From contig NZ_OZ035533.1 in NCBI RefSeq assembly GCF_964033635.1, positions 4,402,001 to 4,466,000 on the forward strand: a stretch of DNA of 64,000 bases, read 5' to 3'. A model generated the notes under the pieces. The model was not told where the DNA came from. It ran no database searches and worked only from the letters and a program-made list of their open reading frames with translations. The translations under genes were made by a program, and so were the position numbers. This stretch comes from Chitinophaga sp. MM2321 (GTDB taxonomy: Bacteria > Bacteroidota > Bacteroidia > Chitinophagales > Chitinophagaceae). Shown here in pieces: positions 1 to 64,000 of the stretch (within the stretch, counting starts at the first letter, position 1; every line of letters starts with the position of its first letter).

Positions 1-282
1 TTTTTCACAGGTATTTAAGAAACATTTCAACTGCACCCCAATTTCATTTCGAAAAAATGGAGAACCTTTACATACAAATATTAGCAATAGATAGCCTTTA
101 TCTTCTCGGAAAATTCATACTTTTTATTTGAAATAATGAAGATGATTACGAAAGTATTTTAAGAGATTTATAACAACAAAAAAAAACATTGCAGAAAACC
201 CAAAGCTGGAATTATATTACCAACAACTATCATTTTCACTATGAATCTATTATTACTTAACCGGTAATATCCTTTCTTTAAG
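1..282. other. AT-rich leader region without a recognised gene
   Basis: This stretch is very AT-rich and holds no reading frame that I can support. It presumably carries the promoter of the following fusion gene, but I could not place a convincing Bacteroidota promoter (TTTG near -33 with TAnnTTTG near -7). Whatever lies upstream of the cassette is outside the window. Confidence 0.4.
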
Positions 283-2967
283 ATGACTAAAAAAGTTATT
301 ATTATAGGCTCGGGACACGCAAGCCTTATTGCGGCTAGTGCATTGCTACAGCGAACAGATATTGTTCCTGTTATCCTGCAGTCATCAGGCAGCACTTTTA
401 TTACGCATGGAATGATCGACCAGCAGCAATCTTATATATATTACAATAATAAATTATTCCCCAATCCGGTACAACTCTCCCTTGATCTATTATATAAAAT
501 GGGCATATCTGCCAGCCTTCGCATAATTACCTCCTATCTGGCTTCACAACTATTTCCTAGCAGGAGGCAAAAGACACTGGAAGATGTAATGATTAATCGT
601 TACGGCAAAAGCGTTTACAAATCATTTTATAAAGACTATATCGAGAAGCTATATGGTATGGCTTGCCGAGAAATTCCTGCTACCTGGGGAGTAGCTCCTA
701 TGGACTATGTAGCTATAGATCCTTCCCTCTCCAGCCAAGTAACCACGGTGGGAGGCAAGATCTTCCCATATCACCAAACAAAGGAAATCAACATGCAAGA
801 AGACAAGATCACTTCCATCATCGCCATCAACAATTTAACAGAGGAAGTGATTACCGTAAAAGGCGACTATTTCATTTCTACCATGCCAGTGCAGGATTTT
901 GTCACCAGCATGAATGGACAAACACCATATGAAGTGAAAGGAGTAGTTGCTGGTCTCCAATATCGAAACAGAGTCTCCATTGGTATTCTCTTGAAAAAAT
1001 TATCCTTCCTGAGTAAAGCCACCGGTGAATGGAAACCACTGGACCTGCGGAACAGTGTTATCTATATCGCTGATAAGGATCTAAAGGTAGGATGTATTCA
1101 GCTAACCATCCCATTAAAAGATTCCATATGGATAAACATGGAATACTATTGCGCACCCGCTGATGCCCTCTGGAAACTAGCTGACGAAGACTTCCAACAA
1201 CTCGCTGTTTCAGAACTGGAAAAAAACGGCTTCGCTTGTGCTACTAATGTACTCGATACAACAATAACACGCACCGAAAAAGTATTTACTGTTTATTCTG
1301 GCACCTATGATCAGTTCAGCACCATTCATAGCTATTTGGTCAGGTATAAAAATCTGTTCTTCGTGGATGGCACGGCGACGCCTAAAGATACTAATACTGG
1401 ACTCACAGCAATGGCTGCCGTAAATAATATTCTCGCAGATATGTCGGAGAAGGGGGATACCCGGGTAATAGAACCAATAACATCTATGTCTCCCAATGAA
1501 AGCAAGACTTTAAAAGAATATGTCTTTAATACCCCTGCAAACAAATGGTACTTATGGATGGCCATTCTTGGCGTTATCGTACAGTTTGTAGTGTTTAAGT
1601 ACTTTTACCCGTTTGCAGGATTCATAGATGGAGATTCATATGTATACTTGGAAACAGCTTATCATAATCTTGATATAAACACCTACCCAATAGGTTATTC
1701 AAAGTTCTTACGACTATTTAGCGTTTTTACCAAGTACGATACTTTACTGATAGCGTTTCAATATTCTTTACTGCAGGTGAGTCTATTATCATTTATATAC
1801 ACGCTGTTCAAATTTCTCAAACCGGCGAAATGGATAAAAGTATCTCTTTTCGGATTTATGATTTTTAACCCGGTGCTATTGTATCTTAGCAATTATGTGT
1901 CAAGTGATGTATTATTCTTATCATTGAGTTTAATTTGGTTTACGTTGTTGCTTTGGATGATCTACAAGCCAACAAATCGATTAATTATATTACATGGAAT
2001 AGTTCTACTTTTAGCCTTCACTGTTAGGTATAATGCCTTATGGTACCCAGCCATATCAGCATTGGCATTTCTGCTATCAAAACAAGGTTTATGGGTCAAA
2101 GTAACCGGGATGGCATTTGGGATAATACTTATCGGTGCATTTATCTGTTTTACCAGCAATAAATATTATAAACTAACAGGCATCAGTCAATTCACACCAT
2201 TCACAGGTTGGCAGATGGCGAATAATGCGATGTATGCCTATCGCTACGTAGACAGCAGTGCAAGAAAACCTGTCCCTTCAAAGTTCAGAGAATTAGACAA
2301 TATGATAAAAACCTATTTTGACACTACGCGCGATGTAAAAAAATACCCGGTGGAAATGTTGGTAGCAAGTACAATGTATATGTGGGATCCCCGATCACCA
2401 TTACAACATTATATGAATAATCAGTTTAAAAAGGACACTACTGCAACATCCTTAAAACGTTGGGCAACCGTCGCTCCTCTATATGCTGATTACGGCGGCT
2501 ATTTAATACGCCAATACCCATTTTATTTTGGAGAGCATTATTTGTGGCCAAATTTCTTAAAATATTATGTACCCCCAATTGAGTTCCTTGAAACATACAA
2601 CATGAAAGTAGACAGCGTTCAGCCCATTGCTCGGGTATGGTTTCAATATAAAAATAATAAAGTACACACACACTTAAAAGATTTTAAGGTAACAGTTCTT
2701 AACTTTTATCCAATCATGGCAGCAGTTATAAATGTTGTCTTTTTATTCAGTATGGTGTTCGTGCTTGTTCTAGGCATTTACAAAAAAGTGCCATTGTTAA
2801 AAAATGTTTTATTGTTAGCCTTCGGTTTATGGATCACTAATTTAGGATTTAGTGTCTTTGCATCACCTATTGCCCTACGCTTTCAATTGTTCCCGTTATT
2901 TGTATCGACAGCATTTGCTTTTTTACTAATTGGAAACATTTGGAAGGTAGCTACCACAAAGGAATAA
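283..2967 (+). CDS. degenerate FAD-dependent oxidoreductase domain fused to a polytopic membrane domain
   Basis: Seen: an 894-residue protein with two parts. Residues 1-390 resemble the amine-oxidase/protoporphyrinogen-oxidase-like FAD family: an N-terminal Rossmann strand with IIIGSGHAS near residues 6-14, a central LEDVMINRYGKSVY-type segment, and a C-terminal TGLTAMAAVNNI-type FAD-closing helix. From about residue 420 the chain is hydrophobic, with roughly ten membrane segments and an acidic first loop (FIDGDSYVY) as in GT-C/ArnT-like glycosyltransferases. Odd points: the third glycine of GxGxxG is Ser, the acidic residue ending the second beta strand is Gln33, and the GG-rich stretch that normally follows is missing, so FAD binding is doubtful. 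It opens a cassette with MauE-like, thioredoxin-like and small peptide genes. Function unknown; the GT-C-like reading of the second half is tentative. Confidence 0.7.
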   Translation: MTKKVIIIGSGHASLIAASALLQRTDIVPVILQSSGSTFITHGMIDQQQSYIYYNNKLFPNPVQLSLDLLYKMGISASLRIITSYLASQLFPSRRQKTLEDVMINRYGKSVYKSFYKDYIEKLYGMACREIPATWGVAPMDYVAIDPSLSSQVTTVGGKIFPYHQTKEINMQEDKITSIIAINNLTEEVITVKGDYFISTMPVQDFVTSMNGQTPYEVKGVVAGLQYRNRVSIGILLKKLSFLSKATGEWKPLDLRNSVIYIADKDLKVGCIQLTIPLKDSIWINMEYYCAPADALWKLADEDFQQLAVSELEKNGFACATNVLDTTITRTEKVFTVYSGTYDQFSTIHSYLVRYKNLFFVDGTATPKDTNTGLTAMAAVNNILADMSEKGDTRVIEPITSMSPNESKTLKEYVFNTPANKWYLWMAILGVIVQFVVFKYFYPFAGFIDGDSYVYLETAYHNLDINTYPIGYSKFLRLFSVFTKYDTLLIAFQYSLLQVSLLSFIYTLFKFLKPAKWIKVSLFGFMIFNPVLLYLSNYVSSDVLFLSLSLIWFTLLLWMIYKPTNRLIILHGIVLLLAFTVRYNALWYPAISALAFLLSKQGLWVKVTGMAFGIILIGAFICFTSNKYYKLTGISQFTPFTGWQMANNAMYAYRYVDSSARKPVPSKFRELDNMIKTYFDTTRDVKKYPVEMLVASTMYMWDPRSPLQHYMNNQFKKDTTATSLKRWATVAPLYADYGGYLIRQYPFYFGEHYLWPNFLKYYVPPIEFLETYNMKVDSVQPIARVWFQYKNNKVHTHLKDFKVTVLNFYPIMAAVINVVFLFSMVFVLVLGIYKKVPLLKNVLLLAFGLWITNLGFSVFASPIALRFQLFPLFVSTAFAFLLIGNIWKVATTKE

Positions 2968-3007
2968 TATTACACACACATATGATGCTTTATAAAAGTT
3001 CAGCCAT

Positions 3008-3448
3008 ATGAAACAAACAATTCTTATAGAAGCCATCTCTCTATTATTTGTCATTTTATTCTTGTACACGGGTATCAGCAAAATGATCGAATATCCATTA
3101 TTCAGAGAAGTAATTTCACAATCGGTCTTTTTACAACCATTTTCTTCTTGGATAGCTCGTCTGATACCAATAACAGAAATCATTATTTCCATTTTACTAT
3201 TTATCCCATTTAGTCGCTTACATGGATTATATGCAGCATTTAGTCTGATGTTAGTTTTCACAGGCTATACTATATATATCCTTAATTTTAGTCCTCACCT
3301 GCCTTGTGGATGTGGTGGAATACTGGAATCCATGACATGGCCAATGCACTTAATATTTAATATTATTTCGACCATCATAGCACTTATTGGTATTTACCTA
3401 AAAAGAAACCAGAGGAAGAAAATGAATATGCCTATACATCAAAATTAA
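3008..3448 (+). CDS. MauE/DoxX-like redox-associated membrane protein
   Basis: The 146-residue protein has four predicted membrane helices (about residues 7-26, 47-67, 70-92 and 113-131) and a CGCGG motif (Cys100, Cys102) in the loop before the last helix. That layout matches the MauE-like family, whose members support disulfide formation or maturation of exported proteins in partnership with thioredoxin-like proteins. It lies 40 bases after the FAD/membrane fusion and 29 bases before a CxxC thioredoxin-like gene, so the three are probably co-transcribed. The C-terminal tail is basic and probably cytoplasmic. Inferred role: electron transfer across the inner membrane for oxidative maturation of an exported protein, perhaps the small peptide encoded downstream. 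Confidence 0.75.
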   Translation: MKQTILIEAISLLFVILFLYTGISKMIEYPLFREVISQSVFLQPFSSWIARLIPITEIIISILLFIPFSRLHGLYAAFSLMLVFTGYTIYILNFSPHLPCGCGGILESMTWPMHLIFNIISTIIALIGIYLKRNQRKKMNMPIHQN

Positions 3449-3477
3449 TATAATACATATACCAAACGCAATCCAAT

Positions 3478-3969
3478 ATGAGAAAGATGCGGTTAATCCT
3501 GCTATTTGTAAGTTGTATGGGATGTTTCACACCTCCTCCCTTTAAAAGTGGGCTAGAAGGAAATAAACTACCTTCTTTCAAACTCTTACTTATTGATAGC
3601 ATTACATCCTTTGACACCAATGTGTTGTCAGATGGAAAAGCAATAGTGCTATTTTATTTTACACCATCTTGCCCCTACTGCCGGGCACAAACATCAACTA
3701 TGCTAGCTAATATGGATGCTTTGAAAGATATTCAATTCTGTTTATTGACACCAGCTCCTTTTCCTGCATTCAAAAAATTCTATACCGAATATCATTTAGA
3801 AAAGTATAACAATATAACGGCAGGTATTGACAACAATAATTCCTTTGGCGAACACTTCAAAGTAACAAAGGTACCTTACACAGCTATTTATACCCATCAT
3901 AAACTATTAAAGCAGGTAATAATCGGACAAATCGACGCGCATAAGATCAGGGACCTCACAACAAATTAA
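3478..3969 (+). CDS. thioredoxin-like (TlpA/redoxin-type) exported protein with CPYC motif
   Basis: This 163-residue protein has a short hydrophobic N-terminus with Cys13 in a plausible lipobox (FVSC), so it may be a lipoprotein. A thioredoxin-fold core follows with a CPYC active site at Cys65-Cys68 (after FYFTPS) and a cis-proline-type KVPYTAIY segment near the end. TlpA-like proteins of this size reduce or oxidise disulfides in the periplasm. It directly follows the MauE-like gene, a common pairing, and precedes a small secreted peptide with two cysteines. Alternative: a general peroxiredoxin-like protein. The CxxC motif and the partner gene favour a thiol-disulfide role. Confidence 0.75.
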   Translation: MRKMRLILLFVSCMGCFTPPPFKSGLEGNKLPSFKLLLIDSITSFDTNVLSDGKAIVLFYFTPSCPYCRAQTSTMLANMDALKDIQFCLLTPAPFPAFKKFYTEYHLEKYNNITAGIDNNNSFGEHFKVTKVPYTAIYTHHKLLKQVIIGQIDAHKIRDLTTN

Positions 3970-4083
3970 AAATGTTGCGTAACATATGTCGGCATTTGTA
4001 CTTGCAAGTAAAGCCGGCCATTTACATGGGGAAGCCGAAAACCATTAAAAAAGAGTAGGCACATTCTCATCAAACAAAGTTTA

Positions 4084-4102
4084 GCTTTTTGATTTAAAAA
4101 GC
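4084..4102 (+). promoter_or_regulatory. 7-bp hairpin just upstream of the small peptide start
   Basis: GCTTTTT and AAAAAGC flank a five-base loop, ending ten bases before the ATG of the 79-residue peptide. No T-tract follows, so it is not a typical terminator. It could act on mRNA stability or translation of the peptide. A 12-bp perfect palindrome (tacttgcaagta, 3999-4010) lies in the same 143-base leader. Confidence 0.35.
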
Positions 4103-4112
4103 AACCTTTATT

Positions 4113-4352
4113 ATGAAAAGAGCAAAATTAATGTTAACAGCAATAGCCATTTTAGCAGTAGTTGGTGGCGCATTGGCTTCTAAAGCTCGGATTAATCACT
4201 TTGTATATACCCAAGCAGGAGGAGCAGGCAATTGCACTGTTTTACAGACAGGTGCTAAAATCACCGATGTAGGATCCGTAAAAGTACCAGTTGCAGAAGC
4301 CTCCGGCGCTTGCACTACTACAATTTATACAGTTGCTACTTCAGACCTTTAA
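4113..4352 (+). CDS. small exported peptide with two cysteines (DUF6520-like)
   Basis: The 79-residue product starts with a basic N-terminus and a hydrophobic segment (about residues 5-20) ending at an Ala-Leu-Ala-Ser type cleavage site. A mature part of roughly 56 residues holds Cys41 and Cys67. It resembles the small exported DUF6520-type peptides of Bacteroidota, which I recall as often lying beside MauE and thioredoxin-like genes; that family assignment is from memory of pattern, not a search. It is the last gene before a strong hairpin, so it ends the transcript or forms its own short one. The two cysteines make it the natural substrate candidate for the upstream redox pair. Its biological role is unknown. 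Confidence 0.6.
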   Translation: MKRAKLMLTAIAILAVVGGALASKARINHFVYTQAGGAGNCTVLQTGAKITDVGSVKVPVAEASGACTTTIYTVATSDL

Positions 4353-4460
4353 TTCTAATAGCAATGAATTTTTGATAGTTCTCAACAGTTCCAATGAATT
4401 CATTGCCGGTTAGACATTAACCTTTCGAAATAAAAGAAGCTGTTTAAGTATTGAAAAACA

Positions 4461-4515
4461 AGCCTCTTTCAAAATTCAAGAGGCTGTCTCGTAAGTACGA
4501 GACAGCCTCTTTTTC
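4461..4515 (+). terminator. strong terminator with an alternative competing hairpin
   Basis: A perfect stem is formed by 4478-4493 and 4496-4511 with a minimal loop and is followed by T residues, a classic intrinsic terminator closing the peptide cassette. The left arm can instead pair with 4461-4468 (agcctctt against aagaggct at 4478-4485), so three arms compete for two mutually exclusive hairpins. This may be chance duplication of a terminator arm or a real attenuator. Confidence 0.75.
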
Positions 4516-4849
4516 AGGTAGTGATGGAGACATTTTGTCTTATAAACAACTTTCAGGCACTTAATTCATTATTGGGGACTATTTGAATAAGTATGTGAAC
4601 TTAAAAATCGGAATTCAATTTAGGGACTAAACTTTGCCTCTCGAATCAAAATGGCTAAAAATTGATTTAAGATCACCCCCTAGCTTCTGATAGACACCTT
4701 TTTTGAGGCCTCTTAAAGTCAAATATACGAATTTCAATACTCCGTCATTATTTCAAAAACTGTGCAAACATATAACGATCTAACTATTAAGAATCATTAT
4801 TAAGCTGATCAGAAATAGAAATACTACACTGCATGCTCCTACTCTGGCT
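4516..4849. other. AT-rich spacer between convergent genes
   Basis: I see no coding potential or RNA gene here. It separates the peptide cassette terminator from the 3' end of the S9 peptidase gene on the opposite strand. Confidence 0.4.
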
Positions 4850-7573
4850 TTAATACTGAATTTCGCTAACCAGTCCAGTTCCAGGTGTCCGTATATTGCT
4901 ATCTAACTCTAGTCCATTATCAATTCCTTTCAACTTTGCAGAAACTCCCCTTGTCATCCATATTGGTGCGCTTGCACCCTTTAAATAATGATCAAAAAAC
5001 TGCTTCATGCGTATGGTCAGATCAATTGCAGCACGACCAAATACTATGTGATCCTCTTTGTCATACTGTAACATCCAAGCCTTCTTCCCCAATCTACGTA
5101 ATCCTGTAAAAAAAGCCACCCCTTCTATAAATGGAATATCACCATCCATTCTATTACTCATCATTAAAAGTGGAGTAGAAACTTTATCTATATTAAATAT
5201 TGGAGAGTTTTCTATGTACAAATCCGGTCTTTGCCATAAGGTAGCACCAATCCGTTGGTAGCGCAATTCCATTCCACTCTTCCGGGTATCACCACTCGCA
5301 CGAACTCCGCCATAAAGGCTGACGAAATCAGAAAAGCCAGATGCAGACATCGCTGCAGCAAATAGATTTGTCTGCGTGATTACATAATTGGTTTGATACC
5401 CACCTCGGCTGTGCCCCTGTATACCCATCCTCGTACTGTCTACCCAAGGAAATTTAGCTAGGTACTCCGCAGCTGATACGATCGAATTAACCGCACTACT
5501 ACCTGGATGACCAATTTTATAGTGTATATCAGGTGTAAATACAAGGTAGCCACTACTTACATAAAAAGGAATATTAATTGATCCCCTACTCATCTCCGGT
5601 TTGATAAATCCATGTAGGTCCTCCGACAATCTTTCATAATAATAAAACAGAACTGGATACTTCTTCTTTGGATCAAAATCTTCAGGTTTATAGAGTATCC
5701 CCTGCGACAAACTTCCATCCAATGTTTTCCATGTCACCAATTCAGTTGTAAGCCAATTATATTGCTTTTCAGGATGCAGGTTGGTTAATGGAATAAACTG
5801 TTTAAAATCACTTGTATAGAAATAATTAGGCGATTCAGTAGCACTCATGCGTCTTACCAAGTATATTTCAGCATCCTTGGCTTTTATTGGGCGAATAGGG
5901 GATATATTTTCACTTTCGTTAGTCCCCTGAAAAATGTAAGGTCCCATGGTAAGTAGTACCGGATTTCTTTCCACGCCTAAAGTCACGCTGTAAAACCCTC
6001 CATCTTTATTACTCCTATTAAACGCATTCAAAACAAGCTGTTCATTTGGTTTAATAATGGGTGGGGGCCAAGCTCCCATCGCCAATCGAAATACAATATT
6101 GTTCCTTCTTCCATAATCATTAGTAAAATTAACAGACCGCTTCCTTCCTGTGAGGTCCACTTGGAAAATATCATTTTGATCATACAAGAGTACTGCCTCA
6201 TCATGTAGCACCCATCCAGCTATACCAATGGGTAAATAAGCAGCCATAGGTATATCTCTGTCTTTATAAGTTGTCCATCGACCCTTAATTCCTTGTGTAA
6301 TATTCCGCGTTCTTCCTGTAAGGATCTCATAAGCAAAGTAATCTTTCTGGGTGGCACTATAATAAACAACAAACTTCCCTTCCGGAGATAGTTGGTACGA
6401 GTTCGCAATACTTTCAGGTAATTTATCATTTAACAATCTCCTGGACCCATCTTTTATTGATACTAAATAAACAGATGACTGAGCAGTCTTATTCCAGTTC
6501 CATTCATTACCCAAGTCCCCTTCCCCTTTTCGAAGTAGTACAAAACCCTTCTTATTTTCACTATTAATAGAAAAAAATAAACTCTCCCCTCCCAAATGTT
6601 CCAATTGAAGGATGCTATTATCAGAAAGATGAATAACAGCTTCATATCTTTGATCATGACTAATTTCATTCAATTGCTGCGATTGTAATTTTGGATCGAT
6701 ATAGCTCCATATGTCAACCATCACATCTAGCCGCTCAGAAATCGGGCTACTCTTCTCCCGCAAATTAAAAAAAATGCTCTTCCCATCTTCACTAAAATTA
6801 GTAATACTACCTAATTCCAAATTCTCCTTAATACCAGATGAGTTATCATCAGCTATTCGTATGGCTTTATCTGCACCCAACCTATAATACCAAAAGGAAA
6901 TCGTTGCTATACCAGGAGCGTCTATTGCGGTAAAAGCTAGCTGACTATCTTTACTATCAAAAACAACCCCATCAGCATTCATCCCTTCCCATATCGTGAT
7001 ATTCCTATTCCTTATCAGGTCAACCCATTTCAAAGACTGCATAGTAATGCTATCTTTTTTAAGTTCAGTTCTTAATAACATTCCCCTCCCATCATCTGTG
7101 AATTTATAATCCTTTACATTCTTAAAATATTTCTTACAATTTGTTAACAGATTACATAAAACCAACTCCTTTCCAACATTATTAAGTTGGTAAGCTAACC
7201 ATTCTTCTTTACCATGATTGGGGAGTTTGAAAGAAATAACATGAGGAATATACTCAATATTTGAATTGCCTAATTTAACAATACCTAAACTATCATCAGT
7301 TTTAAAAATCATCTTGCGGCTGTCGGCTGTCATTTGGCCGCCCTCCCCTCTCTCAATCTCCAAGTTCCAACTTGTATGTATTGACTGTATGACTAAGGTA
7401 TGCTGTCCAACTGGTTTGTTATAGATAGTATATAATGCATAATTTCCATCATTCCCTATCATTGGGTTGCCAACCAATGGCCATTCCCTAAAAACGCTTG
7501 TATCAATAAGGGGTTTTTGGCCGAAACTGTAGCAGGTACAAAATATGAACCACACGCAAAAAAAGAACCTCAT
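4850..7573 (-). CDS. S9 (prolyl oligopeptidase) family serine peptidase, exported
   Basis: The 907-residue protein has a signal peptide (hydrophobic to about residue 18), a long beta-propeller-like N-terminal region and a C-terminal alpha/beta-hydrolase domain. The catalytic triad is visible: Ser722 in GHSRGG, Asp810 in NRMDGD and His842 in EDHIV. Length and layout match periplasmic acylaminoacyl-peptidase/dipeptidyl-peptidase-like enzymes of Bacteroidota, which cleave short peptides. It is the last gene of a leftward run SusC-SusD-thioredoxin-S9, an arrangement consistent with uptake and breakdown of a peptide-containing ligand rather than a plain polysaccharide. Codons are AT-rich like its neighbours and unlike the genes right of 14 kb. 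Exact specificity cannot be told. Confidence 0.88.
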   Translation of the reverse strand: MRFFFCVWFIFCTCYSFGQKPLIDTSVFREWPLVGNPMIGNDGNYALYTIYNKPVGQHTLVIQSIHTSWNLEIERGEGGQMTADSRKMIFKTDDSLGIVKLGNSNIEYIPHVISFKLPNHGKEEWLAYQLNNVGKELVLCNLLTNCKKYFKNVKDYKFTDDGRGMLLRTELKKDSITMQSLKWVDLIRNRNITIWEGMNADGVVFDSKDSQLAFTAIDAPGIATISFWYYRLGADKAIRIADDNSSGIKENLELGSITNFSEDGKSIFFNLREKSSPISERLDVMVDIWSYIDPKLQSQQLNEISHDQRYEAVIHLSDNSILQLEHLGGESLFFSINSENKKGFVLLRKGEGDLGNEWNWNKTAQSSVYLVSIKDGSRRLLNDKLPESIANSYQLSPEGKFVVYYSATQKDYFAYEILTGRTRNITQGIKGRWTTYKDRDIPMAAYLPIGIAGWVLHDEAVLLYDQNDIFQVDLTGRKRSVNFTNDYGRRNNIVFRLAMGAWPPPIIKPNEQLVLNAFNRSNKDGGFYSVTLGVERNPVLLTMGPYIFQGTNESENISPIRPIKAKDAEIYLVRRMSATESPNYFYTSDFKQFIPLTNLHPEKQYNWLTTELVTWKTLDGSLSQGILYKPEDFDPKKKYPVLFYYYERLSEDLHGFIKPEMSRGSINIPFYVSSGYLVFTPDIHYKIGHPGSSAVNSIVSAAEYLAKFPWVDSTRMGIQGHSRGGYQTNYVITQTNLFAAAMSASGFSDFVSLYGGVRASGDTRKSGMELRYQRIGATLWQRPDLYIENSPIFNIDKVSTPLLMMSNRMDGDIPFIEGVAFFTGLRRLGKKAWMLQYDKEDHIVFGRAAIDLTIRMKQFFDHYLKGASAPIWMTRGVSAKLKGIDNGLELDSNIRTPGTGLVSEIQY

Positions 7574-7726
7574 AAATGAATATAATTAAATAATGGATGA
7601 TTACCTCAATCGCTGGTGCACAGAGAAAATAATTCTCTATTTATACCCATTTAAGTTACAAAAAAGAGTGGTCAATATGAAATATTTATAACCTATTCAT
7701 AAATATTTTACCACAAATTAGAAAGC

Positions 7727-9073
7727 CTAATTCACTGTCCAGGTAGGCTCGTTCTTTCTCATTTTACCAATCGTTCGCTCATAAATCTCTATTTCATTTT
7801 TGAATGCAGCAATTACAATGCTATCCTTTTTACTTTCTGCTAGCTTCTTATTATTTTTGGCGATTTTCAATGCCCTTTCTTCCCAATACAATGCTTCTTT
7901 TGTCCTGCCAATTTTATACAGCAAATTCGCATAAGTGTCAATATTAGGCCCATCATTAGGAGTAGCCTTTACAATGATCTCCATCCAATTGACTCCTTTT
8001 CTTAGTACTACCATATCGTTACTATGCAAGAACATGACATTCCATATCATATTATTAGTAAAAAACTTCCCCATACCAATAGTATCAAGTCCATTTTTTT
8101 CAATTTTTAAGATATTATACTTCGCTACTTCTGGCCATGCTTTCTTTTCAGTATACCACCTTAATTGTGCATTTAAAAGTGCATTTTCGGCATAATATCT
8201 ATTAAACTTCCTCGTAATAACATCCATCAACTTCTGCCAATCAGGGGTCCCAGCAATAGGTACCTCTTCTGGCCATAATCTGGGGTTTATTTCCTCCCTT
8301 ACAATTGTCATCTCGACTATATATTCAGAAAACCCTTTACTATCCATTATTCTATCGACGGTGTCACCATCTAGATAAAATAATTCGAAGGCTTTGTCTT
8401 TTGAACATAGCAATTGACTGAAAGAGGTTAAGAATTCAATATTCCTCCTTGTGCACATATTCGTTCTGCTAAGTTTGTTCAAATAGAGATCAAAATAATC
8501 TCTAGCTATAGTATTTGCCAAGGCCATATTACCAATCTTCTTCGTTATATTTGATAAATACAGCATATGGGTCGAATCTCTTTCCCCTAGCTTATATCTA
8601 TCCAACAAAGTATAGTATTGCTTATTCGGTGTTAGCGCATTAGACGCAAGTTGAAGAAAAAGGGTGTCAGGCATAGCACCCAGATACCTATGAACAATCT
8701 TACCTTCTGGAGAGAAGAAAAGATATGAAGGAAAGGCTGTGATTTTATATTGTAAATTGATATCCGCTGCCTCTTGATAAAATCTCTTAATCAGCTCATT
8801 GTCTTGTTTTGAAGTATCCATTTGTACTTTAACTGAAATAAATTTTTCGTTCAAGAGATCACCAACGACCCTCTTAGTATATACTTCTTTATCCATATAC
8901 TTGCAAGGGCCGCACCAAGTAGCATAGCAGTCTACAAATATATACTTGTTTTCGCTTTTAGCTTTCGATAGCACTTGTTGCCAAGTCAGACCTTCCGAGA
9001 ATTTTATACCTTTATCAATTTGAGCATTCACCATAAATGGTATAAAAATCACTAAAAAAATGAGCTGCTTCAT
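7727..9073 (-). CDS. exported thioredoxin-domain protein with long helical (TPR-like) C-terminal domain
   Basis: The 448-residue protein has a signal peptide (cleavage after VNAQ, about residue 18) and a thioredoxin fold with WCGPC (Cys54-Cys57) and a cis-Pro segment TAFPSYLFF. A helical domain follows from about residue 165 to the end, finishing in a TPR-like repeat near IDTYANLLYKIGRTKEA (378-394). It is probably a periplasmic thiol-disulfide protein. The C-terminal domain is clearly related, by eye, to the extra domain on the GH2 protein at 15999-18632. It lies 153 bases upstream of the S9 peptidase and about 420 bases after SusD on the same strand. Substrate unknown. Confidence 0.8.
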   Translation of the reverse strand: MKQLIFLVIFIPFMVNAQIDKGIKFSEGLTWQQVLSKAKSENKYIFVDCYATWCGPCKYMDKEVYTKRVVGDLLNEKFISVKVQMDTSKQDNELIKRFYQEAADINLQYKITAFPSYLFFSPEGKIVHRYLGAMPDTLFLQLASNALTPNKQYYTLLDRYKLGERDSTHMLYLSNITKKIGNMALANTIARDYFDLYLNKLSRTNMCTRRNIEFLTSFSQLLCSKDKAFELFYLDGDTVDRIMDSKGFSEYIVEMTIVREEINPRLWPEEVPIAGTPDWQKLMDVITRKFNRYYAENALLNAQLRWYTEKKAWPEVAKYNILKIEKNGLDTIGMGKFFTNNMIWNVMFLHSNDMVVLRKGVNWMEIIVKATPNDGPNIDTYANLLYKIGRTKEALYWEERALKIAKNNKKLAESKKDSIVIAAFKNEIEIYERTIGKMRKNEPTWTVN

Positions 9074-9493
9074 ATGTTTTTTTATTGTACTTCGGTAAGT
9101 AAATCGGGATCTCTAAACCCGGGGCTCTGCTAGAACGGAATATGACACTCTCGCGCCATTCCACTCCAATTATCCGACAGCCGGTTCCGAACCAAGTAGT
9201 GACCAAGGAGCAAAGGAATCTAGTCTACGCATGCATATACTGTACAACAATTTTATTTCTTTTACCTCACTCGTTGGAGATTCTTGTATTACTGTCTCAC
9301 TCAGCGCGCAAGTTTTACATTAACAATGTGTATAAAGAATCTAAGTCTTACTTCGTAAAATTTACCGTAGTAATTAATCCTGCCTCTTAATACAGAATCT
9401 ATCATCGATGCAATTTCCTGTATTTTATTTATTGCCCTCATCAATTTACACATCATCTGCTTTCAGTAAGAAACTGATCGTCTTTCGTAACAC
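9074..9493. other. 420-base spacer between SusD and thioredoxin genes
   Basis: No frame here is convincing as a gene. The part near 9110-9200 is richer in G+C than the surrounding DNA. I checked for a tRNA-like T-loop and found none that fits. It may hold a promoter for the thioredoxin/S9 pair or the remnant of a lost gene. Confidence 0.35.
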
Positions 9494-10975
9494 TCAATAC
9501 CCTGCATTTTGTTCTAGTTGTGGCGCCATTAGTAATTCAGATAATGGAATGGGGTATAACTGGTCAGTAGTATTCCAGGTACCTCCTTTTTGGGGCGTAA
9601 TCAAACTCATCACTTTGTCCACAGTACCCGTCCTTTTTAAATCCAACCAACGATGTCCCCATTCCCCAAATAGCTCTACCTGCCGTTCATGCATTATAGC
9701 AGCCAATAAAGCCGATTTTTCATGAACATCAGTATTAGTCAAGCCCGCACGATGCCGGATCATATTTAGATCAGAAGTAGCCCCAATAATATTATTTTGT
9801 TGCGCCCTTGCTTCTGCACGAATAAGCAATTGTTCTCCTAAGCGCAGTACCATGGAATATTCTGTAATAGGATCATTTAGTTTGGCACTTTTATACTTAT
9901 AAGGATAGCTGTAAGTAATAGTGTCTACCGTAACACTATTAATCCAATCAATCCTTCTTTGATCACCTACCTCAAAGCTACCAAGCAAACTCTTACTTAA
10001 ATAAATAGGCTTGCTATTGTTTGGGCCAGCAGGAGGAATAATAAAAAACCATGCATCTGGTGTATTTTGCCCAATATTTACTGGTTGCAATTGCCAGATT
10101 GCTTCTTTACTACTTTTACTGAATACGTTATTATTTAAGGAAACTGTATCAAATAAATTAGTATTATTAATAATAGTGGTAGCTTGCTGCTCAGCACCGC
10201 CCCAATCATTTGTATACAGATAGACCCTTGCTAGTAGTGCAGCCGCCGTCCATTTGTTCGGCCGTACTCTTTCCGTTGTAATTGTAAAAGCATCTCCTCC
10301 TACATAGTTTTCATTCAATAAATCCTCTGCGGATTTCAGATCCGTAATTATTTGTTGGTAAACAAGATCTTTGGGTATCCGGATAAGTTCCGCATTTATT
10401 GTATAATCAGTACTGATGGCAAGTGGCAAATTCCCATATAAATTAGTTAGGTAGAAATAACAAAAGGCCCTCATAAATTTCGCTTCTCCTATCAACTGCT
10501 TTTTCACTGCCGGGGTCAAACTACCAGCATTCATAAGCCCTTCAATAGCAGCATTGGTAACAAAAACAATCGGATATATGGCACTCCATAAGTCTGTTCC
10601 TGCTGCATTTGAATTGGTTAATTCATTTGAATAATAAAAATTAGCAGGTGTATTGGTTATCCCATTATACAGATTAAATTCATCCGCAGACAATCCATTA
10701 AACAAAGAGACGGTTCCTATTCCACTACTATTGACGGAAAAAGTAGTAGAACTCATTTGGGCGTATATGCCAGTAACAACAGCAATAGCATTAGCATCAT
10801 TAGAATACACATTCCCCGAATTAGTACTGGTATAAGGAGTATTCACTTCAACAAGTTTCTTACAACCTGTTAAGCTTAATGTGAGTAGTGAGACCCCTGT
10901 TATTATTATAACGGCACATCTTACTATTTGTATATGGCCAGATACTTTCTTATTATGTTTATATGCTTTATTCAT
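9494..10975 (-). CDS. SusD/RagB family outer-membrane ligand-binding lipoprotein
   Basis: The 493-residue protein has a lipobox (SLTGC, Cys38), then the typical SusD N-terminus (VYSNDANAIAVVTGIY), a TPR-rich middle, and the family's C-terminal signature (RLGEQLLIRAEARAQ, MIRHRAGL, ERQVELFGEWGHRWLDLKRTG). SusD proteins sit on the cell surface and close the lid over the SusC channel. It is encoded 65 bases downstream of the SusC gene on the same strand. The final YPIPLSELLMAPQLEQNAGY-type ending is normal for the family, so the gene is complete. Ligand unknown; the S9 peptidase and thioredoxin neighbours hint at peptide or glycopeptide. Confidence 0.93.
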   Translation of the reverse strand: MNKAYKHNKKVSGHIQIVRCAVIIITGVSLLTLSLTGCKKLVEVNTPYTSTNSGNVYSNDANAIAVVTGIYAQMSSTTFSVNSSGIGTVSLFNGLSADEFNLYNGITNTPANFYYSNELTNSNAAGTDLWSAIYPIVFVTNAAIEGLMNAGSLTPAVKKQLIGEAKFMRAFCYFYLTNLYGNLPLAISTDYTINAELIRIPKDLVYQQIITDLKSAEDLLNENYVGGDAFTITTERVRPNKWTAAALLARVYLYTNDWGGAEQQATTIINNTNLFDTVSLNNNVFSKSSKEAIWQLQPVNIGQNTPDAWFFIIPPAGPNNSKPIYLSKSLLGSFEVGDQRRIDWINSVTVDTITYSYPYKYKSAKLNDPITEYSMVLRLGEQLLIRAEARAQQNNIIGATSDLNMIRHRAGLTNTDVHEKSALLAAIMHERQVELFGEWGHRWLDLKRTGTVDKVMSLITPQKGGTWNTTDQLYPIPLSELLMAPQLEQNAGY

Positions 10976-11040
10976 AATCTCGGTTTAACGCTTTTTGGAA
11001 CTCAAATAAAGGCAATCATTACCAATCCAAATTATCAACT

Positions 11041-14000
11041 TCATAGCCCCACTTGCAAGCCAAAATTCCAGACTCTTAAAGGAGGTAACCCTAATCCTGT
11101 TTCAGGGTCAAGTCCCTTATATTTTGTTAGGGTTAATAAATTCTGACCCTGCAAATAAATACTGCCCTTTTTTAGATGTAATTTGTTCTTCCATTGCCCT
11201 GGTAGCTGCCATGAAAATGATAAATTCTTCAACCGAATGTAAGATGCATTTGAATATGAAGCATCACTGGTCATACTCGCAAAAACGGCTGGAAAAATCG
11301 CTCCATTATATGTGGCACTATATTGTTGATGAGAAGCGATATCATTTGGATGTTGCCAACGTTCTAACACCCATGTAGGTTGGTTGTTATTTCTAGTGCC
11401 CGGTAAACTACCCAGGAAAGAGCCGATCCTTGTTTGCTTCACAAATTGAAAAAGGAAATCTAACTGGAAATCTTTATAGCTGAAGCTGTTTTGGAAACCT
11501 CCATACCAAGTAGGAGCAGTATTAATTAAAACAGGTCTATCAGTCAAATAATTAGGATTTGTGGTAGGAGAACCATGTTCCGTAGTGAATTGGTAGATGC
11601 CAGAGGCAGGGTCAACTCCCTGTAAATGATATACCTTAATAGCTGTTATAGGCAGTCCAATTGTGTAGGAACTAGCATAACTGGAAGTTGCTAAATCCTT
11701 AAAAGCCAGTAATTTATTTTTAGGAATAGTAAGATTTATATTGCTAGACCACCTAAAATTACTAGATTTTAGATTAGTTGTATTTGCCGCAAATTCCCAA
11801 CCTGAATTTTCTACAGTAGCTGGAATATTCTTTTGGACAGCGCCAAAACCTACAATAATAGGCAACCCATAACTTAATAACTGATTAGAAGAACGATTTT
11901 GATAATAATAAGTATTTAGTAAAATCTTATCCTTTGCCATCCCTAAGGATAATCCAACTTGCATCTTTTTCGTTTCCTCCCATTGCAGATAGGGATTGGC
12001 TAGTCCATTGGGTCGTAATGAAGCAATGCCTTGATAAGGAACACCGACATCGATAGGATTATACAAATTCAAAAATTGGTATTCTCCGATCTGATCATTG
12101 CCGGTTGTACCATAGCTTCCACTTAATTTACCGAAACTGATGAAGGGCAGCATTTTCTTCATAAAATCCTCCGATGAGAACACCCAGCCAAAACCAGTAG
12201 ACCAAAAATCATGGAACTGATTCTCTGATCCAAAACGACTACTCCCATCTCGGCGGCCTGTCATATTCAGGATGTACTTTTCATTCCAGGTATAATTTAG
12301 TCGGCCAAATACCGCATTGTATTTATAAACGAAAACCACATTTGATGATGACAATACTGTGCTGGCGGAATGAATGTCCTTGAGTGCCTGATCACTGTTA
12401 TAGTTGAAACCTATAAATTGCTGACCATTATTGTTATTCTGACTGATAGTAGCACCCATCAATGCATCCAACTTCCCTTTAGCAATAGACCTTTTATAAG
12501 TAACCTGCGGCTCAATTGTCCAAGATAGGACATTGTTATTCCCATAAATTGCTGTTCTAGAGGCATATGGCCGATCTTCAGGTCGTACTGCTATCAGAGG
12601 ATTAATTGCAGTTTCGATAGATTGTATGTTAGTATAGCCAAAACTACTCCCAATATCCAGTCCGGGTAACAACTGGTACCTTGTTTGAATGTTACTAACC
12701 AAATTATTAGTTTTGAGACTATACTTTCGGTATAAAGATACCAACGGGTTATCCCAAGTGGCGGCACCTGTAGGTAGTGTTTCCCAATTAAGTGTACCAT
12801 CTGCATTATAGAGCGATGGAGCAGTTGGCGCAAGCGTTCTTGCAGACGCCGTAAAATCATCACCGGGCAATTTATTATTATCAACCAAGTAATTACCGGA
12901 TAAGCTAATGCGGAACTTCTGATTGACGGAAATACTACTAACATTGAACTGTAAAGATCCTTTCTGGTCGTCAAAATCACCAGGAAAAACCATCGTCTCA
13001 CGTTTATAACCAGCCCCTACTAAAAATTGGGTCGTAGCATTTCCGCCGGAAATAGTAATATGGCCATCAGTATAGTGGGCAGTTCCGCCAATCAACTCTT
13101 TTTGCCAGTCAGTATAACGTGTAGTATCCCAAGTACCGTTAATATCATAATCCGTTGCACTGGTAGCTAGTCCATCATTACTAATGGCCTCATGTCGCAT
13201 CAGCAGATACTGTGGTGTATTCAACAAGTTCGACCTACGGGTTACCTGTCCCCAGCCATTCTGAAGATTGACATCCACATTGGTTGGGCCTTGTCTCCCT
13301 TTTTTAGTAGTAATAAGAATCGCCCCATTCGCAGCGCGAGAACCATAAATAGCGGTAGCATCCGCATCTTTCAACACCTCAATGCTTTCAATATCTGCAG
13401 GGTTAATATAACTTAATGGATTCCCCACAGGACCAGAGTTATTAACCCCATTAATTACCATATTTCCACCAGAACTACCTAAAATCCCCCTAATCATTGG
13501 TAGTAATTGCGAATTATAAGGCACCCCATCAATTACATAGAACGGGTCATTACCATTCTTAAGACTATTTTGCCCCTGCACACGTACTGTCACGCCCCCT
13601 CCTGGGATACCATTCGTCTGGGTTACAAACAAACCTGGCACCCGTCCCTGTAAAGCCAGCAAGACATTGCCAACAGGCTGCATGGCGATTTCCGTTCCTT
13701 TCACAGTGTTTATATTACCTGTACTTAAACGCCTGCTAGTAGTACCATAGGCGATTACCTGCGTTTCGTCCAGCATATTAATCTTTAACAAGACCCTGAC
13801 AAAAATCCGATCCTTCCCATCTACTTTTATCACTTCATTTTCATATCCCATACTGCTAATCAGGAGTATCGCATTATCATCTATATTTTTCAGCTCAAAC
13901 TCTCCTCTTTCATTGGTGATAGTCCCTTTATCAGTTCCTTTCACCATCACAGTGGCGCCGGGTACAGGTGTTCCAGCGGCGTCCATCACCTTACCTGTGA

Positions 14001-14406
14001 CTATGGGTTGCTCCTTCCACGCCCACCAGGTCTCAAAGATGTTTTTTTTTTCAGCATCGATACCGATCTTCCGTACTACCAGCACATCATCTGTAAAAAT
14101 CCAGATGTATTTGCCTACCGGCAGTATTTCGTTCAATACTTTCTTCAGCTCTACATTTTTCACCTGCAGGGATATCCGTTCTTTGTTGGTAAACCCTGCA
14201 TCCTTCCCGATGAAGGACAGGCCGGTTTGCTTACAGATCAGTTTAAACACATCCTCCATGGGCGCGTTTTTCACGTCAATACTTACCTTTTGGTCTTCAT
14301 GCGCAAATTGCGCGTCACGAACAGTGGTGGCCATGGAGAGAAAAGGCAAACAGACAAATGTCAGCAGGATGGCCGGCAGATGCAGCGGTAGTATATGTTT
14401 TGCCAT
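11041..14406 (-). CDS. SusC/RagA TonB-dependent transporter with N-terminal STN domain
   Basis: This is a 1121-residue outer-membrane protein: signal peptide; STN (secretin/TonB short N-terminal) domain at about 35-115 (VSIDVKNAPMEDVFKLICKQ); a carboxypeptidase-regulatory-like domain at about 135-215 (VTGKVMDAAGTPVPGATV); the plug with DPFYVIDGVPYN; then the beta-barrel ending in an aromatic-rich strand. It imports the ligand captured by the adjacent SusD using TonB energy. The STN domain normally passes the substrate signal to a FecR-type anti-sigma factor, and a sigma gene lies divergently 450 bases away. Odd: G+C jumps inside the gene near 13.9 kb, around residue 164, suggesting a mosaic. 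Confidence 0.93.
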   Translation of the reverse strand: MAKHILPLHLPAILLTFVCLPFLSMATTVRDAQFAHEDQKVSIDVKNAPMEDVFKLICKQTGLSFIGKDAGFTNKERISLQVKNVELKKVLNEILPVGKYIWIFTDDVLVVRKIGIDAEKKNIFETWWAWKEQPIVTGKVMDAAGTPVPGATVMVKGTDKGTITNERGEFELKNIDDNAILLISSMGYENEVIKVDGKDRIFVRVLLKINMLDETQVIAYGTTSRRLSTGNINTVKGTEIAMQPVGNVLLALQGRVPGLFVTQTNGIPGGGVTVRVQGQNSLKNGNDPFYVIDGVPYNSQLLPMIRGILGSSGGNMVINGVNNSGPVGNPLSYINPADIESIEVLKDADATAIYGSRAANGAILITTKKGRQGPTNVDVNLQNGWGQVTRRSNLLNTPQYLLMRHEAISNDGLATSATDYDINGTWDTTRYTDWQKELIGGTAHYTDGHITISGGNATTQFLVGAGYKRETMVFPGDFDDQKGSLQFNVSSISVNQKFRISLSGNYLVDNNKLPGDDFTASARTLAPTAPSLYNADGTLNWETLPTGAATWDNPLVSLYRKYSLKTNNLVSNIQTRYQLLPGLDIGSSFGYTNIQSIETAINPLIAVRPEDRPYASRTAIYGNNNVLSWTIEPQVTYKRSIAKGKLDALMGATISQNNNNGQQFIGFNYNSDQALKDIHSASTVLSSSNVVFVYKYNAVFGRLNYTWNEKYILNMTGRRDGSSRFGSENQFHDFWSTGFGWVFSSEDFMKKMLPFISFGKLSGSYGTTGNDQIGEYQFLNLYNPIDVGVPYQGIASLRPNGLANPYLQWEETKKMQVGLSLGMAKDKILLNTYYYQNRSSNQLLSYGLPIIVGFGAVQKNIPATVENSGWEFAANTTNLKSSNFRWSSNINLTIPKNKLLAFKDLATSSYASSYTIGLPITAIKVYHLQGVDPASGIYQFTTEHGSPTTNPNYLTDRPVLINTAPTWYGGFQNSFSYKDFQLDFLFQFVKQTRIGSFLGSLPGTRNNNQPTWVLERWQHPNDIASHQQYSATYNGAIFPAVFASMTSDASYSNASYIRLKNLSFSWQLPGQWKNKLHLKKGSIYLQGQNLLTLTKYKGLDPETGLGLPPLRVWNFGLQVGL

Positions 14407-14856
14407 GAGGAAGGAATTTTGTTTAGTAGCAGAAAAGAATAAGCAATCAAGATGGAAATGGTATCACATGATTTTGATTAATGTCCTTACGCAGCCTTTA
14501 GGAGGTACAAGCGTAGTTATTGGGGGAGCAAGCAAGGAGAAATGCGGCGGCGCAGTTGTTATCGATATATCCTAAACGACCGGGGAGGAAAAAAGTACTA
14601 TAACCCTTAACAATTTTTTCATGAAAAAATAATACGTACATTGGCTACTGTAAAAGATTTCGCAGCACACCACTTTGCGAATAAAAGGTTTTTTGTCCCC
14701 CCTTCCCCCGGCTTTCCAAACAGCTTCTAAATAATTACAGAATCACATTTGATTAACAAACATCAACACACTTTTAACAACGATTTGTTGGAAAATATCC
14801 TCATTATTGCAATCACATCGCTGAAGCATCGGAATCATTAACCAAAATAAATCCTC
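14407..14856. promoter_or_regulatory. divergent regulatory region between SusC and ECF sigma genes
   Basis: This 450-base region must hold promoters for both divergent transcription units. It contains an 18-bp perfect palindrome at 14613-14630 (attttttcatgaaaaaat), a possible operator or hairpin. I could not place a clear -33/-7 promoter pair by eye. No gene is supported inside it. Confidence 0.45.
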
Positions 14857-15402
14857 ATGCAACCAAGCACAGACCACTTATTGATAACCACCCTGAAAAA
14901 CGGAAGCGAATTTGCTTTCACAGAAATTTATAACCGCTTTTACCCCCGGTTACACATGGAAGCCAACTACCTGCTGCACGACAAAGACGAAGCAGCAGAC
15001 CTGGTACAGGAAGTATTCGTAAACATGTGGATCCGCAGAGATGAACTGCCGGAAAATATCTTTCTGAAAAGTTACCTCTCCACCTGCCTGCGTAACAAGT
15101 GTCTCGACCGGATGCGGAGAATAAACAGGCACCAAAAAAAAGTAAAAGTGTACGCAGGTAATATAGAGGAGTACACCCAACACGTTCCCATAGAACATAA
15201 AGAACTATTCCAGCAGATCCTGACGGCTATCAATGAGCTGCCGCTGGCACAGCGCCAGGTGTTTGAAATGGCCTACCTGGAAGACAGAAGTCACCGGGAA
15301 ATCATGGAAGCAAAAGGCACTTCCCTGCAAACAATCAAGAATCAAATCAGCACCACGCTTAAAGTATTGAGAAAAAAATTAAAATCTGCATCGCTGGAAT
15401 AG
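14857..15402 (+). CDS. ECF sigma-70 factor (RpoE-like)
   Basis: The 181-residue protein has sigma-70 region 2 (FTEIYNRFYPRLHMEANYLL, DEAADLVQEVFVNMW) and region 4 (ELPLAQRQVFEMAYLEDRSHREIMEAKGTSLQTIKNQISTTL as its helix-turn-helix part, about residues 125-165). It is of usual length for the ECF family that drives SusC/SusD operons in Bacteroidota. It faces the STN-containing SusC gene and is followed 57 bases later by an anti-sigma-like gene. It likely activates its own operon, the SusC operon, or both. Confidence 0.93.
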   Translation: MQPSTDHLLITTLKNGSEFAFTEIYNRFYPRLHMEANYLLHDKDEAADLVQEVFVNMWIRRDELPENIFLKSYLSTCLRNKCLDRMRRINRHQKKVKVYAGNIEEYTQHVPIEHKELFQQILTAINELPLAQRQVFEMAYLEDRSHREIMEAKGTSLQTIKNQISTTLKVLRKKLKSASLE

Positions 15403-15459
15403 TACTTTTTTTTCTGCCGCTCGTTTAAATTATGTATACAATCAAAAAAATTCCGGGCT

Positions 15460-15840
15460 ATGAGGGACCTACATGAAGCAGCATGGTTGACCATAGATGA
15501 AATTGCAGGAACCATCAGCCCTTCCGATCAACATTATTTAGATCTTTTAATCCTTGAAGATCAGGACGCCTTAGATGTCTGGGAATTGCTGCACAGCGAT
15601 CTGGGTCCACGACTACAAGCGGAAGCGGCAGAAAGCCTGCGCATGAACCCCGCACAACAAGTGCTGGAGCAATGCAAAAATCAGCAGCGCCGGTCCCTTC
15701 GTAAAAAAACTATCATTGTTGCCACAGTGTTAATATTAATTGTATCAACCTGCTGGTATTTTATCCTTCGCAACGATAGTAAATGGAATAAATCAACCCG
15801 GGCTACAACAAGTAGCAGCCCAACCGTTAATAATAAATAA
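15460..15840 (+). CDS. anti-sigma-like single-pass membrane protein lacking a FecR sensor domain
   Basis: This 126-residue protein has an acidic, helical N-terminal part (DEIAGTISPSDQHYLDLLIL), a basic stretch RRSLRKK, one membrane helix at about residues 84-103, and only about 23 residues after it. Position right behind an ECF sigma gene and the inside-to-outside topology fit an anti-sigma factor. The FecR periplasmic domain plus C-terminal DUF4974 seen in the 333-residue paralogue at 33 kb are absent. The 158 bases before the next gene are too short to hold them in another frame. Either it is a natural minimal anti-sigma factor or a truncated one. Family assignment rests mainly on context. 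Confidence 0.6.
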   Translation: MRDLHEAAWLTIDEIAGTISPSDQHYLDLLILEDQDALDVWELLHSDLGPRLQAEAAESLRMNPAQQVLEQCKNQQRRSLRKKTIIVATVLILIVSTCWYFILRNDSKWNKSTRATTSSSPTVNNK

Positions 15841-15998
15841 CAATCACGGTATGAAAGTGCGTGTGAAGAAGCAAGCGTGAGAAGTGAGCTGAAATCCATT
15901 CACATTAACCACTGCAACCAAAGGTTACCCCATATAAACTATCTTAAAATAATAAACCTGTCATTCAATCAGGCATATACCAAACACAACAAAACAAT

Positions 15999-18632
15999 AT
16001 GAAAACTATTTTTCAGCATTTTTTCATGCTGGCATTCTGTTGCCATCTTTTCCACCCTCCCACCTTTGGGCAATCCAACTGGCAGATAAAGCCCGTACAG
16101 CTCCAGACAAGATGGGCCAAAGAGGTAACACCCAACAACGCTTTGCCGGAATACCCCCGACCTCAAATGGTGCGCAGCGAATGGCAAAACCTGAATGGCC
16201 TGTGGCAATACGCTATTACTGCCAAAGATGCAGACATGCCCCAAAAATTTGATGACCGCATCCTGGTGCCCTACCCTGTTGAATCTGCATTATCAGGTGT
16301 AAAGAAAAATTTATTACCTGAACAGCGGCTATGGTACAGACGCACCATAAAAAAACCAAACCAAACGGGAACCGATAGAGTACTCCTTCATTTTGGCGCC
16401 GTAGACTGGCAAGCAGTTGTTTACATCAACGGCCAACAGATAGGTGAACACCAGGGCGGTTATCAGAATTTTTCATTCGACATCACAAACGCCCTCAAAA
16501 AAGGAGATAATCAGTTAACGGTAGCCGTATACGACCCCTCCGATCAGGGACCTAATCCACACGGCAAACAGGTACTGCATCCGCAAAACATCCTCTATAC
16601 CGCCAGCAGTGGTATCTGGCAGACGGTATGGCTGGAAACAGTACCCGCAGTACATATTGGTTCCTTAACCATGACACCAGCCATAGACCAGGGCTACCTC
16701 TCCCTTAAAGTAAATGTGAAAGATGCAGGAGAAGGTTACACCGTAGAAGCAGTCGCCAAAAGCAACGGCGCTAAAATAGGCACGATCACAGGAAATGCGA
16801 ATACCGACCTGCAACTGCTCATTCCAAACGCGCATCTCTGGTCACCCAACGATCCTTTTCTGTATGATCTCTCCATACGCCTGCTGTATAAAAACAAAGT
16901 AGTAGACACCGTCGGCTCCTACTTCGGCATGCGGAAAATTGAGATCAAAAAAGATGAGCTGGGACAGGAAAGAATCTTCTTAAACAACAAATACACTTAC
17001 AACCTCGGCGTACTGGACCAGGGCTTCTGGCCCGACGGGCTCTACACCGCCCCCACGGACGAAGCACTGAAATTTGATATAGCCGCCATAAAATCAATGG
17101 GATTTAATACGATCCGCAAACATATCAAATTAGAACCGGCCCGCTGGTACTATCACTGCGACAAAACAGGCATGCTGGTATGGCAGGACATGGTTACCTG
17201 CGCTAATGAAAGCCCAGCAGCAAAAGCGGCATTCGAAAAAGAGAACCAGGAAAACATCACGCAATTACATAACTACCCGTCCATCATCTGCTGGGTACTC
17301 TTCAACGAAGGCTGGGCAAGATACGATCAGCAACGCCTCACAGAATGGATGAAAAAAGCAGATCCTTCCCGCATCATAGATGGTCACACTGGTGAAAACT
17401 ATGATCGCAACGCTCCGAAGAATCCTATGGAGAAATGGATCAGCAGCGACCTTACAGATATTCACGATTATCCCGGCCCCGGCATCGCACCCGCCCTCCC
17501 CGGCAAAGCAAGGGTACTCGGCGAATGGGGTGGCGTACAGGTACAGGTACCTTCCCACCAATGGAATGAAGCAGACGGCTGGGGATACATCTCCCTCCCC
17601 GCTGCACAATTCGCCCGCAAGTATGAATTCATGATGAAACACCTCAAAGTATATGAAGAAGAAGGGCTGAGCGGTTCGATCTATACAGAACCTTTTGATG
17701 TAGAAACAGAAGAGAACGGACTCCTTACCTACGACAGGGAAGTGATTAAAATACCTGTTGATCAGCTAAGAAAAATACACGCCATGATTATACCTCCCAC
17801 GAGCGAGGTACTAACAGCCTTCTCTGCCCAAAACATGGACACAACCAATCCGGATAACATGTATACAAAATTGTTGCAGCAGTACCAGGACGGTAACTAT
17901 GACCTGGACTTCCTGCGTAACCTGTCGCAAATGGCCGTAAGAAAAAATGATCCTGCAAATGCTGCAAAAATGGCCAATGAATATATCAGTCAGCTGAAAC
18001 CGCCCTACACACCCGGCCAGCTAAAGTATATAAACAAGTTTACCAACAGTACCAAAGACAGGGGATTTGCGATCATCAATAAATACCAGGAACAATTCAA
18101 CAGCGTACTTGGCACCCGGCGCGCCGAAGTAAAATTGATGAACATCATTTTCCAGGATGAAATCAGTCCCTATGTATCAGAACCGCAAGCAGACCCCGAC
18201 TGGAACCTGCTCGCAGGAAACATCAAAAAATATGGTGCACCCGGCGAAGAGATCTTCTTACGTGCCAAAACCATCCATTACCTCAACAAACAGGAATGGG
18301 ACAGCTTTGCCACCACAGCAGATCAATACATCCAGAAATGCGCTCCCTACATCTCCGCACAGGACCTGAACAGCTACGCCTGGACCGTATTTGAAAATGT
18401 GATGGACACCACCCATCTCGCCAATGCACTCAACTGGAGCCGGCGATGTATACAGGTGGCCAATGAGCCGGCATATATTGATACGTACGCCAACGTACTC
18501 TATAAATCCGGCAAAACCACTGACGCGATCGCCTATGAGGAGAAAGCACTGAACCTCGCGCCAGACAACGAAAAGAAAACTTATCAGGAAACACTCACTA
18601 AAATGAAAAACGGTGCTAGAACCTGGAAATGA
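15999..18632 (+). CDS. GH2 family glycoside hydrolase with extra C-terminal helical domain
   Basis: The 877-residue exported enzyme has a signal peptide (to about residue 25), a sugar-binding jelly-roll (PEYPRPQMVRSEWQNLNGLW), an immunoglobulin-like domain and a TIM barrel. Likely acid/base is Glu437 (FNEGW) and likely nucleophile Glu509 (GEWGG), as expected for GH2 beta-galactosidases and beta-glucuronidases. The catalytic part ends near residue 600, where the second GH2 protein of this window stops. The remaining 275 residues are helical, TPR-like, and match the C-terminal domain of the thioredoxin-like protein at 7727-9073 (IDTYANVLYKSGKTTDA, 827-843). It is probably in the sigma/anti-sigma transcript. 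Substrate unknown. Confidence 0.88.
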   Translation: MKTIFQHFFMLAFCCHLFHPPTFGQSNWQIKPVQLQTRWAKEVTPNNALPEYPRPQMVRSEWQNLNGLWQYAITAKDADMPQKFDDRILVPYPVESALSGVKKNLLPEQRLWYRRTIKKPNQTGTDRVLLHFGAVDWQAVVYINGQQIGEHQGGYQNFSFDITNALKKGDNQLTVAVYDPSDQGPNPHGKQVLHPQNILYTASSGIWQTVWLETVPAVHIGSLTMTPAIDQGYLSLKVNVKDAGEGYTVEAVAKSNGAKIGTITGNANTDLQLLIPNAHLWSPNDPFLYDLSIRLLYKNKVVDTVGSYFGMRKIEIKKDELGQERIFLNNKYTYNLGVLDQGFWPDGLYTAPTDEALKFDIAAIKSMGFNTIRKHIKLEPARWYYHCDKTGMLVWQDMVTCANESPAAKAAFEKENQENITQLHNYPSIICWVLFNEGWARYDQQRLTEWMKKADPSRIIDGHTGENYDRNAPKNPMEKWISSDLTDIHDYPGPGIAPALPGKARVLGEWGGVQVQVPSHQWNEADGWGYISLPAAQFARKYEFMMKHLKVYEEEGLSGSIYTEPFDVETEENGLLTYDREVIKIPVDQLRKIHAMIIPPTSEVLTAFSAQNMDTTNPDNMYTKLLQQYQDGNYDLDFLRNLSQMAVRKNDPANAAKMANEYISQLKPPYTPGQLKYINKFTNSTKDRGFAIINKYQEQFNSVLGTRRAEVKLMNIIFQDEISPYVSEPQADPDWNLLAGNIKKYGAPGEEIFLRAKTIHYLNKQEWDSFATTADQYIQKCAPYISAQDLNSYAWTVFENVMDTTHLANALNWSRRCIQVANEPAYIDTYANVLYKSGKTTDAIAYEEKALNLAPDNEKKTYQETLTKMKNGARTWK

Positions 18633-19005
18633 CAAATTAACCCAAGCCCAGCTGGAGTATTGCTGGAAGCAATCGCATATCGCCGCTGTAAGATATAATG
18701 TGCCTCCCTGTTTTTCGGACTATGTTATGATGATTATGTTAGCCGAAATATGCCCCAAATCTGTAGAAGATTTCCTGGAAAAAAGTTCGCTGCGGCGGCT
18801 CATGATCGGGGGTAAAGGCGAATATAATCTAAGAGTCGTCAATTGCTGCGTATGCATCCATTTTGTTGATGGAGAAGTGCTCACAGATGAATGGATAGGA
18901 GATATCAGCTGGCGGGAATACTTTGAGGGCGCCTACGTAGAATATGACATCGCTATACTGGAATTAATACGTTACCAATATTATGATGCCGGCATCAGAC
19001 AATAG
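18613..19005 (+). CDS. hypothetical protein, overlapping the GH2 gene end
   Basis: A 130-residue reading frame starting at a GTG that overlaps the last 20 bases of the GH2 gene. The next in-frame ATG is about residue 39, so the start is uncertain. The product is acidic and soluble-looking, with a CC pair and C-rich centre (VVNCCVCIHF) and no signal peptide. I do not recognise the family. Overlap with the GH2 stop codon suggests translational coupling, and a good terminator follows 37 bases later, which supports it as the last gene of the unit. Confidence 0.5.
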   Translation: MLEPGNDKLTQAQLEYCWKQSHIAAVRYNVPPCFSDYVMMIMLAEICPKSVEDFLEKSSLRRLMIGGKGEYNLRVVNCCVCIHFVDGEVLTDEWIGDISWREYFEGAYVEYDIAILELIRYQYYDAGIRQ

Positions 19006-19042
19006 TCGTTAGAATAAAGATATATGGTTTGATTACAAACAC

Positions 19043-19074
19043 CTGCCTGGGTATCTACCCGGGCAGTTTCTTTT
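19043..19074 (+). terminator. intrinsic terminator
   Basis: CTGCCTGGGTA and TACCCGGGCAG form an 11-pair stem with one G-U pair and a two-base nominal loop, followed by TTTCTTTT. It closes the sigma/GH2/hypothetical unit before topoisomerase III. Confidence 0.8.
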
Positions 19075-19139
19075 AATGCAGCGGGAATAGTATATCGTTC
19101 AACTAATTATACGATATTTGTCTCCCTATTTCAGCTTTT

Positions 19140-21209
19140 ATGAAAGTTTGCATTGCAGAAAAACCAAGCGTGGCCAGGGATATAGCGGAAGTAATCGGTG
19201 CGAAGCAACGCAAAGATGGCTACTACGAAGGCAATGGTTACCAGGTAACATGGACTTTCGGCCATTTTTGCACCCTGAAAGAACCACATGATTATTTTGA
19301 ACAGTGGAAGTCGTGGCGACTCGAAGATCTCCCTATGATCCCACCTAGTTTTGGGATCAAACTCATAGAAAATTCAGGTGTACAAAAACAATTCAAAATA
19401 ATAGAGCAGCTGGTACAGCAATGTGAAGAAGTGATCAACTGCGGTGATGCCGGCCAGGAAGGTGAGCTGATCCAACGCTGGGTATTACTAAAAGCCCGGT
19501 GTACCGTACCTGTTAAAAGGCTCTGGATCTCTTCCCTCACGGAAGAGGCTATACGCAATGGCTTCCAGCATCTCAGGGAAGGCAGTCAGTATGATAATCT
19601 CTACGCCGCCGGCAGCGCCCGCGCCATCGGCGACTGGCTCCTGGGCATGAACGCCACCCGCCTCTTTACCCGGAAATTCGGCACCGGGAAAGTAGTGTTG
19701 TCCATCGGCAGGGTACAAACACCTACCCTCGCCATGATCGTGGCCCGTCAGAAAGAAATCAACGCATTCCTTTCGGAAGACTACTGGGAGCTGAAAACAA
19801 TGTACCGCGAAACGGAATTCACTGCTGCTATCGACCGCCTTGCCAACATAGAAAAAGCGCAGAAAGGATTAGCCTATCTCACAGAACATCCGTTCGAGGT
19901 CACTTCTTTCGAAAAGAAAGATGGCAAAGAAGGTAATCCACGCCTGTTTGACCTCACCGCCTTACAGGTTGACGCCAATAAAAAATACGGCTACTCCGCC
20001 GACGACACCCTCAAATACGTGCAGAGCCTCTACGAAAAGAAGCTGGTCACCTACCCCAGGGTAGACACCACCTACCTCACCGAAGACCTGCACCCTAAAA
20101 TAGCCGGCATCCTGCAGGACATGACACCCTACAGTGTGTTAATAGCGCCGGTGTTGGCAAAGCCTATCCCGAAGCTGAAAACCGTCTTCGATGATAAAAA
20201 GGTAACAGATCACCACGCCATCATCCCCACCGGTATGCACCCCGGCGGCATCGGCCTGGATGAGAAACGCATCTACGACCTCGTAGCACGCCGCTTTATT
20301 GCAGCCTTCTACCCTGAATGTAAAATATCCAACACCACCGTACTCGGAAAAGTAGGACAGGTACCTTTTAAAGTCACCGGTAAACAAATCATCGAACCCG
20401 GCTGGAAAGAAGTGTACGCCAACGATACCAGTATTAAAAAAGAGGGGGAAGAAGAAGAGAAATTCATTCCTGATTTTGTAGTGGGAGAAAGTGGTCCGCA
20501 TACGCCCCGCATCCACCAGGGAAAAACATCCCCGCCCAAAGCCTTTACAGAAGCTACACTTCTGCGGGCCATGGAAACCGCCGGCAAACAGGTGGATGAT
20601 GAAGAAATGCGCGAGCTGCTGAAAGACAATGGTATCGGCCGCCCTTCTACCCGGGCAAATATCATCGAAACACTGTTCCGCAGAAAATACATCGACAAGA
20701 AAAAAAAGAATATCTACGCCACACAAACCGGCATGGACCTCATCGACACCATTCAGACCGAACTACTGAAAAGTGCCGAACTAACCGGTCAGTGGGAACG
20801 TAAACTACGTCTCATCGAAAAAGGTGAATACACTATCGATACCTTCAAGGAAGAACTCATACAGATGGTGGTAGACCTTACGAAAGAAGTGAAGACAGCC
20901 AGTTACAAAACCATCACCATCGCACCACCACCTCCGCCGCCTGAAGAAACGAAACCCAAAAAAGCGCCCAAGCCGAAAGCACCAAAGAAAGCCATCGTCA
21001 TAGAAGAACTGACATGTCCCAAGTGCAAAGCTCACCTGCTGAAGAAAGGTAACACCGCCTATGGCTGCGCCAACTTCAACGCATGCGGCTTCAAAATCCC
21101 TTTTGAATTTACCGGCAAAAAACTGACGGACAAAAACATTGCGGATCTCGTCACCAAAGGCAAAAGCGGGAAGATGATATTGAATGGTGCATTTGAGATT
21201 TCTAATTAA
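19140..21209 (+). CDS. topB: DNA topoisomerase III (type IA)
   Basis: The 689-residue cytoplasmic enzyme relaxes or decatenates DNA through a covalent tyrosine intermediate. Visible: Toprim domain at the N-terminus (MKVCIAEKPSVARDIAEVIG; metal site DAGQEGE starting at Asp103), catalytic Tyr305 in VTYPRVDTTYL, and the SIGRVQTPTLAMIV motif. A Pro/Lys-rich linker (about 596-620) precedes a C-terminal zinc ribbon with Cys626, Cys629, Cys643 and Cys649. The usual DADREGE is DAGQEGE here; I believe this is common among Bacteroidota TopB proteins. It is bounded by a terminator upstream and convergent with the kinase gene. It appears to be a chromosomal housekeeping copy; no conjugation genes are nearby. 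Confidence 0.95.
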   Translation: MKVCIAEKPSVARDIAEVIGAKQRKDGYYEGNGYQVTWTFGHFCTLKEPHDYFEQWKSWRLEDLPMIPPSFGIKLIENSGVQKQFKIIEQLVQQCEEVINCGDAGQEGELIQRWVLLKARCTVPVKRLWISSLTEEAIRNGFQHLREGSQYDNLYAAGSARAIGDWLLGMNATRLFTRKFGTGKVVLSIGRVQTPTLAMIVARQKEINAFLSEDYWELKTMYRETEFTAAIDRLANIEKAQKGLAYLTEHPFEVTSFEKKDGKEGNPRLFDLTALQVDANKKYGYSADDTLKYVQSLYEKKLVTYPRVDTTYLTEDLHPKIAGILQDMTPYSVLIAPVLAKPIPKLKTVFDDKKVTDHHAIIPTGMHPGGIGLDEKRIYDLVARRFIAAFYPECKISNTTVLGKVGQVPFKVTGKQIIEPGWKEVYANDTSIKKEGEEEEKFIPDFVVGESGPHTPRIHQGKTSPPKAFTEATLLRAMETAGKQVDDEEMRELLKDNGIGRPSTRANIIETLFRRKYIDKKKKNIYATQTGMDLIDTIQTELLKSAELTGQWERKLRLIEKGEYTIDTFKEELIQMVVDLTKEVKTASYKTITIAPPPPPPEETKPKKAPKPKAPKKAIVIEELTCPKCKAHLLKKGNTAYGCANFNACGFKIPFEFTGKKLTDKNIADLVTKGKSGKMILNGAFEISN

Positions 21210-21280
21210 CTGCCGTCAGCGCAGTAGGCACGCACAGTACCTTCCATGTTTCCAGCTCTGATAAGTACTGCCGCAGTCTT

Positions 21281-22150
21281 CTATCTTCCTATTATCAACT
21301 CCGCCGGATTATAATCCGGACAAGCTCCTTCCTGCGTGGTTACAAAGGCACTGAGTCCGATGGCAAAATTCATGGCTTCTTCCAGTGGTTTTCCCTGGAG
21401 TTTCCGGGCCAGGAAGCCTGCTAAAAAAGAATCGCCACTGCCAACGGTATCTTTTACAGGTACCTGTTTTGCCAGCAGATCGTAGTGGGTGTCGTTGTTG
21501 AGATACAGGGCGCCCCTGCTGCCGCGGGTGATAATAATTTCTTTCAATGAAAATTTATCGAGCAGGAACCTGGCACCGTTTTGTGCGGTTGTAAATTCAA
21601 CATTATAGGTAGACAATAATAATCTCAGTTCTGCCTCATTCATCTTCACCATATCTACCCTTTCCAGTAATTCCCGGATGATACCGATAGAGCTGAAAGG
21701 CGGCCGGATATTAACATCAAAGACACGATAGGGCGCTATTTCCAGCATCGTGAAAAGCGTGTGCCGCGATACGGTATTACGGGTGACCAGGCTACCGAAA
21801 ACAAATGCTTCGGCACTGCGGATCAACGTTTCAAATTCCGGCTGCCATTGAATATAATCCCAGGCCGCAGGATTCCTGATTTCGTAAGACATCTCATGAT
21901 CCTTTCCCATCGTAGCCAGTACAGAACCGGTGGGGTATTCACTATCCTGCTGACACCAATCTGTAGAGAGCTGCCAGTTCTCCAATTGTGATAGCATCCG
22001 CTCGCCTTCTTCATCAGCGCCTATACGACTGATAATATTGGTTTCCATGCCCAGCTTATTTAAATGATAAGCTACATTCATGGGAGCACCGCCTGGTTTA
22101 ACTGCTTTGGGGAAAACATCCCACAATACTTCACCGTAACATACGATCAT
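21281..22150 (-). CDS. PfkB family sugar kinase (fructokinase-like)
   Basis: The 289-residue cytoplasmic kinase phosphorylates a sugar with ATP. Seen: the N-terminal GEVLWDVFP and GGAPMNVAYHLNKLG substrate-binding motifs typical of fructokinases and the C-terminal DTVGSGDSFLAG anion-hole motif with catalytic base Asp240. Length is normal for the family. It lies 116 bases downstream of a sugar porter on the same strand and is the last gene of the 21-34 kb utilisation locus, so it probably phosphorylates the sugar brought in by that porter. Fructose is the likeliest substrate from the motifs; another ketose is possible. Confidence 0.88.
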   Translation of the reverse strand: MIVCYGEVLWDVFPKAVKPGGAPMNVAYHLNKLGMETNIISRIGADEEGERMLSQLENWQLSTDWCQQDSEYPTGSVLATMGKDHEMSYEIRNPAAWDYIQWQPEFETLIRSAEAFVFGSLVTRNTVSRHTLFTMLEIAPYRVFDVNIRPPFSSIGIIRELLERVDMVKMNEAELRLLLSTYNVEFTTAQNGARFLLDKFSLKEIIITRGSRGALYLNNDTHYDLLAKQVPVKDTVGSGDSFLAGFLARKLQGKPLEEAMNFAIGLSAFVTTQEGACPDYNPAELIIGR

Positions 22151-22266
22151 ACATTAAATAGGTTATATGGGGTCAGCAAATATAATAAAGCAACCTGCAA
22201 TATCCGGATGCTCAACTGTTTAACGCAGATAGCAATAATAATATTTTCCAACCGGTTTAATCCGGA

Positions 22267-23631
22267 TCATTTTATGCCTAATTCTTCCTGGATCTCTTCC
22301 AATGTTCTGCCCTTCGTTTCAGGCATCACTCTCCAGATAAATACAAAGGACACCAGCATCATTACACTATAAAATACAAAGGAATAAAAACCACCGTCAG
22401 GACTGCCTTCCACGATGATGGGGAAAGTCCAGGAAATGAGTGCGGCCATGATCCAGTGCGTGAAACTCCCCAGTGATCCGCCTTGCGAGCGAACAGAGTT
22501 GGGAAATATTTCAGAGATGAATACCCATATCACGGCGCCTTGCGAAAAAGCAAAGAAGGCGATAAATCCGATCAGGTAAATCAGGATGTTGCTGTTGGCG
22601 CCATCGATATGCCGGAAAGCGATGGCCGTTAATCCGAGGAAGACAAACATACCGGCGCTGCCGATCAATAATAATGTTTTCCTGCCGATCTTATCGATGA
22701 CGGTCATCGCCAGCAAGGTAAACAAGAGGTTGGCGCCACCAATGTAGATCGGTTGCAGATAGGCGCTGGCAGCATCAAAACCGGCCATCTCAAAAATGCG
22801 GGGGGCGTAATAAAGGATGGCGTTGATGCCGGAAAACTGGTTGAAAGCCGCCAGCAACATGGCGTAGAAAATAGGTTTATTATATTTTCCGTTAAACAGT
22901 TTTTCTTCCACGGCCTGTCCGGCAGATTGCTGCTCTGTCATGATCCGGTCCAGTGCCTGTGGCTCACCGGTTTTTTCAAAGATGCGTTTCGCCGCATCAT
23001 AGCGGGCATTCAGCGCCAGCCAGCGGGGGCTTTCAGGAATAAAATTGAGTAGAATAGCGAACAACAAAGCAGGGATAACCATGATGCCCAGCATCCAGCG
23101 CCAGCCGGCATCACCAAAGTCAACGAATAAGAAGTTAGTAAGATAGGCCACGAAGATCCCGGTTACGATCATCAGCTGGAAGAAGCCAGCCAGGCGGCCA
23201 CGGATAGCGGCGGGAGCAATTTCAGAAATATACATCGGTCCTACTACGGAGGAAGCCCCTACGGCCAGTCCGCCGATGAAACGGGATGATACGAACAGCA
23301 ACCATTGCGATGTTAAAGCACAACCGATGGCAGATAAGATAAACATCAGGGCAATGACCATCAACACTTTTTTGCGGCCATATTTCTGTGCAGGCGTACC
23401 TGTTATCAGTGAGCCCACCACGGTACCGATCAGGCTCGATGCCACCGTAAAGCCCTGCCAGGTGGAAGATAGCGACCATAAGTGTTGAATGATCTTTTCA
23501 GCGCCGGAGATCACAGCTGTTTCAAAACCAAAGAGGAAGCCGCCCAATGATGCGATCAATGCGATGCGCACGGCATAACCGGAACCGGTAGTACGTTGCT
23601 GGGCGGGAATTGTTGCTGCTGGTGATGACAT
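22267..23631 (-). CDS. sugar porter family MFS transporter
   Basis: The 454-residue inner-membrane protein has twelve predicted helices and the sugar porter signatures: FGFETAVISGA in helix 1, KYGRKKVLM in loop 2-3, PESPRWL after helix 6, and PETKGRTLEEIQ at the C-terminus. Such proteins (XylE/GlcP type) import monosaccharides with protons. Its ATG is 15 bases after the stop of the GH130-like gene, which marks an operon with that gene and the kinase downstream. Transported sugar inferred to be a monosaccharide released by the locus enzymes, possibly a substrate of the PfkB kinase. Confidence 0.9.
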   Translation of the reverse strand: MSSPAATIPAQQRTTGSGYAVRIALIASLGGFLFGFETAVISGAEKIIQHLWSLSSTWQGFTVASSLIGTVVGSLITGTPAQKYGRKKVLMVIALMFILSAIGCALTSQWLLFVSSRFIGGLAVGASSVVGPMYISEIAPAAIRGRLAGFFQLMIVTGIFVAYLTNFLFVDFGDAGWRWMLGIMVIPALLFAILLNFIPESPRWLALNARYDAAKRIFEKTGEPQALDRIMTEQQSAGQAVEEKLFNGKYNKPIFYAMLLAAFNQFSGINAILYYAPRIFEMAGFDAASAYLQPIYIGGANLLFTLLAMTVIDKIGRKTLLLIGSAGMFVFLGLTAIAFRHIDGANSNILIYLIGFIAFFAFSQGAVIWVFISEIFPNSVRSQGGSLGSFTHWIMAALISWTFPIIVEGSPDGGFYSFVFYSVMMLVSFVFIWRVMPETKGRTLEEIQEELGIK

Positions 23632-23646
23632 AGATAATAATTTATT

Positions 23647-24795
23647 TTAGTTGTGGATCGGATCTGGTTGTGCAGGATGTGCAGGGTCGTAGATGGCTAC
23701 GCCTACCCTTGAATCCGCACAGCCGTAGTACAGGTACCATTTTTTCTGAAAGAATACCAGCCCTTCAATGAATACCGTGCCTGCTGCATATTGACCGCTT
23801 TTTTCAAAGGGTTCCATAGGTCGCAGGAAGGGCACGTCCAGCCGGGCGATGGCTTTCTCCGGATCGTTTATATCAAACAATACCTGTCCGGCACTGTAAG
23901 TGTTGGCATTAAATCGCGGATCTCCTTTATCACCGGGTTCGTTCTTGCCGTTATAAAGCAATACAATGCCCTTATCCGTGATGATCGCCGGCGGTCCGCA
24001 CTCTGTCAGGCCACTATCGAAATAACCTTTCCTGGGGGAGATAAGGGCCTTTAGTTCGTTTCTTTCATCTACCACCGGTTGCCAGTCTACCAGGTTGGTG
24101 GAGGTAGCCGCAAATACACCTGCTTCTCCCCAGTATAACCAGTATTTTCCATTGATCTTTGCCACTACCTGTTTATCTCCCACCAGCCTGGTGACGATGG
24201 AAGCAGATTTATGCGGTTGGTTCAGGAAGCGGCCGTTGTAAGCCGTTTCGAAGATGGGACCGTGTTTGGTCCAGTTGATCAGGTCGCGGGAAGTGGCAAC
24301 GCCCAGCCGGGGGACCTGCCGGTTCCACTGGGTATAAAAAATAACATAGGTGCCGTCATCGGTTACGGCTACCCGCGGATCTTCGCAACCACCGGGCCAT
24401 TCAAAAACCTGCTGGTCATCTTTTGCCGGATAAAGTACCGGTGTACGCCGGCGTGTAAAGGCTGTTCCATCTTTACTTTCGGCATAACCTATACGGGAGG
24501 TACGAAAACCAATACCGATGCCTGATTTATCTTCCGACCGGTACAGTACCACGATCTTCCCATCTTTCACTACCGCAGCAGGATTGAAGGTATCATTGGA
24601 TTCCCAGTCTACATTTCTTTGCAGTAATGAATCATAAAAAACGGCTGTGGAATCCGGCAGAATCACCGGATTTACACCGGGCGGTCTTACAAAACCACCC
24701 AGGGCCCAGTTGGGCAGAGTGTTTGTCTGACCGGCACTCTTACCGGGAGATAAGAGTAGCCCCAGCAGCAATAAACGTGGAAATAGCTTTATCAC
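23647..24795 (-). CDS. exported GH130-like glycosidase/phosphorylase
   Basis: This 382-residue five-bladed beta-propeller enzyme has a signal peptide (LLLLGLLLSPGKSAGQ). Repeated propeller motifs match GH130: NPAAVVKDGKIVVLYRSED near residue 75, GGCEDPRVAVTDDGTYVIFY, and ECGPPAIITDKGIVLLYNGK. GH130 members are mannoside phosphorylases or beta-1,2-mannosidases. Export to the periplasm, where phosphate-dependent cleavage is unlikely to help, favours a hydrolase. It is the first gene of the tight trio with the sugar porter and kinase and lies 185 bases after rpiA. GH43/GH32-type propellers are the alternative assignment. Confidence 0.78.
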   Translation of the reverse strand: MIKLFPRLLLLGLLLSPGKSAGQTNTLPNWALGGFVRPPGVNPVILPDSTAVFYDSLLQRNVDWESNDTFNPAAVVKDGKIVVLYRSEDKSGIGIGFRTSRIGYAESKDGTAFTRRRTPVLYPAKDDQQVFEWPGGCEDPRVAVTDDGTYVIFYTQWNRQVPRLGVATSRDLINWTKHGPIFETAYNGRFLNQPHKSASIVTRLVGDKQVVAKINGKYWLYWGEAGVFAATSTNLVDWQPVVDERNELKALISPRKGYFDSGLTECGPPAIITDKGIVLLYNGKNEPGDKGDPRFNANTYSAGQVLFDINDPEKAIARLDVPFLRPMEPFEKSGQYAAGTVFIEGLVFFQKKWYLYYGCADSRVGVAIYDPAHPAQPDPIHN

Positions 24796-24980
24796 AGCAA
24801 TAAATCGATTTAGTCGAACAGGGTTGAAGATAATATCTTTCCCGTAAAATTTATTGCTAAAAAAATGGGGGCTTTTTTAACGGCAGCTGAAATGCAACAG
24901 GACCGGCTTCGTCACAATAGTGGGCCGGGCAATTTTTTCAATTTGTACATTAATAACTACATGAGTATGTCCACATTCTA

Positions 24981-25667
24981 TTATACACGCCGGATTACCT
25001 CTACCCCGGTTTTGCCCGCCACCACTGCTTCCTGCGCCATCTGGTAAAAAAGGGAGGTTTCCAGGATGCCCGGAATAGCTTTCAACTGCGGGTTGATTGT
25101 GTCCACCGGCGGAAAAGTAGTAAACCAGAGATCGATCAGCAGGTTCCCGTTTTCGGTGATCACCGCACCATCTTTCTTATTACTGATACGTACTACCGGA
25201 TTGACCGTGCTAAAAACTTTTTTCACCTGCAACAGTACAAACGGTACCGCTTCCGGAATCACTTCTATCACCACCGGGTACGTAACGTACAACTGGTCAA
25301 CATACTTTGAGCCATCACCGATAATGATAAATTTATCCGCCATCGCAGCCAGCAATTTCTCCCGCGTATGGATACCACCGCCACTTTTCAGGGCATTCAG
25401 CTGCCGGTCAAACTGATCGCAGCCATCAAAATAAAGATCCAGCCGGGATACCCCACCGATCTCTTTGATAGTAAAGCCATGTTCCTGTAAAAGCAACTGG
25501 GTATTATAAGAAGAAGTAACGGTCGTGATACTTTGCAGCAGCGCCGCGTCTTCCTTTAAATAGTGTATGAGGTGTGCAATGGTACTGCCGGCGCCCAGGC
25601 CAATAGTACTGCCCGCCTGTATATACTTCAGCGCCTCCCTGGCTGCTACCTGTTTCAGATCTTCCAT
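24981..25667 (-). CDS. rpiA: ribose-5-phosphate isomerase A
   Basis: The 228-residue cytoplasmic enzyme interconverts ribose-5-phosphate and ribulose-5-phosphate in the pentose phosphate pathway. Seen: GLGAGSTIAHLIHYL phosphate loop near residue 22, the DLYFDGCDQFD active-site acidic pair (family DGADEID), KSGGGIHTREK with catalytic Lys/Glu region, and a normal length. It sits between the GH5 and GH130-like genes on the same strand with gaps of 95 and 185 bases. It may be part of the sugar locus or an independently transcribed housekeeping gene embedded in it; the spacing leaves both open. Confidence 0.93.
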   Translation of the reverse strand: MEDLKQVAAREALKYIQAGSTIGLGAGSTIAHLIHYLKEDAALLQSITTVTSSYNTQLLLQEHGFTIKEIGGVSRLDLYFDGCDQFDRQLNALKSGGGIHTREKLLAAMADKFIIIGDGSKYVDQLYVTYPVVIEVIPEAVPFVLLQVKKVFSTVNPVVRISNKKDGAVITENGNLLIDLWFTTFPPVDTINPQLKAIPGILETSLFYQMAQEAVVAGKTGVEVIRRV

Positions 25668-25762
25668 GCGAATAGTTATTGAGAAATAAATATCCGGTAA
25701 ATAGTTGAACTATATTAATTTTTTAGAGAGATAAAAATAAAATTTTATCGCGAAGCCAATCC

Positions 25763-27283
25763 CTACTTACCGGTAATGACCAGTTTTCGTATAGCCTTGC
25801 CCTTTATAGGATGTACAATAACGACCGCACCATTTGTACCATCCGGTATAACCTCCGCATTTTTACTGTCCGACAAATGAACTTTCTCCGGTGGAAAAGG
25901 AACGTATAGCCGTGTGGGTGATGATATGCTCGCATCGTTTTTCCAGTGTACCGTTAGTGTACGGTGCATCCGGTCGTATTTAAAATGCAGCAACTCCCCT
26001 GCCACCGCCATCGGATAACCCCTGTTGATCAATGGGAAATAAGCGGCATTTTCCAGTGAATTAAAATAGCTCCAGTAAACTTCTCCACAACGCATTTGTT
26101 CCAGTTGTGCTACAATATAATCACCGGCAGTAAACATGCTGCTGTCTGCACTATAAAAGGCGCCCCACTCACCCAGCAACATGGGTATCTGCATCACCTT
26201 ACTCACGGAGTCCAAACGGTGGAGAATAATTTTCATGCGTTCATTACTCGCGCCTGCCACACTGCGTGTATCCGTAACAATATCGTAGGCATGTGGTGCA
26301 AAAGCCAGCTGCTGTTCCGCTGGGGAAAAGGATGCCGCTATATGTGTTTTTACCCCGAAGTTGGCCGAAACACTGGGCTCCAGGAAGATGATCTGTTGTT
26401 TATTGACTGCCCGTATTGCCGCCTTGGCCTTTTGAAAATAAGGTACCAGGTGATCAGTTTCAAAAGCAGCATAGTATGCTTCCGGAGCGGCCACCAGTTG
26501 TTTATATAAAACGGTGTCGTTGAGTTGCTGCATCAGGCGGGCCTTCCCTTCTTCCGTTACCCACTGCTGCATCACATCTTCTTCACTCATCGCCGGTTTC
26601 ATAGACTGTGCCAGCGTATGCATAAAAGCTGCCAGTACTTTATTCACAGCACTGCCGATAAAGGGTTCATTCAGCAAATCAAAACCTATCACGGCGGGCT
26701 CACCTCCATACCTGGCTGCTATAATTCCCCAGTTCGTCACCAGGTGATCCTGGATACCTTTTCCGTCGGGTGCAGGTTTATTCAGCCAGAAATTATCGAA
26801 GGCAGTTTGCACCGCGGCGCTCATAAAATAAGAATCGTCCCAGGATACTTCGTTGGCATAGTGTGGCTTACCTTCATCCAGTGTAGCCCAATCCGGTGCA
26901 CCGTTGGCGTATTTGGTGCTGTACAGGTCCTGGTGCATATCCAGTAATACATACATGCCCAGTTGCTTTGCCCACTTTACCCGTTCATCCAGTTGCCGGA
27001 GGTATGCTTCAGACACCGCTCCCGGCGCAGGTTCCATCCCATCCCAGGTAACACCCAGGCGGATACAGTTGATTCCCCACTGCTTCATTTTCACCAGGCT
27101 GAGTGAATCATCTGCGTAGCGGTAGCCTTTCGCTTTATCCTTGTTCACAAAATTTAATCCATGCAGGATCACCGTCCTGCCGGTACTATCAATAAAGCGC
27201 CGGTCCTTCGTAGTCAGATAAGGAGATTGGGCATGAAGGGAAAGGATGCTCAGAAAGCAAAAAGAGAATAACAGCTGTCTCAT
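25763..27283 (-). CDS. GH5 family glycoside hydrolase (endoglycoceramidase-like), exported
   Basis: I chose the internal Met (MRQLLFSFCFLSILSLHAQ) as start because it begins a clean signal peptide; a longer frame adds 19 basic residues upstream. The 506-residue enzyme shows GH5 clan-A features: GINCIRLGVTWDGMEP on strand 2, VLLDMHQDLYS, acid/base Glu in FDLLNEPF, and a nucleophile region LLGEWGAFYS. The DMHQD motif and HGLNFVNKD opening resemble endoglycosylceramidase-like GH5 members. Substrate therefore could be a glycoside with a large aglycone or an oligosaccharide. It lies directly downstream of the SusD-like gene, so it probably acts on what SusC/SusD imports. Confidence 0.87.
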   Translation of the reverse strand: MRQLLFSFCFLSILSLHAQSPYLTTKDRRFIDSTGRTVILHGLNFVNKDKAKGYRYADDSLSLVKMKQWGINCIRLGVTWDGMEPAPGAVSEAYLRQLDERVKWAKQLGMYVLLDMHQDLYSTKYANGAPDWATLDEGKPHYANEVSWDDSYFMSAAVQTAFDNFWLNKPAPDGKGIQDHLVTNWGIIAARYGGEPAVIGFDLLNEPFIGSAVNKVLAAFMHTLAQSMKPAMSEEDVMQQWVTEEGKARLMQQLNDTVLYKQLVAAPEAYYAAFETDHLVPYFQKAKAAIRAVNKQQIIFLEPSVSANFGVKTHIAASFSPAEQQLAFAPHAYDIVTDTRSVAGASNERMKIILHRLDSVSKVMQIPMLLGEWGAFYSADSSMFTAGDYIVAQLEQMRCGEVYWSYFNSLENAAYFPLINRGYPMAVAGELLHFKYDRMHRTLTVHWKNDASISSPTRLYVPFPPEKVHLSDSKNAEVIPDGTNGAVVIVHPIKGKAIRKLVITGK

Positions 27284-27360
27284 AGTTTTTTTTACATACC
27301 GGCCCCGGAACCGCCACTGGGCGGTTCTGAAGCCGGTCATTATTTTTTATTTTTTATTAA

Positions 27361-28875
27361 TTATTTATCCCACCAAACCCTTGTTACATAACTATCCGCG
27401 CCTTGTTTGGCAACGGCGTCTTTCACGTTTTTGGCATTGGCACTGTACTCACCGATAGGATAGGTAAGTCTGCGGGGAATAACACCGCTGGTAGCATTAC
27501 CGGGATAATTAACAGGGGTGAGTACAGGGAATCCTGTTCTGCGCCAGTTAGCATATGACTCAATACCATTCATAAAAGTAGCTACCCAGTATTGCTCGGC
27601 GATCACCTGTAGTTGTGCAGCTGCGCCGGTAGCAGGGAAAGGCTTACCGGTTTGCAGGTAAGCATTGATGGCGGCGCCATCGATGGTAACACCGTAGTAA
27701 GATTGTTGCTGCATGGAGGCGGTAACCGCTTTGGTGTAGTGGTCTGCCGCGCTGCCAGCGGTCCAGTTACGAATGGTGGCTTCTGCCAGCATCAGCTCTA
27801 CTTCTGCATAGGTAAGCATAAAAGTAGGGGTAGATAAAGGCAGTATTTTGCTGACGTTGAAAGTTGAATAGGTAGCCAGGTTATTACCACCGGGATAGTT
27901 GGCGAAAGCGTTGGCATCCAGCCCATTTGGCAGTCCTTTCTGACTGGCCACGGCGCTGTTGCCATCGGGCAGCGACATATACGAGGATATACGCGGATCC
28001 TTGGTCTGCACCAGGTAATCCAGGAATGTTTTACCGATCTTGATATCGCCCAATTCTACCAGGTTAAACTTTAAAAAAGCATAACTAACCGGATTGGATT
28101 GTGGTTCGTTAGGCCCTTCATGCGGCAGTTTGCACATATCTTCATTCCCCTGCATTACGCCACCGGCAATCGCTTTTTTTACCCATACTTCCGCCTGCGC
28201 AGCATCTACTTTTGATAAGCGCATGCCCAACCGCAACATCAGGGAATACGCCAGGCGTTTCCATTGCGGGATCTTGCCCTGGTACATCACATCGGCCTCG
28301 CCAAAAGTAGGTTTGGCAGCGTCAAAAGAGGCGGCGGCTTCGTCCAGTTCTTTCAGCATATCGGCATAAATGCTTTGCTGATCGTCGTATACGGGGGTAT
28401 AGATGTTTTCTGAATAACCTTTACCTGCACCGAAATATGGGATCGCCCCATACAAGTCTGTAAGGTGGTGCATCACGAGCACGCGCCAGATGCGCATGGC
28501 AGCATAACGGTTGATATCCTCCGGCGAACTTTTCACATCGTTCATCACCGTTTCCATATCTTTAGCCAGTACATTATATGTATCAGAAAAAATAGTACTC
28601 GCGTTATCACTCTGCAGGTACTTGTCACCCTGCAGATCATCGATTTTGGTCGTAGCCGTCTGTTGTACAAACATCATACAGAACCCGATACTGCCGCGCC
28701 TTGCCGAAGAAAGCAACGGTGTATTCATCAGGATATTCGTGAAGAGCGGATCAGGTGATACATATTCCGGCGTATTCGGATTGACGTTGATTTCTTCCAG
28801 GTCTTTAGTACATGCTACGCCGGTGATCATCAAAGCGCATGTTATCGTTATATATTTGAGCAGATTACTTTTCAT
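27361..28875 (-). CDS. SusD/RagB-like nutrient-binding outer membrane lipoprotein (SusD-like_2 type)
   Basis: The 504-residue lipoprotein has a lipobox TGVAC with Cys22 and the family opening LEEINVNPNTPE, followed by conserved RRGSIGFCMMFVQQ, WRVLVMHHLTDLYGAIPYFGAG, and MLTYAEVELMLAEA, FMNGIESYANWRRTG segments. These define the SusD-like_2 branch rather than classical SusD. It lies 11 bases after the stop of its SusC partner, a standard pairing. It binds the glycan ligand at the cell surface. Confidence 0.92.
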   Translation of the reverse strand: MKSNLLKYITITCALMITGVACTKDLEEINVNPNTPEYVSPDPLFTNILMNTPLLSSARRGSIGFCMMFVQQTATTKIDDLQGDKYLQSDNASTIFSDTYNVLAKDMETVMNDVKSSPEDINRYAAMRIWRVLVMHHLTDLYGAIPYFGAGKGYSENIYTPVYDDQQSIYADMLKELDEAAASFDAAKPTFGEADVMYQGKIPQWKRLAYSLMLRLGMRLSKVDAAQAEVWVKKAIAGGVMQGNEDMCKLPHEGPNEPQSNPVSYAFLKFNLVELGDIKIGKTFLDYLVQTKDPRISSYMSLPDGNSAVASQKGLPNGLDANAFANYPGGNNLATYSTFNVSKILPLSTPTFMLTYAEVELMLAEATIRNWTAGSAADHYTKAVTASMQQQSYYGVTIDGAAINAYLQTGKPFPATGAAAQLQVIAEQYWVATFMNGIESYANWRRTGFPVLTPVNYPGNATSGVIPRRLTYPIGEYSANAKNVKDAVAKQGADSYVTRVWWDK

Positions 28876-28886
28876 GTCAGCTTGTT

Positions 28887-31800
28887 TTAGAACTTTACGT
28901 TAAGGTTCAGGCCAAAAGAGCGGGTGGCAGGCAGCGCCAGCATTTCAATACCCTGCACATTTCCATTCAGGAAAGTGGACTCCGGATCTACCAGTGGCAC
29001 TTTGCTGTAAAGGGTAAACAGGTTGCGGGCCACCACGGATACACTGACATCATTTATTTTTACCTGACGCAGCCAGCTATGCGGCAGGTTCACACCTACC
29101 ACCAGTTGACGCAGCTTTACAAAGCTGGCATCGTATACAAATTCTTCCGTGATATTATTCGCTACCCAGGTATAATAACTTTCAGCAGATACATTCACTT
29201 TGTTGATGCCACCGCTTTCTGTTACACCCACGCCGGTAACGCCGGTTTCGCGGCCTTCCAGTGTTTTCTTGTGCAGTCCGGCCACATACGCGAGGTTGTT
29301 GGTACCCGAAGATATTTTACCGCCGAATTTGGCGTCTACCAATACGCTGGCATAGAAGCTACCGTAACGGATTTCGTTGTTGAAGCCCATCGTCAGCGGC
29401 GGAATACTGTTGCCCAGTGTAGCGATGTCGCCGCGTACAGGGTAGCCCTGGTCGTTGTAAATAATATTGCCTTTGTCATCACGTTTGTACGTGTTGCCGG
29501 TAATGATGCCATAAGGTTCACCCACTTTCACGTTGATAAACGCCGGTACACCACCATCGCTGTACAAACCCGGACGGCTCTGTTGCAGCACCATGGCATC
29601 CTGACCATCTACCAGCGCCAGCACCTTGTTTTTGTTATAGCCCATGTTATAGGACATATCCCAGCTGAACTTACCGTATTGTACGGGCGTACCCGTTAGT
29701 AACAATTCCACACCGGTGTTACGCATCTCACCGGCATTCAGGCTTACACTACCGAAACCGGAAGTAGCACTGATCTGCGAAGTGAGGATATCATTGGTAG
29801 TATGCCGGTTATAAAAAGTAAACTGCACGCCTATACGATCTTTCAGGAAACGGGTATCGAAACCTCCTTCAAAAGAGCGGCTAACAGAAGGTTGCAGCTG
29901 TGTATTCGGAATAGTTCCGGAAGCCACGTAAGCAGTAGGCTGCCCCATATAGGTATTACCGAAACCATAGGAAAGTGCCTGTGAATAAGGCGAGATGTCT
30001 GCATCATTACCCGTTTTGGCCCATGAACCACGCAGCCGCGCATAGGTAAACCATACTGGCAGCGTCACGGATTGCGACAGCACATAACTCAATCCTACGG
30101 AAGGATAGAAAATATTATTGGTATTGGGATTGAGGGTAGAGAACCAGTCATTACGGCCTGTTACCGTCAGGTATAAATATTTCCTGAAACCCATCTCGGC
30201 GGAGCCGAACAATGAATTAAACTCCTTCTCAGACCTGCCGTAACCACGCGACAAAGATTTCGTGTTATTCACCGCATAAAAACCGGGTACAATAAACTGG
30301 CTGCCACCGGCGCTCACGTTGCTGTTTACATTTTTCATGATGTTACCACCCACAAATGTACTCAACGAAAAATCCTTGCTCAGCTCCTTGTCATACCCTA
30401 CCTGCAACTGCGCATTAAACTCGTTATCAAAACGCTGTCCTACGTTGATACTGGGCTGCGCAATGGCACCACCTTCAGGATTCATCCCTTCAGAAAAACG
30501 GTATGCCATATCCGTTCCCATTAGTAAACGTACATACAATGCACTGGTAACATTATATTTCATATCGGCGGAAGCAATCAGGCGGTTTTTTGTATCGGAA
30601 CTGAGCCTGTTGTACGCCATAAAATAAGGGTTCGCAAAATAGATGTTATCCGAGAAAAGATATTCTTTGCCCTGGTCATCTACCCGGCGGTCCTGTGTGC
30701 GTACATCCATATTGGTGGGCAACAGTTGTACCGACATGTGCGGATTCCAGGAGAAGTCGCCGGAGTAAGGGCGGTTTCTTACCTTTTCGTGTACAAACAT
30801 GGCATTCACCTGCAAGGTCAACTTATCGGCCAGCTGCGCAAAAGCACGCAGGGTATAGTTTTGACGGCGCAAACTGGAGTTAGGCATCAGATCATGGTTG
30901 TTGAGATCAGATACAGAAAACCGGGCATTTACTTTTTCATTGCCACCAAAAATAGAGACGTTGTTAGTAAAAGTATTAGCATTGCGGTAGAAGTTTTTGA
31001 TGTTATCTTTTACAGGACTGTATGGTCTGGATACGCCATCAAACTGTATAACAGAAGAGCCATCCAGTTTAGCGCCCCAGCTGCCGGGACCAATAGCCCT
31101 GGCGGTAGCTACATCCTGTGGTGCGAGGCCCTGTGAGCCCTGACCATATTCATACTGAAAATCTTTTTTATTATAGAATATCGGCTTATCCATGGTATAG
31201 CTGCCGTTGTACTCCACACCCAGTCCTTTGTGCGATTTACCACTTTTGGTAGTGATCAGGATAACGCCATTGGAAGCGCGGGCGCCGTACAATGCGGAAG
31301 CAGGGCCACCTTTCAGCACGGTCATCGTTTCAATATCATCCGGGTTGATACTGGAGATACCATCTCCCCCGTCAGAACCACCATAGAATACGGATGTTTG
31401 TCCGTAGGTATTATTTACCAGTGGTACACCATCTACAACATATAGTGGCTGGTTATTTCCGGAGATAGATCCGTTACCGCGTATTACCACGCGGCTGGAA
31501 CCCATGGCGCCGGAAACCGGTTTTACTACGTTTACACCGGCCACCTTGCCTTCCAGGGCGTTGGCGATATTCGGCTCACGTGCTTTCGTAAAATCTTCTC
31601 CCTGTACGGTGTTGACGGCGTAGCCGAGGGTATTCTGGTCTTTCCGCAACCCCAGGGCAGTTACCACTACTTCGTTGAGGTTATTTTTCACTTTCAGCTG
31701 GATGTTCAGGTCCAGTTGTTGGTTTTCTTTAATGTCCACACCATTGATACGGCCTGGCTCGTAGCCGATAGAAGAGATCACGACGGTGTATCTGCCGGGT

Positions 31801-32315
31801 ACAACGCCTTCCAGTTTATAGTTACCATTGCCGTCGGCAACGGCGCCCTTATTGGATTCCTGGAGGCGGATGGAAGCGCCCGGTAGCCCCTCCCCGTTGG
31901 TGGCATCCGTAACGCGGCCGCTCATGCTGCCGGGCTTCTCCTGTTGCAATACTTTGCTGAAGTCGCGGCCAATGGTCACGTTATCATTAATAACATCATA
32001 GGAGTATACTGTACCCTCCAGGAGGCGGGTCAGGATATGATCCAGTGGTGTGTTGCTGAAGGCCGTATCGGGCGCCCACAGCTGTTGCAGTTTCTTTTTG
32101 TCATATGCAAAGGATAGGCGGGAAGTCTTTTGCAAATCGGCAATGGCAGCCGCCAGGGTCTGGTGTTTAAAGGTAATGCTGAGTCGCATTCCTTTGACCC
32201 TTTGCGCATTTCCGGTGTGGGCCTGCAACAAGCCTGCCGACAACACCATAATTCCCAAGAAAATCGTTGACACTCTCATAAATTGCCTGGTAATTCCCCT
32301 AAGGTTTTTTTTCAT
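28887..32315 (-). CDS. SusC/RagA TonB-dependent transporter with STN domain
   Basis: I chose the Met at 32315 (MKKNLRGITRQFMRVSTIFLG) because it gives a proper signal peptide; an upstream Met would add 17 residues. The protein, 1142 residues, has an STN domain at about 45-120 (LSITFKHQTLAAAIADLQK), a carboxypeptidase-like domain (GRVTDATNGEGLPGASI), a plug with QPLYVVDGVPLVNNT, and a long barrel. The STN domain fits signalling to the FecR protein encoded 147 bases upstream. With the SusD-like partner it imports the locus substrate. Confidence 0.94.
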   Translation of the reverse strand: MKKNLRGITRQFMRVSTIFLGIMVLSAGLLQAHTGNAQRVKGMRLSITFKHQTLAAAIADLQKTSRLSFAYDKKKLQQLWAPDTAFSNTPLDHILTRLLEGTVYSYDVINDNVTIGRDFSKVLQQEKPGSMSGRVTDATNGEGLPGASIRLQESNKGAVADGNGNYKLEGVVPGRYTVVISSIGYEPGRINGVDIKENQQLDLNIQLKVKNNLNEVVVTALGLRKDQNTLGYAVNTVQGEDFTKAREPNIANALEGKVAGVNVVKPVSGAMGSSRVVIRGNGSISGNNQPLYVVDGVPLVNNTYGQTSVFYGGSDGGDGISSINPDDIETMTVLKGGPASALYGARASNGVILITTKSGKSHKGLGVEYNGSYTMDKPIFYNKKDFQYEYGQGSQGLAPQDVATARAIGPGSWGAKLDGSSVIQFDGVSRPYSPVKDNIKNFYRNANTFTNNVSIFGGNEKVNARFSVSDLNNHDLMPNSSLRRQNYTLRAFAQLADKLTLQVNAMFVHEKVRNRPYSGDFSWNPHMSVQLLPTNMDVRTQDRRVDDQGKEYLFSDNIYFANPYFMAYNRLSSDTKNRLIASADMKYNVTSALYVRLLMGTDMAYRFSEGMNPEGGAIAQPSINVGQRFDNEFNAQLQVGYDKELSKDFSLSTFVGGNIMKNVNSNVSAGGSQFIVPGFYAVNNTKSLSRGYGRSEKEFNSLFGSAEMGFRKYLYLTVTGRNDWFSTLNPNTNNIFYPSVGLSYVLSQSVTLPVWFTYARLRGSWAKTGNDADISPYSQALSYGFGNTYMGQPTAYVASGTIPNTQLQPSVSRSFEGGFDTRFLKDRIGVQFTFYNRHTTNDILTSQISATSGFGSVSLNAGEMRNTGVELLLTGTPVQYGKFSWDMSYNMGYNKNKVLALVDGQDAMVLQQSRPGLYSDGGVPAFINVKVGEPYGIITGNTYKRDDKGNIIYNDQGYPVRGDIATLGNSIPPLTMGFNNEIRYGSFYASVLVDAKFGGKISSGTNNLAYVAGLHKKTLEGRETGVTGVGVTESGGINKVNVSAESYYTWVANNITEEFVYDASFVKLRQLVVGVNLPHSWLRQVKINDVSVSVVARNLFTLYSKVPLVDPESTFLNGNVQGIEMLALPATRSFGLNLNVKF

Positions 32316-32462
32316 ACATTTGATGAGTTTAAATGGTAATAAAAGGCCCTTTAAATGCACAGTCATTCATAATCCTTTGACCGGGAGGTGAATGCTGTAA
32401 CACTTTTCAACAGGGGCTGGTTGCACAGCTCCTGTTGCATTTTCGGGATGATAGCTGGTTGT

Positions 32463-33464
32463 TTAGTATAAGGTAATAATACTGTCCTTTTGTTGATAAC
32501 GTGCTTGTTGGATTCTGCAAATCATTTTCATAACCTCTTCTATATTATTGGTATTTTTAAATGTAGCAGTAAAAGATGCCTGTTGCAGGGTTTTGCTGCT
32601 GGTATTCAAAGTATATCCGTATACATTTTTTATAGTAGTGCGCAGTTCATTAAAAGAAGCGCCGTCCAGCCTGATGAGGCCATCTTTCCAGTTGCCTATC
32701 TGTTTGGCACTATAATCTTTTATTTCCACCGTACCATTTTCCCGGTTCCAGTTCAGTTGCTTGCTTTCCGTGAGTATGCCCAGTGATCCTGCGGAGTCCA
32801 TCACTTGTATTTTACCGGTGGCTACACCGATGTTAACCTTCTCCAATTCCGTATAGGCGCGCACGTTAAAGGAGGTACCCAATACCCGTACGGCCAGTTT
32901 GCCGGTATGTACAATAAATGGTTTTTTACTGTCGGTAGCCACATCAAAGAAAGCCTCTCCTGCTGTGAGCCAGATTTCGCGGGTACTGTCTGTAAACTCC
33001 GCGGGGAAGCGCAGCCCGGAGCTAGCATTCAGCCATACCTGGCTACCATCGGATAGTGTGAGCTTCATCATCTTACCAGGCTTTGTAACTGCCAGCTGAT
33101 AGGCTGGTGCTACCGATGGCATCTCTTTCTTTATGATCCACCTGTATAACGGCACTCCTGCCAGCAGCAACAGCAGCGCAGCGGCTGCACCATACAGGAA
33201 GCGGCGGCGCATAGGCACCACTTTCGTCTCTGCCGGCGCGGCACTTTCAAGCGAGTTCCGGATCCTGCCCAGCAAACGTTCCTTTGCGGTCACTTCATCA
33301 GTTGCCGTAACGAAAGGGTTCAGCCTTTCCCCCGCTGTATCAAATGCTGCATACCATGCGTCCAGCTGCTGCCTTTCTGCGGCTGTCAGCGTACCCGCCC
33401 GGTATTTGGCTACCAGTTCCTGCAATAAAATATCATCCACTTCAATGATTTTGATAGTATACAC
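32463..33464 (-). CDS. FecR family anti-sigma factor
   Basis: The 333-residue protein has a cytoplasmic N-terminal anti-sigma part (LVAKYRAGTLTAAERQQLDAWYAAF), a membrane helix at about 88-107, a periplasmic FecR domain (GSQVWLNASSGLRFP, GEAFFDVATD, VRVLGTSFNVRAY) and a C-terminal DUF4974 with the YGYTL segment. It holds the adjacent ECF sigma factor until the STN domain of SusC signals substrate. The assigned start is GTG; a second in-frame GTG eight codons later (EVDDILLQ) is equally plausible. It sits 52 bases downstream of the sigma gene. Confidence 0.93.
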   Translation of the reverse strand: MYTIKIIEVDDILLQELVAKYRAGTLTAAERQQLDAWYAAFDTAGERLNPFVTATDEVTAKERLLGRIRNSLESAAPAETKVVPMRRRFLYGAAAALLLLLAGVPLYRWIIKKEMPSVAPAYQLAVTKPGKMMKLTLSDGSQVWLNASSGLRFPAEFTDSTREIWLTAGEAFFDVATDSKKPFIVHTGKLAVRVLGTSFNVRAYTELEKVNIGVATGKIQVMDSAGSLGILTESKQLNWNRENGTVEIKDYSAKQIGNWKDGLIRLDGASFNELRTTIKNVYGYTLNTSSKTLQQASFTATFKNTNNIEEVMKMICRIQQARYQQKDSIITLY

Positions 33465-33515
33465 GGAGAAGTAAGGGAAGAGTACTAGATAGGAGAAAAA
33501 AAAATATCAGAACAT

Positions 33516-34028
33516 TTATTCATGCTCCGCCAATGCCGTCCGCACTCTTTTGAGCGCATTTGTAATCTGGTTCTTGACGGTTTGCAGAGAAATATTGAGC
33601 TGGCTGGCGATTTCATTGTTGGGCAAATGCTCTTCGCGGCTGAGGAGATAGATCTCTTTCATTTTCTGCGGCATACGGTTTACTTCTTCCATTACACAGT
33701 TTTCCACTTCACGGGTCAGCAAACCAGCGTCAGTACGTATGGCAGAAGGCGCTTCTTCCATACTGGTATCATTTTCCAGGTGGGGCCTGATCCTGGCTTT
33801 GCGGTAGTTATCTATGATCCGGTGTTTGAGCGACTGATGCAGGTAAGCACGGATGGAGCCTTCTCTTTCCAGTGCTTCAGGGGTGCGCAGCAGGGAAAGA
33901 AAAAGATCATGTAACACATCCTCTACATCTGCGGCAGCGTGCAGGCGACGGAAGGCAGCCACGTACAACTCCTTCCAGTAAAGGGCGTAAACTTCCTCTA
34001 TTGTAAACTTACTATCCTTATTGCTCAC
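33516..34028 (-). CDS. ECF sigma-70 factor
   Basis: The 170-residue protein has region 2 (YALYWKELYVAAFRRLH, DVEDVLHDLFLSLL) and region 4 (MPQKMKEIYLLSREEHLPNNEIASQL as its HTH entry, about residues 115-160). It heads the FecR-SusC-SusD locus and most likely drives transcription of that locus when released by FecR. Its 5' side faces the ThuA gene divergently across 119 bases. Confidence 0.94.
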   Translation of the reverse strand: MSNKDSKFTIEEVYALYWKELYVAAFRRLHAAADVEDVLHDLFLSLLRTPEALEREGSIRAYLHQSLKHRIIDNYRKARIRPHLENDTSMEEAPSAIRTDAGLLTREVENCVMEEVNRMPQKMKEIYLLSREEHLPNNEIASQLNISLQTVKNQITNALKRVRTALAEHE

Positions 34029-34147
34029 TGGTTGACAAATTAGTAATTAAACTCCCACTAAATCTACTAATAATGTTGCGGAAGAAAAAATCAGGGCAAT
34101 AGCAAAAAGTATTTTTGAATCCTTATCTTGTTATTATCTTGGATATC

Positions 34148-34876
34148 ATGATGAAAAAAGGGTGTACAATACTGGCGCTCCTCTTTACCATTAACGCTAT
34201 TGCGCAGCCGCCACAGAAAAAAGTGCTGGTCTTTTCCAGAACACTGGGATACCACCATGCCTCCATTCCCGAAGGCATAGCCGCTATTCAACAGCTTGGA
34301 GCGCAGCATCAGCTGGGTGTAGACACTACCACCAACAGCGCCTGGTTTACGACAGACACTCTCCGGCATTATGCCGCCGTGATCTTCCTGAGTACCAGCG
34401 GAGAAGTGCTGGACAGCGCACAGCAACGCGCCTTCCAAAAATATATCCGGGCAGGCGGTGGCTACATGGGTATTCATGCGGCATCTACCACCTGCTATAG
34501 CTGGCCCTGGTACGGACGGCTCGTAGGCGCGTATTTTAACGGGCACCCCAAACCACAGGAAGCCATCGTAAACGTAATTGATCATCAGCATGCCACCACC
34601 CGGCACCTGCCCGTAAAATGGAAATGGCTCGATGAATGGTACAACTTCAAAGCATTACCCACCGATGTACACATCCTGCTTAAAGTAGATGAAACCACCT
34701 ATACCGGCGGCAAACACGGGGCAGATCACCCCATAGCATGGTACCATGAATTTGATGGAGGACGCGCTTTTTATACTGCGCTCGGACATTTTGGGACATC
34801 CTATAAGGAACCGCTTTTTCTGCAACACTTGTGGGAAGGCATCGTATACGTCACCGGACCAGGATTACCAGGATGA
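34148..34876 (+). CDS. exported ThuA-domain protein
   Basis: I chose the Met pair at 34148 since it begins a good signal peptide (KKGCTILALLFTINAIAQ); an in-frame ATG lies 33 bases upstream. The 242-residue product has the ThuA (trehalose utilisation/type-1 glutamine amidotransferase-like) fold: VLVFSRTLGYHHASIPEG, FLSTSGEVLDSAQQRAFQKYI, GGGYMGIHAASTT, and PIAWYHEFDGGRAFYTALGH. ThuA-domain proteins are frequent in sugar loci and some act in oxidation or binding of sugars; the reaction here is unknown. The last codons lie inside a large inverted repeat shared with the convergent gene. Confidence 0.85.
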   Translation: MMKKGCTILALLFTINAIAQPPQKKVLVFSRTLGYHHASIPEGIAAIQQLGAQHQLGVDTTTNSAWFTTDTLRHYAAVIFLSTSGEVLDSAQQRAFQKYIRAGGGYMGIHAASTTCYSWPWYGRLVGAYFNGHPKPQEAIVNVIDHQHATTRHLPVKWKWLDEWYNFKALPTDVHILLKVDETTYTGGKHGADHPIAWYHEFDGGRAFYTALGHFGTSYKEPLFLQHLWEGIVYVTGPGLPG

Positions 34877-35070
34877 GTGAAGGATTATAGGATGGGACAA
34901 GAATAGATTAAACATGGATTAAACATGCTTTAAATATGCTTTAAATATGCTTTAAACATGGATGGGACATTGATGGAACATGGATGATCAGTATTTATTT
35001 TTAACATGATATTTTTTAAATCCATCCTTGTCCCATCCTATAATCCTTCACTCATCCTGGTAATCCTGGT
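34858..35070. repeat. large inverted repeat joining the ends of two convergent genes
   Basis: Arms of 53 bases (34858-34910 and 35018-35070) match at 50 positions. The left arm encodes the last residues and stop of the ThuA protein; the right arm encodes the last residues and stop of the epimerase, in a different reading. About 107 bases lie between the arms and contain a tandem repeat. It can act as a bidirectional terminator. It is unrelated in sequence to the palindromes at 38.8 and 59.65 kb. Confidence 0.85.
34925..34957. repeat. three tandem 11-bp units
   Basis: The unit atgctttaaat occurs three times in a row (last base varied), inside the loop of the large inverted repeat. The 11-base period is one helical turn of DNA. 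Flanking bases carry further near copies (attaaacatg, aacatggatg). Confidence 0.75.
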
Positions 35071-36234
35071 CATTCCTTCCAGGCATGCTCTTACATTATG
35101 ATAAGGACACTTCCACAAACCTACTTTATCTTCTTCCATAATACTGTTATCCTTTCTTACACCCCAGTACCATTCACCATTGACTTTATCCCGGATACGC
35201 TCACGGATAAAGTTCCAGCTGTTAACGGCATGTTGCAGGTAGCGCCCTTCAGGATGGAGCTGCCATGCATTGATAAAACCAACCACTGCTTCCGCCTGCG
35301 GCCACCAATGCTTTTCGGCTACCAGGTTGCGCTGCGATGGTTCATATTCATACCATAATCCGCCGTCTTTGTCGATGCCCACAAGTGTGGCATGCGCCAT
35401 TTTCAGGGAGAGTTCTTTGAAGTTGTCTATTAGCAGCGGATCGCCAATGATCTCTGCGGCTTCCAGCAGGAGCCAGCTGGCTTCAATATCATGACCATAG
35501 GAAACCGTGTCGCCTTTTACCCGCCATTGTTCATCAAAGAATAAATGCAGGTGACCGGTCCCGGGATCAATGATCTTATCCCGGAATATCACCAACAGGT
35601 CCCGGATATTTTCTTTCAGCGCAGGTGCAGGCCAGATAGTATAAAGATTGGCATAGGCTTCCAGCACATGCAGGTGTGTGTTCATCGTCTTCTTCTCATT
35701 CGCATCCTTGTTGCTCAGGCGCAGGTCTTTGATCTCCTGCCAGTTGCGGGTAAAGGCTTCCAGGTAGCCGCCATACACCGGATCATAGCTATGCTGCTGC
35801 ACACGGTTGTATAATTCAATGGCCATCTGCTTCACTTCTTCCTGACCACGCGCTTTGTAATATTCGCTGTACGCATACACGGCAAAGGCAATGGCATACA
35901 CCTGTTTTTTTGTTTCTACAGGATGGCCTTTATAATCCACACTCCAGTAAACACCACCAAATTCCTTATCAATAAAGTGACGGGCAAAATAATCATAAGC
36001 CCTGTCTGCCATCTTCAGAAACTGTTCTTCTCCAGTGCTGTTATAGGCAGCAGAAAATGTCCAGAGGATACGCGCATTCAACACCGCTCCTTTTACCGCA
36101 AAGGGATCATGATGATTGTTGTTGTGCAGCTTTCCGAAAAAGCCACCGTGTTCTCTGTCAGGTGTATATTTCATCCAGTAGTCAAGGATGGTATATAACT
36201 CTGTATGAAGTGCCTGCTTTAATTCCGCTTGCAT
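35038..36234 (-). CDS. AGE family epimerase, cellobiose 2-epimerase-like
   Basis: I start at MQAELKQALHTEL (36234), which avoids overlap with the transporter gene; a longer frame adds 16 residues. The 398-residue cytoplasmic enzyme belongs to the acylglucosamine 2-epimerase family: HGGFFGKLHNNN, histidine motifs NTHLHVLEAYANLY, SYGHDIEASWLLLEA, EKHWWPQAEAVVGF and KCPYHNVRACLEG. These fit cellobiose 2-epimerases, which turn beta-1,4-linked disaccharides such as cellobiose or mannobiose into their C2 epimers. It is seven bases downstream of a GPH transporter, so both act on the same imported disaccharide. Its last 10 codons lie in the inverted repeat. Confidence 0.88.
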   Translation of the reverse strand: MQAELKQALHTELYTILDYWMKYTPDREHGGFFGKLHNNNHHDPFAVKGAVLNARILWTFSAAYNSTGEEQFLKMADRAYDYFARHFIDKEFGGVYWSVDYKGHPVETKKQVYAIAFAVYAYSEYYKARGQEEVKQMAIELYNRVQQHSYDPVYGGYLEAFTRNWQEIKDLRLSNKDANEKKTMNTHLHVLEAYANLYTIWPAPALKENIRDLLVIFRDKIIDPGTGHLHLFFDEQWRVKGDTVSYGHDIEASWLLLEAAEIIGDPLLIDNFKELSLKMAHATLVGIDKDGGLWYEYEPSQRNLVAEKHWWPQAEAVVGFINAWQLHPEGRYLQHAVNSWNFIRERIRDKVNGEWYWGVRKDNSIMEEDKVGLWKCPYHNVRACLEGMTRITRMSEGL

Positions 36235-36241
36235 GAAATAG

Positions 36242-37624
36242 TTATTTTCTGCGTTCTTCCAATTCAGATGAGATAGTGGCAATACGTGCTTCCGATAGTG
36301 GATACATCGCTATAAAAATGATCGATAACAGGGACCCTATCGCCGGTAAAAAACTTAGCATGAATAAAATACCTGTTTGCGCATCGGCGCCCTGTACTTC
36401 GTTGGCTTTAAACCCGAAATATCCCAGCAGCCAGCCGGTAAGTGCACCGCCGATTGTCCAGCCGAACTTCTGCGACATGGAAGAAGAAGAGAAGATAAGA
36501 CCGGTAGCACGACGGCCATTTTTCCATTCCGAATAGTCGGCAATATCTGCATACATAGACCATAGCAAGGGAAAAATAATACCTGCGCATACGCTGATCA
36601 CAAACTGGAAAATAAAGATCAGCGTAAGCTGTTCCTTACCCAGCCAGTAAAACAGGATGCTGAGTACAGATGCAATAACCATGGCACCGAGATACGTGTT
36701 TTTCTTTCCTGCTTTATTACCGATGGGAGATGCCAGTATAACCCCCAGGATGTTGGCACCCTGTCCTACCATAAGGTAGAGTGTAGAATACGTAATGCTC
36801 ATGGCGCCCAACGTAAATGCTTCGGTATGCTGAATATAATATTTGAAATAATACAAGGTAGCGCCATCGCGGATAGAGTTGAAGATCAGTGCCGCAATAC
36901 CGGCGCCCAGCAGGATCCACCAGGGTTTATTTTTGCAGAGATCGCGGAAATCATCTTTCAGGGAAGATTGTTCTTCCCTGATGGGTTGTACCCTTTCTTT
37001 CACCCATGAAAAACACAGGAGGAACAGCAATACACAGATGGCCGCAATCACCATCACGCCCAGCTGCCAGCCACGTTCGTGATTGGGTGTACCGCTGTCT
37101 GTTTTACTGAAGAAACCGGCCAGCGGTTCAATCAGTGCCAGCGCAATAAAGCTGCCACCAAATGCAAAGGCCATTCTGAAAGATGCCAGCGTATTCCGCT
37201 CCTTACCATCCGGTGATATAACCCCCAGCAAGGAAGCATACGGTACGTTGATGAGTGAATAGATCATCATCATAACAGAATAGGTAATATAAGCATACAC
37301 CAGTTTTCCGGAAGCAGTAAACCCCGGTGTGGTAAAAGTGAGTACCCCTATCACGCCAAACGGAATGGCCATGTATAAAATGTAAGGCCGGAACTTACCC
37401 CAGCGGGAATTTGTTCTGTCGGCAATAGCCCCCACTACCGGATCAAAAAAGGTATCCCATATACGGGTGATCAGGAACATGGTGCCTACCGCTGCAGCAG
37501 CGAGTCCCATTACATCTGTGTAAAAAAATAACAGGTACATGCCAAACAGCTTCCAGAACATAGAAGAAGCCATATCACCAAAACCATATCCAATTTTTTC
37601 CTGTAACGTTATTCTATTGCTCAT
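36242..37624 (-). CDS. GPH family sugar:cation symporter (MelB-like)
   Basis: The 460-residue inner-membrane protein has twelve predicted helices and glycoside-pentoside-hexuronide symporter motifs: GYGFGDMASSMFW at the N-terminus, MGLAAAAVGTMFLITRIWDTFFDPVVGAIADRT-type helix 2 region, and SMYADIADYSEWKNGRRATGLIFS in the C-terminal half. Such proteins import oligosaccharides with sodium or protons. Tight coupling to the epimerase suggests a beta-linked disaccharide. Confidence 0.92.
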   Translation of the reverse strand: MSNRITLQEKIGYGFGDMASSMFWKLFGMYLLFFYTDVMGLAAAAVGTMFLITRIWDTFFDPVVGAIADRTNSRWGKFRPYILYMAIPFGVIGVLTFTTPGFTASGKLVYAYITYSVMMMIYSLINVPYASLLGVISPDGKERNTLASFRMAFAFGGSFIALALIEPLAGFFSKTDSGTPNHERGWQLGVMVIAAICVLLFLLCFSWVKERVQPIREEQSSLKDDFRDLCKNKPWWILLGAGIAALIFNSIRDGATLYYFKYYIQHTEAFTLGAMSITYSTLYLMVGQGANILGVILASPIGNKAGKKNTYLGAMVIASVLSILFYWLGKEQLTLIFIFQFVISVCAGIIFPLLWSMYADIADYSEWKNGRRATGLIFSSSSMSQKFGWTIGGALTGWLLGYFGFKANEVQGADAQTGILFMLSFLPAIGSLLSIIFIAMYPLSEARIATISSELEERRK

Positions 37625-37775
37625 AGGTGGAATCTAAAACAAAGCATTAATTAAGGTATTGCTCAGTGGCGGGCCTGGAATCATCAGCGACCAGGTTCAC
37701 AAATCTATCTTTATAATCTGCATTTTATATAATACTTATTTATCTATTCCATGTGCTTTGTTAGCTGGAATAGCT

Positions 37776-38714
37776 TCACTCCTCCTCTTCCACCGTCAGC
37801 CGGTACCGGGCGGCGTGTAGTAAAGGTGTAATGGGCGTCCCGTTACGCTCTCCCCATACTTTGGTAAAAGCTGCGCCAAAGTAAAAGATAAGGGAAGAAT
37901 AAAACATAAACAAGAGCAATAATACGGTAGATGCAGAGGCACCATAAATAGTATTGATGCTGCTATAGGTGAGCATCACCTTTAAAATTATCTTGCCGAT
38001 TGTAAACAGGATACCGGTCACCAGGGCGCCGGTCATGCCGGTCTTCCACTGGGGGCGGCCATCGGGGATGAAATAGAACACCAGGTAAAACCACATCGTA
38101 ACAATCACCACGGAGATCACATAGTTCAGGGCGCTATGATAGTAGATGGCCAGTGCCGGCAGGTATTCCGTTATATATTTTCCCAGGAATGCCTGTACCG
38201 CATCCGCTATAAAATCAATGATAAAAAGCAGGCCGGCAAACAGGATCACCAACACCCCCCTCAAACGCCCCAGCATGATTTGCCCGAAGCTCTCCCGGCG
38301 CACAGGTTTTATCTTCCATAACTGGTTAATGGATCCCTTGATGATTTTGAATAAAGTGGTGGCTACAAATAATAAAAACAGGAAGCCTGCTATGTTGATC
38401 ATCCAGTTTTGCGCAATACTGCGAAAAGCCCGGAGTGTTTCGAGAATGGCATCGGCAGTTTCTTTTCCGAATAACCCCTCCAGCTGCAACGACAGCCGCT
38501 CTCCCACATGCCGGACCCTGAAAATAAGCCGGAGTAATTGTATAATGATCACCAGGATAGCCGGTAAGGCAAACGTAGTAAAAAAGGCAGTAGCGCCCGC
38601 CAGCCGCAACGGATCATTTGCTTGCAACTCCTTATATGCATCTTTGAAAGATAACAGGAATAGCTGCCAATGTGGACGGATATTTTCTGTAGGACCAGTT
38701 TCCATACGGCCCAA
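37776..38714 (-). CDS. YihY/BrkB family inner-membrane protein
   Basis: The 312-residue protein has six predicted membrane helices and family features LRLAGATAFFTTFALPAILVI, IKGSINQLWKIKP, and a long middle with YFIPDGRPQWKTGMTGALVTG. Members are widespread and their function is poorly known; the old name ribonuclease BN is a misassignment. It is probably unrelated to the sugar loci on both sides. The first Met is used, although METGPTENIR four codons later is possible. A large palindrome sits just upstream. Confidence 0.88.
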   Translation of the reverse strand: MGRMETGPTENIRPHWQLFLLSFKDAYKELQANDPLRLAGATAFFTTFALPAILVIIIQLLRLIFRVRHVGERLSLQLEGLFGKETADAILETLRAFRSIAQNWMINIAGFLFLLFVATTLFKIIKGSINQLWKIKPVRRESFGQIMLGRLRGVLVILFAGLLFIIDFIADAVQAFLGKYITEYLPALAIYYHSALNYVISVVIVTMWFYLVFYFIPDGRPQWKTGMTGALVTGILFTIGKIILKVMLTYSSINTIYGASASTVLLLLFMFYSSLIFYFGAAFTKVWGERNGTPITPLLHAARYRLTVEEEE

Positions 38715-38740
38715 TTTAACGAATATTAGAGATTTAGAGA

Positions 38741-38852
38741 TTTACGAATTTTTTGATTTACGAATGTAGGAATTTAAAATGCAGCGAGGACTTTCGCATA
38801 AATCTCCGCTGCATTTTAAATTCCTACATTCGTAAATCAAAAAATCCGTAAA
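38741..38852. repeat. long palindrome, homologous to the one at 59.65 kb
   Basis: Arms of 49 bases (38741-38789 and 38804-38852) agree at 46 positions with a 39-pair perfect core; the loop is 14 bases. It follows the DUF3823 stop codon by three bases and precedes the YihY start, so it can terminate the arabinose-type locus. Core and loop are alignable with the element at 59590-59723. Confidence 0.88.
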
Positions 38853-38855
38853 TAA

Positions 38856-39560
38856 CTATATTCCCTCTATTTGTTGCACCGTCGAAAAGATCATATCCTC
38901 CACGCCTGCTACCTTCACGCCTATACGTGCAAATACATAGTGCTGCGCAGGCGTAATATCCGGTACATCCACCTGCAAACTCACAGCGGCAGGATTGGTA
39001 ATATCTGCACCGGCTATACTGGCCGATTTGAGGGTGGTTCTGCCATCTACAAACTGTGTTTTGCCGATATATAAATATACCCGTTCAATATCTTTGGCAT
39101 TTATGTCTGTGATGATTTTTTCTACGGCGCAGGTAGCCGTGATTGTTTTACCTGCAGCTGCAAATTTGGGTGTTCTGATCATGTAGTAAGGCATCACTTC
39201 AATGTCCATGGTCTGACTACCGGTGAGATGCAGCAGCATGGTATCCGTGTTGGTTGTTTTATCCGGAACGGACCTGAAAGGCCCCTGCGATGCGGGGATC
39301 ACCAGTTTATAGCTGGCATCGAACAACAGCGCGGAGAAGTTACCTTCCTGGGTAATGCTGACAGTGATCGGTGTATTTTTACCCCAGCCGGGTTCCCATA
39401 ATTCAAAATACACATCGTTATAGCTGACATTGATAGGCTCGCCTTTGTAAACAAGCCTGCCCTGGAAGCTGGAGCCGGGTGCCTGGTAATTATCCTTTTT
39501 GCAGGAAATGCACAGGATACCCAACACCATGCATAAGATATAATGAATATTGCTCTTCAT
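38856..39560 (-). CDS. DUF3823 family lipoprotein
   Basis: The 234-residue lipoprotein has Cys20 in lipobox CISC and two beta-sandwich-like halves, with GSSFQGRLVYKGEPINVS and QLWEPGW-like FELWEPGWG segments of the DUF3823 family. Such proteins are encoded right after SusD and are thought to sit on the cell surface as extra glycan-binding partners. It begins 11 bases after the SusD stop and is the last gene of the 38-50 kb locus. No enzymatic role is visible. Confidence 0.88.
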   Translation of the reverse strand: MKSNIHYILCMVLGILCISCKKDNYQAPGSSFQGRLVYKGEPINVSYNDVYFELWEPGWGKNTPITVSITQEGNFSALLFDASYKLVIPASQGPFRSVPDKTTNTDTMLLHLTGSQTMDIEVMPYYMIRTPKFAAAGKTITATCAVEKIITDINAKDIERVYLYIGKTQFVDGRTTLKSASIAGADITNPAAVSLQVDVPDITPAQHYVFARIGVKVAGVEDMIFSTVQQIEGI

Positions 39561-39571
39561 GTTAAATCACT

Positions 39572-41530
39572 TTACTGGTTAGGATTTTTTACAATTTTCG
39601 GGTTGTTATTCCTGATCTCATCACTGATCCAGGAATAGTAATTGCCCAGCCGGAATTTATGTGCAGAAGTAACTGCACCCGGCAGCAGTTGACGGAAAAC
39701 ATATTTACCATCATTCGCATTGCCCGGATCATAAATTTTATACGGCCATAAAGCAAATACGCGGGTACTTACTTCCCTGGCTACACCGGGATGTTGCGTG
39801 AGGTCAGCCGCATCGCCATTCCATACGATGTGGGCCAGGCGCCAGCGTTTCATATCCCAGAATTCGTGTCCTTCAAAGGCCAGTTCCACTTTTCTTTCAT
39901 GTACGATCCTGTCGAAAGTGATATCTGCCGCGGTGAGTGCCGTGAGGAAACCGGCCCTGGCACGCACCTCGTTGAGATAGGTGGCTGCGGGTCCTTTCTG
40001 TCCCAGTTCAAAGGCTGCCTCAGCTGCGTTGAGCAATACTTCGCCGAAACGATAACGGATCCACCACACTTCACTCTGCGTACCAATACGCCCTGATCCG
40101 ATAGCCGGGTCCAGGTACTTCCTGACAAGGAAACCCGATTGCGCGCTGAACTCCAGGTTGTCAATGGGCCCATCGAAACCCACTACCTGCACATCCGGCC
40201 CGTTGGGGGTGAGCTTTGCCTGGCCGCCGAAATTTGCAGCTGTAACAATACTGCCGTCCTTGCGGATATAACCCGCCCAGATATCCACCCGCTTGCCTTT
40301 AAACTCTGTACCCGGCAATATAACGGTACCGGCTAAACGCGCATCCCTTCCTTCAAAAAGATCTGTAGGTTTATCGTAATAAATATAGGCGCCACCTGCA
40401 TCCTTAATTTTATAGGGGGCAAAAGAATTATCCAGTAACTCAAACGACTGTACGAGATTCAGCGAAGGATTCAACCTGCCGCCCTGCTGCTCTTCTGCAG
40501 AAGAACGGGGCTGACTCCATAACGTCCACGGCTGTATTTTTCCGCTCTGCAATTTGAAGTCCTTTGCAAAAATAACTTCCGGGTTCCCTCCTTTGTCGAT
40601 AAACAGGCTGGAGAAGTTATCTGACAAATTATCAGGCTTCTTCAGATACAGGGAGTAGCCCCCCAATGAAATAACATCCTGTGCTGCTTTCAATGCGGTA
40701 GTGTAGTAGCCAACAGCAGCGGAAGCAGGGATACCCACTTCACCACCCGGCAGCGACACCTGTGGGGTGGTGGCGCCATACTTCGCAATGGAACCTGCAT
40801 ACAACGCTGCACGCGCCTTCATGGCCAGCGCCAGGCCGGTAGTAGCCCTCGATTTGTTGTTCGGATCATTGGGCAACAATGTTTTGATGCTATCCATTTC
40901 ACTGATCACAAAATCGTAGACTTCAGATTCTTTTGCCCGTGCATGCTGGAGATAAGCAGGATCACCGGCATAATCATATTCCAGCGGCTCCAGGATCAGC
41001 GGCACACCACCCAGCCTTTTTACTTCTTCAAAATAAACGGAGGCCCGCAGAAAACGTGCTTCTGCTACAAATCTCGACTTCACTTCTTCTTTAAGTTCTG
41101 TAGCCGCGCTGCATTTCTGGATAAAAAGATTCAACTCGCGGATATAAGCGTAATCCCAATAAGTTACATCTACATTATTACCATTCACCCGGGCAACCAT
41201 ACCAGGAAACAGGTAATCATATTCCTGGTTCTTATGCCGCCAGTATTGTCCCGCTTCCGATGCAAAAGCTTCATCAAAACGCGCAAACTCTGCCCAGTTG
41301 TCGATGGTTTGTGCAACCACAGACGGCACTCCCAAAGCAGGATCTGTTTGCCTGTCAGGATAACGGTCGTACAGATCGGCCAGCACAGAGAGGACCAGCC
41401 CCTCATTTTTCCAGATCTGATCATTCACGAGTATATCCGTAGGTGGCTGGTTTAAAAATTCTTTATCCTTGTTGCATCCCGCATTTAATGCGAGCAACGC
41501 CACCAGTATATATAAGAAACTTTGTTTCAT
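39572..41530 (-). CDS. SusD/RagB family outer-membrane lipoprotein
   Basis: This 652-residue protein is a large SusD homologue with lipobox NAGC (Cys19), the opening EFLNQPPTDILVNDQIW, middle helices (ARFLRASVYFEEVKRLGGVPLI) and the C-terminal signature WWIRYRFGEVLLNAAEAAFELG, RARAGF, ERKVELAFEGHEFWDMKRWR. It binds the locus glycan on the cell surface with its SusC partner, which ends 18 bases upstream. Its greater length than the SusD at 9.5 kb is common in this branch. Confidence 0.94.
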   Translation of the reverse strand: MKQSFLYILVALLALNAGCNKDKEFLNQPPTDILVNDQIWKNEGLVLSVLADLYDRYPDRQTDPALGVPSVVAQTIDNWAEFARFDEAFASEAGQYWRHKNQEYDYLFPGMVARVNGNNVDVTYWDYAYIRELNLFIQKCSAATELKEEVKSRFVAEARFLRASVYFEEVKRLGGVPLILEPLEYDYAGDPAYLQHARAKESEVYDFVISEMDSIKTLLPNDPNNKSRATTGLALAMKARAALYAGSIAKYGATTPQVSLPGGEVGIPASAAVGYYTTALKAAQDVISLGGYSLYLKKPDNLSDNFSSLFIDKGGNPEVIFAKDFKLQSGKIQPWTLWSQPRSSAEEQQGGRLNPSLNLVQSFELLDNSFAPYKIKDAGGAYIYYDKPTDLFEGRDARLAGTVILPGTEFKGKRVDIWAGYIRKDGSIVTAANFGGQAKLTPNGPDVQVVGFDGPIDNLEFSAQSGFLVRKYLDPAIGSGRIGTQSEVWWIRYRFGEVLLNAAEAAFELGQKGPAATYLNEVRARAGFLTALTAADITFDRIVHERKVELAFEGHEFWDMKRWRLAHIVWNGDAADLTQHPGVAREVSTRVFALWPYKIYDPGNANDGKYVFRQLLPGAVTSAHKFRLGNYYSWISDEIRNNNPKIVKNPNQ

Positions 41531-41548
41531 GACGCAATCATTTAAAAC

Positions 41549-44500
41549 TTAAAAAGTAAGGTTGAAGCCTACATTCACCAGTTTGTTCTGCGGATACTGC
41601 AACCCGTTCTCATCAGCGATTTCCGGCTCTATACCCAGGGCTTTCACGTTGTCAATAGAAAAGAGGTTGTAAGTATTTAAATACACCCGGATCTTTTTGA
41701 TCTTCACCCTGTCGAGAACAGACTGCGGAATGGTATAGCCAATCTCCATGGTCCTCAGTCGCACGTAGTGCACATTGGTTAGCCAGAAAGTAGATGCTTT
41801 GTTATAGTTACTATGTCCGCCATCGTTGAAACGCAGTGCAGGATATTTGCCGGGAATCCATTTGCTGTTTACATCAAAAGGATCTTCGCGGTGCCAGCGG
41901 TCATCATAAAACTGTTTCAGCAGGTTACCACCATTCTGAAAAGGCCATCTCATTTCCCAGTTCTGATTGTAGGAATAGAGAGAACCACCGGAGAAGTCGG
42001 CCGAGAAGTCAATGCCTTTCCACCTTACGCCCAGGTTGAGCCCAAAGTTTACCGTTGGGTTGCCGCTTGTCTGATAACCGATTGGTCTTTCATCATACCC
42101 ATTGATCACCCCATCTCCATTCACATCTTTATAAATAATATCTCCTGGTAAGAGCGTTTTATTTCCCTGCCCATCTACATTTACGGGATACTTGTTAATT
42201 TCTTCCTGCGACTGGAACTGGCCAACAGCCTCATATCCCCAGTAAATATTACTCCACCTGTCTTCACCTGAATTGCGGTAATAATCGAGTGAATTACCCC
42301 ATACCGGTTTGTAGGAAGAAATAAACCTGCTCCTGGAATAGGATACATTACCACCTACTACAAAGTCCACCTTGCCGGCCTTCCCGGTATAGGCTGCGGA
42401 AAATTCACCGCCCACCTGCTGATCGCTGTTTACATTTTCCTGTGGTAATCCGTAACCGATTTCGTTAGGCACCAATACATCATATTTGCTGCCGCGTAAC
42501 CCGGAACGTTTACGTTTGAAATAATCCAGCGATCCGTACACCTTACCATTCCACAACTGGTAATCCAGCCCGATATCAGTGATCTTACTGGTAAACCATG
42601 ACAAGCGGTCGTTTGGTACGCCCTTATCGCGCGAACCTTTGATCACCTGTCCATCCAGGATCACTGTGGAAGTAGCGTACGTATAGCCGGGCAGGTAGTC
42701 GTAAGCGCCGATACCAATATCATCATCCCCCAGTTCACCATAAGAGGCGCGCAGTTTCAATTCACTCAGCAAGCTGTTACCACCCAGCCATGCTTTGAAG
42801 AAAGGTTCTTCTGTCATTCTCCAGCCCGCAGATACAGAGGGGAAAAAGCCCCATCTTTTATCCGGTGCAAATTTCCAGGAGCCGTCGTAACGACCGGCTG
42901 CTTCCAGGAAATATTTATCTGCATAGTTATAGTTTAAACGGCCGATATAGCCTAAGCGCGCTTCTGTCCAGTCTTTATCATTATAGGTATCCATGTCGGC
43001 AAACTGTAACAGGGGCAATACATTGTTTTTGGGAACAGCGTGCACCCACACATCCAGCTCCCGGCGTTTGATCCTTTCGGATACAAACGTTGCACCGATG
43101 GTATGTTTACCAAAAGTATTGTTGTAGTTGACCTGTCCCTGCAATACATTTTCCAGCACTTTATGGGTGCCGCGTTCCCGCCATGGGTTAGAGCTGCCGC
43201 CGGTACGTTCATAGGAGCTGTCTGCCGGATGGAAAGTATACGTATCGTACGTGTATTCGTGCCCGTTCATCAGCCTGTCGGCATAGTAATACGAATACAT
43301 CCCTTTCAGGGTGAGTCCTTTAATGGGTGTTTCGTAGGTAGCGTTGAAGTTGGTTTGCAGTACGCGCCAGTCTTCCGTCCAGTAGCCGGAGATCGCTTTG
43401 CTTTGTACGGCCCAGTTTTCTGTATTATGACCTATATCATTGGGATACGCCGGGTTATCATTGGCATATGCGTGTTCGGTAGGTCTGTTACGGAAGAGTG
43501 CAAAGCGGGGCGCCCAATAGTCGTCCCCACCGGGCACGCCGGGGTTATCCCGCTCTTCGATACGGCCATTGAGCTGCACGCCTACCTTCAGGCGTTTGGC
43601 TACTTTTGCATCCACATTACTCTGGAAGTTGGTGCGGTTAAAATCAAATTCCCGCCCTAATACCGACTTCTGATCAAGACGGGTAACAGAGAGATAGTAG
43701 TTGATATTTTCTGTACCGCCGGTCGCATTTACGTTGATAGAATGTTGCGGCGCATTTTTTTTGATGATGAAGTCGTACCAGTCGAAACTCTTGTAACCCG
43801 GTTCTGTACCGGCTTTCCACTTATCCAGTTCTTCGCGGGTAATATCCGTTTTAGGATTCTGTGCATTCATTTCAGCATCCGCTTTGCCGAGCATCCACTC
43901 ATAGGCGTTTACTGTTTTGGGAAACCTGGACCAGTTCTGCCATCCCGTATAGGCGTCTACGTTAATGGAATTACCGCTGCCGGCTTTTCCTCTTTTGGTG
44001 GTTACTACCACTACCCCGTTGGCTGCTCTTACACCGTAAATGGCTGCTGATGCATCTTTCAGCACAGTGATCGTTTCAATGTCATTGGGGGAGATATTAT
44101 TAAACTGTCCGGCATCCTTTTGAATACCATCAATCACATACAATGGATTTCCGAGATTACGGATCTGTATGTTGGCACCGGCGCCGGGGCGGCCATCCGG
44201 CATCCGGAAAGTAACACCGGGAATTTTACCAGCGAGGGTGGCACTTACGGTAGACGCATGCACCCGCTCCAGGTCTTTACTGGTAACGGCGGAGATGGCG
44301 CCGGTAACAGATTCCTTTTTCTGTGTACCATAGCCTATTACGATCACTTCGCCCAATCCTTTGCTGTCGGTTACCAGTTGTACATCCACCACCGCTTTTC
44401 CGGCAACGGGTACTTCCTGTTTTATAAATCCGACATAAGTAAATACCAGTACCGCGTTGTTATCGGGTACGGTCAGCGAATAAGCGCCTTTACCATCGGT

Positions 44501-44692
44501 GGCGGTACCCCTGGAAGTACCTTTTATGCTTACACTAACACCCAGGAGGGCATTACCCTGGTCATCCGTCACTTTACCGGTAATAGTGAGGTCTAACGGG
44601 GCAGCATGTGCATAGGACAACATACTGGCCATGAGCATGCCGATAAGCATGACCCTCCGGATCAATCCGGGAATTTGCAGTTTTGTTTTCAT
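41549..44692 (-). CDS. SusC/RagA TonB-dependent transporter without STN domain
   Basis: The 1047-residue protein has a signal peptide, a carboxypeptidase-regulatory-like domain at about 33-110 (ITGKVTDDQGNALLGVSV), a plug (VIGYGTQKKESVTGAISAV; NPLYVIDGIQKD; AAIYGVRAANGVVVVTTKRG) and a C-terminal barrel ending in VGFNLTF. Unlike the other two SusC proteins here it has no STN extension. That fits control by the neighbouring two-component system rather than by a sigma/anti-sigma pair. It follows the GH127 gene by 50 bases. Confidence 0.95.
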   Translation of the reverse strand: MKTKLQIPGLIRRVMLIGMLMASMLSYAHAAPLDLTITGKVTDDQGNALLGVSVSIKGTSRGTATDGKGAYSLTVPDNNAVLVFTYVGFIKQEVPVAGKAVVDVQLVTDSKGLGEVIVIGYGTQKKESVTGAISAVTSKDLERVHASTVSATLAGKIPGVTFRMPDGRPGAGANIQIRNLGNPLYVIDGIQKDAGQFNNISPNDIETITVLKDASAAIYGVRAANGVVVVTTKRGKAGSGNSINVDAYTGWQNWSRFPKTVNAYEWMLGKADAEMNAQNPKTDITREELDKWKAGTEPGYKSFDWYDFIIKKNAPQHSINVNATGGTENINYYLSVTRLDQKSVLGREFDFNRTNFQSNVDAKVAKRLKVGVQLNGRIEERDNPGVPGGDDYWAPRFALFRNRPTEHAYANDNPAYPNDIGHNTENWAVQSKAISGYWTEDWRVLQTNFNATYETPIKGLTLKGMYSYYYADRLMNGHEYTYDTYTFHPADSSYERTGGSSNPWRERGTHKVLENVLQGQVNYNNTFGKHTIGATFVSERIKRRELDVWVHAVPKNNVLPLLQFADMDTYNDKDWTEARLGYIGRLNYNYADKYFLEAAGRYDGSWKFAPDKRWGFFPSVSAGWRMTEEPFFKAWLGGNSLLSELKLRASYGELGDDDIGIGAYDYLPGYTYATSTVILDGQVIKGSRDKGVPNDRLSWFTSKITDIGLDYQLWNGKVYGSLDYFKRKRSGLRGSKYDVLVPNEIGYGLPQENVNSDQQVGGEFSAAYTGKAGKVDFVVGGNVSYSRSRFISSYKPVWGNSLDYYRNSGEDRWSNIYWGYEAVGQFQSQEEINKYPVNVDGQGNKTLLPGDIIYKDVNGDGVINGYDERPIGYQTSGNPTVNFGLNLGVRWKGIDFSADFSGGSLYSYNQNWEMRWPFQNGGNLLKQFYDDRWHREDPFDVNSKWIPGKYPALRFNDGGHSNYNKASTFWLTNVHYVRLRTMEIGYTIPQSVLDRVKIKKIRVYLNTYNLFSIDNVKALGIEPEIADENGLQYPQNKLVNVGFNLTF

Positions 44693-44742
44693 AACAAGGA
44701 TTTGATGGTGATTTTGGTTGCCGCCTTGCGGTCTTTTATATC

Positions 44743-46794
44743 CTATCTAACCACGGGGAACGCTACTATCCTGACTTTTGTACAACCATATGGCACAAGT
44801 GTTATTATTTCTTCTTTGTCATCAACGGCGCCTTTGTAAATACCGTTCCTGTCTGTTACCGGCTGAGGTGCTACATCCTCTACGATCTTCCATCCGGGAA
44901 TCTTTTTTGCGGTGGTGGTGATCGCGATGGGTGCATGATCCAGGTTCCATACAAACTGATCTGACACCGGTTTTACTTTTGTTACAGTCAGATATTGCGC
45001 GGGTGCTTTGATTGCTTTTTCCAGCAGCCCGTAATTCCAGTCGCCTCTGGGAAATACGCTGTAATAATCGCCTTCTGCTTCATCACGTCCTTTCTCCCAT
45101 TGCTCTGCTAACTTCAACGCATATACGAGCGGGCCTCTTTCTACCGTGCGGGAGTTGCGGCCCCAATTGGAAGTACGTACTTCCATGGGCAGTTGCAACG
45201 TGAGCTGGTCGTTGTGGTCCCAGGTCCTGTCTATTGTAATAATGCGGCCACCTTTTTCTTTCCGGAGTGGTTGCCCGTTAAGCGATACAGTGGCTTCTGT
45301 ACACCATTCAGGGATACGCAGCTCCAAAGGAAAGGCGACGGATTTTTTTGTACTGATATTAAAATGGATCTGTTCATCAAACGGATAAGCCGTTACTTCC
45401 TGAATTGTGATCTCCGTATTGTTTTTACCCACTTTGGCAGTGATTTCATTGGGACTGTAGGTGAGTGCAGCCAGCCCATTATTGCGGGTGCCATACCAGA
45501 GGTGTGTGGTGAATTTCGTCCAGCCCTGGTGCATATTGGCCGTACAGCAGGTGTAACCGCTGCGTAGTCCGAATACGTTATTCATCTGCCGGTCAAAAGG
45601 AAGTGAAAAATTAAATACGCCTCTCTTTACCTGTACCTGGTTGGCTATCTGAAAGTACTGTTTGGCATTGTAATCGTCTGTTGTTTGTGTAGGCAATGCG
45701 TTGAAGGTCATACGCTCCAATGCCTCCATGTAGCGCGGATCGCCGGTTATGCTGATGATTTCTTCCAGCGAAAACATAGACTCTACGATGGCGCATAGTT
45801 CTGTTCCCTGCGTAGGTCCGTTACCGTGAAGATCTTCATCAGCAGAAAAAATACCCATTGGCAGGCCGTGCAATGTCATCAGGTCGTGGAAGCCTGTTTG
45901 CAGGGAGTCGAGGTATCTTTTATTTTTTGTGCGCTGATAGTTCAGCGCCGGATCTTTCAATGCCATGGCTACGTTCACGCCATGACGCCGCATCCAGTGC
46001 TCGTCGTTTTGCTGTGCCGCCGCTTCCATCACCCAACTGCGGTTACCCAGCCAGGTGGTCCAGGGGAATGCCTGTCCCTCGATCAGCGCCGCCAGCTCTA
46101 ATAATTTATCGTCTTTAATGATACGGTACAACCATTGTACTACCAGCACATTTTCTGAACCCCGTGAAGTAGCCCATTCCGTCCACTTGCCCAGCGGACA
46201 GGTTTTTAACACCTGCCGCTGATAATTGAAATATCGCGTCATGAAGGGAATTACGCGGACATCGTGGGTAGCAGTGTAATACTGCTGCAATACTTTTAGC
46301 ATCACCATTTTTGGCCACCAGTCTTCTCCCTGATCGCTGTTACTAACGTCAATGGATATATTTTTCTCCCGCTCTGCTTTTGTCAGCGGACCAAAATAAC
46401 CCGATGGCCGTTGGTGGTCCAGCGTCCAGTTGATATACTGTAATACTTTATCTGTAAGGGTTTTGTCCTGCAACAGGTAGGCCAGCGGCACGGCGCCATC
46501 CAGCCAGTAAGGGGTTTCTTCCCAACCATCTCCCTTACCTCCCAGCCAGCCGTTATCTTTTTTTATTTTGTCATGTACCTCATCAAGATGACCGGTAGTA
46601 CCGTCGCGCATGAGCTGCAACTGGTGCAGCAACCAGCCCTTTGGCTTTACCGCGCCCAGTGCAAGCTCGCTGTACACGGGCATTACAAAGGAAGTGGTAT
46701 CGAGGCCGGCCACCGGCGAATGAGCTGCATCCGCCGGTGTGAAGCCAGCCATGATGGATGACAGGGTTAAAAAAAGTAAGGGCTTCCGGAGCAT
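44743..46794 (-). CDS. GH127 family beta-L-arabinofuranosidase-like enzyme, exported
   Basis: The 683-residue protein has a signal peptide (to about residue 23) and an (alpha/alpha)6 barrel of the GH127/DUF1680 type (WLLHQLQLMRDGTTGHLDE, WEETPYWLDGAVPLAYLL). The zinc-cysteine centre known from HypBA1 is present: Glu332, Cys334 (TELC) and Cys416-Cys417 (TCCTANM), close to the numbering of that enzyme. Function by family is release of beta-L-arabinofuranose from arabinooligosaccharides of plant glycoproteins or arabinogalactan. It follows the GH2 gene by four bases and precedes SusC, so it belongs to the locus operon. Confidence 0.92.
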   Translation of the reverse strand: MLRKPLLFLTLSSIMAGFTPADAAHSPVAGLDTTSFVMPVYSELALGAVKPKGWLLHQLQLMRDGTTGHLDEVHDKIKKDNGWLGGKGDGWEETPYWLDGAVPLAYLLQDKTLTDKVLQYINWTLDHQRPSGYFGPLTKAEREKNISIDVSNSDQGEDWWPKMVMLKVLQQYYTATHDVRVIPFMTRYFNYQRQVLKTCPLGKWTEWATSRGSENVLVVQWLYRIIKDDKLLELAALIEGQAFPWTTWLGNRSWVMEAAAQQNDEHWMRRHGVNVAMALKDPALNYQRTKNKRYLDSLQTGFHDLMTLHGLPMGIFSADEDLHGNGPTQGTELCAIVESMFSLEEIISITGDPRYMEALERMTFNALPTQTTDDYNAKQYFQIANQVQVKRGVFNFSLPFDRQMNNVFGLRSGYTCCTANMHQGWTKFTTHLWYGTRNNGLAALTYSPNEITAKVGKNNTEITIQEVTAYPFDEQIHFNISTKKSVAFPLELRIPEWCTEATVSLNGQPLRKEKGGRIITIDRTWDHNDQLTLQLPMEVRTSNWGRNSRTVERGPLVYALKLAEQWEKGRDEAEGDYYSVFPRGDWNYGLLEKAIKAPAQYLTVTKVKPVSDQFVWNLDHAPIAITTTAKKIPGWKIVEDVAPQPVTDRNGIYKGAVDDKEEIITLVPYGCTKVRIVAFPVVR

Positions 46795-46798
46795 GTTG

Positions 46799-48643
46799 TT
46801 ATTTTTTTATGTTGACCAATGCCGGATTATATAGTTTCTGATGTACCTGTTTCAGTTTTTCCAGTTCCATCTTCTGCACTTTTCTGTCGTAGGTCATCAA
46901 TCCGTTTATTTCTACTTCCACATCAGTGGTCTGCGTATACACGGCGGCTGATAACCCTTGTTTGATAAGACTTTCCAGTCTGTCCATAAAACCGGCGTAG
47001 CGGTTAAACAGGTCGTTGGCGTTCTTAAAACTCTGGTATCCCCAGTTATTTTTCTGTTGCCATACATGTCCCTCTACCGGTAATCCCAGGCCGCCAAATT
47101 CGCCCAGTACAATAGCGCGTTTATCGCCAAAAACAGCCGGATCAGGCATCGCAGGTTCGGGGTAGTTATGCAGATCGATGATCGGTCCTACCGGGTAGAA
47201 GTTGCCACCACTGGCAGTATTCACCAAACGGGAAGGATCTTTTTTCATCGTCCATTCCGCTATTTCCACTGTTTTAAATTGTCCCCAGGCTTCGTTGAAA
47301 GGTGTCCATACCACAATAGACGGGAAGTTGTACAGGGTATTGATGATAGCATCCCATTCTTTCCTATAGTAGGCTTCTGATTCAGCAGAACGATTTTGAT
47401 CTGTACCACGACCAATGATACCCGGACGTTGTTCCCAGCCATTACCCAGGTCGCCGCTCGGCATATCCTGCCATACGAGCATACCTAACTGATCGCAGTA
47501 GTAATACCAGCGGGCAGGTTCTACTTTAATATGTTTTCTGATCATATTAAAGCCCATGGCTTTGGTTTGTGCAATATCAAATTTCAGTGCTTCATCTGTT
47601 GGCGCGGTGTACAAGCCGTCAGGCCACCAGCCCTGATCCAGCGGGCCGTACTGAAACACAAATTCATTATTCAGCAACATGCGCTGGATACCATTGGCAT
47701 CTTTACCGATGGATGATTTACGCATCGCGAAATAGCTCTGTACCTCGTCAATGGTTTTGCCTTTGCGGGTTACAGACAAGCGCAGGTCGTACAGGAAAGG
47801 ATGAGTAGGTGACCACAATTTCGGTGAAGCAATTTTCAGTACGGCAGCTTCCCCGCTGATCTGACCTTCTGCTACTTTAGTAGCGCCATCCCAGGCGGAA
47901 ACATTTACCTGGTCGCCCGCTTGCAGGTTTTGAACATCCGCGGCTACGGTGATCGTTTGCTGATCAATATCAGGTGTTTGCTTTGTACCCGCAATATAAG
48001 TAGCCGCCACTGCTTCTACCCATACGGTTTGCCAGATACCGGTAACGGGTGTGTACCAGATGCCTTCCGGTTTTTTTACCTGCTTGCCTCTTGGCTGCGG
48101 ACCTTCATCTGTAGGGTCCCACACACGTACAACGATCTCCTGTTTGCCTTTTTTCAGGAGCGGCGTAATATCAAAAGAAAACGGATCAAAACCGCCCTCG
48201 TGGGTGCCTGCTTCTTTTCCGTTTACATATACGGTTGTTTTCCAGTCTACCGCACCAAAGTGCAGGAGGATCTTTTTACTTTTCATACCGGCCGGCAAAG
48301 TAATGCTTGTATTATACCACAGCACACTGTCCTTCCCTACTGTTCTTCCAACGCCGGATAATGCAGATTCAATGGCAAAAGGTACCAGGATCTTCCCTTC
48401 ATAAGTGGTCGGGGTGCTTTCATTTTTTGCTTTGACAGCATAATTCCAAAGTCCGTTGAGGTTTTTCCAGTTGGCCCTCACGAGCTGTGGACGCGGGTAT
48501 TCAGGTAATGTCTCCGCTGGTGAAACTTTTTCACTCCAGGGAGTTGTAATTTTTCCTGCTACAATTTTCCAGTCGCCCTGTGCTTGCGCAACGTTGAGTC
48601 CACATCCAAACATCAAGGCAAATAATAAGTGCTTTTTTATCAT
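46799..48643 (-). CDS. GH2 family glycoside hydrolase, exported
   Basis: I start at MIKKHLLFALMFGCG (48643), which gives a signal peptide ending at AQAQ; a longer frame adds 12 residues. The 614-residue enzyme is a paralogue of the GH2 at 16-18.6 kb (LPEYPRPQLVRANWKNLNGLW) but ends right after the TIM barrel. Likely acid/base is Glu451 (FNEAW) and nucleophile Glu515 (GEFGG). Its role with GH43 and GH127 is probably removal of beta-galactosyl or alpha-L-arabinopyranosyl units; specificity is inferred, not seen. Confidence 0.9.
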   Translation of the reverse strand: MIKKHLLFALMFGCGLNVAQAQGDWKIVAGKITTPWSEKVSPAETLPEYPRPQLVRANWKNLNGLWNYAVKAKNESTPTTYEGKILVPFAIESALSGVGRTVGKDSVLWYNTSITLPAGMKSKKILLHFGAVDWKTTVYVNGKEAGTHEGGFDPFSFDITPLLKKGKQEIVVRVWDPTDEGPQPRGKQVKKPEGIWYTPVTGIWQTVWVEAVAATYIAGTKQTPDIDQQTITVAADVQNLQAGDQVNVSAWDGATKVAEGQISGEAAVLKIASPKLWSPTHPFLYDLRLSVTRKGKTIDEVQSYFAMRKSSIGKDANGIQRMLLNNEFVFQYGPLDQGWWPDGLYTAPTDEALKFDIAQTKAMGFNMIRKHIKVEPARWYYYCDQLGMLVWQDMPSGDLGNGWEQRPGIIGRGTDQNRSAESEAYYRKEWDAIINTLYNFPSIVVWTPFNEAWGQFKTVEIAEWTMKKDPSRLVNTASGGNFYPVGPIIDLHNYPEPAMPDPAVFGDKRAIVLGEFGGLGLPVEGHVWQQKNNWGYQSFKNANDLFNRYAGFMDRLESLIKQGLSAAVYTQTTDVEVEINGLMTYDRKVQKMELEKLKQVHQKLYNPALVNIKK

Positions 48644-48685
48644 GGTCTGTTTTTGAAATACAATTTTTGGTCTGATCAATATTTT

Positions 48686-49708
48686 TTATTCCCCACCGGG
48701 CTTCCTGATCTGTTCTCCTATTTTCACTGGTTCGCCAAAATCTGGGCTGCCATCGGCTTTCCAGGTAAATGGTTGCATGCGTGGATTTCTTAATCCGCCA
48801 CAACCCTGTCCTGCTTTGGAGTTGGCGTGATAGATGATCCAGTCTTCCTGGCCATCTGCCGATTTAAAGAAACCATTATGACCGGGTGCATAGGCGCCGT
48901 TTTCCGGTTTAGCGGTGAGCACCGGCAAAGGCGATTTGTGCCAGTCGGCAGCTTTCAGCGGATCACCGTTTTTCTTCAGCTGCATGATCCCCAGCGCATA
49001 ATCTTCTGACCAGCAGCCACTCGCAGAGAAGATGAGGAAGATATCATTTTTAGCGTTCTTTAATATTTCAGGGCCTTCATTGATGCCGTTCTTTTCCCAA
49101 CTGTAGGTGGGTGCGGCAATCTCTACACGTGCGGTGGCTAGTGTCCACGGATTTTTCAGCTGTGCAATATAGAGACGTTGTACAACATCTTTCCCGTTAT
49201 GCCCACTCCAGATAAAATAGTGCCGGTCCTTATATGCCAGGATAGTGCCGTCAATGGCGAAGTAGTCGGCAGCGGGATCTTTTAGTTGTCCTTTGCTTTC
49301 CCAGGTGCCGGTGGTAGGATCGGCAGCGGTATTTTCCAATACAAAGGTGTGTTGCGGGTGGATGCTGTCTGAAGATCCTGCGGTGTAATAGAGATACCAT
49401 TTGCCATCGAGGCGGTGCAGCTCCGGCGCCCAGATATCACGCGCATCGGGGCCTTTGGCCGGTGGTGTCCATAAAACAATGGCTGGCGCCTTATCCAGTT
49501 CCGACATAGCGCGTGTTTTACGGATCGTAATATTATGTCCCGTGGTATGCAGGTAATAATATACCCCATCCTGTTGGATCACCCAGGGATCAGGTCCACC
49601 GGGCAGCAACGGATTGGTGAAGGTGCCGGTGGTATCCGGTCCTCCTGCACGGCAAGCGCCGCCCATCAGCAGTAATAGTAACAATGAAAGTAGTCGGCTA
49701 CATTTCAT
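48686..49708 (-). CDS. GH43 family glycoside hydrolase, probable lipoprotein
   Basis: The 340-residue five-bladed propeller has a lipobox MGGAC (Cys19) and the three GH43 acidic residues: Asp in LPGGPDPWV (base), Asp in YFAIDGTIL (pKa modulator), Glu in NEGPEIL (acid). Family activities are alpha-L-arabinofuranosidase, beta-xylosidase or arabinanase; the single-domain size fits an exo-arabinosidase or small endo-arabinanase. It is the first gene of the leftward operon, 136 bases from the divergent sensor kinase, with an inverted repeat just upstream of its start. Confidence 0.9.
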   Translation of the reverse strand: MKCSRLLSLLLLLLMGGACRAGGPDTTGTFTNPLLPGGPDPWVIQQDGVYYYLHTTGHNITIRKTRAMSELDKAPAIVLWTPPAKGPDARDIWAPELHRLDGKWYLYYTAGSSDSIHPQHTFVLENTAADPTTGTWESKGQLKDPAADYFAIDGTILAYKDRHYFIWSGHNGKDVVQRLYIAQLKNPWTLATARVEIAAPTYSWEKNGINEGPEILKNAKNDIFLIFSASGCWSEDYALGIMQLKKNGDPLKAADWHKSPLPVLTAKPENGAYAPGHNGFFKSADGQEDWIIYHANSKAGQGCGGLRNPRMQPFTWKADGSPDFGEPVKIGEQIRKPGGE

Positions 49709-49727
49709 AACATGGATCTTTTTTTTA

Positions 49728-49752
49728 TTTAAGCGTAAAAATAACGCTTAAA
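49728..49752. promoter_or_regulatory. 9-bp inverted repeat between the GH43 operon and sensor kinase
   Basis: TTTAAGCGT and ACGCTTAAA flank a seven-base A/T spacer, 20 bases upstream of the GH43 start in the 136-base divergent region. The position fits an operator for the response regulator, or a leader hairpin of the operon. Centre-to-centre spacing of the half sites is 16 bases. Confidence 0.5.
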
Positions 49753-49844
49753 ACAATACTCCAAAGAAAGAGAATCCTGCTATAGGTAGTACGCTCAATT
49801 GTCTCATTCTTTCCTTATTTTGTCTCAATATTATTCATCGCCGG

Positions 49845-52800
49845 ATGATTATCTTTGGCATAACCAGCAACACCATCTTGCCAATACGCCACATTATTTC
49901 CTGCTTATTATTCGTACTGATTGTTCACCAGACACTTTACAGTCAGTCACCCGGCTTCGTTCACTACCAGGTAGAGAACGGGCTGTCCAACAATACGGTT
50001 ATCTGTACCATGCAGGACAAGCAGGGCTTTATGTGGTTTGGCACCAAAGACGGTCTGAACCGGTTTGATGGCTATACCTTCCGCGTATTCCGGCATGACC
50101 CGGAAGACACCAGCAGCCTGGGCAATAATTTTATCTGGAGTCTTTATGAAGATGATCATGGTATGCTCTACGTTGGCACAGACAAGGGCCTCTATCTGTA
50201 CAACCCTGCGAGTGAACAGTTCCGCCCAATAGGCCCTAAAGCCGACCTGGAAATACGGGCTATTGATAAAGATGCAGCAGGCAATATCTGGTTTATTTCC
50301 GGCATACAGTTGTACCGCTACAACCCGCAAACAAATAGTCTTCATTCGCCTGCCGGCTACCCCAATGCCTCAGCAATATGCCGTACCCCGGCGGGAAAAA
50401 TATGGCTGTCATCTCCCGAAGGGAAAATAGCAGTATATGATCGGGCAAAAGACAGCTTTACCAGTTATTCCCTGTTTGATCATTCCAATAAACCAGCCGC
50501 CTACTGGACAACAAAAATCCTGGCCACCAGTGAAGACACTCTTCTGGTGGGCACTACAGACCAGGGCGTAAAATTATTCAGTGCAAAAACCTATACGTAT
50601 ACAGACATCCTGCCCTACAACAGCGATAAAACGGAGATCTACGCCCGTGATCTGCTCCAACGTTCGGCAGATGAATATTGGATTGCCTCCGAAACCGGCA
50701 TCTTCATCTATCACCTCTCTACCGGAAAATTTACAAACCTGCAAAAGAAATACAACGATCCCTATGCCATCTCTGACAACGCTGTATACAGTCTCTTCAA
50801 GGATAAAGAAGGCGGCATATGGGCAGGTACTTACTTTGGTGGTATCAACTATTTCCCGCAACAGTATGCGCCTTTCGAAAAGTTTTTCCCCAAAACCGGC
50901 GAAAACGCGCTGGGCGGCAATGCGGTAAGAGAAATCTGTCCGGATAAATATGGGCAGCTATGGATAGGAACAGAAGACGGCGGGCTTAATAAATTATCGC
51001 TGAGTACCGGTAACATCACCAACATAAAACCGCAAGGCAAGCAAAACAGCTTATCCCATACCAACATCCACGGACTACTGGTAACCGGCGACACCCTGTG
51101 GATAGGTACTTTCGAGCATGGCCTGGATCTGATGCATATCCCTTCCGGTAAATTCCTGCGGCACTATGCAGCCGGTAATGGCAAGTATGATATGCGCAGC
51201 AACTTTGTATACAGCATTATACAAACCCATACCGGGCAGGTGCTGCTTTGCACTTCGAGGGGGCTTTACCGTTATAACCGGCAACAGGATGGTTTTGACC
51301 TGGTACAGGAAGTACCATCGTATATTTTTTATACCACTGTTTTTGAAGATAGCCGGGGCACCATCTGGCTCGGCACCATCCGCGATGGATTGTATTATTA
51401 TCATCCGGAAACAGGTAAAAAAGGACTTTACCTGCATGACGAAAACAACATCCGCAGCCTGGGCAACAACCACGTAAACCGCGTATTTGAAGATAGCCGT
51501 CATCGTATATGGGCTGGCACTGAAGATGGCTTATGTCTCCTGAATGAGCAGCAGCGCGACTTTACACGTTATACCACCCGCAATGGTTTACTCAGTAATA
51601 TGATATTTGGTATGCTGGAAGATGATAAACAACATCTCTGGATAACCACTTCCAAAGGACTGGCCTGTCTTTCACCGGAAACGGGTAAAACAAAAGTATA
51701 CACCAAAGCCAGCGGCCTACTCAATGATCAGTTTAATTATAACTCCGCTTACAAAGACAGCAGCGGCAATATGTACTTCGGTAGTGTGAGAGGGATGATC
51801 CGGTTTAACCCGGATAAATTTCTTCCCGACAATTTCATGCCACCCATATACATTACCGGTTTCCAGGTATTCAACAATCCGCTGCATGTGGGCGGTACGC
51901 TGAAGAAAGCCATTAATGTTACCGACACCATTGTGTTGACGCATGATCAGTCTTCTTTTAGTATCGACTTCGCTGCACTCAGTTATACCGCGCCTGAAAT
52001 GACGGAATACGCGTACAAAATGGAAGGACTGGATAAAGACTGGACACACCTGGAAACAAATCGCAAAGCCTTCTTCACAAAATTATCTCCCGGCACTTAT
52101 CACTTTATGGTGAAAGCTGCCAACAGCAGCGGCAACTGGAGTATTCACCCGCGCCTGCTCACTATCAGGATCCTGCCGCCATTCTGGGCCAGCTACCCGG
52201 CATATGCGCTCTATCTTATTTTATGCGGCGGCATTATTTACCTGCTCATCAGCAGCTATCACCGCCGGGCAGAACAAAAACATAAACGCAGCATGGAATT
52301 ACTGGAACATGAAAAAGAAAAAGAAATTTATGAGGCCAAGATAGAATTCTTTACCAACGTAGCGCATGAAATACGTACGCCGCTTACCCTCATTAAAGGC
52401 CCTATGGAAAAGGTGATCCGGAAATCCGAAGCCGTACCGGATATCCAAAAGAACCTCCGCATCATGGAACGGAATACCAACCGGTTGCTGGACCTCACCA
52501 ACCAGTTACTTGATTTCAGGAAAACAGAAATCAACGGCTATCGCCTCAATTTTGTAAAGACCAACATCCCCGATCTGCTGAAAGAAAACCACCTGCGTTT
52601 CATACCGGCAGCGGAACAAAAAGAAATCCGTTTTAAAATAGAATTATCCAGCCTGCATTTCTTCGCGTATGTAGACATGGAAGCATTGCATAAAATACTG
52701 AGTAACCTGATCAACAATGCCATCAAATACGCAGACAGTTGTGTATACATTCAACTGTTGCCGGTAGCGGAAACAGATACCACCTTTACCATCCAGGTAA

Positions 52801-53054
52801 AAAATGACGGACATATTATTCCGCCGGAGATAGCAGAAAAAATCTTCGAACCCTTTTACCGGGGCAAGGCCGCAGAAAGCCAGCCGGGTACAGGTATCGG
52901 GCTGGCCATCGCCAGATCGCTCACGATCCTGCACAAAGGAAAGCTGGTGCTTATCAGATCAGACAACAACCTGAATACTTTCGTTCTTACTTTACCGGTA
53001 CACCAGGAAATAGAATTTAATTTAAGTAAATGGAAAAAAATACAGCCATCGTGA
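49845..53054 (+). CDS. Reg_prop/Y_Y_Y sensor histidine kinase (N-terminal part of an HTCS-type system)
   Basis: The 1069-residue membrane sensor has a signal-anchor, two seven-bladed propellers of Reg_prop repeats (MQDKQGFMWFGTKDGLNRFDG and later IWIGTEDGGLNK-type units) at about 40-690, a Y_Y_Y domain at about 715-775, a membrane helix near 785-805, a HisKA domain with His841 (NVAHEIRTPLTL) and a HATPase with Asn957 (NLINNAIKY) and GTGIGLAIA. Its periplasmic part senses an oligosaccharide. In classical HTCS proteins the receiver and AraC domains follow in the same chain; here they lie in the next, overlapping gene. It faces the GH43 operon and is its likely regulator. Confidence 0.93.
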   Translation: MIIFGITSNTILPIRHIISCLLFVLIVHQTLYSQSPGFVHYQVENGLSNNTVICTMQDKQGFMWFGTKDGLNRFDGYTFRVFRHDPEDTSSLGNNFIWSLYEDDHGMLYVGTDKGLYLYNPASEQFRPIGPKADLEIRAIDKDAAGNIWFISGIQLYRYNPQTNSLHSPAGYPNASAICRTPAGKIWLSSPEGKIAVYDRAKDSFTSYSLFDHSNKPAAYWTTKILATSEDTLLVGTTDQGVKLFSAKTYTYTDILPYNSDKTEIYARDLLQRSADEYWIASETGIFIYHLSTGKFTNLQKKYNDPYAISDNAVYSLFKDKEGGIWAGTYFGGINYFPQQYAPFEKFFPKTGENALGGNAVREICPDKYGQLWIGTEDGGLNKLSLSTGNITNIKPQGKQNSLSHTNIHGLLVTGDTLWIGTFEHGLDLMHIPSGKFLRHYAAGNGKYDMRSNFVYSIIQTHTGQVLLCTSRGLYRYNRQQDGFDLVQEVPSYIFYTTVFEDSRGTIWLGTIRDGLYYYHPETGKKGLYLHDENNIRSLGNNHVNRVFEDSRHRIWAGTEDGLCLLNEQQRDFTRYTTRNGLLSNMIFGMLEDDKQHLWITTSKGLACLSPETGKTKVYTKASGLLNDQFNYNSAYKDSSGNMYFGSVRGMIRFNPDKFLPDNFMPPIYITGFQVFNNPLHVGGTLKKAINVTDTIVLTHDQSSFSIDFAALSYTAPEMTEYAYKMEGLDKDWTHLETNRKAFFTKLSPGTYHFMVKAANSSGNWSIHPRLLTIRILPPFWASYPAYALYLILCGGIIYLLISSYHRRAEQKHKRSMELLEHEKEKEIYEAKIEFFTNVAHEIRTPLTLIKGPMEKVIRKSEAVPDIQKNLRIMERNTNRLLDLTNQLLDFRKTEINGYRLNFVKTNIPDLLKENHLRFIPAAEQKEIRFKIELSSLHFFAYVDMEALHKILSNLINNAIKYADSCVYIQLLPVAETDTTFTIQVKNDGHIIPPEIAEKIFEPFYRGKAAESQPGTGIGLAIARSLTILHKGKLVLIRSDNNLNTFVLTLPVHQEIEFNLSKWKKIQPS

Positions 53055-53815
53055 AACCACTGATCCTGCTGGTAGATGACAACGAAGATATCCTGTCATT
53101 CATTGCAGATGACCTGGAAGATAAATACAAAGTGATGACGGCATGCAATGGCGCCACTGCGCTGGAGGCCTTGCGTGAAGCGCCGGTACAGTTGGTAGTC
53201 AGCGATGTGATGATGCCCGTTATGGATGGTTTTGAACTATGCCGCATCATTAAATCAGAACCGGCCTACAGCCATATTCCCGTAGTATTACTGACCGCGC
53301 GCAACACACTACAATCCAAAATAGAAGGGCTGGAACTGGGCGCTGATGCCTATATCGAAAAACCATTTTCACCGGAACACTTACAGGTACAAATCGCCAA
53401 TCTTCTCTCCAACCGTAATAAAATAAAAGAATTTTTCGCCAGCTCACCCCTGGTACACCTCCGCAGCATGGCCGGCTCCCGCGCAGATGAACAGTTCCTC
53501 GAAAAGTTGAATGAGGTAATCACCCAACACCTCACAGACATCAATCTCGACGTGGAACAACTCGCGGACAAAATGAATATGAGCCGTCCTACTTTTTACC
53601 GGAAAATAAAAGTCATCTCCGATCTTACTCCGCATGAACTTATTAACATTGCCCGCTTAAAAAAAGCCGCTACTCTTTTGGCAACAGGCCACTACAAGAT
53701 CAATGAAGTAGCAGAGATGACAGGCTTTGCCTCTCCATCCAATTTCGGCAGGAATTTTCAGAAACAGTTTGGCATGCTGCCATCGGAATATGTAACGCGG
53801 AATCATCCCGATTGA
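53030..53815 (+). CDS. response regulator with receiver and AraC-type DNA-binding domains
   Basis: The 261-residue protein has a receiver domain at about 10-125 (acidic pair Asp16/Asp17, phosphoacceptor Asp59 in VVSDVMMP, conserved Lys in YIEKPF) and an AraC helix-turn-helix domain at about 160-255 (ADKMNMSRPTFYRKIKVISD, ASPSNFGRNFQKQFG). It starts 25 bases before the kinase stop in the -1 frame, with a seven-A run in the overlap. Together they equal the length and domain order of one HTCS protein. It should activate the GH43-to-DUF3823 operon when phosphorylated by the upstream kinase. Confidence 0.93.
   Translation: MEKNTAIVKPLILLVDDNEDILSFIADDLEDKYKVMTACNGATALEALREAPVQLVVSDVMMPVMDGFELCRIIKSEPAYSHIPVVLLTARNTLQSKIEGLELGADAYIEKPFSPEHLQVQIANLLSNRNKIKEFFASSPLVHLRSMAGSRADEQFLEKLNEVITQHLTDINLDVEQLADKMNMSRPTFYRKIKVISDLTPHELINIARLKKAATLLATGHYKINEVAEMTGFASPSNFGRNFQKQFGMLPSEYVTRNHPD
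53034..53040 (+). other. A7 run at the kinase/response-regulator overlap
   Basis: Seven A bases follow the TGG codon of the kinase and directly follow ATGG of the response-regulator start. One added A, or a -1 slip by ribosome or polymerase, would join both reading frames into a single protein of about 1330 residues. Confidence 0.8.
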
Positions 53816-53832
53816 TCCTCTTTTATGCTTTT

Positions 53833-55206
53833 TTAACCGATCATCATTTTCTCTATTTCTTCCAGCGATTTTCCTTTGGTTTCAGGAATCCTGACGATAA
53901 TAAAAAGAAAGTAAGCAAAACAAATTACCGCGTGGATCACGAAAGTGAGTGGCAGTCCCAGGTATCCTTTCATAACAGGAAAAGAAGCCGTTGTGAAAAA
54001 ATTGGCGATCCATAAAGCAAGGGTGGCAAGTGCCATGGCATTGCCCCTGATCCGGTTGGGGAATATCTCCGACAGGGCAACCCAGGTAACAGGACCCAGT
54101 GTAGCCGCATATATAGCGATAAAGGAAAGCAGGAAGATCAGCACATAAATACCCGGTAGCTGCCAGTAAAAAGCGGAAGCCAATGCAAGGGCATCTATAC
54201 AAAGTAAAAGGGTGCCCCACATCAGCAACTTTTTCCGGCCCGCTTTATCAATGGTGGTGATAGCAATGAAAGTGAATATAAAATTGATCAGCCCTATAAT
54301 AATCGCTTGTAAGAAAGCACTATCCTGCGACATCCCGGCTTGTTTAAATAATTCGGGCGCATAGGAGAATAAGGAATTTTGTCCTACTGCCTGTGAAAAA
54401 ACAGCAATAACAATCCCGGTAAACACAATTGGCCAGATACCTTTGCGGAATAATTCAGCTACACTTCCTTTAGCCTGGTGCTGATAGCTTTCAACGATTT
54501 GCCCGGATTCAAAGCCGGCATATGCTGTTCCACCGATCCGCTCCAGTATAGTGAAAGCTTCCTTGGAACGTTGCTTCCCGATCAGCCACCTGGGACTTTC
54601 CACTACAAAAAATAAACCGGCGAAAAAGAACAGGGCAGGCAGCGATTGAGAAGAAAACATCCACCGCCAGTTATGGACGCCGGTATTAAGCAGCAGGTAG
54701 TTTGAAAGATAAGCGAGCATAATTCCGCAGACAATAGAAAGCTGGTAAAAAGATACCATCCTTCCACGCATGGAGGCAGGTGAAATTTCAGCCACATACA
54801 TGGGACATACCAAAGCAGCAGCACCTACGGCTACGCCACTCAGCATCCGGAAAAGGATAAAGCTGTTAAAATCAGTTGCCCAACCGGTACCAAGACCTGT
54901 CACCGCAAATAAAACAGCACTAAACATCAGGGCCTTTCTTCTGCCTAGTTTATCACTCAGTTTACCCGCCATCAACGCGCCTATGGCCGCACCAAGATTG
55001 ATACAGCCAACGGCCCATCCGGTAGACAATTCGTTCAGATTAAAATAGTTTTTAAAAAAGGGGATAGTTCCTGAAATAATAACCAGGTCAAATCCAAAAA
55101 GTACCCCCCCCAAGGCTGCTACAGCACTGATAATATAAATATACCTGCGGTTATAGTTGTAGCTGATGACAGGTACGCCTGATTTAACTTCCGGGATAAA
55201 TGCCAT
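53833..55206 (-). CDS. sugar porter family MFS transporter
   Basis: The 457-residue inner-membrane protein shows FGFDLVIISGTIPF in helix 1, DKLGRRKALMF in loop 2-3, VVESPRWLIG after helix 6 and PETKGKSLEEIE at the end, all sugar porter signatures. It imports a monosaccharide with protons. It is a distant paralogue of the porter at 22-23.6 kb. It lies 24 bases downstream of the phytanoyl-CoA dioxygenase-like gene, convergent with the response regulator (17 bases apart), so it may be under AraC rather than two-component control. Confidence 0.92.
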   Translation of the reverse strand: MAFIPEVKSGVPVISYNYNRRYIYIISAVAALGGVLFGFDLVIISGTIPFFKNYFNLNELSTGWAVGCINLGAAIGALMAGKLSDKLGRRKALMFSAVLFAVTGLGTGWATDFNSFILFRMLSGVAVGAAALVCPMYVAEISPASMRGRMVSFYQLSIVCGIMLAYLSNYLLLNTGVHNWRWMFSSQSLPALFFFAGLFFVVESPRWLIGKQRSKEAFTILERIGGTAYAGFESGQIVESYQHQAKGSVAELFRKGIWPIVFTGIVIAVFSQAVGQNSLFSYAPELFKQAGMSQDSAFLQAIIIGLINFIFTFIAITTIDKAGRKKLLMWGTLLLCIDALALASAFYWQLPGIYVLIFLLSFIAIYAATLGPVTWVALSEIFPNRIRGNAMALATLALWIANFFTTASFPVMKGYLGLPLTFVIHAVICFAYFLFIIVRIPETKGKSLEEIEKMMIG

Positions 55207-55230
55207 GTATGTTTTTTAAGCGGAGGAGTT

Positions 55231-56061
55231 TTATTGTAAAGACTTATCATCTTCTTTTCTTAAAAAATCAGCGGCGTCCTCATTCACCCCTTTCGCTTCC
55301 CTGCTTAGCAGTGCGTCATCCGGCACCACTGCAATGGGTGTAGTACTGGATTTATCAGACGCAGAGTCATTGTAACCAATATTCGCCTCACGGTTATAAC
55401 AGGAGATCAGGGACCATCGTGCATTATCTGAAAGATTGGCTTCAGAGCGGTGCAGCAGGTTGCTATGAAAAAAAAGTGCATCTCCCGCTTTTAATTCTAC
55501 ATAAATATGTTCCATGGTTTTTAAAGCCAGTTCCACATAAGTTAGAGAAGCGCCATTTTGTTCACCGGCAAATCCATGTTCTACCCGGCCCATTTTATGC
55601 GACCCTTTGATCACTTGCAGGCAGCCGTTTAGCCGGTTTGCATCAGATACGGCAATCATAACAGACATCATCTGATCGGGAAAGAGGAACTGATTTTTAT
55701 ACCAATAGCCATAATCCTGGTGCCACTCCCAGGCCCCGCCTACCCTGGGCTCCTTTTGCATTAGTTTGGAGTGAAAATGACAAACCGCGGTGGTTCCATC
55801 CATCAGTTTGTCAACTGCATTGACCATCCTTTCACTGCGGGTCAGCAATCCGTAAATATCATCGCCGGGTTTGTACCATAGCGACAGCTTACTGCGTTTG
55901 CCACTACTATCATTCACATCAATAGCATGTTTGCTAATGGTATTGTCGTCAATGGCTACCTGGTAAAGTTTCTTTGCTTCTTCTTCCGTAAAAAAACCAG
56001 GGATGATCAGGTAACCCTGATCCTGATAATCAATAATCTGTTGATTGGTTAGCGTAATCAT
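55231..56061 (-). CDS. phytanoyl-CoA dioxygenase (PhyH) family protein
   Basis: The 276-residue protein is a Fe(II)/2-oxoglutarate-dependent oxygenase of the PhyH family: DQGYLIIPGFFTEEEAKKL opening, metal site His-x-Asp in WEWHQDYGYWY, distal His in LLHRSEAN, and arginine in NARWSLISCYN. Bacterial members hydroxylate varied small molecules; the substrate is unknown. It is encoded just upstream of a sugar porter and divergent from an AraC regulator. The context suggests oxidation of a sugar or sugar-derived compound taken up by the porter, an inference only. Confidence 0.87.
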   Translation of the reverse strand: MITLTNQQIIDYQDQGYLIIPGFFTEEEAKKLYQVAIDDNTISKHAIDVNDSSGKRSKLSLWYKPGDDIYGLLTRSERMVNAVDKLMDGTTAVCHFHSKLMQKEPRVGGAWEWHQDYGYWYKNQFLFPDQMMSVMIAVSDANRLNGCLQVIKGSHKMGRVEHGFAGEQNGASLTYVELALKTMEHIYVELKAGDALFFHSNLLHRSEANLSDNARWSLISCYNREANIGYNDSASDKSSTTPIAVVPDDALLSREAKGVNEDAADFLRKEDDKSLQ

Positions 56062-56143
56062 GATGTTGATTATTTAAAATTTTAAAGAGGCTATGCACGC
56101 ATGCACTGGAACGGGAACTGTTTAGCTATTCATAACGGTTCTA

Positions 56144-56166
56144 CTAAAATAGGCAGGTTATTTTAG
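56144..56166. promoter_or_regulatory. inverted repeat in the PhyH/AraC divergent region
   Basis: CTAAAATA and TATTTTAG flank a seven-base spacer in the 195-base region between the divergent genes. A further TATTTTAA half site lies at 56200-56207. The layout fits an operator for the divergent AraC-type regulator. Confidence 0.5.
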
Positions 56167-56256
56167 CAAGAGCTCCATTATACTATTCAAAAACTAAACT
56201 ATTTTAACAGAAAAATCCATTTTTTATCTTTATTTTATGGAATATCATCAAGTCGC

Positions 56257-57135
56257 ATGAAACCACTGATCCAGAAACTACCACTAGGTGAGCATCATTC
56301 TTTTGTTGCCCGCACCTATCGTACACCACATTTTGAAGTGGGCTGGCATCAGCATATCGAGTATGAGCTGACGCTGGTGACCGAAGGTTCCGGTCTTTGT
56401 TTTGTGGGCAACCATGTCAGCAAATTTGAAACGGGTGACGTTTACTTTCTGGGCACCAATCTTCCTCATACTTTTCAAAAAATAGATCCGGTATCAATAG
56501 GCAGTTCTATGGTTATCCAGTTCTGTGATGATTTCTGGGGCGCCCATTTTATGAACCTGCCTGAAAGCAGGCAGATCAAACAACTATTTGAAACATCCCG
56601 CTACGGGCTGAAAATAACCGGTGAAAGCAAATCCAGGTTACAGCCACTGATAAGAGAACTGGAGTTCGCAACCGGCTTTAACCGCATCCTGCTGTTGGGT
56701 AGTTGCCTGCAGATCATGGCAGAAAAAAGGGAATACCTACAGGTGTCTACCCAGGAAACAAGACAACTAAACCATAAAGACAAAGAATGTATAGATAAAG
56801 TTTTCCGGTTTACCATTGATAACTTCCGGGAACCGGTAACGCTTACCGGGGTGGCCGGTATTGCCTGTATGAGCATTCCGGCTTTTTGCCGGTATTTTAA
56901 AAAGCGTACCCAAAAAACTTATTTTGATTTTTTAAATGAAGTACGCGTTGGCTATGCCTGTACCTTACTGCTGGAAACCCGGAAGCCCGTATTAAATATT
57001 TGTTATGAAAGCGGTTATAATACCATCGCCAATTTCCATAAGCAGTTTTTAAAAATTAAAAAACTTACGCCCTTGCAATACCGGAAATATTTTGCCGAAG
57101 ATCTTATAAACAGTCATCCGGGTGATATACAATAG
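56257..57135 (+). CDS. AraC family transcriptional regulator with cupin sensor domain
   Basis: The 292-residue protein has an N-terminal cupin-like effector domain (FEVGWHQHIEYELTLVTEGSG, ETGDVYFLGTNLPHTF) and a C-terminal AraC double helix-turn-helix (VTLTGVAGIACMSIPAFCRYF, GYNTIANFHKQFLKIKKLTPLQYRK). Such proteins respond to a small sugar-like ligand. It is divergent from the PhyH/porter pair and most likely controls it. No other target is apparent. Confidence 0.92.
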   Translation: MKPLIQKLPLGEHHSFVARTYRTPHFEVGWHQHIEYELTLVTEGSGLCFVGNHVSKFETGDVYFLGTNLPHTFQKIDPVSIGSSMVIQFCDDFWGAHFMNLPESRQIKQLFETSRYGLKITGESKSRLQPLIRELEFATGFNRILLLGSCLQIMAEKREYLQVSTQETRQLNHKDKECIDKVFRFTIDNFREPVTLTGVAGIACMSIPAFCRYFKKRTQKTYFDFLNEVRVGYACTLLLETRKPVLNICYESGYNTIANFHKQFLKIKKLTPLQYRKYFAEDLINSHPGDIQ

Positions 57136-57349
57136 CACCGGGCTGCATCCTTAAAAAGTGTCTTTTTTTATTTTATTTACACCACCCCATCATGGGTAAT
57201 TTGTTATTCTTTCTGTTGGTGGCTGCCCCAAAAAACGATATATTAGCGATATTCAGCAAATCAGCAAACTGGCATTAACACATATGTACGACCCTTACGG
57301 GCCGTCATAAAAGTACATTAAGCAATATTATAAAACCGATTATCTCTGT

Positions 57350-59590
57350 ATGCATGTACCACAATTAATTATTGACCTGGCATTGATTTTAGGCGCGGCG
57401 GGTATCATTACTTTACTATTCAGACGGCTGAAGCAGCCTATGGTGCTGGGTTATATTATAGCGGGCTTTATAGTAGGCCCCAATTTTCATTTATTCCCTT
57501 CTATCAGCGATGGGGAAGGGATAAAAATTTGGTCGGAGATCGGCGTAATTTTCCTTTTATTTTCACTGGGACTGGAATTCAGTTTCAAGAAACTGATGCG
57601 GGTAGGAGGCACGGCTACCATAACGGCATTTGTGGAGATAGCCTGTATTACCGTAGCCGGTTACTTCACCGGGCAACTGATGGGATGGGGTGTGATGGAC
57701 AGCCTGTTCCTGGGCGGGTTACTCGCCAGCTCCTCTACAACCATTATTATCAGGGCATTTGAAGAGTTGGGCATTAAGCAAAAGCCTTTTACCAAAATAG
57801 TTTTCGGGGTACTGGTGATAGAAGATATTGTGGTGATCCTGTTGATGGTATTATTATCTACCATGGCAGTGAGCAAACAATTTGAAGGCACCGAAATGCT
57901 TTTCACCATTACCAAACTGATGTTCTTCCTGGCCGTATGGTTCCTGGCGGGCATCTTCCTGTTGCCTACTTTTCTCAAAAAAATGGAGAAGTACCTCAAC
58001 AACGAAACATTACTGATCCTCAGCATTGCTCTTTGTCTTGGTATGGTGATCCTGGCTACACAGGTAGGCTTCTCTGCTGAACTGGGCGCCTTTATTATGG
58101 GCTCCATCATTGCAGAAACGACTTCGTCTGAAAAAGTGGAACACCTCATCCAGCCATTGAAAGATCTTTTCGGCGCTATCTTCTTTGTATCAGTGGGTAT
58201 GCTCATCAACCCGGAGATGATCGTAGAATATAGATGGCCGGTATTATGGATAACATTGTTAACCGTTTTTGGTAAGTTTTTCACTACTACGCTGGGTGCA
58301 CTGATTTCCGGACGCCCCCTGAAAGAATCAGTACAGGTAGGTATGAGCATGGCGCAGGTGGGTGAATTTGCTTTCATCATCGCTACCCTTGGTGTGACAC
58401 TGGGGGTAACCAGCTCCTTCCTGTTTCCCGTAGCAGTAGGCGTTTCCGCTATCACCACGTTCACTACGCCGTATATGATCAAGTTTTCCACTCCGCTGTA
58501 TAACTGGATGGAGAAAGTTATTCCGGCACGGTGGCTGGCGGCGCTCAACCGCTATAGTGCCAGTTCCCAGACCCTACAGGGCGAAAGCGACTGGCGTATT
58601 GTACTGCGCTCCTACCTGAAAGTGATCATCTTAAACAGTGTGATCCTGATAGCGATCATCCTGCTCAATACCTATTATGTTAGTCCGTTTATAGCCAGAC
58701 ATCTGGAGAATCAGCTGGTGGCCAAATTTATTGCGGTGGTATTAGCCATTGCCATGATGGCGCCGTTCATTTCGGCACTCACCATAAAAAAAGTACAGGG
58801 CAGCGCCTACAAAGCATTGTGGCTGGATTCCAAATACAACCACGGTCCGCTGGTAGTGGTGGAAGTGGTCAGGAACGTACTCGCCGTGATGTTGGTAGGT
58901 TTCCTGCTCATCCAGTTCTTTCCTTTCTGGCAGGCATTGCTCGGCACTTCTATTGTTATGCTTATTGTGTTGCTGGCCTTGCGTCAACAGCTACAGAAAT
59001 ATTACAACCGTATTGAATCCCGCTTCCTGAGCAACCTGAATGCCCGCGAAGATGCAGATGCCGCCGCTAAAAAAGCACAGGCAGCAGACCTGCTACCCTG
59101 GGATGCACAGGTATCTGAAGTAGAAATCAATCCGTGGTCTACCCTGATAGACAAACCCCTGGCTGATTTGCAGCTGCGTGAAAAATTCGGTATCAACGTA
59201 GGCGCTATCAAAAGAGGCGACATCACCATCTACGCACCCACCCGTGAAGAAAAATTATTTCCGTACGACAAAATCATTGCTATCGGCTCAGAAGCCCAGC
59301 TGGAAGAGTTCAACCGGGTATTGAACACCCTGATCCTGGAAAGAAATGATGATGTATCAGATGAAAATATCGGGCTGACCAGCATTGTAGTAGATGAACA
59401 CAACGGCCTGAAAGGACAGACGATTCGCAATTCCGGCATCCGTGAAAAAACAAAAGCACTGGTAGTAGGTATTGCCCGTGGTGGTGAACGTATCCTCAAC
59501 CCCGCTTCTGATACCCAGTTTGAATGGGAAGATGTGGTTTGGCTGGTAGGAGACAGGAAGATGATTGCTGAGTTTACAAGGAAAGGATAA
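57350..59590 (+). CDS. CPA2 family cation:proton antiporter (KefB-like) with TrkA-C domains
   Basis: The 746-residue inner-membrane protein has an Na+/H+ exchanger domain of about twelve helices at residues 1-390 (MVLGYIIAGFIVGPNFHLFP, LLFSLGLEFSFKKL, IEDIVVILL, GAFIMGSIIAETT), a second group of about four helices at 420-570, and cytoplasmic RCK/TrkA-C-type regions at about 600-745. This fits KefB/GerN-like potassium or sodium efflux. The extra membrane module is unusual relative to KefB/KefC, which have a full RCK-N domain instead. It ends at the edge of a long palindrome, with its stop codon forming the first paired base. Confidence 0.9.
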   Translation: MHVPQLIIDLALILGAAGIITLLFRRLKQPMVLGYIIAGFIVGPNFHLFPSISDGEGIKIWSEIGVIFLLFSLGLEFSFKKLMRVGGTATITAFVEIACITVAGYFTGQLMGWGVMDSLFLGGLLASSSTTIIIRAFEELGIKQKPFTKIVFGVLVIEDIVVILLMVLLSTMAVSKQFEGTEMLFTITKLMFFLAVWFLAGIFLLPTFLKKMEKYLNNETLLILSIALCLGMVILATQVGFSAELGAFIMGSIIAETTSSEKVEHLIQPLKDLFGAIFFVSVGMLINPEMIVEYRWPVLWITLLTVFGKFFTTTLGALISGRPLKESVQVGMSMAQVGEFAFIIATLGVTLGVTSSFLFPVAVGVSAITTFTTPYMIKFSTPLYNWMEKVIPARWLAALNRYSASSQTLQGESDWRIVLRSYLKVIILNSVILIAIILLNTYYVSPFIARHLENQLVAKFIAVVLAIAMMAPFISALTIKKVQGSAYKALWLDSKYNHGPLVVVEVVRNVLAVMLVGFLLIQFFPFWQALLGTSIVMLIVLLALRQQLQKYYNRIESRFLSNLNAREDADAAAKKAQAADLLPWDAQVSEVEINPWSTLIDKPLADLQLREKFGINVGAIKRGDITIYAPTREEKLFPYDKIIAIGSEAQLEEFNRVLNTLILERNDDVSDENIGLTSIVVDEHNGLKGQTIRNSGIREKTKALVVGIARGGERILNPASDTQFEWEDVVWLVGDRKMIAEFTRKG

Positions 59591-59723
59591 AAAGAGATGT
59601 AGGGATTTTTTGATTTGCGAATTTAGGAATTTGAAATGCAGCGGAGATAAACACATACGCTTAAATCTCTGCTGCATTTCAAATTCCTAAATTCGCAAAT
59701 CAAAAAATCCCTACATCTCTTTT
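59590..59723. repeat. long palindrome bridging two convergent stop codons
   Basis: Arms of 57 bases (59590-59646 and 59667-59723) match at 56 positions around a 20-base loop. It spans from the last base of the antiporter stop codon to the stop codon of the TonB receptor gene. Its core is homologous to the palindrome at 38741-38852. It should act as a bidirectional terminator. Confidence 0.92.
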
Positions 59724-62283
59724 AGTTGGATGGACTGAAGTTGTAGCGGATCGTTACACCATATGTCCTGGGATCACCCAGTACTGCAGCATATTGTCCT
59801 GCATTACCTGCTGCTACAAGCAATTGCTCAAAGTAATTTTTGTTGAAGAGATTACGTCCCCATACAAATAAGGATACTCCTTTTGCTGCGCGGAAGCCAA
59901 TCCTGCCGTTTACCAGCACGTAGCCGTCAATATTCAGGTAAGGAGAAGGGGATGGACTGGAAGAAAATTCAGAGCGATAGTATCCATCGAGCGCCAGGAA
60001 GTATCTTCCGCCCTGGCCCAGGAATTTTCCACCGATGGATGTTTCAGCGCCCAGGGAAGCTGCCCATTTGGAAATGCCAGGCAGCCTGCTGCCGGAAATG
60101 TCCTTAAAGGCGTTGGCACCTCCGGTTTCTTCCAGTGGTACCGGTGCATTTTTGAAAGATTTGTACTTCCCATCTGTATAGGATGCCGCGCCAAAGATAG
60201 AGAACTGATTGCTAAACCTGATGTTACCATCCAGTTCGGCGCCACGCACCTGCACTTTTTCCGCATTGGCAAGATAGCCACGGTTTACGCCCAGTTCAGC
60301 TGTCTGTACCTGTGTCTGGAAATCCTTGATATCTGTATTGTAAATAGCCAGGTTCAGGGTAGAGGACGCAGAAGGGGTTGTTTTGATACCTACTTCAAAG
60401 TGCTGCACATATTCCGGTTTGACCTGTGCCAGTTCCAGCATCGGTTTACCATCGGCGGTTGGAAGTCCACCAAGATTAAGTCCTACAGGTTTATAGTTGG
60501 TGGAGTAGGTGGCGTAAGTATTGATATTGTTGTTGGCTTTAAACGCAATGGTAAGTTGGCCGGTAAGGTTGGTGTTATCCGTGTTGGCGGAAAATACCTG
60601 GTCTGAATACACTGCTTTCTTCAACGCCAGTAATGCGGGGTCTGTAGTTTCAAGGCCGCCATAAGTTTTGCGGCTGAAATCCAGCTTTTTTTCATCATAA
60701 TTATACCGCAGACCAGGGAGTACGTGCAGCTTTTCTGTGATGGCCCAGTCCAGTTGTCCGAATACCGCCGCGCTGACTGTTTTCAAACGGGAAGTTGTGT
60801 GAATACCGTATCCGTCCAGTAACCCCGGGGTTTTCCATAATTCGCTGGTGGTAGTCTGTGAGAAACGCCATTGCGCCGAACCAGATTCTTCGATATGTAC
60901 AGGATCTGTCTTAAGATCCTGACCGATTGCGAATACGCCGATCACACCACTCAGTTTAGAGGAGAAATCACCGGCATACCTTACTTCCTGTGACCATTGC
61001 TGGTGTTTGGAGGTAGCTTGTGATAAGGACAATACAGACAACCCGGTAAAGTCACGGTCGTTGGAGGGATCCCAATTCCAATAGCGCCAGGCAGAGGTTG
61101 CGGTCAGCGTACCACCGCCTATTTTCGCGTCAACGTTTACGGATACCCCGCCCTGGTCATTACCGGAGCGCCAGGGGGTGTTATTGTCGATCACCCGGTC
61201 GAAAGCATTGCGGCTGGGGAGTTGATAGTTAAGGTCCGCGATGATATTGTCGAACTGCCGGTAATCAGCACGCTGTGTTTTTACGACACCCGCTATTACC
61301 TGCGCATATCCTTCTGGGCGCTGTTTGGAGGCATCCCCGGTGAGGGTGATATTCACACGTTCCGAGGCGGTATACAGGAGCTGAGCCCGCGCGCCGATGT
61401 TGTTGATATCATTCACATTTCTCTGGGTAGACACATTGTAAACGGTACCATCGCGCTGTGTACCGGAGAAGGAAACCTTACCGGCCAGCTTGTTGACAAT
61501 CTTACCGGTAACAGAAGCTTTTGCCTGAATGTATCCGTAGTTGCCATAACTAACTTCCGCGGTAGCACCCGGAGAAAAGGAGGGTTTACGGGTGGTAATG
61601 TTCAGGGCACCTGCCGTGGTGTTCTTGCCGAACAGGGTACCCTGTGGGCCACGTAATACTTCAATCTGCTCAACATCTATAAAATCAAATGTAGTGGCCG
61701 CAGGGCGCGCATAATACACACCGTCCAGGTAAAATCCAACACCCGGATCAATACCGTCGTTGGTCAGGCCGAACGTAGATCCGAGGCCGCGGATATTGAG
61801 CGTGGTGTTACGGGGATTGGAGGAATAGAGTTGCACAGAGGGGATCAGCTCTTTCACCCGGTTCACGTTAAAAGAGCCGGATTCCTCGATGACGCCACCC
61901 CGTACCACTGAAATGGCAATAGGCACATTTTGTATTTTCTCGTTACGGCGACGTGCAGTAACAGATACCTCATTGATTTGGCGGCTGTCTATTTTGAGAA
62001 TGATCTCCACGTTGCTGTGGTTTTGCGCTGTCACTTCCACTTCACGGGTGGCAAAACCAATGGATCTAACTGTCAGGGAAGCGGGAAAGGGGGCATAGGT
62101 GCTCAAACTGAATTCTCCCTTATTGTCTGCAATAGCATAGTTGGTAGAACCATTGAGATTAATGGTAGTACCAGGTACAGGGGATCCTTCTTCTCCCTTA
62201 ACAACACCCTTAATTACTTTTTGTGCAATTGCGGTGTTGACCACAAAGGCTGTAAGGAATAGCAGCGATAGTAATCTTTTCAT
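59722..62283 (-). CDS. TonB-dependent receptor (non-SusC type) with carboxypeptidase-like N-terminal domain
   Basis: The 853-residue outer-membrane protein has a signal peptide, a carboxypeptidase-regulatory-like domain at about 22-105 (IKGVVKGEEGSPVPGTTI), a plug (NEVSVTARRRNEKIQNVPIA as TonB-box/plug entry; VEQIEVLRGPQGTLFGKNTTAGALNI) and a 22-strand-type barrel ending GVTIRYNF. The RGPQGTLFGKNT motif places it with siderophore/cobalamin/nutrient receptors rather than SusC. No SusD, permease or siderophore gene is adjacent, so the ligand is unknown. Confidence 0.93.
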   Translation of the reverse strand: MKRLLSLLFLTAFVVNTAIAQKVIKGVVKGEEGSPVPGTTINLNGSTNYAIADNKGEFSLSTYAPFPASLTVRSIGFATREVEVTAQNHSNVEIILKIDSRQINEVSVTARRRNEKIQNVPIAISVVRGGVIEESGSFNVNRVKELIPSVQLYSSNPRNTTLNIRGLGSTFGLTNDGIDPGVGFYLDGVYYARPAATTFDFIDVEQIEVLRGPQGTLFGKNTTAGALNITTRKPSFSPGATAEVSYGNYGYIQAKASVTGKIVNKLAGKVSFSGTQRDGTVYNVSTQRNVNDINNIGARAQLLYTASERVNITLTGDASKQRPEGYAQVIAGVVKTQRADYRQFDNIIADLNYQLPSRNAFDRVIDNNTPWRSGNDQGGVSVNVDAKIGGGTLTATSAWRYWNWDPSNDRDFTGLSVLSLSQATSKHQQWSQEVRYAGDFSSKLSGVIGVFAIGQDLKTDPVHIEESGSAQWRFSQTTTSELWKTPGLLDGYGIHTTSRLKTVSAAVFGQLDWAITEKLHVLPGLRYNYDEKKLDFSRKTYGGLETTDPALLALKKAVYSDQVFSANTDNTNLTGQLTIAFKANNNINTYATYSTNYKPVGLNLGGLPTADGKPMLELAQVKPEYVQHFEVGIKTTPSASSTLNLAIYNTDIKDFQTQVQTAELGVNRGYLANAEKVQVRGAELDGNIRFSNQFSIFGAASYTDGKYKSFKNAPVPLEETGGANAFKDISGSRLPGISKWAASLGAETSIGGKFLGQGGRYFLALDGYYRSEFSSSPSPSPYLNIDGYVLVNGRIGFRAAKGVSLFVWGRNLFNKNYFEQLLVAAGNAGQYAAVLGDPRTYGVTIRYNFSPSN

Positions 62284-62493
62284 GATAATGATAATATAGG
62301 TTATGTGATGATATTTGGTTGCTATAATAGTCTATATAGTCTACCAACTTGGTAGACAAATATAATACTGTGAGAGAACTTTTTTATATTTTTTTTAACA
62401 ATGCAGGATTTATGCTTGGGGAGAAAACGAAAAATTAGTGGGGGCGAGCGTTAAAGTGTATGCGTTATAAAGTGGAGTTATTGATGGTAGTAA

Positions 62494-62545
62494 TTATTTA
62501 TTTATTTAGAGATGTAGATATTTACATCTCTAAATAAATAAATAA
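62494..62545. terminator. perfect 23-bp hairpin downstream of aconitase
   Basis: Arms 62494-62516 and 62523-62545 are exactly complementary with a six-base loop. The outer part consists of four-base attt/aaat repeats and the inner part is agagatgta. It starts eight bases after the aconitase stop codon (read leftward), so it most likely terminates that transcript. The inner sequence recalls the outer arm of the 59.65 kb palindrome. Confidence 0.8.
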
Positions 62546-62552
62546 ATGCTTT

Positions 62553-64000
62553 CTATCCTTTCTTCAAAAAGTCTCTCAACACAAACTGTAATATTCCGCC
62601 ATTGCGGTAGTATTCAATTTCTATAGCAGAGTTTAAGCGGCATTTCGCTTTAAAAACGATGGCAGCTCCTGTTGCCGGTTTAGCCGTTACCGTTACTATT
62701 TTTCCAGGAGTAAGATCTTGTGCAATATCCGTGATGCTATATGATTCTGTACCGGATAATCCCAACGATGCTGCGGTTTCTTCATTCACATATTCCAGTG
62801 GGAGTACACCCATTCCTACCAGGTTGCTGCGGTGAATCCGTTCATAGCTTTCTGCAATAACAGCTTTCACGCCCAACAGGTTGGTGCCCTTCGCGGCCCA
62901 GTCGCGGGAAGAGCCGCTGCCATATTCTTTGCCGGCCAGTATGATCAAAGGCACTTTTGCCGCAGCATATTGTATGGCGGCATCGTATACAGACAGCACC
63001 ACGCCCTGCGGAATCATAGTAGTAAAGCCACCTTCTTTGGGAGAGAGTTCATTTTTAATCCGCACGTTGGCGAAAGTACCACGGATCATCACTTCATGAT
63101 TCCCCCTGCGTGAGCCGTAAGAATTAAACATCTTAGGATCTATGCCGCAGTCCAGCAAATATTTGCCGGCAGGCGTATCTGATTTGAAAGAGCCTGCGGG
63201 TGATATATGGTCTGTAGTAACAGAATCGCCCAGTTTCAGCAATACACGGGCGTCTTTAACGTCTTCTATCGCAGCCCATTCTTCCGGCAGCCCGTTAAAA
63301 AACGGCGCTTCTTTGATGTAGGTAGAGGTCTGGCTCCAGTGATAATCTTTCCCGGATGGCGCCTGTAGTCCTTGCCATTGTTCATCTCCATCGAATATAA
63401 CAGCGTATATTTTTTCAAAATCTTCCTGCTTCACAGCAGCAGCTACAGCTTCATTGATTTCCTCCTGGGTGGGCCATATGTCGCGCAGAAACACGGGTTC
63501 TCCGTTAGGATCGTAGCCCAACGGATCGTTGAGCATGTCCACATCGATGCGGCCGGTGATAGCATAGGCCACTACCAGCAGTGGCGATGCCAGGAAGTTC
63601 ATCTTCACCTGCGGATGTACCCTGGCTTCAAAGTTACGGTTGCCGGACAGCACGGAGGCGACAATCAGGTTGCCCCTATCCACTGCTTCTGCAATATGCG
63701 GTGGCAGCGGACCACTGTTACCAATACACGAAGTACAGCCATAGCCTACGGTATGAAAACGCAGTGCTTCCAGCTCATATAACAATCCTGAACGTTTCAG
63801 GTATTCCGTTACTACCCTGGAACCAGGCGCCAGGCTTGTTTTTACCCAGGGCTTCACATTCAGCCCGCGGCTGATGGCTTTCCGGGCTACCAGCCCCGCA
63901 CCTATCATTACACTGGGATTGGATGTATTGGTGCAACTGGTAATGGCGGCGATAGCAATAGCGCCATCACTCAGCACATATTCCTCATTTTTTAGTTTGA
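62553..64000 (-). CDS. acnA: aconitate hydratase, C-terminal part (cut by window end)
   Basis: The frame is open to the last base of the window and extends beyond it; about 482 residues are seen of roughly 900. The enzyme isomerises citrate and isocitrate in the TCA cycle with a [4Fe-4S] cluster. Visible cluster cysteines: ITSCTNTSNP, and the pair in GYGCTSCIGNSGP. The C-terminal swivel domain follows with RVLLKLGDSVTTDHISPAGS, GRRGNHEVMIRGTFAN and GKEYGSGSSRDWAAKG. A GTG at 63977 is not the start because homology continues upstream (KLKNEEYVLSDG). Confidence 0.95.
   Translation of the reverse strand, partial: KLKNEEYVLSDGAIAIAAITSCTNTSNPSVMIGAGLVARKAISRGLNVKPWVKTSLAPGSRVVTEYLKRSGLLYELEALRFHTVGYGCTSCIGNSGPLPPHIAEAVDRGNLIVASVLSGNRNFEARVHPQVKMNFLASPLLVVAYAITGRIDVDMLNDPLGYDPNGEPVFLRDIWPTQEEINEAVAAAVKQEDFEKIYAVIFDGDEQWQGLQAPSGKDYHWSQTSTYIKEAPFFNGLPEEWAAIEDVKDARVLLKLGDSVTTDHISPAGSFKSDTPAGKYLLDCGIDPKMFNSYGSRRGNHEVMIRGTFANVRIKNELSPKEGGFTTMIPQGVVLSVYDAAIQYAAAKVPLIILAGKEYGSGSSRDWAAKGTNLLGVKAVIAESYERIHRSNLVGMGVLPLEYVNEETAASLGLSGTESYSITDIAQDLTPGKIVTVTAKPATGAAIVFKAKCRLNSAIEIEYYRNGGILQFVLRDFLKKG

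Follow-up and report, generated by a model that had tools for sequence, protein, structure and literature searches.

Palindromes built of iterated words at gene ends in Chitinophaga and the mirrored change of their arms

Two long palindromes in a 64,000-nucleotide stretch of Chitinophaga DNA (the window) share a core in which differences in one arm are matched by complementary differences in the other. This locus raises the question of whether such mirrored change comes from selection on a paired RNA, from correction of one arm by the other in the DNA, or from the dispersal of ready-made palindromes. The genome containing the window comprises 6.78 Mb in a single contig and belongs to a soil bacterium.

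Palindromes of the window and their family in the genome

Both palindromes are present where the initial annotation had placed them (38741-38852 and 59590-59723), and the three compensated differences that it had read in the core were confirmed: A/G, G/T and A/G in the left arm and T/C, C/A and T/C at the partner positions, one of the three being a transversion. The first palindrome, I1, spans 38718-38875. Its arms (38718-38793 and 38800-38875) are 83% complementary at full extension and near-perfect within 38741-38852, and its hairpin tip, AATGCAGC..GCTGCATT, lies at 38778-38815 (tip-pattern match converted to window coordinates). I1 occupies the gap from just past the stop codon of a gene with DUF3823 domains (38856-39560, minus strand) towards the start of a gene for a BrkB-family (PF03631) membrane protein (37776-38714, minus strand). 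The second palindrome, I2 (59590-59723), has arms at 59590-59648 and 59665-59723 that are 98% complementary and a tip at 59635-59678, converted in the same way. It fills the entire gap between an antiporter gene with Na_H_Exchanger and TrkA_C domains (57350-59590, plus strand) and the convergent gene of a TonB-dependent receptor (59722-62283, minus strand), touching both stop codons.

Two more palindromes were found in the window. I3 (34857-35071) belongs to another word family, with GGATT-type words in both arms, and on the right it runs into the 3' end of the open reading frame (ORF) 35038-36282; I4 (62489-62550) has arms of ATTT words and adjoins the stop codon of ORF 62553-63977. All four long palindromes, none of them assigned a strand, stand at the 3' end of an ORF. 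Four palindromes with a score of at least 22 were observed in the window, against none in three crude two-base-block shuffles. The palindromes had no Rfam match at the gathering score, the sole match in the window being a DUF805b RNA (RF02914, 46.4 bits) at 4025-4061 on the plus strand. At 4478-4511 lies a terminator-like inverted repeat whose perfect 16-bp arms are separated by 2 nt.

I1 and I2 do belong to a dispersed family, as had been proposed, and at least 75 copies were analysed in this genome. The set consists of palindromes carrying the tip or the arm words, collected with their flanks by DNA and pattern searches, and is a lower bound, as at least one known place (113629-113728) lies outside it. 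With I1 as a DNA query, 80 strand-wise matches were obtained (best 40 of 204 candidate places scored), and the tip pattern occurred 66 times, against 0 for the pattern read backwards. The proposed location at gene ends also holds: the palindrome edge was within 15 nt of a stop codon on 102 of 119 gene-3'-facing sides. By our longest-ORF rule, 46 copies lie between convergent genes, 27 between codirectional genes and 2 between divergent genes.

Family members have a common layout, in which the hairpin tip stands between arms of 8-nt words, ATTTNNNN, that extend to the neighbouring stop codons; the arms are about 50-60 nt in most of the 75 copies. The consensus of 150 aligned half-elements reads ATTTAGGG-ATTTTTTG-ATTTACGA-ATTTAGGG-ATTTGAA, followed by the tip ATGCAGCGGAGAT. 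Palindromes of GGATT/CAGGATT words occur in the same genome (34857-35071 of the window; positions 362-533 of the fetched stretch L018) and resemble the palindrome of C. vietnamensis at the I2 site (L147). Since they stand beside the ATTT palindromes, this genome has more than one word family.

The initial annotation had suggested a RAYT-like transposase as a partner of the family. No PF01797 match at E <= 0.001 was found in this genome (8 candidates scored) or in the relative G303 (6 candidates scored), the search covering the transposase domain only. We rejected the RAYT reading on this ground; arms of about 50-60 nt also exceed the REP size of 20-40 bp. Insertion with target duplication gained no support, no duplication of at least 3 nt being found at the edges of the 75 copies (k = 3, 0/75; k = 4, 1/75); with shifted edges and k = 5, 7 were seen against 12.4 expected. 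These results bear on the idea that MITE-like palindromes are placed ready-made at gene ends by a transposase or other mobility system, or spread by whole-hairpin conversion. Each mirrored string would then be a mobile lineage of its own, and arm copying at the locus would be unneeded. Dispersal itself is clear from the many copies with common words, order and tip, and direct matches of 2 nt right at the edges are fairly frequent (17 of 75 copies; shuffled mean 10.2, maximum 17), although the latter would be expected of a self-complementary AT or TA step in a palindrome. The lack of a PF01797 match and of a target duplication of at least 3 nt argues against such mobility.

Agreement between the arms

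Within the words, ATTT is nearly fixed, and the remaining four bases vary among copies yet match between the arms. Slot by slot, the two arms agreed in 42, 60, 59, 67 and 72 of the 75 copies, compared with shuffled means of 8.1, 27.2, 31.2, 14.3 and 33.8. All five words agreed in 39 copies (shuffled mean 1.4, maximum 7 in 2000 shuffles), and these 39 fully mirrored copies carry 29 distinct word strings.

Compensation of the arm differences, as claimed for I1 and I2, stood in part for the family. Among all 75 copies, 257 departures from the consensus were present in both arms, which agrees with the claim, but 182 were present in one arm only, which does not, and 31 affected both arms differently. 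Of the departures private to one copy, 15 affected a single arm and 9 affected both. When the 14 copies out of register were dropped, the remaining 61 had 192 departures in both arms, 64 in one arm and 8 in both but different, with 12 private departures in both arms and 9 in one. The both-arm departures of this subset comprised 101 transversions and 91 transitions, and the single-arm departures 24 transversions and 40 transitions.

A second word family, AAAGCNN, gave a similar picture. Among the matches listed, 26 loci had AAAGC arrays on both sides, all from G310, G344 and G345 except one of G312. At these loci, 51 of 64 dinucleotide letters were mirrored and 17 loci were mirrored fully, the G312 locus not being among them; shuffling of the right arms gave a mean mirrored fraction of 0.24 (maximum 0.44), and in none of 5000 shuffles were more than 6 loci mirrored fully. 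The left strings were distinct in 25 of the 26 loci, so that few loci look like copies of each other. This speaks against ready-made mobile palindromes, which we regard as unlikely, although presence and absence between relatives, described below, would suit them.

Selection on RNA pairing, which had also been put forward, would require the stems at transcript 3' ends to be functional and their point mutations to be compensated one by one. Taken in isolation, the long stems of I1 and I2 are stable (-65.0 to -94.5 kcal/mol), and their location after stop codons is in agreement with this reading. If transcript pairing were selected, G-U pairs on the sense strand should be tolerated above A-C mismatches. 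At codirectional sites, 30 G-U, 22 A-C and 49 other mismatches were counted; at convergent sites, which are directionless, the numbers were 38, 38 and 42. The mismatch spectrum thus lends the claim no clear support, with a weak G-U excess at most in small numbers. Transversions make up about half of the mirrored departures, mirroring extends to whole words and to an indel (see below), there is hardly any drift in the first half of each word, and several orthologous sites have no long arms. Taken with these points, RNA pairing is a very improbable source of the mirrored change.

The tip fits a putative terminator role. Counted strand-wise, the 9 nt after GCTGC held 3 T in 11 cases, 4 in 86, 5 in 31, 6 in 5 and 8 in 2; with 4 T as the commonest count, this genome has a weak T-run behind the tip. 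In a stretch of G303 (L107), a family palindrome (940-1057) adjoins a separate hairpin with a T-run (1059-1094).

The same gene ends in related genomes

Counts of three words were made for 79 Chitinophaga genomes, both strands included. Controls with the reversed pattern gave 0-2 matches per genome, except 6 in G379 for GATTTACGRATTT and 3 in G316 for AATTRCGAATTRCGAATT. GATTTACGRATTT matched in 35 of the 79 genomes, most often in G381 (407), G303 (206), the genome of the window (G000; 180), G352 (130), G364 (97) and G337 (75), less often in G342 (62), G379 (49), G380 (19), G369 (12) and G341 (7), and 0-2 times in the rest. AATTRCGAATTRCGAATT matched in 28 of 79, with 1599 matches in G364, 459 in G352, 269 in G380, 216 in G350, 123 in G316 and 6 in G000. 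AAAGCNNAAAGCNNAAAGC matched in 35 of 79, with high counts in G368 (1232), G316 (522), G367 (428), G370 (318), G344 (265) and G310 (263) and lower ones in G311 (190), G345 (90), G000 (2) and G364 (1). The leading word therefore differs between genomes; some genomes carry more than one word, and many are without any of the three. The same palindrome layout with different words was observed in some other Chitinophaga genomes. In 20 stretches of G310 and G337 with this layout, 20 of 23 gene-3'-facing sides were within 15 nt of a stop codon by our ORF rule.

A family-level scan of 294 genomes had given 0-3 tip matches in the 293 others, as if the tip were specific to G000. This impression was wrong, as only 5 of the 293 belong to the same genus and both tip and words were seen in other Chitinophaga. 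When 40 relatives were sampled, a search with the palindrome hit G000 and G303 alone. Stretches of 20 kb from G294, G300, G301 and G306, taken without selection, contained 6 palindromes with a score of at least 22 in 400 kb in total, indicating that the palindrome density of G000 is not genus-wide. In G300, an identical zero-loop perfect palindrome occurred twice in the 100 kb sampled (L181, 1417-1480; L183, 3467-3540). At the class level, AATTRCG matched in 45 of 395 genomes, G000 included, mostly with few matches.

Genome-specific words with up to hundreds of copies would also be expected of signals, for instance sites bound by a genome-specific DNA- or RNA-binding protein, or uptake-type sequences, whose inverted pairs were later used as transcript ends. 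Departure from the word consensus was 3.2% in the ATTT half and 21.7% in the other half, and this conserved first half would suit a signal; uptake sequences in terminators offer a precedent, as far as the part of the report at hand describes them (PMC1852404). However, a signal would require no mirroring of the variable half, and several word families can coexist in one genome. We therefore give this origin little credence.

The locus of the family copy at 405948 had matches in 79 of 79 genomes over at least one flanking gene, and the best 30 of the 79 loci were read. Palindromes with a score of at least 30 were present in 11, weaker hairpins in 18, and none was found in 1. The median gap between stop codon and arm was 2 nt for the long palindromes and 18.5 nt for the short hairpins. 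The words of the long palindromes differed: ATTT octamers in G000, G303, G369, G379 and G381, AATTRCG in G364, AAAGC in G367 and G368, TAGC words in G344, and others in G350 and G372. The weaker group includes word arrays with unmatched arms in G337, G342, G352 and G380. In G342, G337, G352 and G379, the arm words are similar but do not match, and their persistence argues against fast correction. G295 has a plain hairpin with a nearly identical tip followed by the T-rich ATTTTTATTTTA, and for this reason the tip was taken as a terminator-type core.

The I2 site was compared in 15 named relatives, all Chitinophaga, found through the antiporter gene that ends there. Seven have a palindrome with a score of at least 22; that of C. 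fulva uses ATTT octamers as in G000, and the remaining six are built of different words. In C. qingshengii, the site holds a plain hairpin of 15 bp. The TonB-dependent receptor gene (59722-62283) stands between the antiporter gene and an aconitase-domain gene in G000; in most of the named relatives, the aconitase end apparently follows the antiporter gene directly, as judged by eye from sequence.

We then compared 400 kb each of the close relatives G311 and G367. An orthologous interval was found for 26 of 26 palindromes with a score of at least 25, with flanks 88-98% identical, and these were read as 19 sites. A word palindrome was present in at least one genome at 15 sites: 7 were shared, 7 were confined to one genome, and 1 had a different word family in each. 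Of the 15, 8 are thus limited to one genome or changed in word family. At 5 of the 7 single-genome sites (G367 positions 428148, 462265, 500752, 569587 and 579303), G311 has a plain hairpin instead; that at 500752 is a 9-bp hairpin read by eye, under the script threshold. Since the G311 hairpin is missing where the G367 palindrome stands, one has replaced the other.

The 7 shared sites were scored by an automatic column count that also took in ragged ends and loops; these account for most of the indel columns and for several of the rest. The count gave 10 mirrored and 60 single-arm substitutions, 9 mirrored indel columns and 4 single-arm indels, 37 columns with the same difference between the arms in each species, and 47 of other kinds. 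In clean stems read by eye, 7 mirrored substitutions (5 of them transversions) and 1 mirrored one-base indel were found at 5 of the 7 sites, and the changes at 1764616 and 1832021 were single-arm only. The clearest case is 1891419/588082, where AAGTAGC/GCTACTT corresponds to AAAAAGC/GCTTTTT; the inner stem and loop are unchanged, and the outermost bases differ. For the plain hairpins at 1858701 and 305593, a perfect copy in one genome faces an imperfect one in the second, as quasipalindrome correction would predict. At the intervals orthologous to G310:C4:58590-58724, both G311 and G367 retain the word array of one arm only, the loop and partner arm being gone.

Proposed origin and comparison with known systems

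Arm-to-arm correction, the other explanation first offered, fits the compensated changes. Our preferred explanation, which we hold to be somewhat better than even, is that in terminator-type hairpins one arm is overwritten from the other in episodes of template switching at the DNA level, and that such hairpins also spread within the genome. A short core stem, as in the plain terminator-type hairpin at the same site in some relatives, would be the starting point. Inverted arrays of 7-9 nt words would lengthen it outward in both directions, up to the neighbouring stop codons. From time to time, one arm would be copied from the other during DNA synthesis by hairpin template switching, and the likeness of the arms would come from single copying events, not from slow compensation of an RNA stem. 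Cores and words may spread among the gene ends of a genome and replace the resident hairpin. What serves the cell is probably the core, which would end transcripts from both sides, and the long arms may be a by-product.

Several observations argue for arm copying: mirrored strings are private to loci (29 distinct in 39 copies; 25 of 26 AAAGC loci), about half of the both-arm departures are transversions, orthologous sites have mirrored changes including an indel, and no clear wobble excess was detected. The arms that reach stop codons and the word palindromes facing plain hairpins at 5 sites of G311 and G367 favour the explanation as a whole. Against copying, single-arm changes are common (182 versus 257 in both arms; private, 15 versus 9; orthologs, 60 versus 10), clean mirrored changes are lacking at 2 of the 7 shared sites, the near-fixed ATTT half is not accounted for, and conversion of whole hairpins by another family member could also give mirrored differences. 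The G303 palindrome beside a separate, ordinary terminator-like hairpin also counts against the explanation. A broader view is possible but in our judgement doubtful: that word palindromes are an undescribed class of dispersed repeats that overwrite gene-end hairpins with the current word of the genome, carrying private, mirror-copied strings, such that the same end would cycle between a plain hairpin and unrelated words while coding ends are spared.

Compensatory stem change is usually taken as proof of a selected RNA structure. Gene-end word palindromes provide a natural test of how far arm copying in DNA can imitate covariation and, changing fast as they do, a place to measure it. A further question is what copies a word family genome-wide while holding half of each word constant.

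Word-based searching of the open-access literature turned up no earlier account of gene-end word palindromes, and the known systems share single features with them. As expected of quasipalindromes corrected by template switching, arms changed together at orthologous loci, beside many single-arm changes. Template switching has been described, in the part of the report at hand, as creating and maintaining RNA hairpins, with multi-base compensatory changes and perfect stems arising in one event (PMC8794818). The proposed mechanism of mirrored change is alike, but the stems treated there are single ones of RNA genes, whereas many gene-end palindromes with iterated words and genome-specific families are found here. 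Nematomorpha mitochondria have long inverted repeats within coding sequence whose arms evolve in concert, for which template switching was also proposed (PMC6649704); these are mitochondrial and within genes, and the accessible part of that report mentions neither iterated words nor a gene-end position. REPs are dispersed extragenic palindromes as well, described in the excerpted source as 20-40 bp long with a GTAG or CGTC tag, the GTAG ones being tied to RAYTs (PMC3733652); they differ from the present family in size and in the PF01797 gene, which was not found here. The uptake-sequence terminators of Neisseria and Pasteurellaceae share a genome-specific short word, its inverted pairing and the position at gene ends, but have, in what the source sets out, one word per arm, without arrays or mirrored variable letters (PMC1852404). 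The TAACTGA heptamer repeats are iterated 7-nt intergenic words with a patchy distribution that includes some Bacteroidetes; unlike the arms here, they are direct and mostly precede start codons, with one inverted case, in a Maribeggiatoa genome, in the portion of the report available (PMC4679880). The template-switch mechanism, REPs, uptake-sequence terminators and direct heptamer repeats are thus the systems known from this literature, in which word palindromes at gene ends did not turn up.
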